Origin: Limonium bicolor
Lineage: Eukaryota > Streptophyta > Magnoliopsida > Caryophyllales > Plumbaginaceae
Length of the DNA stretch: 64,000 nt
Reading direction: 5' to 3'
Assembly (NCBI GenBank): GCA_023374045.1
Contig: CM041779.1
Coordinates: forward strand, 303,314,167 to 303,378,166
Within the stretch, counting starts at the first letter, position 1. The number at the start of each line of letters is the position of its first letter. Below, piece by piece: positions 1 through 64,000 of the stretch. The notes under the pieces were generated by a model. The model made no database searches and was not told the DNA's origin. It saw nothing but the letters and a program-made list of their open reading frames with translations. The translations under genes and the position numbers were made by a program.

Positions 1-597
1 GTAAGAATTGTGAAAATTGTAAATCTCTGGATTTAGAGTTATAAATATGATATTAATGAGTATTTATATTTATTAGAGTATTTATATGTGTTTCATTGGG
101 TTATATAGACCCAAAACACATTCCCGAGATATTTCCGGGACTTTCGGGACCTTTTTGTGCTTTAAGCGTTTCTCCCTGGCATTTTGTGTTTTCTTGTAGA
201 TCTAACTTGAGCATTATCTTTATAATTTTAATTAATGGTGATAGGAACTCTAAGAATGATTTATTTAGAGTTTCGTGCCACTTCAGCATTCCCGGGCCTT
301 TTCTAGAGTTTATGGGGCCCACAAGGGTTCCTCCAAGCACTTTTCGTTTAATTGCAAATTTACTCCGAGCATTTTGTTTTAAATGATAATTAATGACTAT
401 CGGGTCATATTATGATCATTAGTTGACTTGTATGACTTGGTTAACTCAAGGTCCGGCTCAACGCACGTTTTTGACCTTAAGGAGTTTAGGTGCGTTTTTA
501 ACGCCTAAGTGTTTCTGTGCTTTCTTATGGTTTCATAATCCCACAAATAAACCTTTAATTCCCATTATTTAATTATTTCATAATTAGGGGTATTTCA
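1..597 (-). mobile_element. Element F: reverse-oriented Tekay-type LTR, 5' end only
   Basis: Read on the minus strand, this begins TGAAATACCCC at 597, the same terminal motif as the LTRs of B, C and G. It then shares scattered blocks with the LTR of G at 61505-64000 (AAAATGCTCGG, GTGGCACGA, AGAGTTCCTA). The rest of the LTR lies off the left edge. No coding capacity is seen. Minus-strand bases just past 597 read CTAGGGGGATCATG, purine-rich, so this could be the 3' LTR of an element whose interior begins at 598. Family assignment rests on terminal motifs and patchy similarity. Confidence 0.6.
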
Positions 598-718
598 TAC
601 ATGATCCCCCTAGTCCCGAATAATAGTCAGGTAGGTAAGCCTTGGTTGGGCTTGCGGGTGGTAGTAATCCAAGAAGGAAAACAACCATAACATAACATAG
701 AGGGAGTTAGAGCAACTG
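598..718. other. Unassigned spacer, possibly interior of F
   Basis: A 121-bp stretch between the F terminus and the TSD of element A. The purine-rich minus-strand run next to 597 would suit a polypurine tract. It should continue at 25920 after A is removed, but I recognise no coding sequence on either side. Confidence 0.3.
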
Positions 719-723
719 TAGAC
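719..723. repeat. Target-site duplication of element A (left copy)
   Basis: TAGAC here immediately precedes the LTR and is repeated at 25915-25919 immediately after A's 3' LTR. The 5-bp length is typical of Ty3/gypsy integration and fixes both ends of A. Confidence 0.9.
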
Positions 724-1021
724 TGATAAGTGTGAAATTTATATAGTTTTATAGGTGCTTGGTCATTATCTTATGTAACTTTTTACGCACCTTCTCACAC
801 TTATCCTATGCTTTTTGTAACTCTTACTTTGGATAGGAACTAATTCCAATTTATATGATAAAATCAGGAAATGATGACAGAAATGCATAGTTCGCCTCAC
901 GAACTTTCCAACGCAACAAACGGGGACCAAAACGGACTTATAACGAAGAATCTGGGGGAGATTGAAGATTAGAGTACACTCGGATATATATACACTTGTC
1001 GCTGTGAGACATCCTGTTGCA

Positions 1022-1163
1022 ACCGCCTGAAATGGCGAGGTGAACCAGGCGGACAGGAGTATTACAACCGCCTGTTTTGGCGAGTTCACCAGGTGGACGG
1101 ACATGAGGCTACCGCCTGATTTCGAGCGGACAAGAGAGGCAGGACCGCCTGTAAAGAAGCGGA
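1022..1163 (+). repeat. GC-rich inverted-repeat cluster in U3 of A
   Basis: Four units each start ACCGCCTG and are followed by a partner such as CAGGCGG, CAGGTGG or AGCGGAC. They begin near 1022, 1067, 1111 and 1144. The cluster lies about 250-390 bp upstream of the TATA box and recurs in the 3' LTR at about 24361-24503. It could be an enhancer or a structured element. Confidence 0.65.
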
Positions 1164-1413
1164 CGTGACTAATTCAAGCGCACGAAACAGTTTTCTTCTT
1201 CTTTCTCGGCGCCGCGCTCGAACTACTACTTCATTAATTGCAGACGGCGCCCACCTTAAATTGTGCACGCGTGACTGGCTCTGCAATCAATTGCTCTGCC
1301 CGATGAAATCTCTGACTGCAATCTTCACCGATCTGCACCAACTCCACCGCCATCTACTCGCTAGCTCACTGTCCCTGTCACTTCTCCGTTGTCTGCTTCT
1401 GAAATCCTCCGCC

Positions 1414-1421
1414 TATATAAA
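1414..1421 (+). promoter_or_regulatory. TATA box of A LTR promoter
   Basis: TATATAAA preceded by a C-rich stretch, with a pyrimidine-rich leader beginning about 30 bp downstream. The same octamer is at 24753-24760 in the 3' LTR. Transcription would start near 1445-1450, marking the U3/R boundary. Confidence 0.7.
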
Positions 1422-2530
1422 CCCACACTCTCCTTGCTAAAAATCATCCAGTCATTCACGCACCTATCAATCGATCCATTCACTCCATTCACTTCATCAA
1501 AAATCCATTCATCTATCAGTCCACGAATTAATCCATTCACCCACGCATCCATCATCCATCGACCGAATCACTCGAACACTCGCACTCGACTCTCCCCCAC
1601 CATCACCTTTTCCATTCTAAACCCACGTATTACACTCACTCACAAATTCATTCTCCAAATTCACTTACGTACACATCCATTTACAATTCACAAATCACTC
1701 GACCACCACCACAAAACTCACACCCCACCATTCTCCATATATTATCATCTGCCTCAATTCTATTCCGGTCTGTCAGAATAACGGAGCAGCTTCGGAGTCA
1801 GCGAAACAGATGATTTCTTTTACTCTTATCTCTGCTCATTTATTTAACATGTCCGGTTAGATTATTATACTCTGGGGAATGGTTATTGTTAGTTTGTTTT
1901 AATTGTGCACTTTATTTTACCGGTTTAAATTAATTATAATTTGATACAATTAATGTTATTATCTCGCTTTTTAATAAATTACATGAGTTTATTAAATTGC
2001 TTTATGAAATCTATTTTGATCAGATCCGTGATAAATAGATAGGTCACATTAATTGTTATGTCTGTGGAAAAATTTATTCTGATTGAATAAATCTAGTATT
2101 TCAGATGGAAAATTATATTCCTTTTAACTAGCCGTTTACATGTGTTTTGCCTGAGTTTATATCAAACCTTGCATGTTCTGGTAAACGAGGTCATTAGAAT
2201 TTAGGATTTAAATCTGAAGACTATAAAAGGAATTTTGCCAAATTATTCTTAATTAAACCGGTAGAATAGCATAATTAATCAAACGAGTAAAACCTGAACC
2301 CAGAGTTCGTTCTTCCATTTTCACAAACCACTTTTAATATTTTGTTATTTTAATTTTTAGTTGTTATTTAAATTACAGTTTAGATAATTATCACATAGTC
2401 CCACGGTTCGATACCTGGTTCCCATAAACTCTACTACAATAACCGGGATTTTTGCAACCTGACGGTTTTCTGATTTATTATTTTCTAAGATTATTTCTTG
2501 GTATTTAATAGGTCAAATTTATCGTTTGCA

Positions 2531-4154
2531 ATGAGGCAATTTAGCAGACCAGCGGCCATTCCAAGAAGAAGCCCAGTAGCTCTTCCTACGCTACCACCTG
2601 AATTAATGAAGGAATGGAAGGATCTGAAGCCATCACATCAAAACAAGGTCATACGAGAGATGCCCTCAGGCACATTTGACGGTTCCAACCCCAACGACGC
2701 CCTAGATCATGTCAACCGATTTCTAATAAATATTGATCAAATTGGGTGCTCAGATAATCTCCTGGAGTATGCTAGAATGAGTTTATTTCCTAGCAGCCTC
2801 ACTGGTGAAGCAATGAAATGGTTCTACTGTCTTCCCTCTGGTATTATCACTAGTTGGGAGGAGATGACAACCAGGTTCTATGAAAAATATTATCCTATTT
2901 CTAGAACTAGGAATTTGGTTGCTGCTTTACTTGCTTTTAAACAGGGAGGTGCTGAGACTATCTGTGAAGCATGGGATCGTTTTAAAGAAATGCTCCGACA
3001 GTGTCCTCATCACGGACAAGACTCACGTGTATTGCTATGACGTTCTTTAATGGATTGCAGCATATACATCAAGCCGAAGTTAGATCAGCTTTGGGAGGAA
3101 ACATCCTCAACCGATCCGGCAATGATTTCATGGCGGCCATGGAGACGTACATAGAAGAGGTTCGTCAGTGGGGCACCGAGGGTGGCAGAACTATGACATG
3201 GGTGCCAAAGGTGCAAGAATATAGATCCTTGGATGGAGCAGATGGCAGAGTCACAAGCTCAACAATCCACACTGGTAAGCTCACTAGTAAAAGATTTGAC
3301 GATTTTCTAATTAATGGTCAGCCTTCTCAGCAGGTAAAGAGGATAGCTTCTTCATCCTCATCTGAGCCTCTGTGCTCTCATTGTGGTGGTGACCACTCGT
3401 TTGAAGTATGCCCTTATCTGGAGGAGATACGGATCGCTGAAGAAGCCAACTTTGTAGGACAAGGAATTACCAACAGCCCTGGAACCGAAATCAACATCCG
3501 AATCTCAGGTATGGTAATCCCAACAATGCTTTAAATTCGAATCTTTTACAAAGTAATGTGCAGGGACCCCCAGGCTTCTCTAGGCAACCATACAATCAAG
3601 CTCGTCCTCAGATGCAGATGGGACAGGGCCAGAACTCTTACCAGCCACCTGTTAAATCTGCATCTGATGAAAAGATGGAACGCTACAGATATAATCACTT
3701 CAATGGCTACCACCAGAAGGAACAACAAACTCTCAACCAATCCCTGATGGATAGTCAAAGAAATCTAGAGCAGCAGATAAACCAGCTACTTACCAACCAG
3801 CACAAAGGCAGCCGGGCTCATTTCCATCTCAACCTCAGCAGAATCCGAGAGAGACGGCCAAGGCCTTAAGGATCTGCAACTGTGGTACATCCTCGGAAAT
3901 CCAACCTGAGGATGAGCTCAGTGCAGCCGTGACATTAAGAAGTGGCAAGCAGCTGGGAAATAATCAAGAGCAAGTGACTGCACAACAAACCGGTGAAAAG
4001 ATCACCCATTCTAATAATCATCAGAGCCTTCGGTCCCACCAGTGGTAGTTTCTGAGGGATACAGGCTCCAATCAATTCTTCTCCTTCTCCATCTTCTATT
4101 CAAATTGATGTACCTTCTTCTACTCCTAAGCGAATAGAACTTCCATTTCCAAGG
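2531..4154 (+). pseudogene. gag: Element A gag (broken)
   Basis: Starts at the ATG directly after the LTR. The first block (2531-3040) has the Athila-type capsid signature: a KWFYCLPSG segment, WEEMTTRFYEKYYP, and a C-terminal EAWDRFKEMLRQCPHHG. A shift near 3020-3040 moves into the next frame (to 3534), which holds a nucleocapsid-like knuckle CSHCGGDHSFEVC of spacing C-x2-C-x3-H-x4-C. A third frame (3558-3869) carries the Gln/Asn-rich segment ENxLxQQINQLL typical of Athila Gag. At least three frame changes prevent a single product. It would have encoded the structural particle protein. Confidence 0.85.
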
Positions 4155-5196
4155 ATGAAAAAGAAGTGTTTAGATGAGCAGTTCAATAAATTCTTAAGTA
4201 TATTCAAGAAACTGACTATCGATATACCTTTAATTGATGCTTTACAGGAGATGCCCAATTATGCAAAATTTTTGAAGGATCTCGTGACAAAGAGGAAGAA
4301 GAAGCAGGACAAGGAGACTGTCCACCTTACAGAAGAGTGCTCTACGGCGTTACTTCGAGCACTTCCCCCAAAACAGAAGGATCCGGGCACTCCTATTGTT
4401 CCCTGCTTTATCGGAGATATAGATTGTGGAAGTGGCCTGTGTGACCTGGGTGCAAGCATCAACATCATGCCATATGCAACCTTCTTGAAGGTAAAAGGAG
4501 GAGAGCTTCACCCAGTCCCTTTTAAACTCCAGCTGGCCGACAGATCCGAGATAAAACCGATGGGAATTGTGCGAGATCTTGTAGTGGGAGTTGACCGCTT
4601 CATCTTTCCTGCGGATTTTGTTGTTTTAGATAGATGATGATGTGGAAGTCCCACTCATTTTGGGTCGTCCTTTTCTGAGTACTGCCAAGGCGGTCATTGA
4701 CGTGCATGATGGCAGAATCACCTTGAGGTACGGAGATGAGAAGATAGAGTTTGATATGAAAAAGATGATGAAGTTAAGTTCTACTTCAGCTCATTCAGTT
4801 ATGTCGGTAAGTATAGATGAGGATGGCGAGGTATGTGAACTTTCTACTGATGATGAGATTTATTCTATACTTTCTTCTACTTTTTCAGATTTTGAACCTT
4901 TAGAACATGTTCTTATATCTTCTGTTGAGGATAAAACTCTTAATATGGATGTTAATACAGCTCTAGCACATGTAGAGAGAGGAAAACCAGGTTTTCAAGC
5001 CTATCGCCCTCCTTTGGAGAGACTTGATAAAGAAATCCAAAGACCTGTTCCTTCTATAGAGCAACCTCCAGTACTTGAGCTTAAGGAGCTCCCCTCTAAT
5101 CTCAAGTACTGCTTTTTAGCTAATGATAATTATTTGCCTGTCATTGTTTCATCTTCTTTGACTTCTGGGCAAGAAAGCAGGTTACTTGAGTTCTGA
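4155..5196 (+). pseudogene. pro: Element A protease region (broken)
   Basis: The frame 4155-4637 carries the end of Gag and an aspartic protease with CDLGASINIMP as active site; Athila proteases have DLGAS where others have DSGAS or DTGA. A frame change at 4637-4642 leads to the flap and C-terminal part with the ILGRPFL motif, followed by a variable acidic linker to 5196. It would cleave Gag-Pol; the break and the downstream stop mean this copy cannot. Confidence 0.83.
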
Positions 5197-6600
5197 GAAG
5201 ACATAAGAGAGCCATCGGATGGACTCTAGCTGATATCAAAGGCATCAACCCGGCCTTCTGTACACATCATATCTATATGGAGGAAGACTACAAACCTGTC
5301 AGACAACCCCAGCGTCGGCTCAACCCTAACATGAAGGAAGTTGTCAAGACAGAGGTGTTGAAGCTTCTGGACGCTGGGATCATTTACCCTATATCGGACA
5401 GCACATGGGTAAGTCCTGTACAGGTAGTTCCTAAGAAAGGAGGTTTTGAAGCTGTTATAAACGAAAAGGTGAGTCCATTCCCCAACGAAAGATCACTGGA
5501 TGGCGTATGTGTATAGATTATAGGCGTTTGAATTCAGCCACCAGGAAAGATCATTTCCCACTCCCCTTTATTGATCAAATGCTCGAGAGATTGGCTGGGC
5601 AGGAATATACTATTTTTTAGATGGTTTTTCAGGGTACTTTCAAATTCCTATTGCACCTGAGGACCAGGACAAGACTACCTTTACTTGTCCATTTGGTACC
5701 TTTGCATACAAAAGAATGCCCTTTGGTTTATGTAATGCCCCTGCCACTTTCCAGCGCTGCATGCAGGCCATCTTTGCAGACTTCATTGAACAGAGTATAG
5801 AGGTATTTATGGACGATTTTTCTGTCTATGGCTCTGATTTGATGTTTGTCTAGCACAGCTTGATCTTATCCTTGGACGGTGCGAAGAGACCAACCTAGTT
5901 CTCAACTGGGAGAAATGCCATTTTATGGTAAAGGATGGGATAGTGCTCGGCCACAAGGTGTCTGCTAAAGGGATTGAGGTTGACAAAGCAAAAGTCGAAG
6001 TGATAGAGAAGCTACCAGCGCCCACTTGTGTAAAGGAAGTAAGATCTTTTCTGGGCATGCTGGTTTCTATCGTCGGTTTATTCAAGATTTTAAAATTGCT
6101 AAACCTTTGACTGATCTGCTAATGAAAGATGTTTCATTTATATTTTCTGAAGATTGTATTTCTGCTTTTAATTTAATTAAGCAAAAATTGGTAGCTGCCC
6201 CTATCGTTGTTTCTCCTGACTGGTCATCCATTTGAAATATGTGTGATGCTAGTGACTTTGCAGTAGGTGCAGCCCTGTGCCAAAAGAAAGATAAGGTGTT
6301 GAAGTTATTGCTTATGCCAGCAAAACTCTAGATGATGCCCAGAGAAACTACACAACAACTGAGAAAGAGCTCCTGGCAGTGGTCTTCTCCTTAGATAGAT
6401 TTCGATCATATTTATGGGGAAGTAAAGTGATTATCCACACTGACCACTCTGCTCTTAAATATTTGTTTGCCAAGAAAGAGGCCAAGCCTCGCTTGCTACG
6501 TTGGATTCTTCTTTTACAGGAATTCGATATAGAAGTGAGGGACAAGAGTGGTAAACTGAATGTTGTTGCTGACCATCTCTCTAGGATGGTAACTCCTGAC
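5197..6600 (+). pseudogene. pol: Element A reverse transcriptase and RNase H (broken)
   Basis: The RT begins near 5277 with the segment ending WVSPVQVVPKKGG. It continues out of frame through a degraded CIDYRRLN block (about 5508-5530), then MPFGLCNAPATFQRCM, and the catalytic FMDD box around 5810. Later frames hold an ILGHKVSAKGIEVDKAKV segment and a GFYRRFIQDF segment. RNase H follows from about 6240 with [23 protein letters not shown] and [10 protein letters not shown]. Several frameshifts and stops, for example a TAG at 5617-5619, break the frame. Confidence 0.85.
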
Positions 6601-7880
6601 GATGGTATTCCTATTAATGAATTTTTTCCCGATGAAGCCGTCTTCAGTTTGAAAAAGGTGCAAGAGCCATGGTATGCTGATATGGCTAATTTTCTTGTTT
6701 CTGGAGTTGTTCCTCATGATTTATCATATTCCCAGAAAAAGAAATTCCTTTCTGACTCACGCCATTATATCTGGGAAGACCCTCACTTGTTTCGAGTGTG
6801 TGCAGATAGCTTAATTCGCAGGTGTCTCCCTGATGATGAGGTACCCAGTGTTCTGGAGTTTTGTCACTCCAGAGAAGCTGGAGGCCATCATGGATCCCAT
6901 CGGACGGCGCCAAGGTTTTGGAGTCCGGATTTTATTGGCCCACACTCCATAAAGACTGCCAAACCTTTGTGGCTAGTTGTGATAGCTGTCAGCGCATGGG
7001 CAATACTTCAAGACGACATGAGATGCCTCAGCAAAGCATTTTGGAAGTCGAACTTTTTGACTGTTGGGGTATCGATTTTATGGGGCCGTTTCCCTCTTCA
7101 CAGGTTATCAATACATTCTGGTGGCAGTGGACTATGTGTCCAAGTGGGTTGAAGCCATACCATGCCAAAATGCTGATTCAAAGACCGTGGTCAAGTTTAT
7201 CAAAAAGCACATCTTCACTCGCTTCGGAGTTCCACGAGCAATTATCAGTGATGGGGGATCACATTTTTGCAACCGTTCATTCGATGCCTTGCTGGCTAAG
7301 TACGGAGTACGTCATAAGGTTGCACTACCGTATCACCCACAAACAAATGGACAAGCTGAAGTATCCAATCGAGAGTTGAAGTGGATTCTCCAAAGACAGT
7401 AAACTCTTCAAGGAAGGACTGGTCTCTACGGTTAGATGACGCTCTCTGGGCCTACAGGACAGCATTCAAGACACCCATCGGGATGTCTCCTTTTAGGCTG
7501 GTATATGGGAAATCTTGCCATCTACCTGTTGAGTTGGAGCATAAGGCGTACTGGGCACTTAAGGCCCTGAACTTTGACATACTTGCTGCTGGTGAGAAAC
7601 GCAAATTTCAGCTTTCAGAGCTTGAAGAACTAAGAGATAAGCTTACAACAGTGCTCGAATCTACAAGGAGCGCACCAAGAAACTCCACGATCAAATGATC
7701 AAGAAACGTGACTTCAAAGTTGGAGATTGGGTGCTCCTCTACAACTAGATTGAAGATCTTTCCAGGAAAGCTTAAATCTCATTGGGCAGGACCATTTAAG
7801 GTGGTAGGGGTTACTTCATTTGGAGCCTACGAACTGAAAACAAGAAGGGTGAAACCTTCAAAGTTAATGGGGCCCGTCTG
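6601..7880 (+). pseudogene. int: Element A integrase (broken)
   Basis: The HHCC zinc-binding domain spans about 6870-7020 across a frame change, with [10 protein letters not shown] in the second half. The catalytic core shows GIDFMGPF, then [10 protein letters not shown] and [18 protein letters not shown] with the expected D, D and E. A shift near 7390 leads to a [16 protein letters not shown] block. Further lesions precede a remnant of the C-terminal DNA-binding domain (about 7770-7880). No chromodomain follows, as expected for Athila. Confidence 0.85.
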
Positions 7881-9437
7881 AAAAGGTATACTTGTCCTGC
7901 TGATGTTTCTACTAACTTGCTTGGAGTTTCTTTTGTCCAGGTACAGCAGGATCTCTTCCCCTGTTTCGGAGTCGGCGCCACCTAAAAAGAGGTCTCTCCC
8001 ATGGCGGTTAAAACATAAGTTCCGAAAGCTGCGCAACTTAGTTCTAGGAAGTTGTGGGACCCCTTCCCACTCCTCTTCCTCTTTCTCCTAATCGGACTGC
8101 CGAGTCTAGCTTGAGACTTAAAACAGAGCAGCTTGGTGGGAGGCAACCCACCACTTATTTTCAATTTACAGGAAGAATTCTCTATCCTATTTCTTACACT
8201 TACTTTACAGTTTTCTGTGTGCTTCAATAATTTGTCTAATATTATAAAATATATTATATATAATAATGCTATTAGTCTATTTGCTTATTTTTCTTCATTA
8301 AGGAGTGGCAGCACATGAGGCAGTAATAACTTGAGTTCTTCTGGCTGTTTAGAAAATTCTTTCCAGGCTCATCTTACGCAATTCTACAGCTGAACTCAAG
8401 TGTGGGGTGGACCGTGCAACACACCGTGAACGGACTCTGGGGAGTATTCTAAATCCTTTTCACTCTTTACTGTTACACATACTCCCCTCTGAACTCCTAT
8501 ATGTCTTACTTTTTGTTTCCCGTTGGATTGCTTGCACAACATTCATACTTCCACAGCAATGAGGACATTGCTTCACTCTAAGTGTGGGGTGGGGTAACCT
8601 CCTTCGTAGCTTATCTTTTGTGTATCTTTGAGCTCTTTTCTCTTGCATTTGTTTGACTCCTGCTGGGGTGCTCGACTTGGAAGGAAGCCATAAAGGAAGT
8701 ATAATTGGTTAGCTGATAATGGGGTACAAAATTTTTAAATTTTTCTGGTTTTAACTGATTAAAAGGAAGTCTATGTTCTGTGAATACTATAATGATTGAG
8801 AATACTCACCATCTGAACCCTGTTTTTAGCCTTGAGCCTTGGAATGTCTGGATTGAAATGGTTGGAAAAAGAACAAGGCAAGGTACTCCGCTGATCCTAA
8901 GCATGCTTAATTTTAATTCTGATCCAAAGTCAGGCCTCGTCCACTTGGTTATTAAGTCCTTTGGGTGCCTCATCATCTAGCTACCTAAGGTCCTTGTGAT
9001 CTGGGATAGTTGACCCAAAGCCGTTACATGGGTGGAGAGAAAAGTCTGTGGTGAAAGAACTTAAAAGCGCTTAAATTGAAAAATGTGCAATCATTGTGCT
9101 AAATGAAAATATAATCCTCTCTATGGATCAAGAGTATGTGGCATTGAAAGGTATGATGGAATAAGATCTTACTTCATGCCCCTTGTCGTTCTAACGGTTT
9201 GAGAATGTAAAGGTGGATTGGCTCATTGCTAAAGGCGAGGTTCTTATGGTTTTGTTTCTCTATTATTAGCTTTGAATGACTTCTCGTTTTATGAAAAAGA
9301 AAAATGCCCCTGTATTGGTAAAACTAGTAATCTTTCTTCTGTGCCCTTCCTTTTGAGTTGAGTTTCATTCGCTTGACTTGAACTCGTGTTTGAGAGTTTT
9401 GCTTGAGGACAAGCAAAGAGCTAAGTGTGGGGTGATT
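7881..9437 (+). other. Element A 3' untranslated region
   Basis: About 1.5 kb between integrase and the 3' LTR. Some Athila elements have an envelope-like ORF here; I see no convincing frame. The stretch holds three copies of AAGTGTGGGGTG (8398, 8580 and 9423), the last being the functional-position polypurine tract. Otherwise I see nothing recognisable. Confidence 0.7.
9423..9437 (+). promoter_or_regulatory. Polypurine tract of A
   Basis: AAGTGTGGGGTGATT lies directly before the TGATAAG start of the 3' LTR, the position of the plus-strand primer. Confidence 0.75.
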
Positions 9438-9647
9438 TGATAAGTGTGAAATTTATATAGTTTTATAGGTGCTTGGTCATTATCTTATGTAACTTTTTAC
9501 GCACCTTCTCACACTTATCCTATGCTTTTTGTAACTCTTACTTTGGATAGGAACTAATTCCAATTTATATGATAAAATCAGGAAATGATGACAGAAATGC
9601 ATAGTTCGCCTCACGAACTTTCCAACGCAACAAACGGGGACCAAAAC
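9438..9647 (+). repeat. Element A 3' LTR, part 1
   Basis: The first 210 bp of the LTR, matching 724-933, interrupted at the AAAAC target site by element B. Confidence 0.95.
9643..9647. repeat. Target-site duplication of element B (left copy)
   Basis: AAAAC, repeated at 24268-24272. Removing B plus one copy restores the contiguous sequence seen in A's 5' LTR around 929-940. Confidence 0.95.
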
Positions 9648-10172
9648 TGAAATACCCCAAACTTAGATATGGTGTTTAAATGATAAACTAAGATATAAGG
9701 AGGCTAAATAATGCCTTAGAAACATTAAGAAACATTTCTAATCAAAGAAAATATAAGGAAACACCAAAAGAGCAGTTTTAACAAAAACGTGCTCTAAGCT
9801 TGGAGAGACTTGGGAGAGTACCCAAATATTGTTCTAGGACCTTAGTAATATCCTAATGGTCATTTCAAATCAATTACCAAAGAAAACCAAGCTTGAAAAC
9901 AAGTTAAAACACAAAATGTGCTTTAAGGAGTCTTAAAGCACGTTTTTGAAAAATTGTCTTGTAAATGAGTTTTGAATGGCTAAATGTCCATCATTACTCT
10001 TTAATTAACATGTGTACTATATAGTATCACATTTGGAAGTCTATATCAATGGGAAATCAAAAATTTCACAACAATGTGCCTTGTTTTGATGAATAGTGAA
10101 TTAATTAAGCTAGTTTATAACATAAGTCTATATAAGTGAGACATTTGGTCAACAAAGACTTAATTACCCTAT

Positions 10173-10180
10173 TATAAAAG
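10173..10180 (+). promoter_or_regulatory. TATA box of B LTR promoter
   Basis: TATAAAAG sits about 525 bp into the LTR, ahead of a C/T-rich leader. The equivalent in the 3' LTR is near 20643-20650. If used, RNA would start near 10205 and the R-U5 part of the LTR would exceed 3 kb. Confidence 0.6.
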
Positions 10181-11962
10181 GGGGCCGGTTTTTAAGGTGA
10201 CTCACCACACTTATCTAGCTAAGTAAAGAGAAAGCAAAAAACAAGTAAGTTATAAAGTAAAAACACTATTCACCTTTTAAGATAAATATCACATTTTACT
10301 TACCTCTCTCCTCACTTCTTCATTCTCCCTTGTTTCACACGGTTTCTTGCTCTCTTTCTCTTCTCCATTCACGTAGAACTCAACTCCATGAAAGCTCCAT
10401 CTTCTCTTGCACACTACTTGCTCATTTAAGCTCCAAATCCAAAACAAAATACATATTCCTCTTAGTTAGCTCAAGCTCCTCTTTCTATCTTTTCAAAACT
10501 TCAAGAGCTTCATTTTGGTGCCAAGTCAAACCACCATTAGAGGAGGAAATTCAAGTTTGGAGACTCCATTGGCATCTCCATTCTCTTAAGGTAAAGAAAG
10601 TGTAAGAAAATCTAGGTTTCCACCATTTTCTTCACATGTCCGAAAATATATACTCATGGAACTCCATGTTTATGCCTTGTTCTAGCTTGTTTCTACTCTT
10701 CAAAGGAGAGAGGAGGTCCTTCTTGCTTCATATCCAAGTTGTCTTGAGAAACCAAGGTAAAACAATCACATTAATACCTTAAAACATATTTTTAACCTAG
10801 GGTTTGTTCCTTAGGGTTAATGTGTTATCTAGTACTCATTGGAGTCATTGGATATTGGTTAGAACATTGGCAAGGAGAACACATTGGTGACCGAGATTGA
10901 ACAAAGAAAAACCTAAGGAGAAAAGCTTTTAAGCTTGTGAGAAAACAAGGTAAATTACTTACCTTAAGATGTTTGTTGTTTAAGGGAATGGAATTTAGTA
11001 TATGATGAGTTTAGTGTAGAGCTTATATTGGGAAGGTTATATAAAACCTAGGAGAAACAATGACTATACTTGTGAACTTGTGACTAAGGAGCAAATGAGA
11101 AAAAGAGATAGTTTAAGAATATCAAGGTGAAGTACAAGAAGCATTTTATTTCAATGGGAGCCTTGTTGAGTGTATTCGCAGGTTGAAGGATATATGTGGA
11201 AATTCAGTGGTTAAGATTATTGTCATTTAAGGGCCTAAGTGCCAAGCATTTTAAGTTTAAGCACTATATGATGATGTGGTGTGGTTTTGGTGTAAATTGG
11301 GTGTTAAGGTGTTGTGGTGAGAATTTGTGTGATGTTGGTTGTTTGATGGAGAAAAACCATGTATTAGGTGGTATTATATACTAGAGAACCCATGGCAAAA
11401 TTTAGAGGAGAACCTAAGTGTTTAAGATATTCTAAGGGAATTTAATGACTAAGGAAGTACTAGGATGTTCTATAGGTTGTCTTGATGAAAAAGGGTGAGT
11501 TAGGTGTTCTAATGACTTATAATGACTTAGGTTACTATGAAGGATTTAGAAATCAAGAGAATGTATTTGAGTATTTAGGACTTAGGCAAATGTTGGTGCA
11601 CAACTAGGAAGGAAATAATGTGATGATGGAGTTTAAACTTGTGAAGGAACATTAAGTAAATGCAAGAGAGTTTAGATAGTGAAAGATGCTTGGGAGATGA
11701 TGTTATAGTGGTGAGGAAAACATTTGGTATAGTGGCTACATTAGGTATGAACCACCACCTAGAAACCTAGAGGAAAGCATTACAAGTGTTAGCATTATTA
11801 CAAGGAAAATGCATAAGGACTAAGGTGTATCTTGGTGAATGATTTAATGTGTTTTAGGAGGGCTTAAGGTGTATTTGAGGTGCCCAAATGAGGTTATAAC
11901 ATATTAGGATATATGAGGAGAAGTTTGGAGATGAATGGGAATTTAGAAACAAGGTTCTGGAG

Positions 11963-12292
11963 CCGACCGACCTTAGGGACCGACTTGCAAGGTCGGTCGG
12001 GCTCAGTTTACACTACCGGAAAATGTTTCTGGAATCGACCGAACTTGGGGACCGGACTTACAAGTTCGGTCGGACCTGTATTTTGTGAAGGAATTAAGTC
12101 TCTGGAATCGACCGAACATGGGACCGGACTTGGCAAGTTCGGTCGAGCTCAAATTTCCCACGGGGGAAACTCTCGGGAATTGACCGACCTTGGGGACCGG
12201 ACTTACAAGGTCGGTCGGGGTAGAATTTTCAAACGGTGAAGTGTTCTGGAATGGACCGACCTTAGGTAAGGTCGGTCGGAAGTTCGGTCGGA
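11963..12292 (+). repeat. Five-unit palindrome array in B 5' LTR (period ~73 bp)
   Basis: Units start near 11963, 12036, 12109, 12181 and 12253. Each has arms such as ACCGACCTT / AAGGTCGGT or ACCGAACTT / AAGTTCGGT around a GGGGACCGGACTTAC-like centre, so each can fold as a hairpin. Arms change together between units (CCGACC/GGTCGG versus CCGAAC/GTTCGG). The copy in the 3' LTR is at 22449-22781. Confidence 0.85.
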
Positions 12293-13380
12293 CCCAAAAA
12301 AAAAAAAAAAAGAAATTTAATTCTAAGAATGGTAATAGGTAATGAGGTATACCTTTGGTAGGGTGGTAATGATTAGGACCCTAAGAACTTAAGGAATTAA
12401 GTTAAGATTAAGTATAAGTTTTAATGTTTAAAGTTAAGTTTGTAAGCTAAGTGGCAAAGACTTGAGAGGTTATTAAATGGGAATCTTAGACTAAGTGAGT
12501 TAAGTAAGGTGCAAATAACTAATGACCTAAAAATGAATGAATGTTTTAGGTTTGTGAATTGGGACCCCGAAGAAGGTTAAACAAACAACGATCGACGGTG
12601 AACGGTACAATCCTTCTTGTGACCTGCTTGCTAACGAGGTGTCCCTCGGCTTGTGTGCTATCTGTTTAATTGCTATGACTAAAACAAGATAAAGCATGCA
12701 ACCGGTTATATTGTTCTCGTTGTGAGTGTTATATTTACACTAACCCGCGAGACTTGAGATTGTTACTAACCAAGTTTAGTACTTACTGAGTTAAGAATAA
12801 GAGTTAAGTTTGATGGTTGTTGGTTAATGCCCGTTAAGGCTTAGCTAGCACATGGTGTTAAGATTCTACTAACTGGAACTTGAGTGAGGAAACCCGGGAC
12901 CGATCTCCGGTCATGCATGCTAAGGAAAAAGGGGGACGGTATCTGAATCAGATCCGCCCTCCGCTTAAGGACTTGTCTTCGGACTTGTAGCCTAGGGCCG
13001 GTTGCCGGCTCAGCTACGCTGGACTCCCGTCCAGAGTAGGTGGCATTAAGATGGTGCGGTGGGATCACCTAAATCCCAGGTTCGAATTAAGCTACAACCA
13101 ATCCCTTCCAGGAAAGGTTTGTATACTGAGATTAAGATTAAGATTGAGATTAAGATTAAGGTAAGGTAAGGAACTGATTAAGGAAATGAGGACTAAGGGG
13201 GGGTTACTAACCCACTTGTTAAGGGAACGCTTGAGTCGTTCATTGGTTGTGAACTATATATGTTCATCTGTGGTTATTGTTATTGCACTTCATATTATGC
13301 TTGTGTATGTAATCAATTTCCATGCTATCGACAATTAGTCGTCGTAGCCCCGTTAGCTTGGGGGCCATGAGAGGGTGTAC

Positions 13381-13415
13381 CAGCATTCGTGCTGACCCCC
13401 TCGGGGGCTATTTTT
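13381..13415 (+). repeat. Double hairpin plus T-run near the end of B 5' LTR
   Basis: CAGCA-TTCG-TGCTG is followed at once by CCCCC-TC-GGGGG and then CTATTTTT. The 3' LTR copy is at 23880-23914. C and E have the same arrangement with different but still paired stems. An AG acceptor-like TTGCAG follows about 10 bp later. Confidence 0.8.
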
Positions 13416-13770
13416 ACACTTGCAGGTAAGAGGCCCATGAGGACGCACTACGAGAGTAGGAGCGGTTAGTCTTAGGGTGGGACATTTATTTTGAGTTCGG
13501 TTGCGCCTGTGCACCCGACTGTTTATTTAAACTGATGTAGTTTGGGATTATGTTTAAGATACTAGTACTCGGTTGGTTGTGGAGTTATGAATGTTGATGT
13601 TTAAGCTGGATAAGTATTTTTGGATAAGTATTGTAAGCGTTTAAGCCGGTATATTCTAACGATCAGACCGTGGCAAGGTCCAGGTGTTGTTTATTTCCGC
13701 TGCGACGTATTCGATTAAGTGTTCAGATTGCGATAACCACGATAGGCTTTGGATGGGGTGTTACAAAAAG

Positions 13771-13782
13771 TGGTATCAGAGC
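13771..13782 (+). promoter_or_regulatory. Primer-binding site (initiator-Met tRNA), element B
   Basis: TGGTATCAGAGC, complementary to the 3' end of plant initiator-Met tRNA, five bases after the LTR. Its last five bases form part of an inverted repeat AGAGCGTA-GT-TACGCTCT (13778-13795). Confidence 0.92.
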
Positions 13783-13999
13783 GTAGTTACGCTCTGATCA
13801 AGAAATACCGGACATGAGTAACCACCGAGTTAGGATATAAGTAAGGAATAAGTGTTGGGTTAAGGGTGTGAGAAGTTAGAGTGAGTAGAGTCAGATGACC
13901 ACTAATAAGTGTGGATTGTCTTTACCGTCTACGGACGTTATAAACTCACTAACCAAAACAATGGTGAGTACGAATCTAATGTAAGTTATGCTTGTTCAG

Positions 14000-14642
14000 A
14001 TGGCAGGACGCCCTAGAGGAGGCCGAGGTCGCGGCCGGGGTGAGGATACTTCAGGGATACCTGGAGGGCAGACGATCGCAGAGATCGTAGCTGCCGCTTT
14101 AGGGCACATGGGCTATCAGCCTGGTGTGGGTGCACCACCTCCACCGCCACAACCTAGGGAACCAAACTGGGTGAAGAGTCTAGCCGATCTTCGACCCGCT
14201 CATTTTAAGGGGGAGACCGATCCCGCCAAGCTTGAGGCGTACATCTCCGAGCTGGAGACCGCCTTCGAGACCCTTGATGTCCCTGCTGGGATCAAGGTGC
14301 GCTTAGCTGCTTTCTACCTGAAAGGGGCGGCAGGCGATTGGTGGAAGCTGGTGAGGGCCGAGCTATGTGGCCAATCCAAAGTTCGGCTGGGAGCAGTACA
14401 CCACCTTGCTACGAGCAAAGTACTACCCCGCCCATGTCCAGACGAAGAAGCGCTTACAGTTAGATGCGCTTAAGCAGTCGGACAAGATGACAATGGACGA
14501 GTATTACTCAGAGTTCACTGCCTTGCTCCGTCTTCTGCCGGGTCTAGGGTATTCTGACCAGATCTTGGTGGACCGCTTCTATGGCGGGCTTAGCCATCGA
14601 CTCCGCTACGGCATGGGGCCGACGAGTTACACTACCTTGCAG
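14000..14642 (+). pseudogene. gag: Element B gag exon 1 (capsid part, one frameshift)
   Basis: Starts at the ATG after TTCAG, which could be a splice acceptor. The N-terminus is Arg/Gly-rich, followed by a Pro-rich run and the retrotransposon Gag domain: FKGETDPAKLEAYI, ETAFETL, and DWWKL at about codon 117. A one-base gain near 14363-14367 shifts the frame; the domain continues with FGWEQYTTLLRAKYYP, MTMDEYYSEF and the RFYGGLSHRLRYGM block. The exon ends after TTLQ at a CAG/GTAATA donor in phase 0. Reading on without splicing meets a stop after eight codons. It would form the particle shell. Confidence 0.85.
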
Positions 14643-14728
14643 GTAATAAGAATGATTGAGATTTGAGTAAGTGATGAATAAGATTTAGATTATGAGAAAT
14701 AAGTGAGACTAATACTATGGAAAAGCAG
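14643..14728 (+). other. Gag intron 1 of element B (86 bp)
   Basis: GTAATA...AAAGCAG/GAG. It contains in-frame stops, and removing it joins TTLQ to ECYHAAAKVE in frame. Element C has an intron at the same codon boundary with the same flanking protein sequence. Confidence 0.8.
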
Positions 14729-14981
14729 GAGTGCTATCATGCCGCTGCTAAGGTTGAGATTACCGTCCAGCTGAGGGACGAGGAGAATGCAAAGAGAAAG
14801 AGTGCTGGGAAGAGCTCAGAAAGTCAAGGGCAAGGAGGGTACAAGAAACAAAAGTACCAGCCTCAGGTCCAGAAAAATCAGAACCCGAAGGGGAAGGAGG
14901 AAAAGGAGAAGGCTTCGGAAGAGCCATTGAAGCTGACATATGCTATTGCAGCTACACCCTTGCGCTCTAAGGCGCCAAAGG
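14729..14981 (+). CDS. gag: Element B gag exon 2 (basic linker)
   Basis: Open throughout: ECYHAAAKVE followed by a Lys/Gln-rich, low-complexity stretch ending LRSKAPKG. It links the capsid domain to the zinc knuckles. The donor is AAAG/GTAAGG in phase 1. The start is set by the intron 1 acceptor rather than an ATG. Confidence 0.8.
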
Positions 14982-15062
14982 GTAAGGAAACTATCAATGA
15001 ATGAGTTAAGAAATAAATTAGTAACCGTTTGAGATATGAGAATTGACAATATGAATCATCAG
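14982..15062 (+). other. Gag intron 2 of element B (81 bp)
   Basis: GTAAGG...AATCATCAG/GA, phase 1. Splicing restores a glycine codon and joins to the knuckle exon in frame. The corresponding intron of element C (36808-36892) has the same phase and position. Confidence 0.78.
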
Positions 15063-15404
15063 GATCTGAGACTGAGAGGGGAGCCGGTGGTGGCTACCAG
15101 CGACGCTTCATTTGTAGGTGGTGTCACAAGGACCACCCCGGGCTCGACTGTAAGGGAAATAAGGTGGAGTGCAACTTCTGTGGAGTGTATGGACACCGGG
15201 CATACGAGTGTTACCGGAACCCTGCTAGCAGAGCCTATAGGCCCGACACCAGGGGCAAGGGCAAGACCGATCAGGGAGCTGGATCTGACGGTCAGAGGAA
15301 AGTGCAGCAGCCGGCGGACAAGAACCCAAGGGTGACCGAGAAGACGGGGCCCACTCTACACATGGTGGACCGGGACGATGAGCCTGAGCCCTCATCGAGG
15401 CCAG
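15063..15404 (+). CDS. gag: Element B gag exon 3 (two zinc knuckles)
   Basis: Encodes an Arg/Gly-rich lead, then CRWCHKDHPGLDC (spacing C-x2-C-x3-H-x4-C) and CNFCGVYGHRAYEC (C-x2-C-x4-H-x4-C), followed by a charged tail ending SSRPG. These are nucleocapsid RNA-binding knuckles. The exon ends at CCAG/GTACCA with one base left over (phase 1). That donor can pair in frame with the AlkB acceptor at 15537 or the Pol acceptor at 16431. Confidence 0.82.
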
Positions 15405-15537
15405 GTACCACTATAACCATTTAGTAATAAAACTACCTGCTTACCGCATTATCATGCATGTTTGGTGAAATAAATGAGTTAAGTAAGAATAAGATGAGAT
15501 TAGAACTTAAGTGAGATATAACCTACTACCACTTTAG
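15405..15537 (+). other. Gag-AlkB intron of element B (133 bp)
   Basis: GTACCA...CACTTTAG/GA, phase 1, with an in-frame stop soon after the donor. If the acceptor is skipped in favour of 16431, the whole AlkB exon is removed. The same pair of alternatives exists in C. Confidence 0.75.
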
Positions 15538-16276
15538 GAAGATTCAACATCTGCTACCCTATACCATCTACATCTAACCCGGAGCACACCGACATCGAAA
15601 CTGTACACTTTCCAACCGAACAATGTCAGGTTATCCACCCAGGTATGATTCTATTAAGGGGATACCTGACACCCGAAGCACAAATAGCCATCATCAGGAG
15701 ATGCAATCAACTAGGGATGGGACCGGGAGGTTTTTACACACCGGAGTACCCAGGGGGAGCAAGGATGAAATTAAAGATGATGAGCTTGGGCAAGGATTGG
15801 AATCCGTATGCCAAGAATTACCAAACCACAAGGGAGCAAGATGGAGTCTCACCACCGGGAATACCCGAAGAGTTCCATCCAGTTATTACACAAGTCGTGG
15901 AAATCGCTCAGCAGTTGGAGGCTGAACCGATTCCAGACATCCAAGCAGACATTTGTATTGTAAACTTCTACGAAAAGGACGGGAAACTGGGACTACACCA
16001 GGATAAGGACGAGACAACGGAGTCTCTCGAAAGAGGGATACCCGTATGTCTTGGTCCATTGGAGATGATGCGGAGTTTTTATACGGCGAGCAGAAGCGTG
16101 CGGACCGTGCAGATAAGATAGTACTTAAGTCAGGTGATGTATTAATTTTGGGAGGAGAATCAAGGATGTTATACCATGGAATTAAGAGAATCAAGCTGAA
16201 TACAGCACCGTCAGCAGTAATCAATGCGACGCATATGAGACCAGGAAGATTAAACCTAACCTTTAGACAATATTAG
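15538..16276 (+). pseudogene. Element B AlkB-type 2-oxoglutarate/Fe(II) dioxygenase exon (one frameshift)
   Basis: Encodes an AlkB-fold dioxygenase resembling plant ALKBH1-like proteins, which oxidatively remove alkyl or methyl groups from nucleic-acid bases using Fe(II) and 2-oxoglutarate. Visible features are a YLTPEAQIAIIRRC entry segment, GGFYTPEYPGG, MSLGKDWNPY, and NFYEKDGKLGLHQDKDE with the iron-binding HxD at 15996-16004. After a frame change come VLKSGDVLILGGESR, the second iron histidine in MLYHG, and the 2OG-binding RLNLTFR, ending at a TAG (16274-16276). The only lesion is a missing base near 16045 (compare C near 37905), so this copy would lose the second histidine and the Arg motif. 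The exon is in phase with the Gag knuckle exon if spliced at 15404/15538. The lesion could be a sequencing error. Confidence 0.88.
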
Positions 16277-16431
16277 CCATGTAATGTTAGAATGAGATGA
16301 GAAATGAGATGTAAGATTGAAGCACATGTTGTAAACAGGATGGTCATGAATAAAATAACAGTGTTGTTCATATAAATTGTTACGACTCTTGTTATACCAT
16401 CAATACTCATGAAGCTTGTGAACACAATTAG
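16277..16431 (+). other. AlkB-Pol spacer of element B
   Basis: 155 bp of non-coding sequence after the AlkB stop, ending in a CACAATTAG acceptor. It shares the decamer CATGTAATGT (16278-16287) with C (38142-38151). In a Gag-Pol transcript it would be removed with the AlkB exon. Confidence 0.6.
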
Positions 16432-17327
16432 GTTATGGACTCGGTACGGAAGGTGCACTAAGCATACTTACGGAGGCACAGGCCGACGCCAGCGGTACTA
16501 TCCTCACCGGCACCTTTCCGATCAATGGGATTGAGGCATCAGTTCTCTTCGACTCAGGGGCCTCGCATACCTTTGTCTCGGCATCATTCGCGAGCAGGTT
16601 GGGGCTAGACGCTGATGAGCTACCCGACTTCACGGTTACGCTCCCGTCTAAGGAGAAGGTTCGTTGCACTCGTTACTACCGAGGAGCCACCATCAGAATT
16701 AAGGGGGAAGACTTCCCAGTCAGTTTCATTGAGTTCAGTAAGCTAGGATTCGATGTTATCTTCGGGATGAACTGGTTGGAGCGGCACAAGGGACGTATCC
16801 TCTGCGCCGAGCATAGATTGCTGCTCAGGAGTCCGTCTGGGGTAACAATATCATACCGCCAGAGGCCCAGAGAGCCTTCGACTAAGATCATCACCGCCAT
16901 GGCAATGCATAGAGAATTGGAGAAAGGAAGAAGTATACCTCTGCTATGTACAGGACATAGAGAGACCCTGAGTTCGACCCCGACTTACCGGTAGTGTCGG
17001 AGTTCCCCGACTTGTTTCCACGGGAACTGCCCGGCATGCCACCCACTCGGGAGGTAGAGTTCACCATTGAGCTGCTACCTGGTACCGGACCGATAGCCAA
17101 AGCACCATACCGTATGGCTCCGGCAGAAATGACTGAGTTAAAAGAACAATTGAAAGATTTGTTGGATAAGGGATTCGTTAGGCCAAGTGTGTCACCATGG
17201 GGAGAGCCAGTCCTCTTCGTGAAGAAGAAGGATGGTAGTCTCCGCCTCTGCATCGACGACAGAGAGCGAATGCAGTGACAGTGAAGAATAAGTACCCACT
17301 ACCCGCATTGACGATCTGTTCGATCAG
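16432..17327 (+). pseudogene. pro: Element B protease and RT N-terminus (frameshifted)
   Basis: The first bases complete a glycine codon with the leftover base of the knuckle exon. Then come GLGTEGALSI, the protease active site [13 protein letters not shown] (about 16543-16580), and [17 protein letters not shown]. Frame changes near 16925 and 16970 lead to [11 protein letters not shown] and the RT entry [16 protein letters not shown]. The CIDYRELN motif is damaged near 17255-17270, and another shift occurs near 17305. Protease would mature Gag-Pol; RT copies the RNA. The lesions are small indels. Confidence 0.83.
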
Positions 17328-19805
17328 TTGAAGGGAGCATCTGTGTTTTCCAAGATTGATCTCAGATCGGGGTATCATCAGATAGCCATTAAGGAGGGAG
17401 ATATTGAGAAGACGGCATTCCGGACACGATACGGCCACTATGAGTTTACAGTGATGCCGTTCGGTTTGTCGAACGCACCGGCGAAGTTTATGGATCTGAT
17501 GAACCGCTTGTTCCGGGAACAGCTGGACAAGTCGGTTGTGGTTTTTATTGATGACATTCTGATATATTCAAAGTCTAAGGTTGAGCATGAGGAACATCTG
17601 AGGAGGGTATTGGAAATATTGAGGGAGAACCAGCTATATGCTAAGTTCTCCAAGTGTGAGTTTTGGCTTGACCAGGTCTCTTTCCTAGGTCATGTCATCT
17701 CAGATGCTGGGATCGCAGTGGATCCAGCAAAGATTGATGCAGTACGTACCTGGCCAAGGCCGAAGACTGTTACTGACATCCGGAGCTTTCTTGGTCTAGC
17801 AGGTTACTACAGGAGGTTTGTTAGAGATTTCAGCAAGGTCGCGAAGCCGATGACCAGTCTGATGAAGAAAGACGCACCATTTCTGTGGACAGTTGACTGT
17901 GAGAGATCATTTCAGCGCTTAAAGGACTCACTGACCACTGCACCGGTACTGACCATTCCAGACGGTACAGAGGGCTTTGAGGTTTATTGTGATGCATCCG
18001 GCAGAGGGCTGGGTTGCGTGCTCATGCAACATGGCAAGGTGGTGGCATATGCCTCACGCCAGTTGAAGAAACATGAGGAGAACTACCCCACACATGATTT
18101 AGAGCTGGGAGCTGTAGTCTTCGCTTTGAAGATATGGCGCCACTACTTATATGGGGTTAGTGTCACGATCTACACCGATCACAAGAGTTTAAAATACATA
18201 TTCACTCAGAAGGAGTTAAATCTTCGACAGAGGAGATGGTTAGAGTTTCTGAAAGACTATGACATTGACCTCCAATACAAAGAGGGGAAGGCCAATGTTG
18301 TAGCAGATGCCCTGAGCCGTCGAGCACACTCACTCCATTCGCTAGTTTCTTTCTCCAGCTTGGTTGATGAGGTGCGAGAGGCTCAGAGGACTGATGAGTA
18401 TATGAGAGAGGTCAGACAGAAGCTGACAGATGGTACCTTTGAGAGTCAGAAATACGACTTCAGACTTCATGATGATGATCTGATCAGACTTAAGGGCCGA
18501 TTATGCATACCACGAGGTAACACGGATCTGAAAGACCGTATACTTAGAGAATCACACTGTTCTTCAGTTTCCATCCATCCGGGAGCCTCTAAAATGTATA
18601 AAGACATGAAGAGATACTTCTGGTGGTCGGGGATGAAGACAGATGTTACCGAGTTTGTCTTGAGGTGTCTCACATGCCAGAAGGTGAAATTCGAGCACCG
18701 ACGACCGGGCGGAATGGTACAGTCGATGCCAGTTCCGGAGTGGAAGTTCCATGATATCTCCATGGACTTCGTAGTTGGGCTTCCACCTACTAGGGGAGGT
18801 CTCAACATGATATGGGTGGTGGTGGATCGCCTTACCAAAGTAGCCCGATTCATACCGATGAAGGATACTTGGAAGGTGACCAAATTAGCTGAGTTATTTG
18901 AGAAAGAAATCATGAGACATCACGGCATACCAAAGACCATAGTGTCAGATAGAGATACCAGATTCCTTTCGAGGTACTGGAGAGCTACCAGAGAAGCGTT
19001 GGGTACAGAACTCAAACTGAGTACCGCGTTCCATCCTCAGACAGATGGTCAGACTGAGCGTACTATTCAGACACTCGAGGACATGCTGAGGGCATGTGCC
19101 TTAGACTTCCAGGGCAGTTGGATTGACAGATTGCATCTGATCGAGTTTTCATACAACAACAGCTATCACGCTTCGATCAAGATGGCACCTTTTCAAGCGT
19201 TGTACGGTAGACCATGTCGTACACCGCTCTGCTGGGATGAGTCGAGTGAGACGGTCATTATAGGACCAGAGTACTTAGAACAAGTTAAGGCTGAAGTTCA
19301 GCAAATCAGAGAGAACATGAAAGCTGCTCAAGATAGGCAGAAGTCGTATGCTGATGTTCGACGACGGGACCTGTTGTTCGCAGTGGGCGACCAGCTATTT
19401 CTGCGAGTATCACCGATGAAGGGTGTATTCAGGTTTGGGCAGAAGGGCAAATTAAGCCCGAAATTTGTTGGTCCTTATGAGATTACGGAGCGGGTGGGCC
19501 CGGTTGCTTACAGGTTGAATCTACCTGCTGAGCTGGGTAAAGTGCATGATGTTTTTCATGTTTCACAGCTAAAGAAATACATGCACCACCCCTCCCATGT
19601 GTTAGAACCTGAGAGGTTGACTTTAGAACCAAATATGAGATCCGTGGAAACTCCTCAGAGAATCTTGGACAGCAAGACTAGGGACACTCGCCACAAGTCA
19701 GTGCGACTGGTGAAGGTTCTCTGGTCTAACCAGGATGTCGAAGAGGCCACGTGGGAATTAGAGGATAAGATGAGGGCGAAGTACCCTTCTCTATTTACTG
19801 ACTAG
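17328..19805 (+). CDS. pol: Element B Pol: RT core, RNase H, integrase and chromodomain (825 aa open)
   Basis: A long uninterrupted frame; its first codon is internal to RT, so this is the intact remainder of Pol, not a natural start. RT catalytic residues are Asp11 ([12 protein letters not shown]) and the FIDD box (residues 73-76). RNase H follows with [18 protein letters not shown] and NVVADALSR. Integrase has the HHCC zinc domain ending CLTCQKVK, then core residues in [20 protein letters not shown] and [16 protein letters not shown] module (KFVGPYEI) and [12 protein letters not shown] precede a C-terminal chromodomain, [17 protein letters not shown], near residues 790-815. Chromodomains of chromovirus integrases are thought to steer insertion to heterochromatin, which fits its nested position. 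The stop is at 19803-19805. Confidence 0.93.
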
Positions 19806-19817
19806 ATTGTCTGTATA

Positions 19818-19854
19818 GGGTACGGGGCGTACCCCTTTTTAAGGGGGGTAGAGC
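19818..19854 (+). repeat. Post-pol hairpin and second polypurine-like tract of B
   Basis: GGGTACGGGGCGTACCCC is an inverted repeat 13 bp after the pol stop, followed by TTTTTAAGGGGGGTAGAG, nearly the same as the true polypurine tract at 20101. C (41674-41711) and D (50293-50332) have the same arrangement. Confidence 0.7.
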
Positions 19855-20100
19855 TTCCTCGCTTTTGAGTTAGGAAACGATCATGTTTGTCGTTTGTTTG
19901 GTTGTTTAAGATGTGAATTTGTGTAAGTTTCTACACTTCGGTGTAAGTTTGAGTTATGTATAATACTTATGTATTGTATTTGAGATTGACCTTTGAGTCT
20001 TGAGATGTATGAATGTGAATATAAGATGTGGTATTAAGATTAAGAGAATTGTGTACCGTGAATGGTTAAACACATGTGTGAACTTTGAGGACAAAGTTCT

Positions 20101-20115
20101 TTTAAGGGGGTAGAT
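20101..20115 (+). promoter_or_regulatory. Polypurine tract of B
   Basis: TTTAAGGGGGTAGAT directly precedes the TGAAATACC start of the 3' LTR. It is the plus-strand priming site. Confidence 0.85.
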
Positions 20116-23100
20116 TGAAATACCCCAAACTTAGATATGGTGTTTAAATGATAAACTAAGATATAAGGAGGCTAAATAATGCCTTAGAAACATTAAGAAA
20201 CATTTCTAATCAAAGAAAATATAAGGAAACACCAAAAGAGCAGTTTTAACAAAAACGTGCTCTAAGCTTGGAGAGACTTGGGAGAGTACCCAAATATTGT
20301 TCTAGGACCTTAGTAATATCCTAATGGTCATTTCAAATCAATTACCAAAGAAAACCAAGCTTGAAAACAAGTTAAAACACAAAATGTGCTTTAAGGAGTT
20401 TTAAAGCACGTTTTTGAAAAATTGTCTTGTAAATGAGTTTTGAATGGCTAAATGTCCATCATTACTCTTTAATTAACATGTGTACTATATAGTATCACAT
20501 TTGGAAGTCTATATCAATGGGAAATCAAAAATTTCACAACAATGTGCCTTGTTTTGATGAATAGTGAATTAATTAAGCTAGTTTATAACATAAGTCTATA
20601 TAAGTGAGACATTTGGTCAACAAAGACTTAATTACCCTTAATTATAAAAGGGGGCCGGTTTTTAAGTGTGACTCACCACACTTATCTAGCTAAGTAAAGA
20701 GAAAGCAAAAAACAAGTAAGTTATAAAGTAAAAACACTATTCACCTTTTAAGATAAATATCACATTTTACTTACCTCTCTCACTCTTCATTCTCCCTTGT
20801 TTCACACGGTTTCTTGCTCTCTTTCTCTTCTCCATTCACGTAGAACTCAACTCCATGAAAGCTCCATCTTCTCTTGCACACTACTTGCTCATTTAAGCTC
20901 CAAATCCAAAACAAAATACATATTCCTCTTAGTTAGCTCAAGCTCCTTCTTTCTATCTTTTCAAAACTTCAAGAGCTTCATTTTGGTGCCAAGTCAAACC
21001 ACCATTAGAGGAGGAAATTCAAGTTTGGAGACTCCATTGGCATCTCCATTCTCTCAAGGTAAAGAAAGTGTAAGAAAATCTAGGTTTCCACCATTTTCTT
21101 CACATGTCCGAAAATATATACTCATGGAACTCCATGTTTATGCCTTGTTCTAGCTTGTTTCTACTCTTCAAAGGAGAGAGGAGGTCCTTCTTGCTTCATA
21201 TCCAAGTTTGTCTTGAGAAACCAAGGTAAAACAATCACATTAATACCTTAAAACATATTTTTAACCTAGGGTTTGTTCCTTAGGGTTAATGTGTTATCTA
21301 GTACTCATTGGAGTCATTGGATATTGGTTAGAACATTGGCAAGGAGACACACATTGGTGACCGAGATTGAACAAAGAAAAACCTAAGGAGAAAAGCTTTT
21401 AAGCTTGTGAGAAAACAAGGTAAGATACTTACCTTAAGATGTCTTGTTGTTTAAGGGAATGGAATTTAGATGTATGATGAGTTTAGTGTAGAGCTTATAT
21501 TGGGAAGGTTATATAAAACCTAGGAGAAACAATGACTATACTTGTGAACTTGTGACTAAGGAGCAAATGAGAAAAAGAGATAGTTTAAGAATATCAAGGT
21601 GAAGTACAAGAAGCATTTTATTTCAATGGGAGCCTTGTTGAGTGTATTCGCAGGTTGAAGGCATATATATGTGGAAATTCAGTGGTTAAGATTATTGTCA
21701 TTTAAGGGCCTAAGTGCCAAGCATTTTAAGTTTAAGCACTATATGATGATGTGGTGTGGTTTTGGTGTAAATTGGGTGTTAAGGTGTTGTGGTGAGAATT
21801 TGTGTGATGTTGGTTGTTTGATGGAGAAAAACCATGTATTAGGTGGTATTATATACTAGAGAACCCATGGCAAAATTTAGAGGAGAACCTAAGTGTTTAA
21901 GATATTCTAAGGGAATTTAATGACTAAGGAAGCACTAGGACGTTCTATAGGTTGTCTTGATGAAAAAGAGTGAGAGTTAGGTGTTCTAATGACTTATAAT
22001 GACTTAGGCATTACTATGAAGGATTTAGAAATCAAGAGAATGTATTTGAGTATTTAGGACTTAGGCAAATGTTGGTGCACAACTAAGAAGGAAATAATGT
22101 GTTGATGATGGGAGTTTAAACTTGTGAAGGAACATTAAGTAAATGCTTAAGAGAGTTTAGATAGTGAAAGATGCTTGGGAGATGATGTTATAGTGGTGAG
22201 GAAAACATTTGGTATAGTGGCTACATTAGGTATGAACCACCACCTAGAAACCTAGAGGAAAGCATTACAAGTGTTAGCATTATTACAAGGAAAATGCATA
22301 AGGACTAAGGTGTATCTTGGTGAATGATTTAATGTGTTTTGAGGAGGGCTTAAGGTGTATTTGAGGTGCCCAAATGAGGTTATAACATATTAGGATATAT
22401 GAGGAGAAGTTTGGAGATGAATGGGAATTTAGAAACAAGGTTCTGGAGCCGACCGACCTTAGGGACCGAACTTGCAAGGTCGGTCGGGCTCAGTTTACAC
22501 TACCGGAAAATGTTTCTGGAATCGACCGAACTTGGGGACCGGACTTACAAGTTCGGTCGGACCTGTATTTTGTGAAGGAATTAAGTCTCTGGAATCGACC
22601 GAACATGGGACCGGACTTGGCAAGTTCGGTCGAGCTCAAATTTCCCACGGGGGAAACTCTCGGGAATTGACCGACCTTGGGGACCGGACTTACAAGGTCG
22701 GTCGGGGTAGAATTTTCAAACGGTGAAGTGTTCTGGAATGGACCGACCTTAGGTAAGGTCGGTCGGAAGTTCGGTCGGACCCAAAAAAAAAAAAAAAAGG
22801 AAATTTTAAATTCTAAGAATGGTAATAGGTAATGAGGTATACCTTTGGTAGGGTGGTAATGATTAGGACACTAAGAACTTAAGGAATTAAGTTAAGATTA
22901 AGTATAAGTTTTTAATGTTTAAAGTTAAGTTTGTAAGCTAAGTGGTAAGACTTGGGAGGTTATTAAATGAGAATCCTTAGGGACTAAGTGAGTTAAGTAA
23001 GGTGCAAATAACTAATGACCTAAAAATGAATGAATGCTTTAGGTTTGTGAATTGGGACCCCGAAGAAGGTTAAACAAACGACGATCGACGGTGAACGGTA

Positions 23101-24267
23101 CAATCCTTCTTGTGACCTACTTGCTAACGAGGTGTCCCTCGGCTTGTGTGCTATCTGTTTAATTGCTATGACTAAAACAAGATAAAGCATGCAACCGGTT
23201 ATATTGTTCTCGTTGTGATTGTGTTATATTTACACTAACCCGCGAGACTTTAGATTGTTACTAACCAAGTTTAGTACTTAATGAGTTAAGAATAAGAGTT
23301 AAGTTTGATGGTTGTTGGTTAATGCCTGTTAAGGCTTAGCTAGCACATGGTGATTAAGATTCTACTAACTGGAACTTGAGTGAGGAAACCCGGGACCGAT
23401 CTCCGGTCATGCATGCTAAGGAAAAAGGGGGACGGTATCTGAATCAGATCCGCCCTCCACTTAAGGACTTGTCTTCGGACTTGTAGCCTAGGGCCGGTTG
23501 CCGGCTCAGCTGCGCTGGACTCCCGTCCAAAGTAGGTGGCATTAAGATGGTGCGGTGGGATCACCTAAATCCCAGGTTCGAATTAAGCTACAACCAATCC
23601 CTTCCAGGAAAGGTTTGTATACTGAGATTAAGATTAAGATTGAGATAAAGATTAAGGTAAGGTAAGGAACTAAGATTAAGGAAATGAGGACTAAGGAGGG
23701 GGTTACTAACCCACTTGTTAAGGGAACGCTTGAGTCGTTCATTGGTTGTGAACTATTTATGTCCATCTGTGGTTATTGTTATTGCACTTCATATTATGCT
23801 TGTGTATGTAATCAATTTCCATGCTATCGACAATTAGTCGTTGTAGCCCCGTTAGCTTGGGGGCCATGAGAGGGTGTACCAGCATTCGTGCTGACCCCCT
23901 CGGGGGCTATTTTTACACTTGCAGGTAAGAGGCCCATGAGGACGCACTACGAGAGTATGAGCGGTTAGTCTTAGGGTGGGACATTTATTTTGAGTTCGGG
24001 TTGCGCCTGTGCACCCGACTGTTTATATTAAACTGATGTAAGTTTGGGATTATGTTTAAGATACTAGTACTCAGTTGGTTGTGGAGTTATGAATGTTGAT
24101 GTTTAAGCTGGATAAGTATTTTTGGATAAGTATTGTAAGCGTTTAAGCCGGTATATTCTAACGATCAGACCGTGGCAAGGTCCAGGTGTTGTTTATTTCT
24201 GCTGCGACGTATTCGATTAAGTGTTCAGATTGCGATAACCACGATAGGCTTTGGATGGGGTGTTACA
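20116..24267 (+). repeat. Element B 3' LTR
   Basis: 4152 bp and nearly identical to 9648-13765. It includes the five-unit palindrome array (22449-22781) and the double hairpin (23880-23914). It ends GGGTGTTACA next to the AAAAC target duplication. Confidence 0.95.
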
Positions 24268-24272
24268 AAAAC
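24268..24272. repeat. Target-site duplication of element B (right copy)
   Basis: AAAAC, matching 9643-9647. Confidence 0.95.
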
Positions 24273-25914
24273 GGACTTATAACGAAGAATCTGGGGGAGA
24301 TTGAAGATTAGAGTACACTCGGATATATATACACTTGTCGCTGTGAGACATCCTGTTGCAACCGCCTGAAATGGCGAGGTGAACCAGGCGGACAGGAGTA
24401 TTACAACCGCCTGTTTTGGCGAGTTCACCAGGCGGACGGACATGAGGCTACCGCCTGATTTCGAGCGGACAAGAGAGGCAGGACCGCCTGTAAAGAAGCG
24501 GACGTGACTAATTCAAGCGCACGAAACAGTTTTCTTCTTCTTTCTCGGCGCCGCGCTCGAACTACTACTTCATTAATTGCAGACGGCGCCCACCTTAAAT
24601 TGTGCACGCGTGACTGGCTCTGCAATCAATTGCTCTGCCCGATGAAATCTCTGACTGCAATCTTCACCGATTTGCACCAACTCCACCGCCATCTACTCGC
24701 TAGCTCACTGTCCCTGTCACTTCTCCGTTGTCTGCTTCTGAAATCCTCCGCCTATATAAACCCACACTCCTTGCTAAAAATCATCCAGTCATTCACGCAC
24801 CTATCAATCGATCCATTCACTCCATTCACTTCATCAAAAATCCATTCATCTATCAGTCCACGAATTAATCCATTCACCCACGCATCCATCATCCATCGAC
24901 CGAATCACTCGAACACTCGCACTCGACTCTCCCCCACCATCACCTTTTCCATTCTAAACCCACGTATTACACTCACTCACAAATTCATTCTCCAAATTCA
25001 CTTACGTACACATCCATTTACAATTCACAAATCACTCGACCACCACCACAAAACTCACACCCCACCATTCTCCATATATTATCATCTGCCTCAATTCTAT
25101 TCCGGTCTGTCAGAATAACGGAGCAGCTTCGGAGTCAGCGAAACAGATGATTTCTTTTACTCTTATCTCTGCTCATTTATTTAACATGTCCGGTTAGATT
25201 ATTTATACTCTGGGGAATGGTTATTGTTAGTTTGTTTTAATTGTGCACTTTATTTTACCGGTTTAAATTAATTATAATTTGATACGATTAATGTTATTAT
25301 CTCGCTTTTTAATAAATTACATGAGTTTATTAAATTGCTTTACGAAATCTATTTTGATCAGATCCATGATAAATAGATAGGTCACATTAATTGTTATGTC
25401 TGTGGAAAAATTTATTCTGATTGAATAAATCTAGTATTTCAGATGCAAAATTATATTCCTTTTAACTAGCCGTTTACATGTGTTTTGCCTGAGTTTATAT
25501 CAAACCTTGCATGTTCTGGTAAACGAGGTCATTAGAATTTAGGATTTAAATCTGAAGACTATAAAAGGAATTTTGCCAAATTATTCTTAATTAAACCGGT
25601 AGAATAGCATAATTAATCAAACGAGTAAAACCTGAACCCAGAGTTCGTTCTTCCATTTTCACAAACCACTTTTAATATTTTGTTATTTTAATTTTTAGTT
25701 GTTATTTAAATTACAGTTTAGAACAAAACAAAATTCCCCCTCAATTTATAACCTTTGCTAAGTCTAGATAATTATCACATAGTCCCACGGTTCGATACCT
25801 GGTTCCCATAAACTCTACTACAATAACCGGGATTTTTGCAACCTGACGGTTTTCTGATTTATTATTTTCTAAGATTATTTCATGGTATTTAATAGGTCAA
25901 ATTTATCGTTTGCA
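24273..25914 (+). repeat. Element A 3' LTR, part 2
   Basis: Continues A's 3' LTR after B. It matches 934-2530 except for 46 extra bases near 25722-25767 and a few small changes. It ends ATCGTTTGCA before the TAGAC duplication. The long open stretch inside (24504-25118) lies in the leader, is compositionally simple, and has no recognisable domain. Confidence 0.93.
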
Positions 25915-25919
25915 TAGAC
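25915..25919. repeat. Target-site duplication of element A (right copy)
   Basis: TAGAC, matching 719-723. Confidence 0.9.
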
Positions 25920-26489
25920 ATCAACTCCCAAACAACACGCGCGACCGGAACGACCGGATTCCTCACCCCCCATAATATATATATATAGTTAAGAGCTCCA
26001 TTATGGAACCTATCACATCCACACACCATAGGGTATTACAACCGGGTTAAACACACAAGGGAGGTAAACATACTTACATGCACAAACAACATAACTAACT
26101 CACGCATAGCCGTGGTTAGAACGTTCCCATGGTTTGGGTCGTTAAATCCGAATACCGATCTCTTATGTGATCCTAGATTTGGTTAGCTATAGTTTAACAC
26201 TTTCGAGGTTAAACGGTATCAGAACTAAACACGCCACATAATTGAATTACTGTAAACTCATTACATGTTTTTATCTAATAAGGTGGCAAACATTCAGAAA
26301 AACACAATGGCGTACAAGCCGGTGTAATCCGGTAGAACACAGGTTGCAAGAAACTGTCACCAAGGTCCACTCTATTGTGTCCTCTTATGTTCCTCGAACG
26401 ATTCTCAAACAACTGGTAACATTACAAGTGTTTCCATTAACATTGGGGTAACATGATTGTTTAACGACTTATGCGTCCATAGTTAACCC
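25920..26489. other. Unassigned repeat-like DNA
   Basis: Contains a short AT dinucleotide run (about 25975-25988). No coding domain or clear termini are seen. The later part may still belong to the reverse LTR fragment that is clear from 26490 on, because short blocks recall LTR sequence of B, C and E, but I could not align it by eye. Confidence 0.35.
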
Positions 26490-27430
26490 CGTCATCCCGT
26501 TATACTTAATTTTACTCTTGTGATCTTAAGTTCACAACTGTCACATCCAACCTAGCACTTGTTTACACTTTTTAAGGCCTTTACATGTCACCAAAAAAGG
26601 CCTAAACATCACATAAAGCCATTACCATCCAATCCCCCATCATTAGAAGTCATTAAAACACAATTTAGACAATTTTTGCCCTGGTCCGGGACTTGGTCCG
26701 GACCCAAGGTCCTGGACCAACACTGAAACATACTCTCGGCCCTTTTTTCACTTGGTCCGGGTCTTGGTCCTGGACTAAGGACCCGGACCACTTGTAAACT
26801 TGATTTTCGGCGCATTTTTAAGGGTGGTCCGGGTCCTTATACAAGGGCTAAGTCCCGAACCTTGTTAATAAGTTGTCAAAACACCATTTTTCAACCCCTA
26901 ATCCAACCTTAAACCTTACCTAATCATTCCATAATCTTTCCACATGTTTCCTACATGTTTAAATTCCTTAAAACATGCACTAACCCTTCCTAAAACATCA
27001 CTAACTTGTTACTCAATTTCTTACAAAAATTCCTAACACTTATAACATTTTTCCTTAGGATTTCTAAGTGGTGAATCATGCCTACAATATCACTAACCAA
27101 AGTGTTGCCTCACAAACATTACCACTACTCCAAAAGCATTATTTCCCACAAACACCTCATTTACACAACTCATTAAGATTTTTTTCCACAAGTTCATACT
27201 TAATCCTTCACAAGGCAATTTACCTCTTTGTTACCAAATTTTGCACAAGTCTTAACACTTCTCATAACATAACTTTGGTGTGTATAAAACACCCATTTGA
27301 TCTCTAAACCCTCCAAGACCATTCCTAGGTCATCCTAGGACTCATGAACACCTTAATTCATTTTCTTTCACCAATTTAACACTTAACAATTCCTAGTACA
27401 ACCTAGGTCACAATACTTCACCAAAGCACT
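26490..27430 (-). mobile_element. Reverse LTR fragment related to solo LTR E
   Basis: Parallels E at about 55220-56140: shared blocks around CCCGTTATACTTA, TTGTTTACACTT, CTTTACAT-TCACCAAA and CAATCCCCC, followed by three palindromic units GGTCCGGGAC...GTCCCGGACC-like at 26682, 26753 and 26825. Both LTR ends are missing, so this is a truncated older copy. It abuts element D near 27430. Confidence 0.7.
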
Positions 27431-30400
27431 TAAATTTGAAAAAAAAATGAAGAAAATAAACTTATATTAGTGTTTTATTTGAAGTTTTGGTTTTACTATG
27501 TAAGCTTCGGTAATTTTGACTACAAAACGTGAATCTATCAAAACATCAATTGATTTGGCAAACTGTATATGGACATTCAAAAATGATTTTAGTTTCTGGC
27601 AAATTGGTACTGTTTGGTTTCTTATGTGGGTGCGAACTAGAAGCCTCAAACCCGAATTAGGGTCCGAAAATGTTTACTTAATTTTGCAAGTTCAAAGCTG
27701 TGAATTGTGGAACTAACTGATGGTTAGAGTTTCGGTAGAAACTAGGGTTCCAAATTAGGAAATTAGGGCTTCCCAAAAAATTAATCACATTTCTGTGGTT
27801 CAAAGCTGTTAAATTTTGAAGTTGTTAATGATTAAGAGTTCGGTTTGGAATTAGGGTTCTCAATTTGGGAATTAGGTTTCAATTATTGAATTATTGTTTT
27901 CGGTCAGTAATCTAGGGTTTGTTATTAAATTGGGGTAAATCTGGAAAAATTGGGTTCGATTGATAAATTAGGGTTATGAGAATGGAATTAGGATTTTGAA
28001 TCTTAGAACATATTTTTGTGTTGAAATCATAATTATCACAAAGTTCAATTGGGAAATAGAAATACAGATTCTGAAAATTGGGAATCTTGTTTCGATCGAC
28101 ATGTAATGGTTTTGAATTAGGGTGAAATTGGTAAATTAGGGGTTTTCAAAATTAGGGTTTCAAATCAGTGTGAAATTGTTAAATTAGGGTTTTTAGAATT
28201 AAATGGGATGAAATTGGTAATTGTGAAGAAAGTGGGGGTAGGAATCGTAATTTATGTAAAATTGGGGTTAAAGTGTAAATATGAGAAAATTAGGGGCGAA
28301 AGTGTACAATTGGAAAATCTGGGGCGTAAATGTAGATTTGTAAAATTTAAGGGGTGTAATAGAATTTCTAGGAATTTAAGGACCAAAGTAGTAATTATGA
28401 AAAGTTAGGACCGAAAAAGTAAATTCCAGAATTTTTAGGGGTGATTTAGTAGTTACTGAAAATTCCAGGGGGTCAGAGGGTAAATCTCAAAAATTGAATA
28501 AGAGTTGGGTCAATGTCAAATTGGGGAATTCTGAGTGGCCAACCTAAGTCAATGTTAAGTTAGGCTTAGTCAAACTTGGGCTAGATTGAAATTGGGTAAT
28601 AAGGCCCTGTTTGTTGGGCTGGAATTAATCTAGACTTGAATTGGGTTTACATAAATTAGATTAACACAATAATGGAACTGGGCTTAAAAACAATCCACTA
28701 AGATAACAACTAAACAAATAATTAGTTAGAAATTTATCAAAACTAAACTGGGCTCTAGAAAAGTAATCAAGCTAGAAATTTGGCTGAAGCAAATGAAAGT
28801 CATTCGGCCTTTAAGATTAGTCGGAGTAAAGAGAAATGAAATTGGGCTAAAACATTTAACAACCTAGTATTGGGCTTACAAATAGATAACCAAAAATCTC
28901 AGATACTAAATACGATTGAGAATTTAGAAAACTAAAGTGAGCCTAAGCCCAAATGAAGGAGTGGATAAGTTTAGAGTAAATTAAGGTCAATCCCAAATAA
29001 GCAATATGACAATAATAAAGTTAGTAAAACCAATTTGGCTAACTAGAATTAAAATGTAAGACAATTTAACTTAGTTAAATTGGGACATAATCTAAGTTGA
29101 GGCCCAACTCCAAACTCGGTCAAATAAGATAAATGGGCTTTAGATCTATAGTAATCTAGTAGGTCGGAGGAAATAAATAAAACCCATAGAAAAATAAACA
29201 TGAGGAAACTAAAGTGAGGTGTAGTAAATAATAAAATTAACAAAACTTACACAAAGGCAATTTAACAAGTTAGACAAATAAAAAGATGTTGCTAATTCGA
29301 TCAACCTTTGAATTAGAAAATGAACTCGATTTACGAGTGAGTGTTATGGATCGATAAGTGGCTAACTTTAAATCGTTTGAAATTTATGATATAATTTCTG
29401 GTAGAGAATCTGATAAAGAAAGCTAGTAATTGGTGTAGGACTATTCTGTCCGAATAATTTGGGCTTTTAGTTGGGCCAGATTAAATATGTTCCTAGTTAA
29501 ATAAAACCCAATTATAGAATGTGTGTATCTAATTAAATCAATCACACACGTATTAAGTTATAAGTATGACTTAAGATTCGAACACTTGTATGAGGATCTC
29601 AATAGTGTTTAATTACGAGTTTTTCATCATTAGTTCGGTGAAACTGGCAAGTAAAGAGTTAGACTACTTTAAGTAGGAGAACTACACAAGGAAATTGATG
29701 ATGAAGATGAGGAATTAACAAATGGGTTTTCGCTCATACTATAGGATTCAGGAAATGGGACGTTCGTGGCTAGATGTAGATGATTGTATACTCGTGATTA
29801 AGATATATCAGAAAGATGAATATTCGAGGTATGTTATTGTGTGATCCGAATGGTCTGAAGGTTACCTCGGGTCCGGATAAATTGTGTGCTGTGTGACAAG
29901 ATGATATGGTTATTTAATTTTGTACACAATTATATGCTGATTATATATATAGCATGTTGATTTGTGATGGTAACTCTGATTATTGTACCATATGATATGT
30001 TATCACAATGAAATCCTTATGATTAATTGAATGAGAATGGGTTGTTTTCCAAATGAGTACTCTAATCTGTTAAACTGGATAAAAATGCATGTGGTACCAA
30101 TATATATACATTAAGTGAATGTGTTACCACTGAGTAACTTGGAAAGAAATGTAATATGATGTTACAATACTATCAAATGAAAAGTTTGGTTATGATGTTT
30201 ATGGTATACCTTCCTACGAATGACTTTTAGGAAGAAATTAGAAAGACCTTGATAAGGCACTAACACTATGATTTATGTGATCTGTGTTTTATATGTATGA
30301 CTACCCTAACCAGTACTTGGCTAACGGGTAGAATGTGGGTTATGAGCGTAGCTTAGGAACAAGAATACCTACGGGGTTCTTGGTCACGCGTTTTGGTGCA

Positions 30401-31335
30401 CCGAGTGGATGACAACAAACTGGTCCACTCAAATATTGGTAATGGTATTGGTAGTGGTATGTCGAGTGGATGATGACTAACTGGTCCACTCAAGTGATGA
30501 TATTGGTATGGCAAGCGGATGACGACTAACCATTCCGCTTAGATATTGGTATGATTCAATGAGGCCGATGTGCACGTCGACTTGGGAAGGGCCAATGCCC
30601 AGGTTGACCCACCTTCGAATAGGGTACATGTCACTTTCTAACACGTGACACGGGTGAAATTATGTGAGAACACACACGATGGGAAATTGGAGGATCTCTA
30701 ACTTACTAACAATCGCCGGATGGCACTAACAACGATTGACTTGTTCTGATATTTATGTATGGAATTTAAATATGATGAATGTGTTGTGTATGGTATGCCT
30801 TATTATGTTATATGATATGTTTGTAGCTACGTTTAATTTCTTGTGTTAAGCATGTTTGTTATATATTTATAAACCGGAATTTGCATGAAATGAACCTGCA
30901 TGCTCACTTGGCAAATACCTGAGTTAATTCTGAGGGTTCAGGAAGATTACATGATGACATACTCAGTAGCTGGGCTGACCCCTCCAGAAATATACTTTTT
31001 CTGGTGTGTTGATTGGAAATTCAAAGACGAAGAGAGGGCTGGGGTAGACTGATGTTTTGGGTTAGACTAGGCCCTAAGTAGTAGAGTTGCTCACAATCGT
31101 AGTTGAGATTCAGATTAGACTGTTATCTGGTAAGCTATCTCTGTCGTCACAGTGTTTTGGTCGGTTGTTAGTTTGGGTTTGGAGGCCTTGTCACGTGCAT
31201 TGGGCATGTGGCGCCGGTAGCATCTCTTTCGGTTAATTATATGGTTTGTAGACTTCCGCTGTAAATACTTGTATGGGTGTGTATATTATATGAGGTTTAG
31301 GGTGATAATTGGGTTTATGGAAAAGGGATGTTACA
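27430..31335 (+). repeat. Element D 5' LTR (start missing)
   Basis: Matches the 3' LTR from about 52473 onward and ends GGGATGTTACA. The first kilobase is rich in AATTAGGGTTT motifs (27760-28200), which resemble plant telo-boxes. Three palindromic units follow at 30403-30540. No coding sequence is recognised. Confidence 0.85.
30403..30540 (+). repeat. Three palindromic units in D LTR
   Basis: GAGTGGA...TCCACTC at 30403-30430 and 30464-30492, then AAGCGGA...TCCGCTT at 30513-30540. The third unit has changed both arms while keeping pairing. The loop motif TGACxACxAAC is shared. Confidence 0.75.
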
Positions 31336-31339
31336 AAAG

Positions 31340-31351
31340 TGGTATCAGAGC
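31340..31351 (+). promoter_or_regulatory. Primer-binding site of D
   Basis: TGGTATCAGAGC, four bases after the LTR end. A weaker AGAGC...GCTCT inverted repeat overlaps it. Confidence 0.88.
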
Positions 31352-31632
31352 ATAGGAACGCTCTGGTGACAGGAGATAGAGTTTGGAAACTGTGAGCCTA
31401 GGATATGGAATTGGGTGTGTGAATTCGTGTGTGAGGTACGTTAGTGTATGAACATTTAGTGAATTAATAGGCGCATACTGACATTAAATAGAACACTTTT
31501 GAGTGGGAAATAATTATGCGAGCTCATAATGTTGGATGGACTAGGAAAAGTCTTGCGAAGGTAGCGGGAAAGTGCTGGAAAGGAACGTAGTTAACCTGCA
31601 AAAATTGGTAAACCCATGGCTCCTTATGTCTC
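31352..31632 (+). other. Element D leader and gag start, before C
   Basis: The leader is followed by a degraded gag start: an ATG at about 31617 precedes C, and after C the frame-like text continues with a Pro-rich run from CCACCACCGCCCC near 46050, recalling the Gag of B and C. No open frame survives. Confidence 0.5.
31628..31632. repeat. Target-site duplication of element C (left copy)
   Basis: GTCTC, repeated at 45980-45984. Confidence 0.93.
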
Positions 31633-33520
31633 TGAAATACCCCGTAATTAGAAACAATGATTAATTAGGCTAATAAATAATTTTAGAGGCTTAATTAAGT
31701 CTAAATAAATATTAGGGAACAAATCCCGAAGAAAACGGATCCTTAAAATGGATTAAAAACACTAACGAACATTAAAGCGCATTTTTCGAGGTAACCGGGA
31801 AAACGTGACTTTAAGCGGGTCAAATAGACTCGTAACAATTTTGGTCAACTAAATAGTCATTAATAAATATTAGTGAAGCTTTGGAACCAATAAAATCAAT
31901 AAAACGAGAAATTAGTAAAAACTGTCAAAAACGGGAAGTTGTGGGGTAGAAACATAAATAACCAAAACTTATGTGTCCAATAATGTAAAAAGAATTTTTA
32001 CAACCCATATGGCTGTGTGTGCTGTCCGATTTCAGCCTCACTCACACACACCCTCTATTCTCTTTTTATTCACAAAAGACAAAAACATTAAAAAGCAAAA
32101 AGTAACATATCTACCTCACTACCCCACTCTCTCTCCTATCTCTATTCTTTTCTTCCTCACGTAACAGCACCTCACCCCTCACTCTCTATTTCTTTCTTCC
32201 TCTCCAGCGACAACAATGGAGGATTAGCAAACCCCCACAAAATACCACCTTCTCTCCTCTTGTTACTCCATCAAACCTTCTCCAAAAATTATAAAAAGTA
32301 TATCATTGTGTTCCTCTCTTCAAGGAGAACACTTCCCTCTTTTCAAAATCCGGAAAGGAGCATTTTCGTTTTTATGGGTATGCCCCATTTGGAGCTTCAA
32401 GACTACCATTAGCACCACCTTCTTCTCCTTGTTCTTTTAAGGTAAAAATCTTCTTGAAACTCCATCTTTTTCTAGCCTTTAAGGGCAAAACGAAATTAAG
32501 CTAAAACCTTGTTGGTTGTTTTGGTACTCTAGCCGATTTTGGGCTTTGTTGGAGGAGAGGAAACATTGTTCTTGAGCTATCCTAAGCATCACCTACATCC
32601 TTGCAAGGTAATGAAATCTCTAAACCCTAAAATATACCTTAAGCTTCAAAGAATGGTTAAGAGTTAGTTTTAAGTATTGAAATGTGTATGTATATGGGAT
32701 GTAGTGTAAGATTGTTGAAGTTGCTAAAACCGGTGGAAAGAGGAAGGGGGAAGAAAGGAGAAGCTTGTGAAATAACAAGGTAAAATATACTTGTCCTTGT
32801 GTAGTTTTGTATGTGTTTGTGTAACAGATTTTGGAAGTATAAAATGGTATTGTAAAATGGTAGTGTAGTGGTGGAGTAGTGTATAAGAGAATACAAATGT
32901 TTTGAAACCTTAAGAGACATTGTAAACTTGTCAAAACAGATTTGGGAATGAGAGGTTATGTGCAGGAATTTTAAGAGTGTTTAGTAGTTGATATTGGTGT
33001 ATGAGAGCTTGTATATTATTGCTGTTTTCAAACAGGTGAAATGGGTAACAAAATGTGAATACATGATGTGGTGAGAATGTAAGATTTTAGGGGAGGTTAT
33101 GTCAAAATTTACCTAGAACTAGAACACTTAAGAAAACTAGAAACTAGGTGAAACTATGTGCTTGTAACAGATTTGTATTGGAGCTGTTTAGTTGGTAGGT
33201 TAGGAGGGATAACTAATGTATTGTAAGCTTTAGAAATGACATTATAAGAGGGAGTTAAAGATGAAGAAGGTGAGAGTCAAAACCTGTAGCAAATGCAACT
33301 TAGAAAAATATTGTAAGTGCTGAAATGAGAACTTAAGAAAATGGGAGAGTGAATTAGTATAAAAGGGTGTAACGGATTGGTAATGGATTTAAACATGTTT
33401 AGGTGACTAATTAGGTGCTAAAATATGTGGGATTAAGTGCAGGAACAATGGGGAATTAATTAGGCAAAGTTTGGGTTGTAACAGACAAAGAAAACTGGAA
33501 AATCTGTCAAATTCGTAGCA

Positions 33521-33849
33521 GGGTCCGGGACCTACCTTCTGTACAAGGACCCGGACCAGGGTATTAAAACTAGCCGAGAGTTACAGCAGGTGGTGGTCCG
33601 GGACTTAAGTCCCATACAAGGACCCGGACCACCCCTGTAAAATAGGCCGAGAGTTTGTCAAAGTATAGGTCCGGGACTTACCCCTTGTAAGAGGACCCGG
33701 ACCATGGTGTGAAAATAGGCCGAGACTTTCCAACCCTTTGGGTCCGGGACTTGACCCTTGTACAAGGTCCCGGACCATACCAGTAAAAACGCCCGAGACT
33801 TTGGTAATGAGGTGGTCCGGGACTTAAGACCTGGACAAGGTCCCGGACC
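33521..33849 (+). repeat. Five-unit palindrome array in C 5' LTR (period ~73 bp)
   Basis: Units start near 33521, 33595, 33667, 33740 and 33814. Each pairs GGTCCGGGAC with a downstream GGACCCGGACC or GGTCCCGGACC across 12-18 bases. The spacers share GGCCGAGAGTTT-like sequence. The copy in the 3' LTR lies at about 43975-44304. Period and unit number equal those of B although the arms are different. Confidence 0.85.
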
Positions 33850-35001
33850 AACCTAAACTTGTAAAATTAAGAGTATTAAATGGGTAATAAGGTAAGGAAG
33901 TGAATGGTAATGATAGTATAAGATCAATAAGACTTAATTAAGGATGTCTAAAGGACATTAAGAGTATAAACAGGTTTTGAAACTAAGGAAGATTAAGTAA
34001 ATCATATGTAAGTATAAGAAATGTAAAGGTATAGTAAGAATGAGTTAGGAAACAAAAGAGTAATCGTGTTTGGTTAATGATAGTTAGATTAATCATTCAA
34101 TTGTATGTATATAATAGGATTTGATTTGTGAACACCGGAGGAACGTTGGGATACAAGTACGACGGTGAACGGTATGAATTCCTCATGCCCCGTATGCTAC
34201 CTTGGTTACTCTGATTTGTGTGTTGTGTGCTAATTGATCACCAAATAAGATAAATGCACGAATCGGAGTTATTATGCTTACTCGTGAATATGTAGTGTTG
34301 TATGTTGTGAATATTGTCTTTAATCTCAGTTTGTATAATTCATGAAATGTATGGATGATAATGAATGTGTGTATGTATGAGATGATGTATTGTGACCGAC
34401 TATTATTTGTTATTGGACTTCTAACTGATTCCTAACAAGCTAACCGATCTAACTTAAATTGGTAATGAATTTGGAATGAGTAGAAGTCCGATATAGTTTC
34501 GGCCACGTGTGAGGATGAGGAGACACAAGAGGTTGGATCCAATTCCTGACTCTTAAACTGGTCCGCGGCCCAAACCCCTTAAATGGGTAGCATCCCAGAT
34601 CGGTGAGTCAAGTAAAGCCTGGTGGTGGGACGGTGTAGTCCCTGCCCAGAGGCCATACCGGCTTAACATGAGTATGAGTAAGTAAGTATGAGTAAGTAAG
34701 AGCAAGTAAATGAGTATGGAAAGGTAAGCAAGTAAAGTATGAAAGAGAATGTGTAAGTATTGTGTAATGAGTAAAAGAGTAATAAGCATTCCGATTAAAC
34801 CGGATGCGTAACCTGGCTAACCTTTGTGAAGGTAAGTTGTGTATGCTAAGGTATTGCCGTCTTGGATTGTATATCGAATTGTATATGATCGTATGTTGTA
34901 TGCAGAGCATGTATGTATGTATTCAATGAACCACTTGTTTAAGTGGACGTCAAATAGTCGGCGTGCCCTTGTTAGCACTCGGTATATGCGGAGTTTATGC
35001 A

Positions 35002-35035
35002 CAGCTTTTGTTGAGCCCCTTGGGGCACCGTTTTT
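35002..35035 (+). repeat. Double hairpin plus T-run near the end of C 5' LTR
   Basis: CAGC-TTTT-GTTG (GCTG in the 3' LTR copy at 45453-45486) then GCCCC-TT-GGGGC, followed by ACCGTTTTT. Same layout as B at 13381 with different stem bases. Confidence 0.78.
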
Positions 35036-35531
35036 AATATGAATGCAGGTGCAAGAGAGGGATGAAGATGTGAAGACTTAGTTCTATTTCTTTTGTCTTC
35101 TTTTTGGTTGTAAACAATGAATTATGGTTGGTGTACTAAGTAGTACACGGCTGTAGCTTTTTCATTAGCCGGTGTACCATGGGGTACACCTTTTTGGATA
35201 TTGATAGAATGGGAATTGGTATAGATGAGTAGCTGGTAGAAACTCATTCTTTTTGGATACTTAAGAATGATGTAATCGAATATACTTTGGCACTCGGTAA
35301 TCCATTGATGTAAGTATTCGGTATGTGGTATTTTGGTAAGTAATATAGTAGTTCGGTATACTATGATCATCAGACCGTCACTGTAAGTAGTAATAGCCTT
35401 GCTAGCCGTATGGGCGGTTAGCGGCATTGTGTCACCCGCCGTAGTAAGTAGTATTTCCGCTGCGTGTAACTTTGATTATTGGGATGATTGGACGGTAAGT
35501 ACAGGATTAGCGGTTGGGGTGTTACAAAAAG

Positions 35532-35543
35532 TGGTATCAGAGC
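35532..35543 (+). promoter_or_regulatory. Primer-binding site of C
   Basis: TGGTATCAGAGC, overlapped by the perfect inverted repeat AGAGCGTA-GT-TACGCTCT at 35539-35556. Confidence 0.92.
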
Positions 35544-35755
35544 GTAGTTACGCTCTTATGTCCATAGATACCGAGCATAGGGGGATTACCGAGTTAGGAT
35601 TTCAACCGTCTTAAGACGAACACTTAGAAACCTAACTAGGAACGACCGTTGTTAACAACGGATACCCTTGACGTTCTTAGGAACGATACCTTGTTTTAAA
35701 TTCAAGACCCTTAGGTCATATCTTGCAAAGCCTAATGTGGATGTTAATTATTCAG

Positions 35756-36411
35756 ATGTCAGGAAGAGGTTCAGGTCGCCCTAGAGGAGGGGGCAATGAC
35801 GGACCGGGCACGCAGACGATAGCTGAGATCGTCGCTGCCACGGTAGCACAGATGCTACCACAAGTAATCAACGCTATGCAACAAAACCAACAAACTCAAG
35901 CGGGGCCAATCCCTCCCCCGCCACCCAGAGAAGCTAACTGGGTAAAAGCTGTAGCGGAACTCCGCCCTCCCTGCTTTAGGGGCGAGAGTGATCCGGCTAA
36001 GCTAGAAGCCTACATCTCCGAGATGGAGACGGCGTTTGAAACCCTCGAAGCTCCTGCTGAAGTTCGAGTTCGAGTGGCAGCATACTACCTCAAGGATGCC
36101 GCCATGGATTGGTGGAAACTAATCAAGCAAGATCATGTCAACGACCCCACCTTCGACTGGGAGTCTTTCACTTCTCTCCTCCGATCCAAATACTACCCAG
36201 AGCATGTCAAAACAAAAAGAGACTCGAACTTGACGCTCTGAAGATGACAGAAAAGATGTCTGTCGATGAGTACTACCGAACCTTCACTTCTATCCTCCGT
36301 CTTCTACCCGACCTTGGGTACACCGGCCAGGTGTTGGTCGATCGCTTCTATGGCGGTCTGAGCCATCGCCTTCGGTACGGTATGGGATACACACGATTTA
36401 CCTCCCTTCAG
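35756..36411 (+). pseudogene. gag: Element C gag exon 1 (capsid part, one frameshift)
   Basis: The ATG follows TTATTCAG directly. The N-terminus is Gly/Arg-rich, then TIAEIVAATVAQM, a Gln/Pro-rich stretch, and the Gag domain with FRGESDPAKLEAYI, ETAFETLEAP and DWWKLI. A one-base change near 36220 shifts the frame; it continues with LELDALKMTEKMSVDEYY and RFYGGLSHRLRYGM. The exon ends after TSLQ at CAG/GTAAAT in phase 0, exactly where B's exon 1 ends. Confidence 0.85.
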
Positions 36412-36528
36412 GTAAATATCGGTTAACCCTTAGTATCATTTCAATTCCTTGAATCCCTTGAATTCCTTAAATCTTTTCCTTATCCTCTTTTTTTAAATAA
36501 GAATCCCGGCTAATACCTGAAATTTCAG
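36412..36528 (+). other. Gag intron 1 of element C (117 bp)
   Basis: GTAAAT...GAAATTTCAG/GAG, with an in-frame TAA five codons after the donor. Splicing joins TSLQ to ECYHAASRVE. Confidence 0.82.
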
Positions 36529-36807
36529 GAGTGTTATCACGCGGCTTCTCGCGTTGAAATCACTTGCCAACTACGGGATGAAGAAACCGCGCTTAAGCGC
36601 AAGGCCAACAATAAAAGTACTAGTGCCAAGGAGCAGAACCAGGTAAGAGCTGGAAAAAGAAGAAGGGAAATTTCTTTCAGCAATCCCAAAAGAAATTCCC
36701 AAGTGAAAGCAGTGCCCATGCTGAGCAGGGCAAACCGGTTGAACTTCTTCAACTAGGTTCTTCTGCACCGGTGGCAGCGAAGCCACTGAGATCATAACCA
36801 ACTAAGG
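36529..36807 (+). pseudogene. gag: Element C gag exon 2 (frameshift and nonsense)
   Basis: Begins ECYHAASRVEITCQLRDEE, as in B. A missing base near 36641-36646 moves the Lys/Gln-rich linker out of frame, and a TAA at 36795-36797 stands where B has a lysine codon. The donor is AAGG/GTAAAC, phase 1. Confidence 0.78.
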
Positions 36808-36892
36808 GTAAACTTCTATTTCTAATTCGTATTCGTACAAGTATCATATCTAGTATATCCACGCACAAATGTGCTAACCCTCTAAACCTTAG
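36808..36892 (+). other. Gag intron 2 of element C (85 bp)
   Basis: GTAAAC...TAAACCTTAG/GT, phase 1, at the position of B's intron 2. Confidence 0.78.
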
Positions 36893-37237
36893 GTTCTGGC
36901 TCCGGTTTCACCAAGAGCTATCCGGACAGCCGCAGCTACATGTGCCGAAGGTGCAATCAAGATCATCCCGGCAAGGATTGCCAAGGAAGAGAGATCCGGT
37001 GCTACAACTGTCAGAAGCCCGGGCACCGAGCCAACTTTTGCCCAGAAAATGCCAAACCAAAAGGAAATTTCCAGAGCTACAAGCAAAGGGAAGGCAAGGA
37101 GGTTGCATCTGGCGATGTACCGACCAAGCAGGCACCACAGGGACAGGGATCCCGGGGACCTCAGCGGGGTGCACCTCAGAGGCAGCCTGTCCTCCATGTC
37201 ATAGACCGTGATGTGTCCGGTTCTAAGTCCGGCCCAG
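36893..37237 (+). CDS. gag: Element C gag exon 3 (two zinc knuckles)
   Basis: Open throughout. A Ser/Gly lead, then CRRCNQDHPGKDC and CYNCQKPGHRANFC knuckles, then a Gln/Gly-rich tail with HVIDRDVSGSKSGP. It ends CCAG/GTAACT, phase 1. The leftover G can complete a glycine codon with either the AlkB exon (from 37391) or the Pol exon (from 38272), both open and in frame. Confidence 0.85.
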
Positions 37238-37390
37238 GTAACTATCTAAACCTTGAATCCTTGAGAAATATGTCTAAGTATTGAAGTAACTGTTTGAGTG
37301 CAAGCATGAGTAAATGAATTGAAGTATGTATTGAGCATGAAATGAAGTAGTTGAAACTAGTACTCACCATAGATGAATTTGTAACCATAG
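37238..37390 (+). other. Gag-AlkB intron of element C (153 bp)
   Basis: GTAACT...GTAACCATAG/GA. It starts at the alternative donor; read-through without splicing ends at a TGA at 37282-37284. Confidence 0.76.
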
Positions 37391-38130
37391 GAAGCTTTAG
37401 TATCTGTTATCCTATACCATCGAAACCAAATCAAGAAGAGATCGACATCACCACATACCACTACACCAGTAAGCAGTGTCAGGTCATCCGACCAGGTATG
37501 ATATTATTAAAGGGATACCTGACACCTGAAGCACAGATTTCAATCATCAGGCGATGTAGTGAACTAGGAGCGGGTCAAGGAGGATTTTATACACCCGAAT
37601 TCCCCGGTGGAGCGAAGATGAAGCTGAAGATGATGTGCTTGGGAAAGGATTGGAATCCTTATACCAAGACATACCAAGAGACACGAACACAAGACGGAGC
37701 AACGCCACCGACAATACCTCCAGAATTTCAGACACTTGTCACACAAGCAGTAGAAATTGCACAACAATGTGAATATGATCCGATCCCCGCACTTGAAGCG
37801 GACCTTTGTATTGTCAACTTCTATGAGAAAGAAGGAAGACTTGGGTTACACCAAGACAAGGACGAGACAGCGGAATCTCTTGAACAAGGAGTGCCCGTAG
37901 TGTCTTGGTCCATTGGTAATGACGCCGTATTTTTGTATAGCGAGCAGAAGCGTGTGGACCTCGCACATAAATTGGTATTGAGATCAGGAGATGTCCTAAT
38001 CATGGGTGGAAACTCTAGGTTGCTGTATCATGGCATCAACAAGATCAAGCTGAATACAGCACCACCGGCCATAATCAATGCCACACACATGAAACCAGGA
38101 CGCCTGAACCTTACCTTTATGAAGTATTAA
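37391..38130 (+). CDS. Element C AlkB-type 2-oxoglutarate/Fe(II) dioxygenase exon (intact)
   Basis: A complete AlkB-fold domain, open from upstream of the acceptor to TAA at 38128-38130. Numbering from the in-frame ATG at 37351: FSICYPIP near 16-23, YLTPEAQISIIRRC 56-69, GGFYTPEFPGG 77-87, MCLGKDWNPY 95-104, iron ligands His167 and Asp169 in GLHQDKDE, His227 in LLYHGI, and the 2OG arginine Arg251 in GRLNLTF. The second arginine of the RxNxTxR motif is Met257 here (Arg in B). The best family match I know is the plant ALKBH1-like group, which demethylates DNA or RNA bases. It probably acts as a Gag-AlkB fusion after splicing from 37237; an internal ATG at 37498 could start a shorter protein. 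It is about three-quarters identical to B's copy by eye, with mostly conservative changes. Confidence 0.92.
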
Positions 38131-38271
38131 ATGCATAACATCATGTAATGTACTAGTAACGTGTATTAGAGACACGGTGTGTATGATGGTTGGTTTATCA
38201 ATAAAGAGCAGTGTTGATTTAAATTCCACTTGTGTCCACCATCATTACTTAATCACTTGTGAATTCAATAG
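38131..38271 (+). other. AlkB-Pol spacer of element C
   Basis: 141 bp after the AlkB stop, ending GAATTCAATAG as acceptor for the Pol exon. It contains CATGTAATGT (38142-38151), shared with B, a possible second donor or other signal. Confidence 0.6.
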
Positions 38272-39527
38272 GTTGTGGACTCGGTACCGAAGGTATCCTG
38301 AGCATCCACACCGAAGCACAAGCCGGCAAAAGCGGCACCATCTTGACGGGAACCTTCCCAGTGAATGGCATTGAAGCCAATGTGTTATTCGACTCCGGCG
38401 CCTCTCACACCTTTGTATCACCATCTTTTGTGAAGAGGTTAAAGCTAGATGCGGATGAGCTACCTAATTTCCTGGTTACTCTCCCCTCGAAGGAGCGAGT
38501 ACAGTGCACCAAGTATTACAAATCAGCCACAATCCAAATCAGAAACGAAGTGTTTCCCATCTCCTTCATCGAATTCAACGGGTTGGGATTCGACTTGATA
38601 ATCGGAATGAATTGGTTGGAGCAGCACAAGGGTAGAATCCTCTGCGCCGAGCATCGATTGCAGCTCAAGAGTCCTTCTGGGGTTACAGTATCTTACCGCC
38701 AGAGACCTAGAGAGCCTTCGACCACAGTCATCTCCGCCATGGCTATGTACCGGGAACTCAGGAAGGGTAAAGAAGTATACTTGTGTTATGTACAAGACCT
38801 GGAGCCAGATCCAGAGTTCATTGACGATGTACCGGTTGTATCTGAGTATCCTGATGTGTTTCCTAAGGAGTTACCCGGCATGCCACCTCAGAGAGCAGTA
38901 GAGTTTGAGATTGACCTCTTGCCAGGTACCGGTCCCATTGCTAGGGCACCGTACCGCATGGCACCTGCTGAAATGACAGAGTTGAAAGAGCAGTTGCGGG
39001 AGTTACTTGACAAAGGGTTCATACGCCCGAGCGTATCACCCTGGGGAGCACCGGTCCTCTTTGTGAAGAAGAAGGACGGTAGCCTACGACTTTGTATTGA
39101 CTACCGCGAGCTGAATGCGGTCACAGTCAAAAATAAATACCCATTGCCACGCATCGACGACCTATTTGACCAGCTGAAAGGAGCCTCAGTCTTCTCCAAG
39201 ATTGACCTCCGTTCTGGGTATCATCAGATTGCTATCAGAGAGCAGGATATAGAGAAAACGGCATTCCGCACCAGATATGGCCACTATGAATTCACAGTCA
39301 TGCCATTCGGTTTGTCAAATGCACCAGCTAAATTCATGGACCTCATGAATCGACTATTCAGTGAGCAGCTAGATACTTCAGTTGTGGTATTTATTGACGA
39401 CATCCTTGTGTACTCCAAATCAGCAGAAGAGCATGAATTTCATTTGAGGAAAGTACTTGAGACACTGCGTGAGAACCAACTGTATGCGAAGTTCTCCAAG
39501 TGCGAGTTCTGGCTAGATCAGGTATGA
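38272..39527 (+). CDS. pol: Element C protease and RT (to a nonsense codon)
   Basis: Begins at the Pol acceptor with [10 protein letters not shown]. Protease active site [14 protein letters not shown] (about 38380-38420), then [20 protein letters not shown] runs from [16 protein letters not shown] and [16 protein letters not shown] through [32 protein letters not shown] and the catalytic FIDDILVYS near 39390-39415. It stops at TGA (39525-39527), where B has a serine codon, in the DQV-FLGH segment of the RT thumb. Unlike B, the RT core here is undamaged. Confidence 0.9.
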
Positions 39528-40240
39528 TTCCTTGGTCATGTCATCTCGAGCGCAGGCATTTCAGTTGACCCTTCTAAGATCGAAGCTGTACAATCATGGC
39601 CTAGACCCAAGACTGTTACCGACATTAGGAGCTTTCTTGGCCTAGCCGGTTACTACCGGAGATTTGTGAAGGACTTCTCGAAAGTCGCTAAGCCCATGAC
39701 TACATTGATGAGGAAAGATGCCACCGTTTGTATGGACAGACGAGTGCGAGTTATCATTTCAAAAACTAAAGGACTCATTGACCTCAGCGCCCATCCTTAC
39801 TCTTCCCAGGGCACAGAGGGATTTGGGGTATATTTGTGATGCATCAGGCAAGGGAATGGGATGCGTGCTCATACAGCATGGCAAGGTAGTTTTATGCCTC
39901 CCGCCAGCTGAAAAAGCATGAGGAGAATTACCCGACACATGACTTAGAGTTAGGAGCCAATGTCTCGCCTTTGAAGATATGGCGACACTATCTCTATGGG
40001 GTAAGCATCACCATCTACTCCGATCATAAGAGCTTACAGTATGTATTCACACAGAAAGAACTGAATTTGAGACAGAGAAGATGGATGGAGTTTCTTTCAG
40101 ATTATGACATCGACTTACAGTATAAGGAAGGGAAGGCAAATGTTGTAGCCGACGCCCTGAGTCGTCGAGCACACTCGCTCCATTCGCCACTCGCTTCTTC
40201 TAGCTTGGTTGACGAGGTGCGAGACACTCAGTTGAGTGAC
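39528..40240 (+). pseudogene. pol: Element C RT end and RNase H (broken)
   Basis: After the nonsense codon the frame continues with [17 protein letters not shown] and [16 protein letters not shown]. Frame changes follow near 39716, 39810, 39890 and 39960. RNase H motifs are [23 protein letters not shown] and [12 protein letters not shown]. All breaks look like one- or two-base indels relative to B. Confidence 0.85.
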
Positions 40241-41300
40241 CCTTATATGACCGAAATCAGACAGAAGATCACAGATGGTACATTTGAGAAGAAGAAATAT
40301 GATTTTCAGTTGCATGAAGATGGTCTGATTCAGCTGAATGGCAGGTTATGCATTCCCCGAAGCAATGCTGAGCTAAAGGATCGCATCCTGCGAGAGTCAC
40401 ACAGTTCCACATTGTCAGTCCATCCAGGAGCCTCAAGATGTACAAAGACATGAAGAGGTACTTCTGGTGGTCAGGAATGAATCAGATGTGACAGAGTTTG
40501 TATTGAGATGCTTGACATGCAGAAAGTAAAGTTTGAACATCGTAGATCGGGCGGAATGGTACAATCGATGCCAGTTCCGGAGTGGAAATTTCATGATATC
40601 TCCATGGATTTTGTTGTAGGACTCCCACCTATCAGGGGAGGACTCAACATGATCTGGGTTGTAGTCGATCGCCTTACCAAGGTTGCCAGATTCATACCGA
40701 TGAAGGACACCTGGAAGGTAGTAGTGAAGCTAGCTGAGCTATTCGACAGGGAGATTATCAGACACCACGGAGTCCCTAAGACTATAGTATCTGACCGCGA
40801 CACCAGATTTCTTTCGAGATACTGCTGAGAGCTACACAGGAAGCGTTGGGTACAGAATTGAAGTTGAGTACCGCCTTCCATCCTCAGACCGACGGTCAGA
40901 CAGAAAGGACCATCCAGACACTGGAGGACATGCTTCGGGCATGTGCCTTAGACTTTCAGGGGAGTTGGTTAGATAAGCTTCATCTTATCGAGTTTTCTTA
41001 CAATAATAGCTATCATGCTTCGATTAAGATGTCGCCTTTCCAAGCTCTATACGGTAGACCGTGCCGTACACCTTTGTGTTGGGATGAGTCGAGTGAAGCG
41101 GTCATCATAGGACCGGAGTATCTTGAGCAAGTGCAAGCTGAAGTTCAGCAGATTCGAGCTAATATGAAGGCAGCCCAAGATAGACAGAAATCCTATGCGG
41201 ATGTGAGACGACGCGATCTTGAGTTCGCATTGGGCGACCAAGTGTTCTTGCGCGTTTCACCTATGAAGGGTGTCTTCCGTTTGGCCAGAAGGGCAAGCTG
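40241..41300 (+). pseudogene. int: Element C integrase (broken)
   Basis: Zinc domain ([16 protein letters not shown], then HPGAS, with shifts near 40437, 40480 and 40515 around the Cys pair), core motifs [24 protein letters not shown] with a TGA at 40825-40828, and [16 protein letters not shown] resuming from 40846. A shift near 41285 precedes the C-terminal module. Confidence 0.85.
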
Positions 41301-41651
41301 AGCCCAAAGTTTGTAGGGCCGTATGCTATCACTGAGAGAGTTGGAGCTGTAGCCTACAGGTTAGCATTACCTGAGGACTTGGGACGTGTCCATGATGTAT
41401 TTCATGTGTCACAACTCAAGAAGTATATCGCTGATCCTTCTCACGTTCTAGAGCCCGAGCACTTATCCATTGAGCCGACCATGAGATATGTTGATACCCC
41501 TGTGAGAATTCTGGATAGGAAGACCAGAGACACTCGCCATAAGTCTATACGAATGGTGAAGGTCCTATGGTCTAACCATGACGTCGAAGAAGCGACATGG
41601 GAGTTGGAAGATGCCATGAAGGCTAAGTACCCACAGTTATTCATAGACTAG
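41301..41651 (+). pseudogene. int: Element C integrase C-terminus and chromodomain
   Basis: KFVGPYAITERVG (GPY/F module), then an open frame through [13 protein letters not shown] and [17 protein letters not shown], the chromodomain, to TAG at 41649-41651. Same ending as B, so C is a chromovirus. Confidence 0.87.
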
Positions 41652-41673
41652 ATAGTCTAGCATTTAGTAATAC

Positions 41674-41711
41674 GGGTACGGGGCGTACCCCTTTTTTAGG
41701 GGGGGGTAGAG
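41674..41711 (+). repeat. Post-pol hairpin and second polypurine-like tract of C
   Basis: GGGTACGGGGCGTACCCC then TTTTTTAGGGGGGGGTAGAG, about 22 bp after the pol stop, as in B and D. Confidence 0.68.
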
Positions 41712-42071
41712 CCTTTTTGCTTTTGCATTGCTTCGGGTTAGCATTGCTTAGTGTGTAGGTATTGTGTAGTAGGTGTGAAGGCACATGTAGTGCGGAGCGT
41801 ATGTATGTATGTATATGTAATGTGTGTGTATGTACGATGTGTGATGCTTGTGTAATGTGTACTGTGAATTGCTATGTTGTATTGTGGAATGGTATGAATG
41901 GAAAATGATGGATTGTGTATGTGAATTGTGTATGATGCTTGGAGTGTGCATGCTTGCAATGTGGAAAGAAGTAAACACCTCATAGGTGTAGTAAGACATT
42001 ATGGCAATTGGTTTGCCTAATGAGTAGAATTATTAAACCTTTAACCTTGAGCAACTTTGAGGGCAAAGTTT

Positions 42072-42087
42072 CTTAAGGGGGGTAGAT
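42072..42087 (+). promoter_or_regulatory. Polypurine tract of C
   Basis: CTTAAGGGGGGTAGAT immediately before the 3' LTR. Confidence 0.85.
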
Positions 42088-45000
42088 TGAAATACCCCGT
42101 AATTATAAACAGTGATTAATTAGGCTAATAAATAATTTTAGAGGCTTAATTAAGTCTAAATAAATATTAGGGAACAAATCCCGAAGAAACGGATCCTTAA
42201 AATGGATTAAAAACACTAACGAACATTAAAGCGCGTTTTTCGAGGTAACCGGGAAAACGTGACTTTAAGCGGGTCAAATAGACTCGTAACAATTTTGGTC
42301 AACTAAATAGTCATTAATAAATATTAGTGAAGCTTTGGAACCAATAAAATCAATAAAACGAGAAATTAGTAAAACTGCCAAAAACGGGAAGTTGTGGGGG
42401 TAGAAACATAAATAACCAAAACTTATGTGTCCAATAATGTAAAAGAATTTTTACAACCCATATGGCTGTGTGTGCTGTCCGATTTCAGCCTCACTCACAC
42501 ACACCCTCTATTCTCTTTTTATTCACAAAAGACAAAAACATTAAAAGCAAAAAGTAACATATCTACCTCACTACCCCACTCTCTCTCCTATCTCTATTCT
42601 TTTCTTCCTCACGTAACAGCACCTCACCCCTCACTCTCTATTTCTTTCTTCCTCTCCAGTGACAACAATGGAAGATTAGCAAACCCCCACAAAATACCAC
42701 CTTCTCTCCTCTTGTTACTCCATCAACCTTCTCCAAAATTATAAAAAGTATACCATTGTGTTCCTCTCTTCAAGGAGAACACTTCCCTCTTTTCAAAATC
42801 CGGAAAGGAGCATTTTCGTTTTTATGGGTATGCCCCATTTGGAGCTTCAAGACTACCATTAGCACCACCTTCTTCTCCTTGTTCTTTTAAGGTAAAAATC
42901 TTCTTGAAACTCCATCTTTTTCTAGCCTTTAAGGGCAAAACGAAATTAAGCTAAAACCTTGTTGGTTGTTTTGGTACTCTAGCCGATTTTGGGCTTTGTT
43001 GGAGGAGAGGAAAACATTGTCTTGAGCTATCCTAAGCATCACCTACATCCTTGCAAGGTAATGAAATCTCTAAACCCTAAAATATACCTTAAGCTTCAAA
43101 GAATGGTTAAGAGTTTGTTTTAGGTATTGAAATGTGTATGTATATGGGATGTAGTGTAAGATTGTTGAAGTTGCTAAAACCGGTGGAAAGAGGAAGGGGG
43201 AAGAAAAGAGAAAGCTTGTGAAATAACAAGGTAAAATATACTTGTCCTTGTGTAGTTTTGTATGTGTTTGTGTAACAGATTTTGGAAGTATAAAATGGTA
43301 TTGTAAAATGGTAGTGTAGTGGTGGAGTAGTGTATAAGAGAATACAAATGTTTTGAAACCTTAAGAGACATTGTAAACTTGTCAAAACAGATTTGGGAAT
43401 GAGAGGTTATGTGCAGGAATTTTAAGAGTGTTTAGTAGTTGATATTGGTGTATGAGAGCTTGTATATTATTGCTGTTTTCAAACAGGTGAAATGGGTAAC
43501 AAAATGTGAATACATGATGTGGTGAGAATGTAAGATTTTAGGGGAGGTTATGTCAAAATTTACCTAGAACTAGAACACTTAAGAAAACTAGAAACTAGGT
43601 GAAACTATGTGCTTGTAACAGATTTTTATTGGAGCTGTTTAGTTGGTAGGTTAGGAGGGATAACTAGTGTATTGTAAGCTTTAGAAATGACATTATAAGA
43701 GGGAGTTAAAGATGAAGAAGGTGAGAATCAAAACCTGTAGCAAATGCAACTTAGAAAAATATTGTAAGTGCTGAAATGAGAACTTAAGAAAATGGGAGAG
43801 TGAATTAGTATAAAAGGGTGTAACGGATTGGTAATGGATTTAAACATGTTTAGGTGACTAATTAGGTGCTAAAATATGTGGGATTAAGTGCAGGAACAAT
43901 GGGGAATTAATTAGGCAAAGTTTGGGTTGTAACAACAGACAAAGAAAACTGGAAAATCTGTCAAATTCGTAGCAGGGTCCGGGACCTACCTTCTGTACAA
44001 GGACCCGGACCAGGTATTAAAACTAGCCGAGAGTTACAGCAGGTGGTGGTCCGGGACTTAAGTCCCATACAAGGACCCGGACCACCCCTGTAAAATAGGC
44101 CGAGAGTTTGTCAAAGTATAGGTCCGGGACTTACCCCTTGTAAGAGGACCCGGACCATGGTGTGAAAATAGGCCGAGACTTTCCAACCCTTTGGGTCCGG
44201 GACTTGACCCTTGTCCTAAGGTCCCTGACCATACCAGTAAAAACGCCCGAGACTTTGGTAATGAGGTGGTCCGGGACTTAAGACCTGGACAAGGTCCCGG
44301 ACCAACCTAAACTTGTAAAATTAAGAGTATTAAATGGGTAATAGGATAAGGAAGTGAATGGTAATGATAGTATAAGATCAATAAGACTTAATTAAGGATG
44401 TCTAAAAGACATTAAGAGTATAAACAAGTTTTGAAACTAAGGAAGATTAAGTAAATCATATGTAAGTATAAGAAATGTAAAGGTATAGTAAGAATGAGTT
44501 AGGAAACAAAAGAGTAATCGTGTTGGTTAATGATAGTTAGATTAATCATTCAATTGTATGTATATAATAGGATTGATTTGTGAACACCGGAGGAACGTTG
44601 GGATACAAGTACGACGGTGAACGGTATGAATTCCTCATGCCCCGTATGCTACCTTGGTTACTCTGATTTGTGTGTTGTGTGCTAATTGATCACCAAATAA
44701 GATAAATGCACGAATCGGAGTTATTATGCTTACTCGTGAATATGTAGTGTTGTATGTTGTGAATATTGTCTTTAATCTCAATTTGTATAATTCATGAAAT
44801 GTATGGATGATAATGAATGTGTGTATGTATGAGATGATGTATTGTGACCGACTATTATTTGTTATTGGACTTCTAACTGATTCCTAACAAGCTAACCGAT
44901 CTAACTTAAATTGGTAATGAATTTGGAATGAGTAGAAGTCCGATATAGTTTCGGCCACGCGTGAGGATGAGGAGACACAAGAGGTTGGATCCAATTCCTG

Positions 45001-45979
45001 ACTCTTAAACTGGTCCGCGGCCCAAACCCCTTAAATGGGTAGCATCCCGGATCGGTGAGTCAAGTAAAGCCTGGTGGTGGGACGGTGTAGTCCCTGCCCA
45101 GAGGCCATACCGGCTTAACATGAGTATGAGTAAGTAAGTATGAGTAAGTAAGAGCAAGTAAATGAGTATGGAAAGGTAAGCAAGTAAAGTATGAAAGAGA
45201 ATGTGTAAGTATTATGTAATGAGTAAAAGAGTAATAAGCATTCCGATTAAACGGATGCGTAACCTGGCTAACCTTTGTGAAGGTAAGTTGTGTATGCTAA
45301 GGTATTGCCGTCTTGGATTGTATATCGAATTGTATATGATCGTATGTTGTATGCAGAGCATGTATGTATGTATTCAATGAACCGCATGTTTAAGTGGACG
45401 TCAAATAGTCGGCGTGCCCTTGTTAGCACTCGGTATATGCGGAGTTTATGCGCAGCTTTTGCTGAGCCCCTTGGGGCACCGTTTTTAATATGAATGCAGG
45501 TGCAAGAGAGGGATGAAGATGTGAAGACTTAGTTCTATTTCTTTGTCTTCTTTTTGGTTGTAAACAATGAATTATGGTTGGTGTACTAAGTAGTACACGG
45601 CTGTAGCTTTTTCATTAGCCGGTGTACCATGGGGTACACCTTTTTGGACATTGATAGAATGGGAATTGGTATAGATGAGTAGCTGGTAGAAACTCATTCT
45701 TTTTGGATACTTAGGAATGATGTAATCGAATATACTTTGGCACTCGGTAATCCATTGATGTAAGTATTCAGTATGTGGTATTTTGGTAAGTAATATAGTA
45801 GTTTGGTATACTATGATCATCAGACCGTCACTGTAAGTAGTAATAGCCTTGCTAGCCGTATGGGCGGTTAGCGGCATTGTGTCACCCGCCGTAGTAGTAA
45901 GTAGTATTTCCGCTGCGTGTAACTTTGATTATTGGGATGATTGGACGGTAAGTACAGGATTAGCGGTTGGGGTGTTACA
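42088..45979 (+). repeat. Element C 3' LTR
   Basis: 3892 bp, nearly identical to 31633-35526, with the same palindrome array and double hairpin. It ends GGGTGTTACA before GTCTC. Confidence 0.95.
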
Positions 45980-45984
45980 GTCTC
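45980..45984. repeat. Target-site duplication of element C (right copy)
   Basis: GTCTC, matching 31628-31632. Confidence 0.93.
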
Positions 45985-47309
45985 TGAGATTATGATGTTA
46001 ATAGTAACATCTTGGGAAGACCACTACAATGGAGTGACCACACCCTCCCACCACCGCCCCAAATCCCTAGTGTCACTTATAAAACTGAAATGAAAGAATA
46101 ATGTGGTTGTTATGTGCATTGAACGAAATCCTAAGAGTTGGATTTGGTGGTATTGAAGTGGTAGGTTATGGAAGCTGGAAGGATGCGTAAATGCTGAAAG
46201 ACTATTGAGTGGGAATATCGTGAATACAGCCTATTACCATAGGGATATTATTAATGTAGGATGAGAATTAATTCAACATCGACACCAACCATAATAGTTG
46301 CTAGTTGGACAACATAGGATGACTTACTTCAAGGCAAATAATGCCCGAAGCATCCTATGATTCAAGAAAAACTTGAACCATTAAGTTATAGCAGTGTGAT
46401 TACGGAAAATTGTGGCATAACAATAAATGAGCATATAAAATTCTCCCCTAAAGTAGTCCACACAAAAACGATAACGTAGAAATGTTCCAGAGAGGTTCGT
46501 ATACCGCGTACATATGGTTAGGGAAGCAGATGACCACTATACTACCTAGGGATGCCAAATACTACTTCCAAATGAAACTAATACTCCTTTATACTAGGAA
46601 ATACTCAAGAGAAAGGCATAAGTAGCAAGTAAAATATAGCCGACGAAACCTTACTCAAGAAAAGAGTAGAAAAGAGTAGTAAGAGAATGAAGGTAAGGGT
46701 AACCCTATGAGGGATTGTGAAGTGAATACTAATACGAAAACAAGGAAACTATGAACAAAGGGGAGTAAATTAGCCCATCGAAATGGCGAGGGTAAGGGAA
46801 AGTTTTCCCTAAATTATTCCTTGAGCCGTAAAAAAACCTAGCCATTGAAGTCTTTACCCAAAGGTAGGGACCTTACCTTCAATATAAGTCATAAATTGAC
46901 ATTTACACCCCCTCTCTAACCACCATTATGGCACGAGTAAATACCAAACAGTCCAGGTAAAAGTACGGATATCAAGTTGTACAACAAGAAAATAAAGAAA
47001 ATGAAGTGTTACAACACTACTGCTAACCGCCCTTCAATGACATCAATAATGCTAATCTTATCACCAAGGGAACCACTAAGTTGGAAGGTTATGTCGTAAC
47101 ATAGGTAACACTATAAAACACTATGTAAGGGTTAGTCTGATTGGCTCCTCATAGGTACTGATAGTCGTGCTAAATTGAAAGGAAAACCAAGTTAGGTGTA
47201 TTATAGCATTTTGAGTATAATAAATTGATTCGTTGCCAAGACTACTACACAGAGTGACATGAGAAATTTAACCACCTTGACTATTTAGGTATGGCCTTGC
47301 TTGACTAGT
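45985..47309 (+). pseudogene. gag: Element D decayed gag region
   Basis: Begins next to C with a degraded TIAEIV-like text and a Pro-rich run (near 46050). No open frame or zinc knuckle survives to the eye. It is assigned to gag by position between D's primer site and its AlkB remnant. Confidence 0.5.
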
Positions 47310-47890
47310 TCGTAACTCTTAATGTCCAAGCTACAACTATGGTAAATGTAGGGGTTTGGAAGGAAGGTTAGAAGAACCTTACCCACTAGGGTATTTCATG
47401 GATTGAAACAGAAAACTACATGTGAAATGTTTAGGAAAAGATGGGACCCTAACTAGGGTTGCCAAGAGACGGCTAAAAGGTGAGTGAGAAGATCTTCATG
47501 GGCCTGTAGAGTTACAAACCCTAATAAGAATTTTGGTTGGAATCACCCTTTAGCATAATCCAAATCATGTGTTGGGAATACCTACTAATGTCCATAATAA
47601 AATTTTGTGAAGAAATAAACATTTAAACTCAAACATGGAATGGAATGATAAACCTGAACCCATAAGCAACAGAAAGTCTCGCTAAGTCCATTCCCATCTG
47701 AAAGGATATCGGACTTCTCGATGAGAATCAAAGATAATAAAATTTGTATGAAGTTGGAAAAGGGGGATGGATGTACTAGTTGTCGGAGGAGAGACAAGGC
47801 GGAAACACCATTGGACTAAAGAATGAAACTAAGTACTATTTACTCACGCTTGCTAATGCTACTCATGTATGACTAAAATGGCGAAAATAG
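47310..47890 (+). pseudogene. Element D AlkB remnant
   Basis: Three legible pieces appear in the right order and spacing. KLHVKCLGKD at 47413-47442 matches KLKMMCLGKD in C and is followed one frame over by WDPN. DVLVVGGETR at 47770-47799 matches DVLILGGESR in B. ANATH near 47850-47864 matches INATHM of B and C. An EPEP(I) segment near 47655 fits AEPIPD. The HxD region is not readable, and stops and shifts are frequent, so it is dead. Its place, after gag and before protease/RT remnants, is the same as in B and C. Confidence 0.72.
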
Positions 47891-50280
47891 ACTCAAGGAA
47901 GTATCAAACTGAATGAGGAAATAGGTGGGGGAAGGATATAACATTGTAATAAGTGAAATAATAAGAGACAGTTGAACCTTAAAGGTATATATGGACATAC
48001 GTTTAAAGATTCCATATTTCAGGCCAAGAATTAAACAAGGAAAATACCCGAAATGTGGCTAATGAAGCACGAATCAAAGATAAGAGTAAGGTTACCACCG
48101 GTATGGCTTGTACAAAATAATCAAAAATAGCGCACTAGACTAAGGGACTAATAGAATGTGTGTTCTATAGGTGTGATTATAATACTACTCTACAAATGGC
48201 ATTGGTGTAACTATATTATTTAGTTTTGGATCTCTTAGTAATTGGTATCTTTGCCTTCTAAAAGAAGTTGTAAACAACCCATAAAACTGTAAGTATACAT
48301 TGGGCTCAGAAGTATAAAGGTATATTACAATGCACAGTGTAAACTACTACTTAAGAGCCAGATGGAAATATTGTTGTATGATTTCAATAAAGAACTTGCA
48401 AATGTAGTGGTATTGCCTTGTAACTATTTAAGGAGATGAAGGAATGTAAATGACATGCTTATGCTGAGCACACATAATAACACAAGGATAGGATGAACAA
48501 AAAATGATACTAGTAGAGTTCATAAACTTTGCTTTCCCAAGATCTATTGGGCAAGGGTTGTTGCTAAGATGCCTTATCAGATGACTCAATACAAAATTGA
48601 ACAAATTAATACATAGTTGAAGGACCCATTGATAAAAAGGATTCATATGGCTTAGAGTATCCGGTGAAATGAACTAACAAAGGTTGATAGAAGGAAAGAT
48701 AGTGAATTCAATCTAGAGTAACTGTTGTCAAGGGATGTTGACGGTGGCGACCAACAGTAGGTACTTTCTGCCATGAATTGACTATAGGATTGATCAGTCG
48801 AGGGGAAACCTATACCTTTTTCAAAAACTGGTGTTAAGAGTTTATAATGATGTCACCTAGAATGTGTGCTTCGACAAAGTTCACAATTTTATGGACCGTC
48901 TGTTAAGGAACAATTGAAATGAGTCGGTGATCATAAAGAAGAATTAGTTGTACACTAAGCTCTTGAAGCGTTAGATTTAAATTGGTTGATTTATTCTCAG
49001 GCAAGATGTACCGACCCAAAGGATTCTCGGGGACCCGGTGAAGAATGAGGCTGTTAAAGCTCAAAGCTCCGAAGACTTTGTAAGGAGTTACTAAAGGTCT
49101 ATCAAAGATTTCTTTAAACTAGAAGAGAGGTATGGTTTGTATAACCTGAGGAGTGTAGGATATCCTTTCCAATATTGAAGGATTTGTTAATAATCTCACT
49201 AGTATCGATTATTCCTAAGATTAGGATACCTCCAGAACCAAAATGGGATTTAGACCCATGTAGCATAGGAAATCATACCTTATATCTCATGTCGGATGGA
49301 TGAAGAAACTGGAATGGAAATATATAGGTTGTAACAATCATTTACCCAGTTAGGAGCAGGTGCTCAAATGGGGGATCAGTCCTTACAATTTGACAGTTGA
49401 AAGTGGGGTTGAAGAGGAATTGATTAGAGTAAAAGGTGGATTGTGTATCCCTAAGAGTAGTTCAATTTTAAAGAAAAAAATCTATAGGGAATATCCCGTT
49501 TATCCTTACCCACTCATCTAAGGTCATAAGAGATGTACCAAAATTATGAACATGTAATTTTATTGGGCTGATTGAGAAAAGACATTATTGGATGTGTGAC
49601 ATAGAGCTTAACATATCAGAAGGGTAGATTGAAGCATAAGAGACTTAAAGGGGCTATTGTAACCCATATCTGATTTAGAACAAAAATTAAGAATGTATTG
49701 AAATTTTTTTAGTCGGAACCTATTCCACAAGGAGACTAAGAGGACCATTCAGAGATTAGCGAATATACTATGCGCATATACTTTTGAGTTTTAGGACACT
49801 ATTGTGCTGGAACAAAAATAGACAAAGCTTTATCCTAGAAATTAAATAACAAGTACAAGTAACACAAAAATGATCAAATGATTCATTAAAATATGAGAAT
49901 TAGGATATCACAAAGAGGGACTTGGAATTCATGATGAACGACCAAGTCTTCCTCGAGGTATACATTGGGAAGAGCGTCTTTAGGTTTGGGGAGAGGGAAA
50001 ATGAAGCCCAAATTATGTAGGGTCGTACATTGCACGGAGCGTGTGGGCCCTTTGATATAAGGAAATATATGACAATTTCTATACTCTTTGACTTAATGAA
50101 TAGGTACAGCATTCATTCTACGTATTAAAACCTAAGAGACTAAAGCTGAATGAAGCTCTGTGATATTTTGAGACCCCCACCTTGTATATTTGGTTCTAAC
50201 ATCAAATAAACTAGAGACACAATCGTTACAACGATGAGAGTGACTCCAAAAGTACTTTGTATCTAGCGCTCTGATTTGAG
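47891..50280 (+). pseudogene. pol: Element D decayed pol
   Basis: Degraded chromovirus Pol. Near 49415 the text LIRVKGGLCIPKSS recalls the integrase entry [12 protein letters not shown] of B, followed by a GHKRCTKIM segment like the zinc domain. At about 49935-50060 DQVFLEV and SVFRFGE recall DQVFLRV and GVFRFGQ, and a GPY/F-like text follows. The rest is too mutated to divide by eye. No open frame of functional length. Confidence 0.7.
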
Positions 50281-50292
50281 CGTCTCTGGTAT

Positions 50293-50332
50293 GGGGGAAC
50301 GTGGGTGTAACCCCTCTTTAAGGGGGGTAGGG
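50293..50332 (+). repeat. Post-pol hairpin and polypurine-like tract of D
   Basis: GGGGGAACGTGGGTGTAACCCC then TCTTTAAGGGGGGTAGGG, a degraded version of the motif after pol in B and C. Confidence 0.6.
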
Positions 50333-51276
50333 CCACTTGAAATTGTCGTGGGGTTGTGTTGTTGATTGTATTTTAGTAATGAATTGGTATATGTAGACAT
50401 GCATTATGGCACTTTGGTGCATAACACCTTGGTGCATGTTGATTGGCTTGTATTGATTGAGGCACTTCAGTGAATGTGAGTGAGTTATGGTATCTTGACG
50501 TATATTGATTGATTGGTAATGTGGTGGTTATATTCCATATATGGTTAGTGTGGCTATGTCCCACACATGGGCATTAGTGACATGGTATGTGAGTGTTCAT
50601 GGTAAAGATGACATGATGCACATTGGTATTGTGGTGTATAAAGGAATTTATGATCATGATGGTAATTGTTAATGTTAATGTACATGAGAATGTAAGGTTG
50701 AGACAAGTGTTTGGTGGAATGTTACTCAGTATGAGACCGAGGTAGGAATCAGTTGCCTGGTTCTATAGTTGTGTTGTGCTAATGGTGAATAAATTGTTAT
50801 GATTGTGACTAGATTTATTATATTAGTTTATGAATTGATTGACAGATGACTAGAAGCATGTAGGGTAATAATTGAAATTGGTTAAATTGTATCTTTGATT
50901 GAATTGAACGTGCGAGGTTGAACTTGACCGTGGCTAGGTCAAGTGATACTGAGCACCAATTGGGGTGGAAGGATAGTTCAACACTTACGCTGATCACGTA
51001 AGGGTTGGATGATTCTCGAAGCTCCCTACAAGCGGACACATAAATTACAATTAGGTGTGAAATCTTATAAGTTCGGATTATGGAAGTGTGAAGGTAGTGA
51101 TGTTGATGTTAGGTGATGTGATAGTGTATAGTATTGATACATGATACGAAACATGCATGTTGCACTTAGTGGGTGAATTCACATGATGAATACAGATATG
51201 TGAGAACTTGATTCTCTAGATAGATTGATTAGAGGAAAATTGACTTCGGGACGAAATCTTTTTAAGGGGGGTAGAC
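50333..51276 (+). other. Element D 3' untranslated region and polypurine tract
   Basis: GT-rich sequence with GGTGCAT and TGATTG-like simple repeats and no coding sequence. It ends with TTTAAGGGGGGTAGAC (51261-51276), the polypurine tract before the 3' LTR. Confidence 0.7.
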
Positions 51277-53258
51277 AGAAATATCCCTAAGATTTATTAA
51301 TAAATAAATCTTAATTAAATAAGCTAAAATAATCAATTAAGGTTAAGAATGTTCTTAAGATGAATTATTTAATTCATACACTTAAGAAATTAATTTTATA
51401 AACGAACGTAAATTAAGGAGGTCAATAAACCTCATATAAAATAACAAAATAAAAGTATATAATTTGAGATGAAAGTAAATAAATAAAATAAAATCTACTA
51501 TACTCCTAATTAGGAGAATAATGATCATTCATGATAAGTTAAGTTTAAAAAAGGAGAATGAATAAATACAGGGACATATAATCTAAAGTTCGTTACATGA
51601 AATAACGAATTAATAAACACTATAAAGAAGGAAATTAAAAAATAAAATTAATACAATCTATCATACATACTAAGTCATAAAATAATGTTATATATTAAAA
51701 TATAATATTTTGGGATTTAATGACAAACCTGAGCAATTTACGGAATTAATTAGCAGTTGTAAACTGACAAATAAGTCAACCAAACAAAAATTCTCTCTCA
51801 ATGGGCCTTTAGACTGATCTAGAAACAATAAACACAAAAAAATATGGGCTGACCAGCCCAAAGTGAGCCAGCCGGTCCTCCCTCTCTTTCTCGTATCACT
51901 CTCGGTAATCTCAACCCTAACTAACCCAATTACTTTCTCTTCTAACCCTAATCTAATCACCCTTATATTTCCTTCCATTTTTTCTTCTGGAACCGCCGCC
52001 GACCTTCCTCCTCCTTCTTGCACACGATTCTCCTTCTCTTCACTAAGCCTTCTTCATCTGTAAGTTTCTTATTCTCTTCTAAGCTTCTGATTCTCTTACA
52101 AATCAAGGAACTACATCTATATTATCCGGTAGAGACCCTAATAGTTAGCGCCTTTCTTCTTCTCTTCTCGATGCTCACTTCCTTCTCTTCTCGATGCTCA
52201 CTTCCTTCTCTTTCGGTCTTCTTCTCCATTTTCTTGTTTAATTTCTTTTTCTGGTACCGGGATTAGACTCGCAAAGAGGAGAACAAACGGTAAGTAATCT
52301 TTGTTTTACTTATACAGGTCAAACATTTGAAACTCCCACTTACCTTCCTTTCTTGCTTTTGTATAACCGGAAAAACGGGGAACAAACTCCCAGACTTGGG
52401 CAAGGCCGGGGCCGAGAGGAGAAGGGAACAAAATCGGAAGATTAAGGTCGCGTCTAGCATCGAAGAACAAGGTATAAATTTGAAACAATTGAAGAAAATA
52501 AACCTAGATTAGGGTTTTTGAAGTTTTGGTTTTACAGTGTAAGCTTCGGTAATTTCAACTAAAACGTGAATCTATCAAAACGTCAATTGATTCAGTGAAC
52601 TGTATATGGACATTCGAAAACGATTTTAGTTTCTGGTGAATTCATATTGTTTATTTTGTTATGTGGGTGCGAACTAGAAGCCTTAAACCCTAATTAGGGT
52701 CTGAAAATGTTTACTTAATTTGTAAGTTCAAAGCTGTGAATTGTGGAACTAACTGATGGTTAGAGTTTCGGTAGAAACTAGGGTTCCAAATTAGTAAATT
52801 AGGACTTCCTAAATATTAATTACATTTTTGTGGTTCAAAGCTGTTTAATTTTGAAGTTGTTAATGATTAAGAGTTTGGTTTGGAATTAGGGTTCTCAATT
52901 TAGGAATTAGGTTTCAATGTTTGAATTAGGGTTTTCGGTCAGTAATCTAGGGTTTGTTATTAAATTGGGGGGTAAATCTGATTGATAAATTAGGGTTATG
53001 AGAATGGAATTAGGGTTTTGAATCTTAGAACATAAATTTTTGTGTTGAAATCATAATTATCAGAAAGTTCATTTGGGAAATAGAAATACAGATTCTGAAA
53101 ATTGGGAATTTTGTTTCGATCGACAAGTTAGGGTTTTAAATTAGGGTGTGAAATTGGTAAATTAGGGGTTTTATAAATTAGGGTTCAAATCAGTGTGAAA
53201 TTGTTAAATTAGGGTTTCTAGAATTAAGTGGGATAAAATTGGTAATTCTGAAGAAAGT
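51277..53258 (+). repeat. Element D 3' LTR, part 1
   Basis: Starts AGAAATATCCC, a one-base variant of the family's TGAAATACCCC. The first 1.2 kb has no partner in the truncated 5' LTR; it includes a C/T-rich promoter-like stretch with a 23-bp tandem duplication (about 52161-52206). From 52473 it matches 27430 onward, including the AATTAGGGTTT-rich section. It is interrupted by solo LTR E at the AAAGT site. Confidence 0.82.
53254..53258. repeat. Target-site duplication of E (left copy)
   Basis: AAAGT, repeated at 58606-58610. Confidence 0.9.
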
Positions 53259-53690
53259 TGTAACACCCCTACCGCTAATCCCGTCATTTTCTTACAATTA
53301 CTTACCTTCGCAGCGGATACTACATACTTCACGGCGGGTGTACAATGTCGTTAGTCACCCACGTGACTAACAAGGCCAATTACACATACAACATACTATC
53401 GGTCTGATGAACTTGAATTTACTGAGTATACTATACCAAACAATACATTCCAATTCCTTAGTCCAATCTTAGTACAATTACAACTTTGAATGAATGCTTA
53501 TACAAAATGCAATATCCATACAATACTATACCAAGTATCTAAATTCCTCAAGTTCGCCGATGACAATTCGGTCTCACCATTCCACATTTACAAATATAAA
53601 TCAATACAAGTTCTTAATCAACTACCCAAGCTTATACAGCCATCCCCGTCCTACACTCGAACGGTGTTCAACTTCAAGTACCTGGAAAAT

Positions 53691-53725
53691 AAAAACGGTG
53701 CCCCTAGGGGCTCAGCAAATTGCTG
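53691..53725 (-). repeat. Double hairpin plus T-run in LTR E
   Basis: On the minus strand: CAGCA-ATT-TGCTG, then AGCCCC-TA-GGGGC and ACCGTTTTT. It has the same layout as in B and C. Confidence 0.78.
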
Positions 53726-54019
53726 CATATGAAATTCGCATACCCCGCGTGCTAACCGGGGTACGCCGACTACTTTTGTCGAATACATGGAGTTCATTTT
53801 CACGCATACGTACATACTAATACTACAACATTACAAGCAGCAATACTTACATATATACACAAGATTCACTACCTACGAGGGAAGATAATTCGTCAGTCAA
53901 CCATTCATATTAGTTACTCATTCATCCGGTTTAATCGGATGCTCTCTTTCTCCTCGCTCGGGTTCATAAGGCTTACTCCAACCATGTTCTTACTTACTTG
54001 TTGCTTTACTCATACTACA

Positions 54020-54295
54020 CCCATTACTTTACTCGTTACCTTACTCATTACTTTACTCGTACTTACTCCTTACTCAATACTTCTCGCATTACTCGTACTT
54101 ACTCCTCACTTAATACTAATTACTTTACTCGTACATACTCATTACTCAATACTCATTACTTTACTCGTACATACTCATTACTCAATACTCATTACTTTAC
54201 TCGTACATACTTATTACTCAATACTCATTACCGTACTCGTACTTACTCATTACTCAATACTCATTACTTTACTCGTACATACTCATTACTCATAA
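54020..54295 (-). repeat. Minisatellite of ~36-bp units in LTR E
   Basis: Repeats built on ACTCATTACTCAATACTC and TTACTTTACTCGTACAT, about six to seven imperfect copies. C has a shorter related AGTAAGT-rich tract at 34670-34780, so the array seems to have expanded in E. Confidence 0.8.
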
Positions 54296-55421
54296 CCTCC
54301 GGGCAGATTCATACACAAGACTTGCGACCGGCTTAAAAATACAAGCGGAGCTATACACTTAGCTCCTTAAATACTCGAATGTCCGTTTTTACCGGACCAC
54401 TCAAATTCCCAACACTCCTCTCGGAGTATCTTACAATCTCATGGATTAGCCTAGAAGTATCTCTCTCGATATCCTCTACTAGCTTAGGGAATTACCAATG
54501 TTTAGTATTCTCAGATTTAAGGGTTCCCCCAACGTATCGAATACTCTCATGTACGGGACATTGTTTATATTAGTCGGATCCTCTCATTGTGGGTCGACTA
54601 TTGTTCTAAGGGGTTTGGTGATCCCTTACCGTACTTTACTTTTCTCAAGATTCATGTCTTGCACCATCATCAATTCCTCTAATAGAGGTTACTTATATAC
54701 TTCCACTATTTATTGTTTGGTGGATTGAATCGATTCGGTTCTCTAACCATTATCGGCAGTTTACTAATCTCGTACACTTTCTCACATTCTAGTGAGTTCA
54801 TAGGTTTGCGTTATCGTTTTAGTTCGTTATGTTTTAGTGCATTTCCACGTTTTTATTAATTCGCAACATGACTCTTTCTACGAGTCACTAATCAACAAGA
54901 CTCATTTATGAGTCGGTCTACATACTAAGTTAGGCCACGCAATCATTCAAGAAAGGTTAGCTCATACATCATGCAGCAAGACATACAATCAAATGCAATA
55001 AACCATTTCATACTTTTATCTTGATTAGCCGGCACACAAGCACGCAAATCAACGTAGCACGGTTAGCATACGGGGCATGAGAAAATCATACCTTACACCT
55101 TGGTTTAACTTTTACCATGGCATCTCACCTTGCTCGGTTCACATACGATCCTCTGATAATGTTTCAAACATTGCTATTAATACCAAGTTCATACGGTACA
55201 TAATTAATTACTACTCCCCTACTTACCCCGTTATCCCGTTATACTTAGTTTTGCTCATGTCAAATTATGTTCTTACTTCTCACTCATTTCCTACACTTGT
55301 TTACACTTCTTAGGACCTTTACATATCACCAAACAAGGTCTTAACAACATCTAAAACCATTACCAATCAATCCCCCCATGTTCTAAAGCCTAAAAACCAC
55401 TTTCGGCACAATTTTAGGGGT

Positions 55422-55603
55422 GATCCGGGACTTGGTCCGGACCCAAAGTCCCGGACCAACACATTTATGCACTCTCGGTCATTTTCTACTTTGGTCTGGG
55501 TCCTGGTCCTGGTCTACGGTCCCGGACCACCTGCTGTCTCAACCTTTGGGGCATTTTTAAGGGCGGTCCGGGACCTTATACAAGGGCTAGGTCCCGGACC
55601 CTG
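55422..55603 (-). repeat. Palindrome array in LTR E (three units)
   Basis: Units of GGTCCGGGAC / GTCCCGGACC type at about 55422, 55493 and 55565, period ~72 bp, closely related to those in C and at 26682-26863. Confidence 0.8.
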
Positions 55604-57476
55604 CTAAAACCTGCTACTAAGGTAATTTTTCAACTCCAATTCAACCCTTAATCCACACCTAATCATTCCATAATCTTTCCACATGTTTCATACATTTTTA
55701 AACACCTTAAAACACTCCTTAAACCACCTTAAATCATTGGTACAATCCTTGCTCAATTCTTGCTTAAGTTCTACATTTTTCATTCTTGCATTTGACACTT
55801 TGCACACTTGTGCATTTCTAACTTCCTCTTGGTGGGTTACTACCTTCTACCAACTTCACCAACCTACTTATTTACCATTACAATTCCATCCTAGCCAAAT
55901 GCACTCTCTACACCCAAGTCCATCCTTTTCTTTCAATGTCACACAACCTAGTTTCTCTCCAAAGCTCCAAGGCACTAATACACTAACTTGCTACAGATTT
56001 TTACACTTCTCCTCATAGTTCTCCAATTACCATTCTAAGGTTATTAATCAACCCAACTCCATCCTATAAACACCTAGTTAAGCCTAGGTCATTCTTTACT
56101 CAATATACACTTAAAACTCCTTCGGTTTCTACCAAAATTTTGCCATAACTCCGTTGCTTTTCTAGCATTGCCCAAAACTCATCACATCACCAAATTTCAT
56201 TCAATACTAACCAAACCCTTAGTGGGTTCTAACAGCACACAATACTGATTCAAATCTCATCAAATTCTCCAAATACATCATAATATATAATCCATACACT
56301 CAATTCAAACAAAATTTCACAAACTCCTACCAACCACACTCAAACACATTACTAGCACAAGTTTTTGGTTTCATTCCTTTAATTACCCATCCCAAGTTCT
56401 AAAACAATCAAAATAAGCATTAAGGTGAGTTTCTTACCTTAAGCCCACAATTTCTTCTTTTCTTTCCAATCTCCTCCTTCTCTCATTCTTGGTCAAAATC
56501 GGCCAAGTTGCCAATCACTTGCCAACCTCAAAAATCAACATTCAAATGAGGAATAGGCACTAAACATTACTCCTAGACTTATTAATTAAGCTAGGTTTAC
56601 AAGGAGGGGTGCTTAGAGCATTAAAATGAGAGATTACTTTGAACCCTAAGATGGGCTTTTGGTCATGAATCAAAGAGAAGATCCCAACCACCATTGAAGG
56701 CTTGGAAAGAAGCTCAGACAAGGAAAGGTCAAGGCATGATAATGGGCAAAATTGGCCAAGACCAAAAAATGGGAAAAGATGAGATTTTCCTTGAAATTTT
56801 TACCTTAAATGGAAGAGGAGACTCCAAGCTTCAAGAATAGGTAGCTTCTCTTCAAATGGGGTATACCCATGGAGATGAACTTCACCATTTTGGAATTTTG
56901 AAAGAGAGAAAGCTAGAGCTTGATGAGAGGAAGAGAGAATATGTAATTTGTTTTTCATTCGGAGTGGTGTAGCACCTTGGGCAAGCTTGGCAAAAGTGGG
57001 GAAGCCATTGAAGGGCTTCAAAAACGTTCAAACCAGAGAGGGGAGGAAGAAAGAAATCGGCAGAAAAGCGAGAAAGAGAGGAAAGGAAGAGGGAAATGGG
57101 GAAATGAGGGAGGAGCGAGAGAAGGACTCCCCTTTTTGACTTTTTCACTTTTTCCTTCTTCTTCTTTTCTTTCTTTCTTTACTACTTTAGTGTGTGTGAG
57201 AGAGAGGAGGCTGACTCACTTAATAAAACCCCCCCTACATGTATAAAGCTGGGTGTTTTTTGTCTTTTACAGAAAACGCTCGTTAAATTACTCGATTTTA
57301 GCACTATTCATTAACCGGGCCCGTTTTCCGGATTTTCCTTGTTTCTTTAATTTTAATGGTTCTTAAGCTTCCATTAAGGCTTAATTACAGTTGTTTAATG
57401 AACTATAATTTTTACGGGTTCATTTGACCACTCGAAGTCACGTTTTCGGGTTTCCTCGAAAAACGTGCGCTAAAGC

Positions 57477-58317
57477 TAGGGGTGGCAATTTTTACCCAAC
57501 CCGATAACCCGCCCCATACCCAACCAGAAAATAGTGGGTTTGGGTCACGATTATTGACCCATTTAATTATTGGGTCGGGTATGAGTTACCTATTAAATTT
57601 GTGGGTTGGGTATGGGTTTAAAGTCCTAACCCGTAGTCAATCCGACCCGTTTATTTTATTTTATTAAAAATAATAATAAATAAATAATTAGATAAAAAAT
57701 ATAATACATTACTAAGTAAGTGTTAACCTACTGTTAGTATAATACAGATTATGTAGTATCTTTTTGATGAGAGATTGTTTATTTGATAATACTACTTTGT
57801 TGTATTTCTTTATAAAACCAAAACAAGAGTATTCGTTATGTGGATTGTCAAAAGACAGTGTGCTGCTCTCTCCTCCACAGCTCCCACTGTGGTCCTATCT
57901 CTTCTGTACTCTGAAGATTTTTGTCTATGTTTTGATTCTATATTCTGAAGGAGAAAATCCAGTTATATTTGGCCCAAGCGCGTACACATCACCTTCTTTT
58001 GTTGTGGAAAAAGAAAAAAGACGGAGGATAATGAAAACTCTGGAATATCTACCATATTGAATGTATGATTTCATTCATTTGTAACTCCGTTTGAACAATC
58101 ATACAAAAATTTAATTCCAGGTCTTTTAAATTTTGCATAGCCTAATTATGTTGGGTTAAATGGGTCGGGTATGGGTTTAATCATTTTATATGGGTTGGGT
58201 ATGGGTTGATAATTTGTAACCCGAATATTATTGGGTCGGTATGGGTCAATACAATTTTAATCGGGTTGGGTATGGGTGAGCTTCAACCCGATCAATTAAC
58301 CCGAATTGCCACCCCTA
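57477..58317. mobile_element. hAT-type MITE inside LTR E
   Basis: 841 bp with terminal inverted repeats TAGGGGTGGCAATT / AATTGCCACCCCTA and an 8-bp target duplication GCTAAAGC at 57469-57476 and 58318-58325. Both traits are those of hAT transposons. Subterminal regions repeat GGGT(C/T)GGGTATGGGT motifs in both orientations. The AT-rich interior encodes no transposase, so it is non-autonomous. Confidence 0.93.
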
Positions 58318-58605
58318 GCTAAAGCTTTATTAGCGTTTTTAATTCATTTTATTGATCCGTTTTCTTCGGGAATTGTTTCCATATATTTTTAGGCATTATT
58401 AAGCCCTGTACATCCATCTAATACCCTGTTCGAGGTTGTATTCCTCCTACGGTCACATAACGCTCATTTTTGTGTTTTTTCGTTTTTTAAGCGTCTTCTC
58501 TTTCTTTTGGATTTATTTTCTTTACCAAGATTACTTAGGCACTATTAGGCCCTCAAATACCATATTAGAATAATTAATCACCATAATTAAGTTCGGGGTA
58601 TTTCA

Positions 58606-60047
58606 AAAGTGGGGTAGGAATCGTAATTTATGTTAAATTGGGGTTAAAGTGTGAATACGAGAAAATTAGGGGCGAAAGTATACAATTGGAAAATCTGGGG
58701 TGTAAATGTAGATTTGTAAAATTTTAGGGTGTAATAGAATTTCTGGGAATTTAAGGACCAAAGTAGTAATTATGAAAAGTTAGGACCAAAAAGTAAATTC
58801 CAGAGTTCTTAGGGGCAATTTAGTAGTTACTGAAATTCCAGGGGGTCTGAAAGTAAATCTTGAAAATTGAATAAGAGTTAGGTCAATCTCAAATGGGGGA
58901 ATTCTGAGTGGCAACCTAAGTCAATGTTAAGTTAGGCTTAGTCAAACTTGGGCTAGATTGAAATTGGGTAATAAGGCCCTTTAATTGGGCTGAATTAATC
59001 TGGACTTGAATTGGGTTTACATAAATTAGATTAACACAAAGATGGAATTGGGCTTAAAAACCATCCACTAAAATAACAACACTAAACAAATAATAGGTTA
59101 GAAATTTATCAAACTAAACTGGGCTCTAGAAAAGTAATCAAGCTTGAAATTTGGCTGAAGAAAATGAATTTTCTTCGGGCTTTAAGATTAGTCGAAGTAA
59201 AGAGAAATGAAATTGGGCTACAACATTTAACAACCTAGTATTGGGCTTACATAGATAACCAAAAATCTCAGATACAAAATTAGATTGAGAATTTAGAAAA
59301 CTAAAGTCGGCCTAAGCCCAAATGAAGGAGTGCATAAGTTTAGAGTAAATTAAGGTCAACCCCATATAAACAATATGACAATAATAAAGTTAGTAAAACC
59401 AAGTTGGCTAACTAGAATTAAAATGTAAGACAATTTAACTTAGTTAAATTGGGCCATAATCTAAGTTGAGGCCCAACTCCAAACTCGGTCAAATAAGATA
59501 AATGGGCTTTAGATCTATAGTAATATAGGCCGAAGGAAATAAATAAAACCCGTAGAAAAATAAACATGAGGAAACTAAAGTGAGGTGTAGTAAATAATAA
59601 AATTAACAAAACATACACAAAGGGAATTTAACGAGTTAGACAAATAAAAGATGTTGCTAATTCGATCAACATTTGAATTAGAAAATGAACTCGAATTACG
59701 AGTAAATGTTATGGATCAGTAAGTGGCTAACGTTATATTGTTTGAAATTTATGATATAATTTCTGGTAGAGAATCTGATAAAGAAAGCTAGTAATTGGTG
59801 TAGGACTATTCCGTCCAAATAATTTGGGCTTTTAGTTGGGCCAGATTAAATACGTTTCTAGTTAAATAAAACCCAAATTATAGAATGTGTGTATCTAATT
59901 AAATCAATCACACACGTATTAAGTTATAAGTATAACTCAAGATTCGAACACTCGTATGAGGATCGCAGTAGTGTTTAATTACGATTTTTTCATCATTAGT
60001 TCAGTGAAACTGGCAAGTATAAAGTTAGACTACTTTAAGTGGGAGAC
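58606..60047 (+). repeat. Element D 3' LTR, part 2 (end missing)
   Basis: Resumes after E and matches about 28220-29690 of the 5' LTR, then stops abruptly near 60047. The last ~1.6 kb of the LTR, present at 29690-31335, is absent. Confidence 0.85.
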
Positions 60048-60883
60048 CTACACCTCAACTTTATGCGTTTGAAGAATGTGCAACCGGTCGCCACCAGGAT
60101 AGATATATCCTCCTCGGTAGCAGAAGAATTCACCTGGGTCATAAAGATGTTCACGAACTCCCGAGCCTCCGGTGTAATACCACTCTCTGCGCAGACAACC
60201 AGGAACGCGTGGAGGCCCCCCATTACGTTTGGGTTCAGGGGAGCAAGGGTACACCGGTGGTGCGATAAAAGCCCAAGAATAAAAGGGTGGGGAGGGATGC
60301 ACAACCTATGACTGAAACATTCGCGGTACACCACGAAACCTAGCCCAAAGTGGTCGAAGGGGTGCATCGTCGGCGCCGGAACATGAATCTTCGTCCCCAT
60401 TGGGAATTGCACACCCTTCATCACCTTCTTCACGTCTTCGACGGTGAGGCTCGAACTAGTGCCCCGTCGACACTCTTGACCTCCTACTGCGATCGGATTA
60501 ACAATAGCGTCCTGAACAACCTCACCTTCACCGTCGACTATACGATGGGATTTGTAGACGTCATGGCAGAAGTAGTGGGATTTGCAGACTCCATGAAAGA
60601 AATGGTGAGCTAGCGAAAGTTTATGGGTCGGCGCAAGAGAAAAAAGATGATAGCAATAAAGCGTGGAAACAAGGCGCAAAATTTTGAAAGATGAGAAAGC
60701 GTAAGGAAGATACAAAGGGAGTGGGGATTGCTTTAAATAGGCCGTGAGGAGGCGTGCTTTGTCGAAAGCAATCATCACCTGTGCCCGCAGCAGTGTTAGA
60801 TTAGTTATAGCTTTGGAAGACGATGAGACAAAGGCTAGTAAAAGTAAGCTACCGGAAGACCTCAAACGGCCAAAAATATTCAA
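60035..60883 (-). CDS. Antisense ORF of a Tat-like retroelement (gypsy-type transposon domain)
   Basis: A 282-codon open frame on the minus strand. Residues about 175-255 (MHPFDHFGLGF, then PPHPFILGLLSHH and LNPNVMGGLHAFLVVC) resemble the N-terminal part of the plant 'putative gypsy type transposon' domain, whose members share a HPF...L...L.PN.W..L.GFLVLC pattern. The first 120 residues are not recognised. The last few codons run across the junction with D at 60047, so the natural C-terminus is missing. It lies just upstream, in antisense, of a polypurine-like tract and LTR; antisense ORFs between pol and the 3' LTR are known in some Tat-lineage elements such as Grande. Function is unknown. 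Confidence 0.6.
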   Translation of the reverse strand: MNIFGRLRSSGSLLLLAFVSSSSKAITNLTLLRAQVMIAFDKARLLTAYLKQSPLPLYLPYAFSSFKILRLVSTLYCYHLFSLAPTHKLSLAHHFFHGVCKSHYFCHDVYKSHRIVDGEGEVVQDAIVNPIAVGGQECRRGTSSSLTVEDVKKVMKGVQFPMGTKIHVPAPTMHPFDHFGLGFVVYRECFSHRLCIPPHPFILGLLSHHRCTLAPLNPNVMGGLHAFLVVCAESGITPEAREFVNIFMTQVNSSATEEDISILVATGCTFFKRIKLRCRSPT

Positions 60884-61029
60884 AAAGTGAAGAATTAAAG
60901 ACCTTTACCTTTAAATTCTTTAAAAGGAAAGATCTTGTGGGACTAGGGAGACGGAGAAGAAACACAAGAAACAAAAGCTTACATCAAAAGTAGATCTTCC
61001 CTTCGAGCCAAGGAAAGATCTTGTGGGAC
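60884..61029 (+). other. Spacer and polypurine-like tract of the Tat-like element
   Basis: Contains two copies of AAGGAAAGATCTTGTGGGACT (about 60926 and 61011); the second ends at the proposed LTR start. Confidence 0.5.
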
Positions 61030-61504
61030 TGATGAAATGGGGCACTACCGGGCAGAACAACCAGGTTGCTACCGAGAACAATAAGAAGGCTCCCTACCGG
61101 TGGAAATATGTAGACACGATCGGACGTGGTAAAAAGGCGCTCTTACTAGTAGCAACAAGTGGGGATCCTTGTAGGTGCTCCTACCGGTGATAATAAATAA
61201 AGGTCCTTACCGATAGTTCTGAAATAAGTAGGCCGGTCATAGTCAAATGATATAAGACCAGATAGAAATAAAAAGAATAGACCTCATGTATTATAGAACA
61301 TTTCAGAATGGAGGTGGGCCCACAATTGTGCAGAGGCAGTTAGGCTTCATGGCAGGTCTATAAATAGGGACCATAAGCTGTGTAAAAGTCTCACACTCAC
61401 ATAAATACATTAAGATCATTGTTTACTTGCTTGTTATCTTGAGAGTGCTGAGATAGAGAGGTGAGATCATACAATCTCACTAGTGATGAAATTTAATTAA
61501 TAAC
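61030..61504 (+). repeat. Probable 3' LTR of the Tat-like element
   Basis: Begins TGATGAAATGGGG after a purine-rich tract. It contains several TACCGG motifs and a TATA box (TATAAATA, near 61362) followed by a leader. It is cut at 61504 by LTR G. No second copy is in the window, so the call rests on position and promoter-like content. Confidence 0.5.
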
Positions 61505-64000
61505 TGAAATACCCCAAATCTAAATAATATTATTAGATCATTATTTATTGGAATATAATCCAAATATAAATCATTTCACGTACGCATGCAAACCCATGCA
61601 TGAAAACGTTACGTAAAAATAGTCGTTTCTCCATAAACGCTAAAACGCCTTAGAAACATGTGATCAAGCATGACCTTTTATGACCTTCTAAAACTCAAAC
61701 CAAATGGTCATACACTTATTATATGAATATATAAATATATTCCCTAAGCTATATTCAGTCAAATACGCAAAATGCTCGGGAGTGCTCACACCCGCTCCTT
61801 AAAGCACGAAAAGTCCGGAGGAGTGCCGAGGTGGCACGAACTCCTATAAAATTAATTCCTAGAGTTCCTAACATCATTATTTATCATTCTAAAGAGAACC
61901 CACGAAGTGGTTTCTCAAATTCAACAAAATCCTCGGGAGCATTTCTTAGCGCTCCTTTTTGGCCGGGAGTGTCCCGATGGCCCGTAAATTATGTCATGGG
62001 TTGATATAACCCATATAACTCAATGTAACATCTTAGTATATGTTTATTTACCATAATAAGTGTGTACAAACACTTGGAACTCATAAAAACAATTGGTTTC
62101 CCAAAAGTTCCTTAGAGCACAAAAACACACCTTCGGGTGTCACGAAAATGCGTTTTACGCAATTGCCTTGTAGTTTTTGACATACCACGAATTGGTAATC
62201 TTAAAAAGGGTTAAAATGACCTTCTAAAAAAGTTGGTGTGACTAGTCAACAAGGCTCTCTATAGGGGCCGATTTTGAGAGCAAAAACTAGTATAAAATTT
62301 GCCTTTAAAGTTAAAAAAAGGCTTAAAAACATAATGACTCATCATCCCATGTGCTATAATACTTAATGGCAAAGAAATGTGTGACTCATTTGACCAGCAA
62401 GCTGTCGAAATTAGGCCATGGAATAAGGCCATGTGAGCTAGAACAAAAACAAATGAGAAAAAGCAAAAAGTAGATCTAGAATTCACTTTTCTAGATTCCT
62501 TCTTTTCCATGTGACCTAACATGCTTGTCCTTGGCTCTTCAATGTCAATTAAGACACCCCATTTGATCCTTGAATTCGTGACTCTACAAGGGAGGAAGAA
62601 GACAAGCCTAACTTAGAAAAATCAAAAGAATAACTTACCTAAATTACCTTGTCTTCTAGCTCACAATTTCCTTTCCATTTCCTTTCCAACTCTTGCCTTG
62701 TCACACACCACATGCACGAAATTATGCTGGAAAGGAGGCTTTTTTTTGAGCCAATAAACCATGTAATAAACTAAGGAAAAGTAAAGTCATTTGACATTAA
62801 AAATTGACAAAGCAAAAATCAAATTCCAAATGCATTTTCTAACCTTATACAATTCGTGAGTCTCATTCTTCTCCTTGCCCTCTTCATCCACGAATTGGTA
62901 AGGCTCCCTAGCTCTCTCTTCTAGCTTCATCTTCTTCCTTTGAAGCTCTTAAGTCCATTAATGGAGTTTTAACTTCTATCTTCATCTTTAAGGTAATTTC
63001 CTAGCATTTCTTGTCAAACCTTGAAGCAAAACTCTTCCTAGCATATCAACAAGGGTTCGGCATCAATTAGTTATCCAAGGAGGTTGTCCTAACCAACATT
63101 AAACCAAGGAGCATCTCAAGGTTATCTTAAGGTAGTTTTTAAAGCTTGAAAATCCTTAAAGCACATTTTTATGTGTAACCAAGTTCTACTTCTTCTAAGT
63201 CTCTCTCTTCTTCTTTTTTTGATGAAGGAAAACTTGTTCTTCATCCACCTTAGGAGTGCCGAACTTATAAGGAGAAAAGCCTAAGGTAAAGTCTTATAAA
63301 ACTACTTACAAATCTACTTAAGATCTTTGTTGAAGATCTAACTCCTAAACACCTCCACCTCTTGCATAAAACCGAAGAGGAGCATCAAGTTTACCTAGGA
63401 GAAAGCTTGGAGATTCGAGAAGAAGTTCAAGCACTTAACCACCCTTGTTAAGAAGTAAGTTTACTAAGTAAATCTTTGTGTTATGAGCTTTGTTAAGCTT
63501 CTAAAAATTATACAAAAATTATGTACATCTCCTAGGTTAATTAAAACCGAAACTATATGGTTTTATATGCCAAAAATATAATCTATAACAATATAGAGAA
63601 ATATTTACCTTAAGACACATTTTTGTGTCACAAAATTTATTTATGTTACAAATAAATTAAGGCCGAAACTTCAAGGGCAAAAATGCTTATTTTGAGCTAA
63701 GAATCAATATAAGACATTACAATAATTTTTACATAAGTTATATGACTCATATGAATTTATGTATAGTTATTATGATATATAATCCACTTTTATATACTAT
63801 ATGGTCACCAAATAAATGGCCGAATGTACTAATTGATAAATAGGTATTAATGACCTACTTAGGTATATAAACTTATATCACAAAGTTTGGTGAGCTAAAA
63901 ATATTTCATTAGTGCTTAAATGGCTAATTAATTAAGTTAAGTGGCTTAAATGTAATTTTTACAAAATTTAGTGTATATATTGTGAAAGCCGAGAGCTAAG
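61505..64000 (+). mobile_element. Element G: forward Tekay-type LTR, start only
   Basis: Begins TGAAATACCCC, shares blocks with F, and carries three AAGGTA-type donor sites (near 62993, 63132 and 63286) spaced as in B and C. It continues beyond the right edge. Protein-coding content is not seen; a leader-like C/T-rich section lies at 62860-63000. Confidence 0.75.

Follow-up and report, generated by a model that had tools for sequence, protein, structure and literature searches.

AlkB domains have been described in a plant LTR retrotransposon of the orchid Phalaenopsis, in which 25-kb Tat/Ogre-like elements encode an ALKBH5-class protein as a separate ORF2 of 565 aa, and this protein acts in vitro as a demethylase of m6A in ssRNA (PMC9289625). 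As far as the sections of that report drawn on here go, AlkB-bearing elements occurred in no other plant among the 121 angiosperm genomes screened; the same sections cite plant RNA viruses whose AlkB domains have RNA demethylation activity. A nucleic acid-directed enzyme joined to a structural protein is found in retroviruses, in that virions of MMTV and MPMV contain a dUTPase fused to the nucleocapsid, according to the part of PMC8961515 cited. Among host enzymes, excerpts of PMC10469495 describe rice ALKBH1 as preferring 6mA in single-stranded or unpaired DNA, and excerpts of PMC12786077 report that ALKBH9B frees ONSEN RNA from stress granules, a release which implies that m6A removal can promote transposition.

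The locus described here is an AlkB exon of element C, one of the Gypsy-like elements in the window, i.e. the whole 64,000-nt stretch of Limonium bicolor DNA that was analysed and to which all coordinates refer; all features listed lie on its forward strand. Element C is 14.3 kb long and is a Ty3/Gypsy LTR retrotransposon, with two LTRs (31633..35526 and 42088..45979, delimited by self-BLAST and LTR comparison), a target site duplication GTCTC in the flanking sequence (31628-31632 and 45980-45984) and the order protease, reverse transcriptase, RNase H and integrase, the integrase core (rve) being below its cut-off. The LTRs end in TG...CA and are 99.07% identical over aligned bases (K2P 0.0093). 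LTR dating is based on substitution rates of 1.3e-8 and 6.5e-9, which place the insertion at 0.36 and 0.72 million years, respectively. The LTRs of element C, like those of a second element (element B), also contain a tandem repeat with a period of ~73 bp (11955-12298 and 33487-33834 of the window, and the matching 3′ LTRs).

Behind the 5′ LTR lies a primer-binding-site-like sequence, TGGTATCAGAGC (35532..35543), which we take to be of the initiator-tRNA type. It is followed by the capsid part of Gag (35681..36241), with Retrotrans_gag and Ty3_capsid scores at or slightly below their own Pfam cut-offs and with a frame that is broken further on, and by a Gag zinc-knuckle exon (36886..37237; zf-CCHC, E 1.1e-5). 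Then come a predicted intron 1 of 153 nt (37238..37390, from donor, acceptor and phase), the AlkB exon (37391..38130) and a candidate poly(A) signal, AATAAA (38200..38205). The protease and the first part of the reverse transcriptase occupy 38272..39527 (RVP_2, RVT_1), and the RNase H, the integrase and a chromodomain-like end, in broken frames, 39890..41651 (ORFs, self-BLAST, Pfam). At this end Pfam Chromo scored 21.7 and 23.8 bits, slightly under its cut-off of 25.1; element C is chromovirus-like. The Gag and pol frames are both broken in the ORF list, and the copy is therefore non-autonomous. The initial annotation had assigned the AlkB exon to the element itself, between the Gag knuckle and the protease and within matched LTRs and a target site duplication, and the features above agree with this; its start of the exon, 37391, is also the predicted exon start.

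The frame covering the exon is open from 37351 to 38130, with its terminal TAA at 38128-38130, as had been claimed for this copy (no stop, no frameshift). The assignment to the AlkB type, proposed from the letters alone, was upheld by an HMM search, in which the exon matched Pfam 2OG-FeII_Oxy_2 (PF13532) with E 8.7e-44 and 150.5 bits against a cut-off of 31.2. A PDB sequence search returned 5xeg first (E 2.1e-71), and E. coli AlkB with E 4.4e-21; 5xeg and 5xoi are structures of rice ALKBH1 (OsALKBH1). A structure model of the exon, built from a 44-sequence alignment, had a mean pLDDT of 90.4 and a pTM of 0.88, and a Foldseek search with it again put OsALKBH1 (5xoi, 5xeg) first, with TM scores of 0.83-0.85 normalized by query and 0.92-0.93 by target. 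Among the 50 Foldseek matches listed, TM scores by query were 0.70-0.74 for E. coli AlkB, 0.52-0.63 for mammalian ALKBH1 and 0.47-0.51 for ALKBH5. Among the AlkB classes, the domain is thus nearest to ALKBH1, and ALKBH5 is far lower. Within the best 120 of 440 and of 815 matches in the protein database, the closest were four unnamed element-like proteins (60-72% identical), and the next were plant proteins, among which several bear the name DNA N(6)-methyladenine demethylase or ALKBH1C/D.

Alignment with E. coli AlkB showed that the iron ligands of the HxD...H motif and the cofactor-contacting Asn and Tyr are present (H154, D156, H214, N143 and Y145 of the exon), and that equivalents of W69, N120, Y122, H131, D133, D135, E136, S145, R161, H187, R204 and N206 of E. 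coli AlkB are kept, whereas Y76 has no aligned residue. The statement that all core AlkB features are present therefore holds for HxD, the distal His and the R204/N206 equivalents, but not for the second 2-oxoglutarate-binding Arg: R238 is kept and R210 corresponds to M244, leaving the RxxxxxR motif incomplete. Elsewhere, the position of M244 is Arg in at least 90% of the 44-protein alignment, in element B, in 29 of the 29 other loci aligned and in all 100 listed of the 10,354 matches to an end-motif pattern in the genome, a pattern which left the codon at this position free (the reversed control gave 4 matches). Because a Met replaces the second 2-oxoglutarate-binding Arg, the C copy is probably impaired. 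Judged by its residues, it is likely weak or dead despite its open frame, whereas the RxxxxxR-bearing family as such is likely not impaired.

Element B contains a homologous AlkB exon (15538..16276, located by self-BLAST and alignment) with one frameshift, in two pieces that are 72-75% identical to the exon of element C; its LTRs have diverged by a K2P of 0.0088. Element B is itself nested inside element A (about 724-25914 of the window), which is Gypsy-like and has no AlkB match.

The abundance of the domain was assessed in the window's own genome (2.92 Gb), where the DNA encoding the iron-binding motif GLHQDKDE had 16,571 exact matches and the reversed control none. With the exon of element C as query, all 150 scored places, the window copy included, matched at 91-100% identity and 138 were stop-free; these places were the top of 52,905 first-look candidates, which biases them to good copies. 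With a plant host protein (P0039) as query, 136 places were scored and two diverged subfamilies, L031 and L032, came out on top. The AlkB-bearing family thus numbers more than ten thousand copies, and four diverged subfamilies (those of B, C, L031 and L032, the last two also called S31 and S32) have a common layout; subfamilies are 55-72% identical to C. The initial annotation had named a one-off host cDNA insertion, absent from related elements, as what would contradict it; such an insertion is ruled out by the genome-wide copies, by the dN/dS values given below and by the motif matches, the domain being common to a very large family.

Fifteen random 10-kb stretches contained two AlkB copies, and 17% of their bases resembled B or C. 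Neither copy was intact: one has a stop and a substitution at an iron ligand, the other has frameshifts, and the splice sites are kept in both. Many copies decay, as expected for insertions, while the lineage stays constrained. As to an AlkB-free relative, one random-sample locus (L047) has a related pol, but it is interrupted by another insertion upstream of the protease. No host ALKBH1 gene was recognised among the 136 places scored with P0039 and the 150 scored with a Silene host fragment in the same genome. A single scored row (C1:98437663-98438031) spans residues 12-141 of the Silene fragment, at 41% identity and in a 286-aa open frame, and may be either a host ALKBH1 gene or another subfamily. 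On the same contig, AlkB end-motif matches near 1430076-1461454, 4328394-4349221 and 7387397-7419234 are spaced 10.4-10.6 kb apart, which is the LTR-to-LTR period of element C, and therefore likely represent tandem arrays with common LTRs. The matK gene on contig C1175 shares 97% identity with a Limonium carolinianum cluster, which makes a Limonium the likely host. Large contigs also contain broken matK fragments (C2:144724469, C4:217621294 and others), probably plastid DNA in the nucleus.

Selection on the domain was estimated between elements B and C for the two pieces separately, giving dN/dS of 0.090 (170 codons) and 0.083 (75 codons) at a dS of 1.7-1.9, i.e. near saturation; the protease gave 0.129. 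Over the same split, noncoding identity is 52% in intron 1 and 46% in the gap between AlkB and the protease. Purifying selection on the AlkB domain between subfamilies is thereby shown. Within 30 aligned loci, pN/pS was 0.167 for AlkB, a value biased downwards because the loci were selected by protein similarity, and 0.28 for the protease; the good state of these loci is likewise partly due to the search. In a tree computed without E. coli AlkB, 18 element and element-like rows were separated from 38 plant ALKBH1-type rows by a branch with an SH-aLRT of 100, a topology compatible with a single capture from which the subfamilies then radiated. When E. coli AlkB was included, it was placed on a branch of length 10 among the element rows, which then need two changes rather than one; the 40 host-side rows still separated at 100/100.

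The borders of the exon suggest how it would be expressed. In element C, the Gag exon ends after the knuckle in a predicted phase-1 donor, CAG/GTAACT (the slash marks the junction), and two predicted phase-1 acceptors follow, ATAG/GAAGC at the start of AlkB and ATAG/GTTGTGG at the start of the protease. Use of the second would remove a long alternative intron (37238..38271), with AlkB skipped and Gag joined to the protease. Splice sites were picked by eye in the four subfamilies, and in B, C, S31 and S32 alike a single phase-1 donor after Gag matches both phase-1 acceptors; intron lengths differ among the four, whereas junction types and phases are alike. Across the 30 loci, the donor GT is present in all, the AlkB acceptor AG in 29 and the protease acceptor AG in each of the 29 that were readable. 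The length of intron 1 ranges between 149 and 156 nt, with all residues modulo 3, the AlkB exon is 740 nt long in 29 of the 30 loci, and 25 of the 30 read without interruption from the junction to the terminal stop. The AATAAA motif lies 70 nt past the AlkB stop in C and about 73 nt past the terminal stop in B, and is found behind the stop in 26 of the 28 displayed rows (30 aligned); it is absent in S31 and S32. No knuckle match was found in L032 itself, but the knuckle is present in its sister loci L033-L035, and the Gag-AlkB junction is spanned by none of the four element-like database proteins. Without splicing, Gag would stop within intron 1 in B, C, S31 and S32. Given its own stop and the predicted splice sites, the AlkB exon does not read as a plain segment of the polyprotein. 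The anatomy (one donor, two acceptors, own stop) therefore predicts three products: Gag from unspliced RNA, Gag-AlkB if the first acceptor is used and Gag-Pol if the second is used.

That the AlkB domain is a functional part of a large element family is strongly supported. As to what it does, the explanation that we favour, though we would put it at an even chance, is that the exon is joined by alternative splicing to the Gag knuckle and that the resulting Gag-AlkB protein is packaged and demethylates or dealkylates the element's own RNA or single-stranded cDNA. Gag would take AlkB into the particles, to the packaged RNA and the nascent cDNA, and the substrate on the nucleic acid of the element itself may be N6-methyladenine or else m1A/m3C damage. 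This explanation rests on the domain and its place, its abundance, the purifying selection, the ALKBH1-type sequence and predicted fold, and the phase-matched splice sites in four subfamilies.

A protein acting apart from the particle could instead serve as a cytoplasmic m6A eraser or m1A/m3C repairer on the element mRNA, in the manner of the ALKBH5-type protein of orchids or of the AlkB domains that plant RNA viruses carry. Activity of the orchid protein on m6A in ssRNA and the RNA demethylation activity of the viral domains speak for it (both in the sections of PMC9289625 cited), as does the release of ONSEN RNA by host ALKBH9B (excerpts of PMC12786077). Yet the Limonium domain belongs to another AlkB class, and its predicted fold is closer to those of OsALKBH1 and E. 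coli AlkB than to that of ALKBH5. Moreover, no start unit of its own was identified, and the junction is predicted to be with Gag; we regard such a role as unlikely. The ALKBH1 class itself would suit an action in trans on the host, in which the protein, as Gag-AlkB or from an internal start, enters the nucleus, alters 6mA or chromatin, or else host mRNA methylation, and so weakens silencing of the element. The excerpts of PMC10469495 place rice ALKBH1 in the nucleus and state that it keeps PRC2 from binding and so counteracts the deposition of H3K27me3. The predicted Gag fusion favours delivery in particles, and an action on the host seems to us rather unlikely.

Plant transposable elements are well known to capture genes. 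The domain might be a neutral passenger, that is, a piece of host cDNA carried along as a successful element spread, and gene capture by plant transposable elements is reviewed in PMC13317346 (in the part cited); the missing active-site Arg of the C copy and the broken state of both random copies would agree with such a passenger. It is already contradicted, and very improbable, given a dN/dS of about 0.09 over a split across which the intron is only 52% identical, the number of GLHQDKDE matches, the existence of several diverged subfamilies, and the Arg found in all 100 listed end-motif matches at a codon that the pattern left free. Particle-borne action on the element's own nucleic acid remains the best explanation of the AlkB exon. 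In its most complete form, an ALKBH1-type demethylase would have become a structural-protein fusion, splicing would swap Pol for AlkB, and nucleic acid would be cleaned within the particle. Such a fusion would be a demethylase counterpart of the nucleocapsid-dUTPase, would stem from a capture separate from that of the orchid m6A eraser, and would have been amplified within a single genome to over ten thousand copies; for this whole chain taken together our confidence falls somewhat short of even.

Together, the orchid and Limonium elements would represent two apparently independent captures of an AlkB demethylase by Gypsy elements of plants; the AlkB classes differ, and the host lineages are distant from each other. 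Two captures suggest that transposition is genuinely constrained by base methylation of the RNA or cDNA of retroelements. For a domain of the ALKBH1 class, single-stranded DNA (6mA) is indicated in addition to RNA. The predicted Gag fusion makes the idea of self-targeting directly testable.

Compared with the Phalaenopsis 2-ODD elements (Gypsy_Pa_2799, paALKBH5-like; as described in the sections of PMC9289625 cited), the Limonium element is likewise a plant Ty3/Gypsy element with a captured AlkB-family dioxygenase, a domain kept through amplification and family cofactor residues that are conserved. The two differ in the AlkB class (ALKBH5 versus ALKBH1), in the position of the domain (separate ORF2 versus an exon between knuckle and protease) and in size and, probably, lineage (25-kb Tat/Ogre-like versus 14.3-kb chromovirus-like). 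Membership of the Limonium element in the Gypsy_Pa_2799 family is ruled out by its class, exon position and length. A Tat/Ogre-like reverse transcriptase is disfavoured because of the chromodomain-like end, and the element lineage is likely different from that of the orchid. With another AlkB class, position and host order, the Limonium case looks like an independent capture. The initial annotation knew of no chromovirus with an AlkB domain; a precedent among plant LTR retrotransposons is in print, but in the sections cited it is ALKBH5-class and Tat/Ogre-like (PMC9289625), and for AlkB in chromoviruses no case besides the orchid one was found in the open-access literature.

In Ogre-type elements, too, a putative intron separates Gag from Pol (PMC9289625, same sections), but these elements are without AlkB, whereas the Limonium intron contains an alternative exon with its own stop. 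The AlkB domains of Alphaflexiviridae, Betaflexiviridae and Closteroviridae, likened here by their description in PMC9289625 only, are similarly carried by a selfish element, in replicases rather than in an LTR retrotransposon. Rice ALKBH1 resembles the domain in sequence and predicted fold (5xeg and 5xoi, as above), and plant ALKBH1C/D proteins are about 50% identical to the C exon; in contrast to these, the Limonium AlkB is part of a transposable element, is without the N-terminal region of the host proteins and, in the C copy, has Met for the second 2-oxoglutarate-binding Arg. In arrangement, the retroviral nucleocapsid-dUTPase is similar, being a nucleic-acid housekeeping enzyme at the nucleocapsid-protease border and fused to the nucleocapsid (PMC8961515, in the part cited). 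There, the gene is in the protease frame and the fusion occurs in virions, whereas the Limonium AlkB is another enzyme, on a predicted alternative exon.
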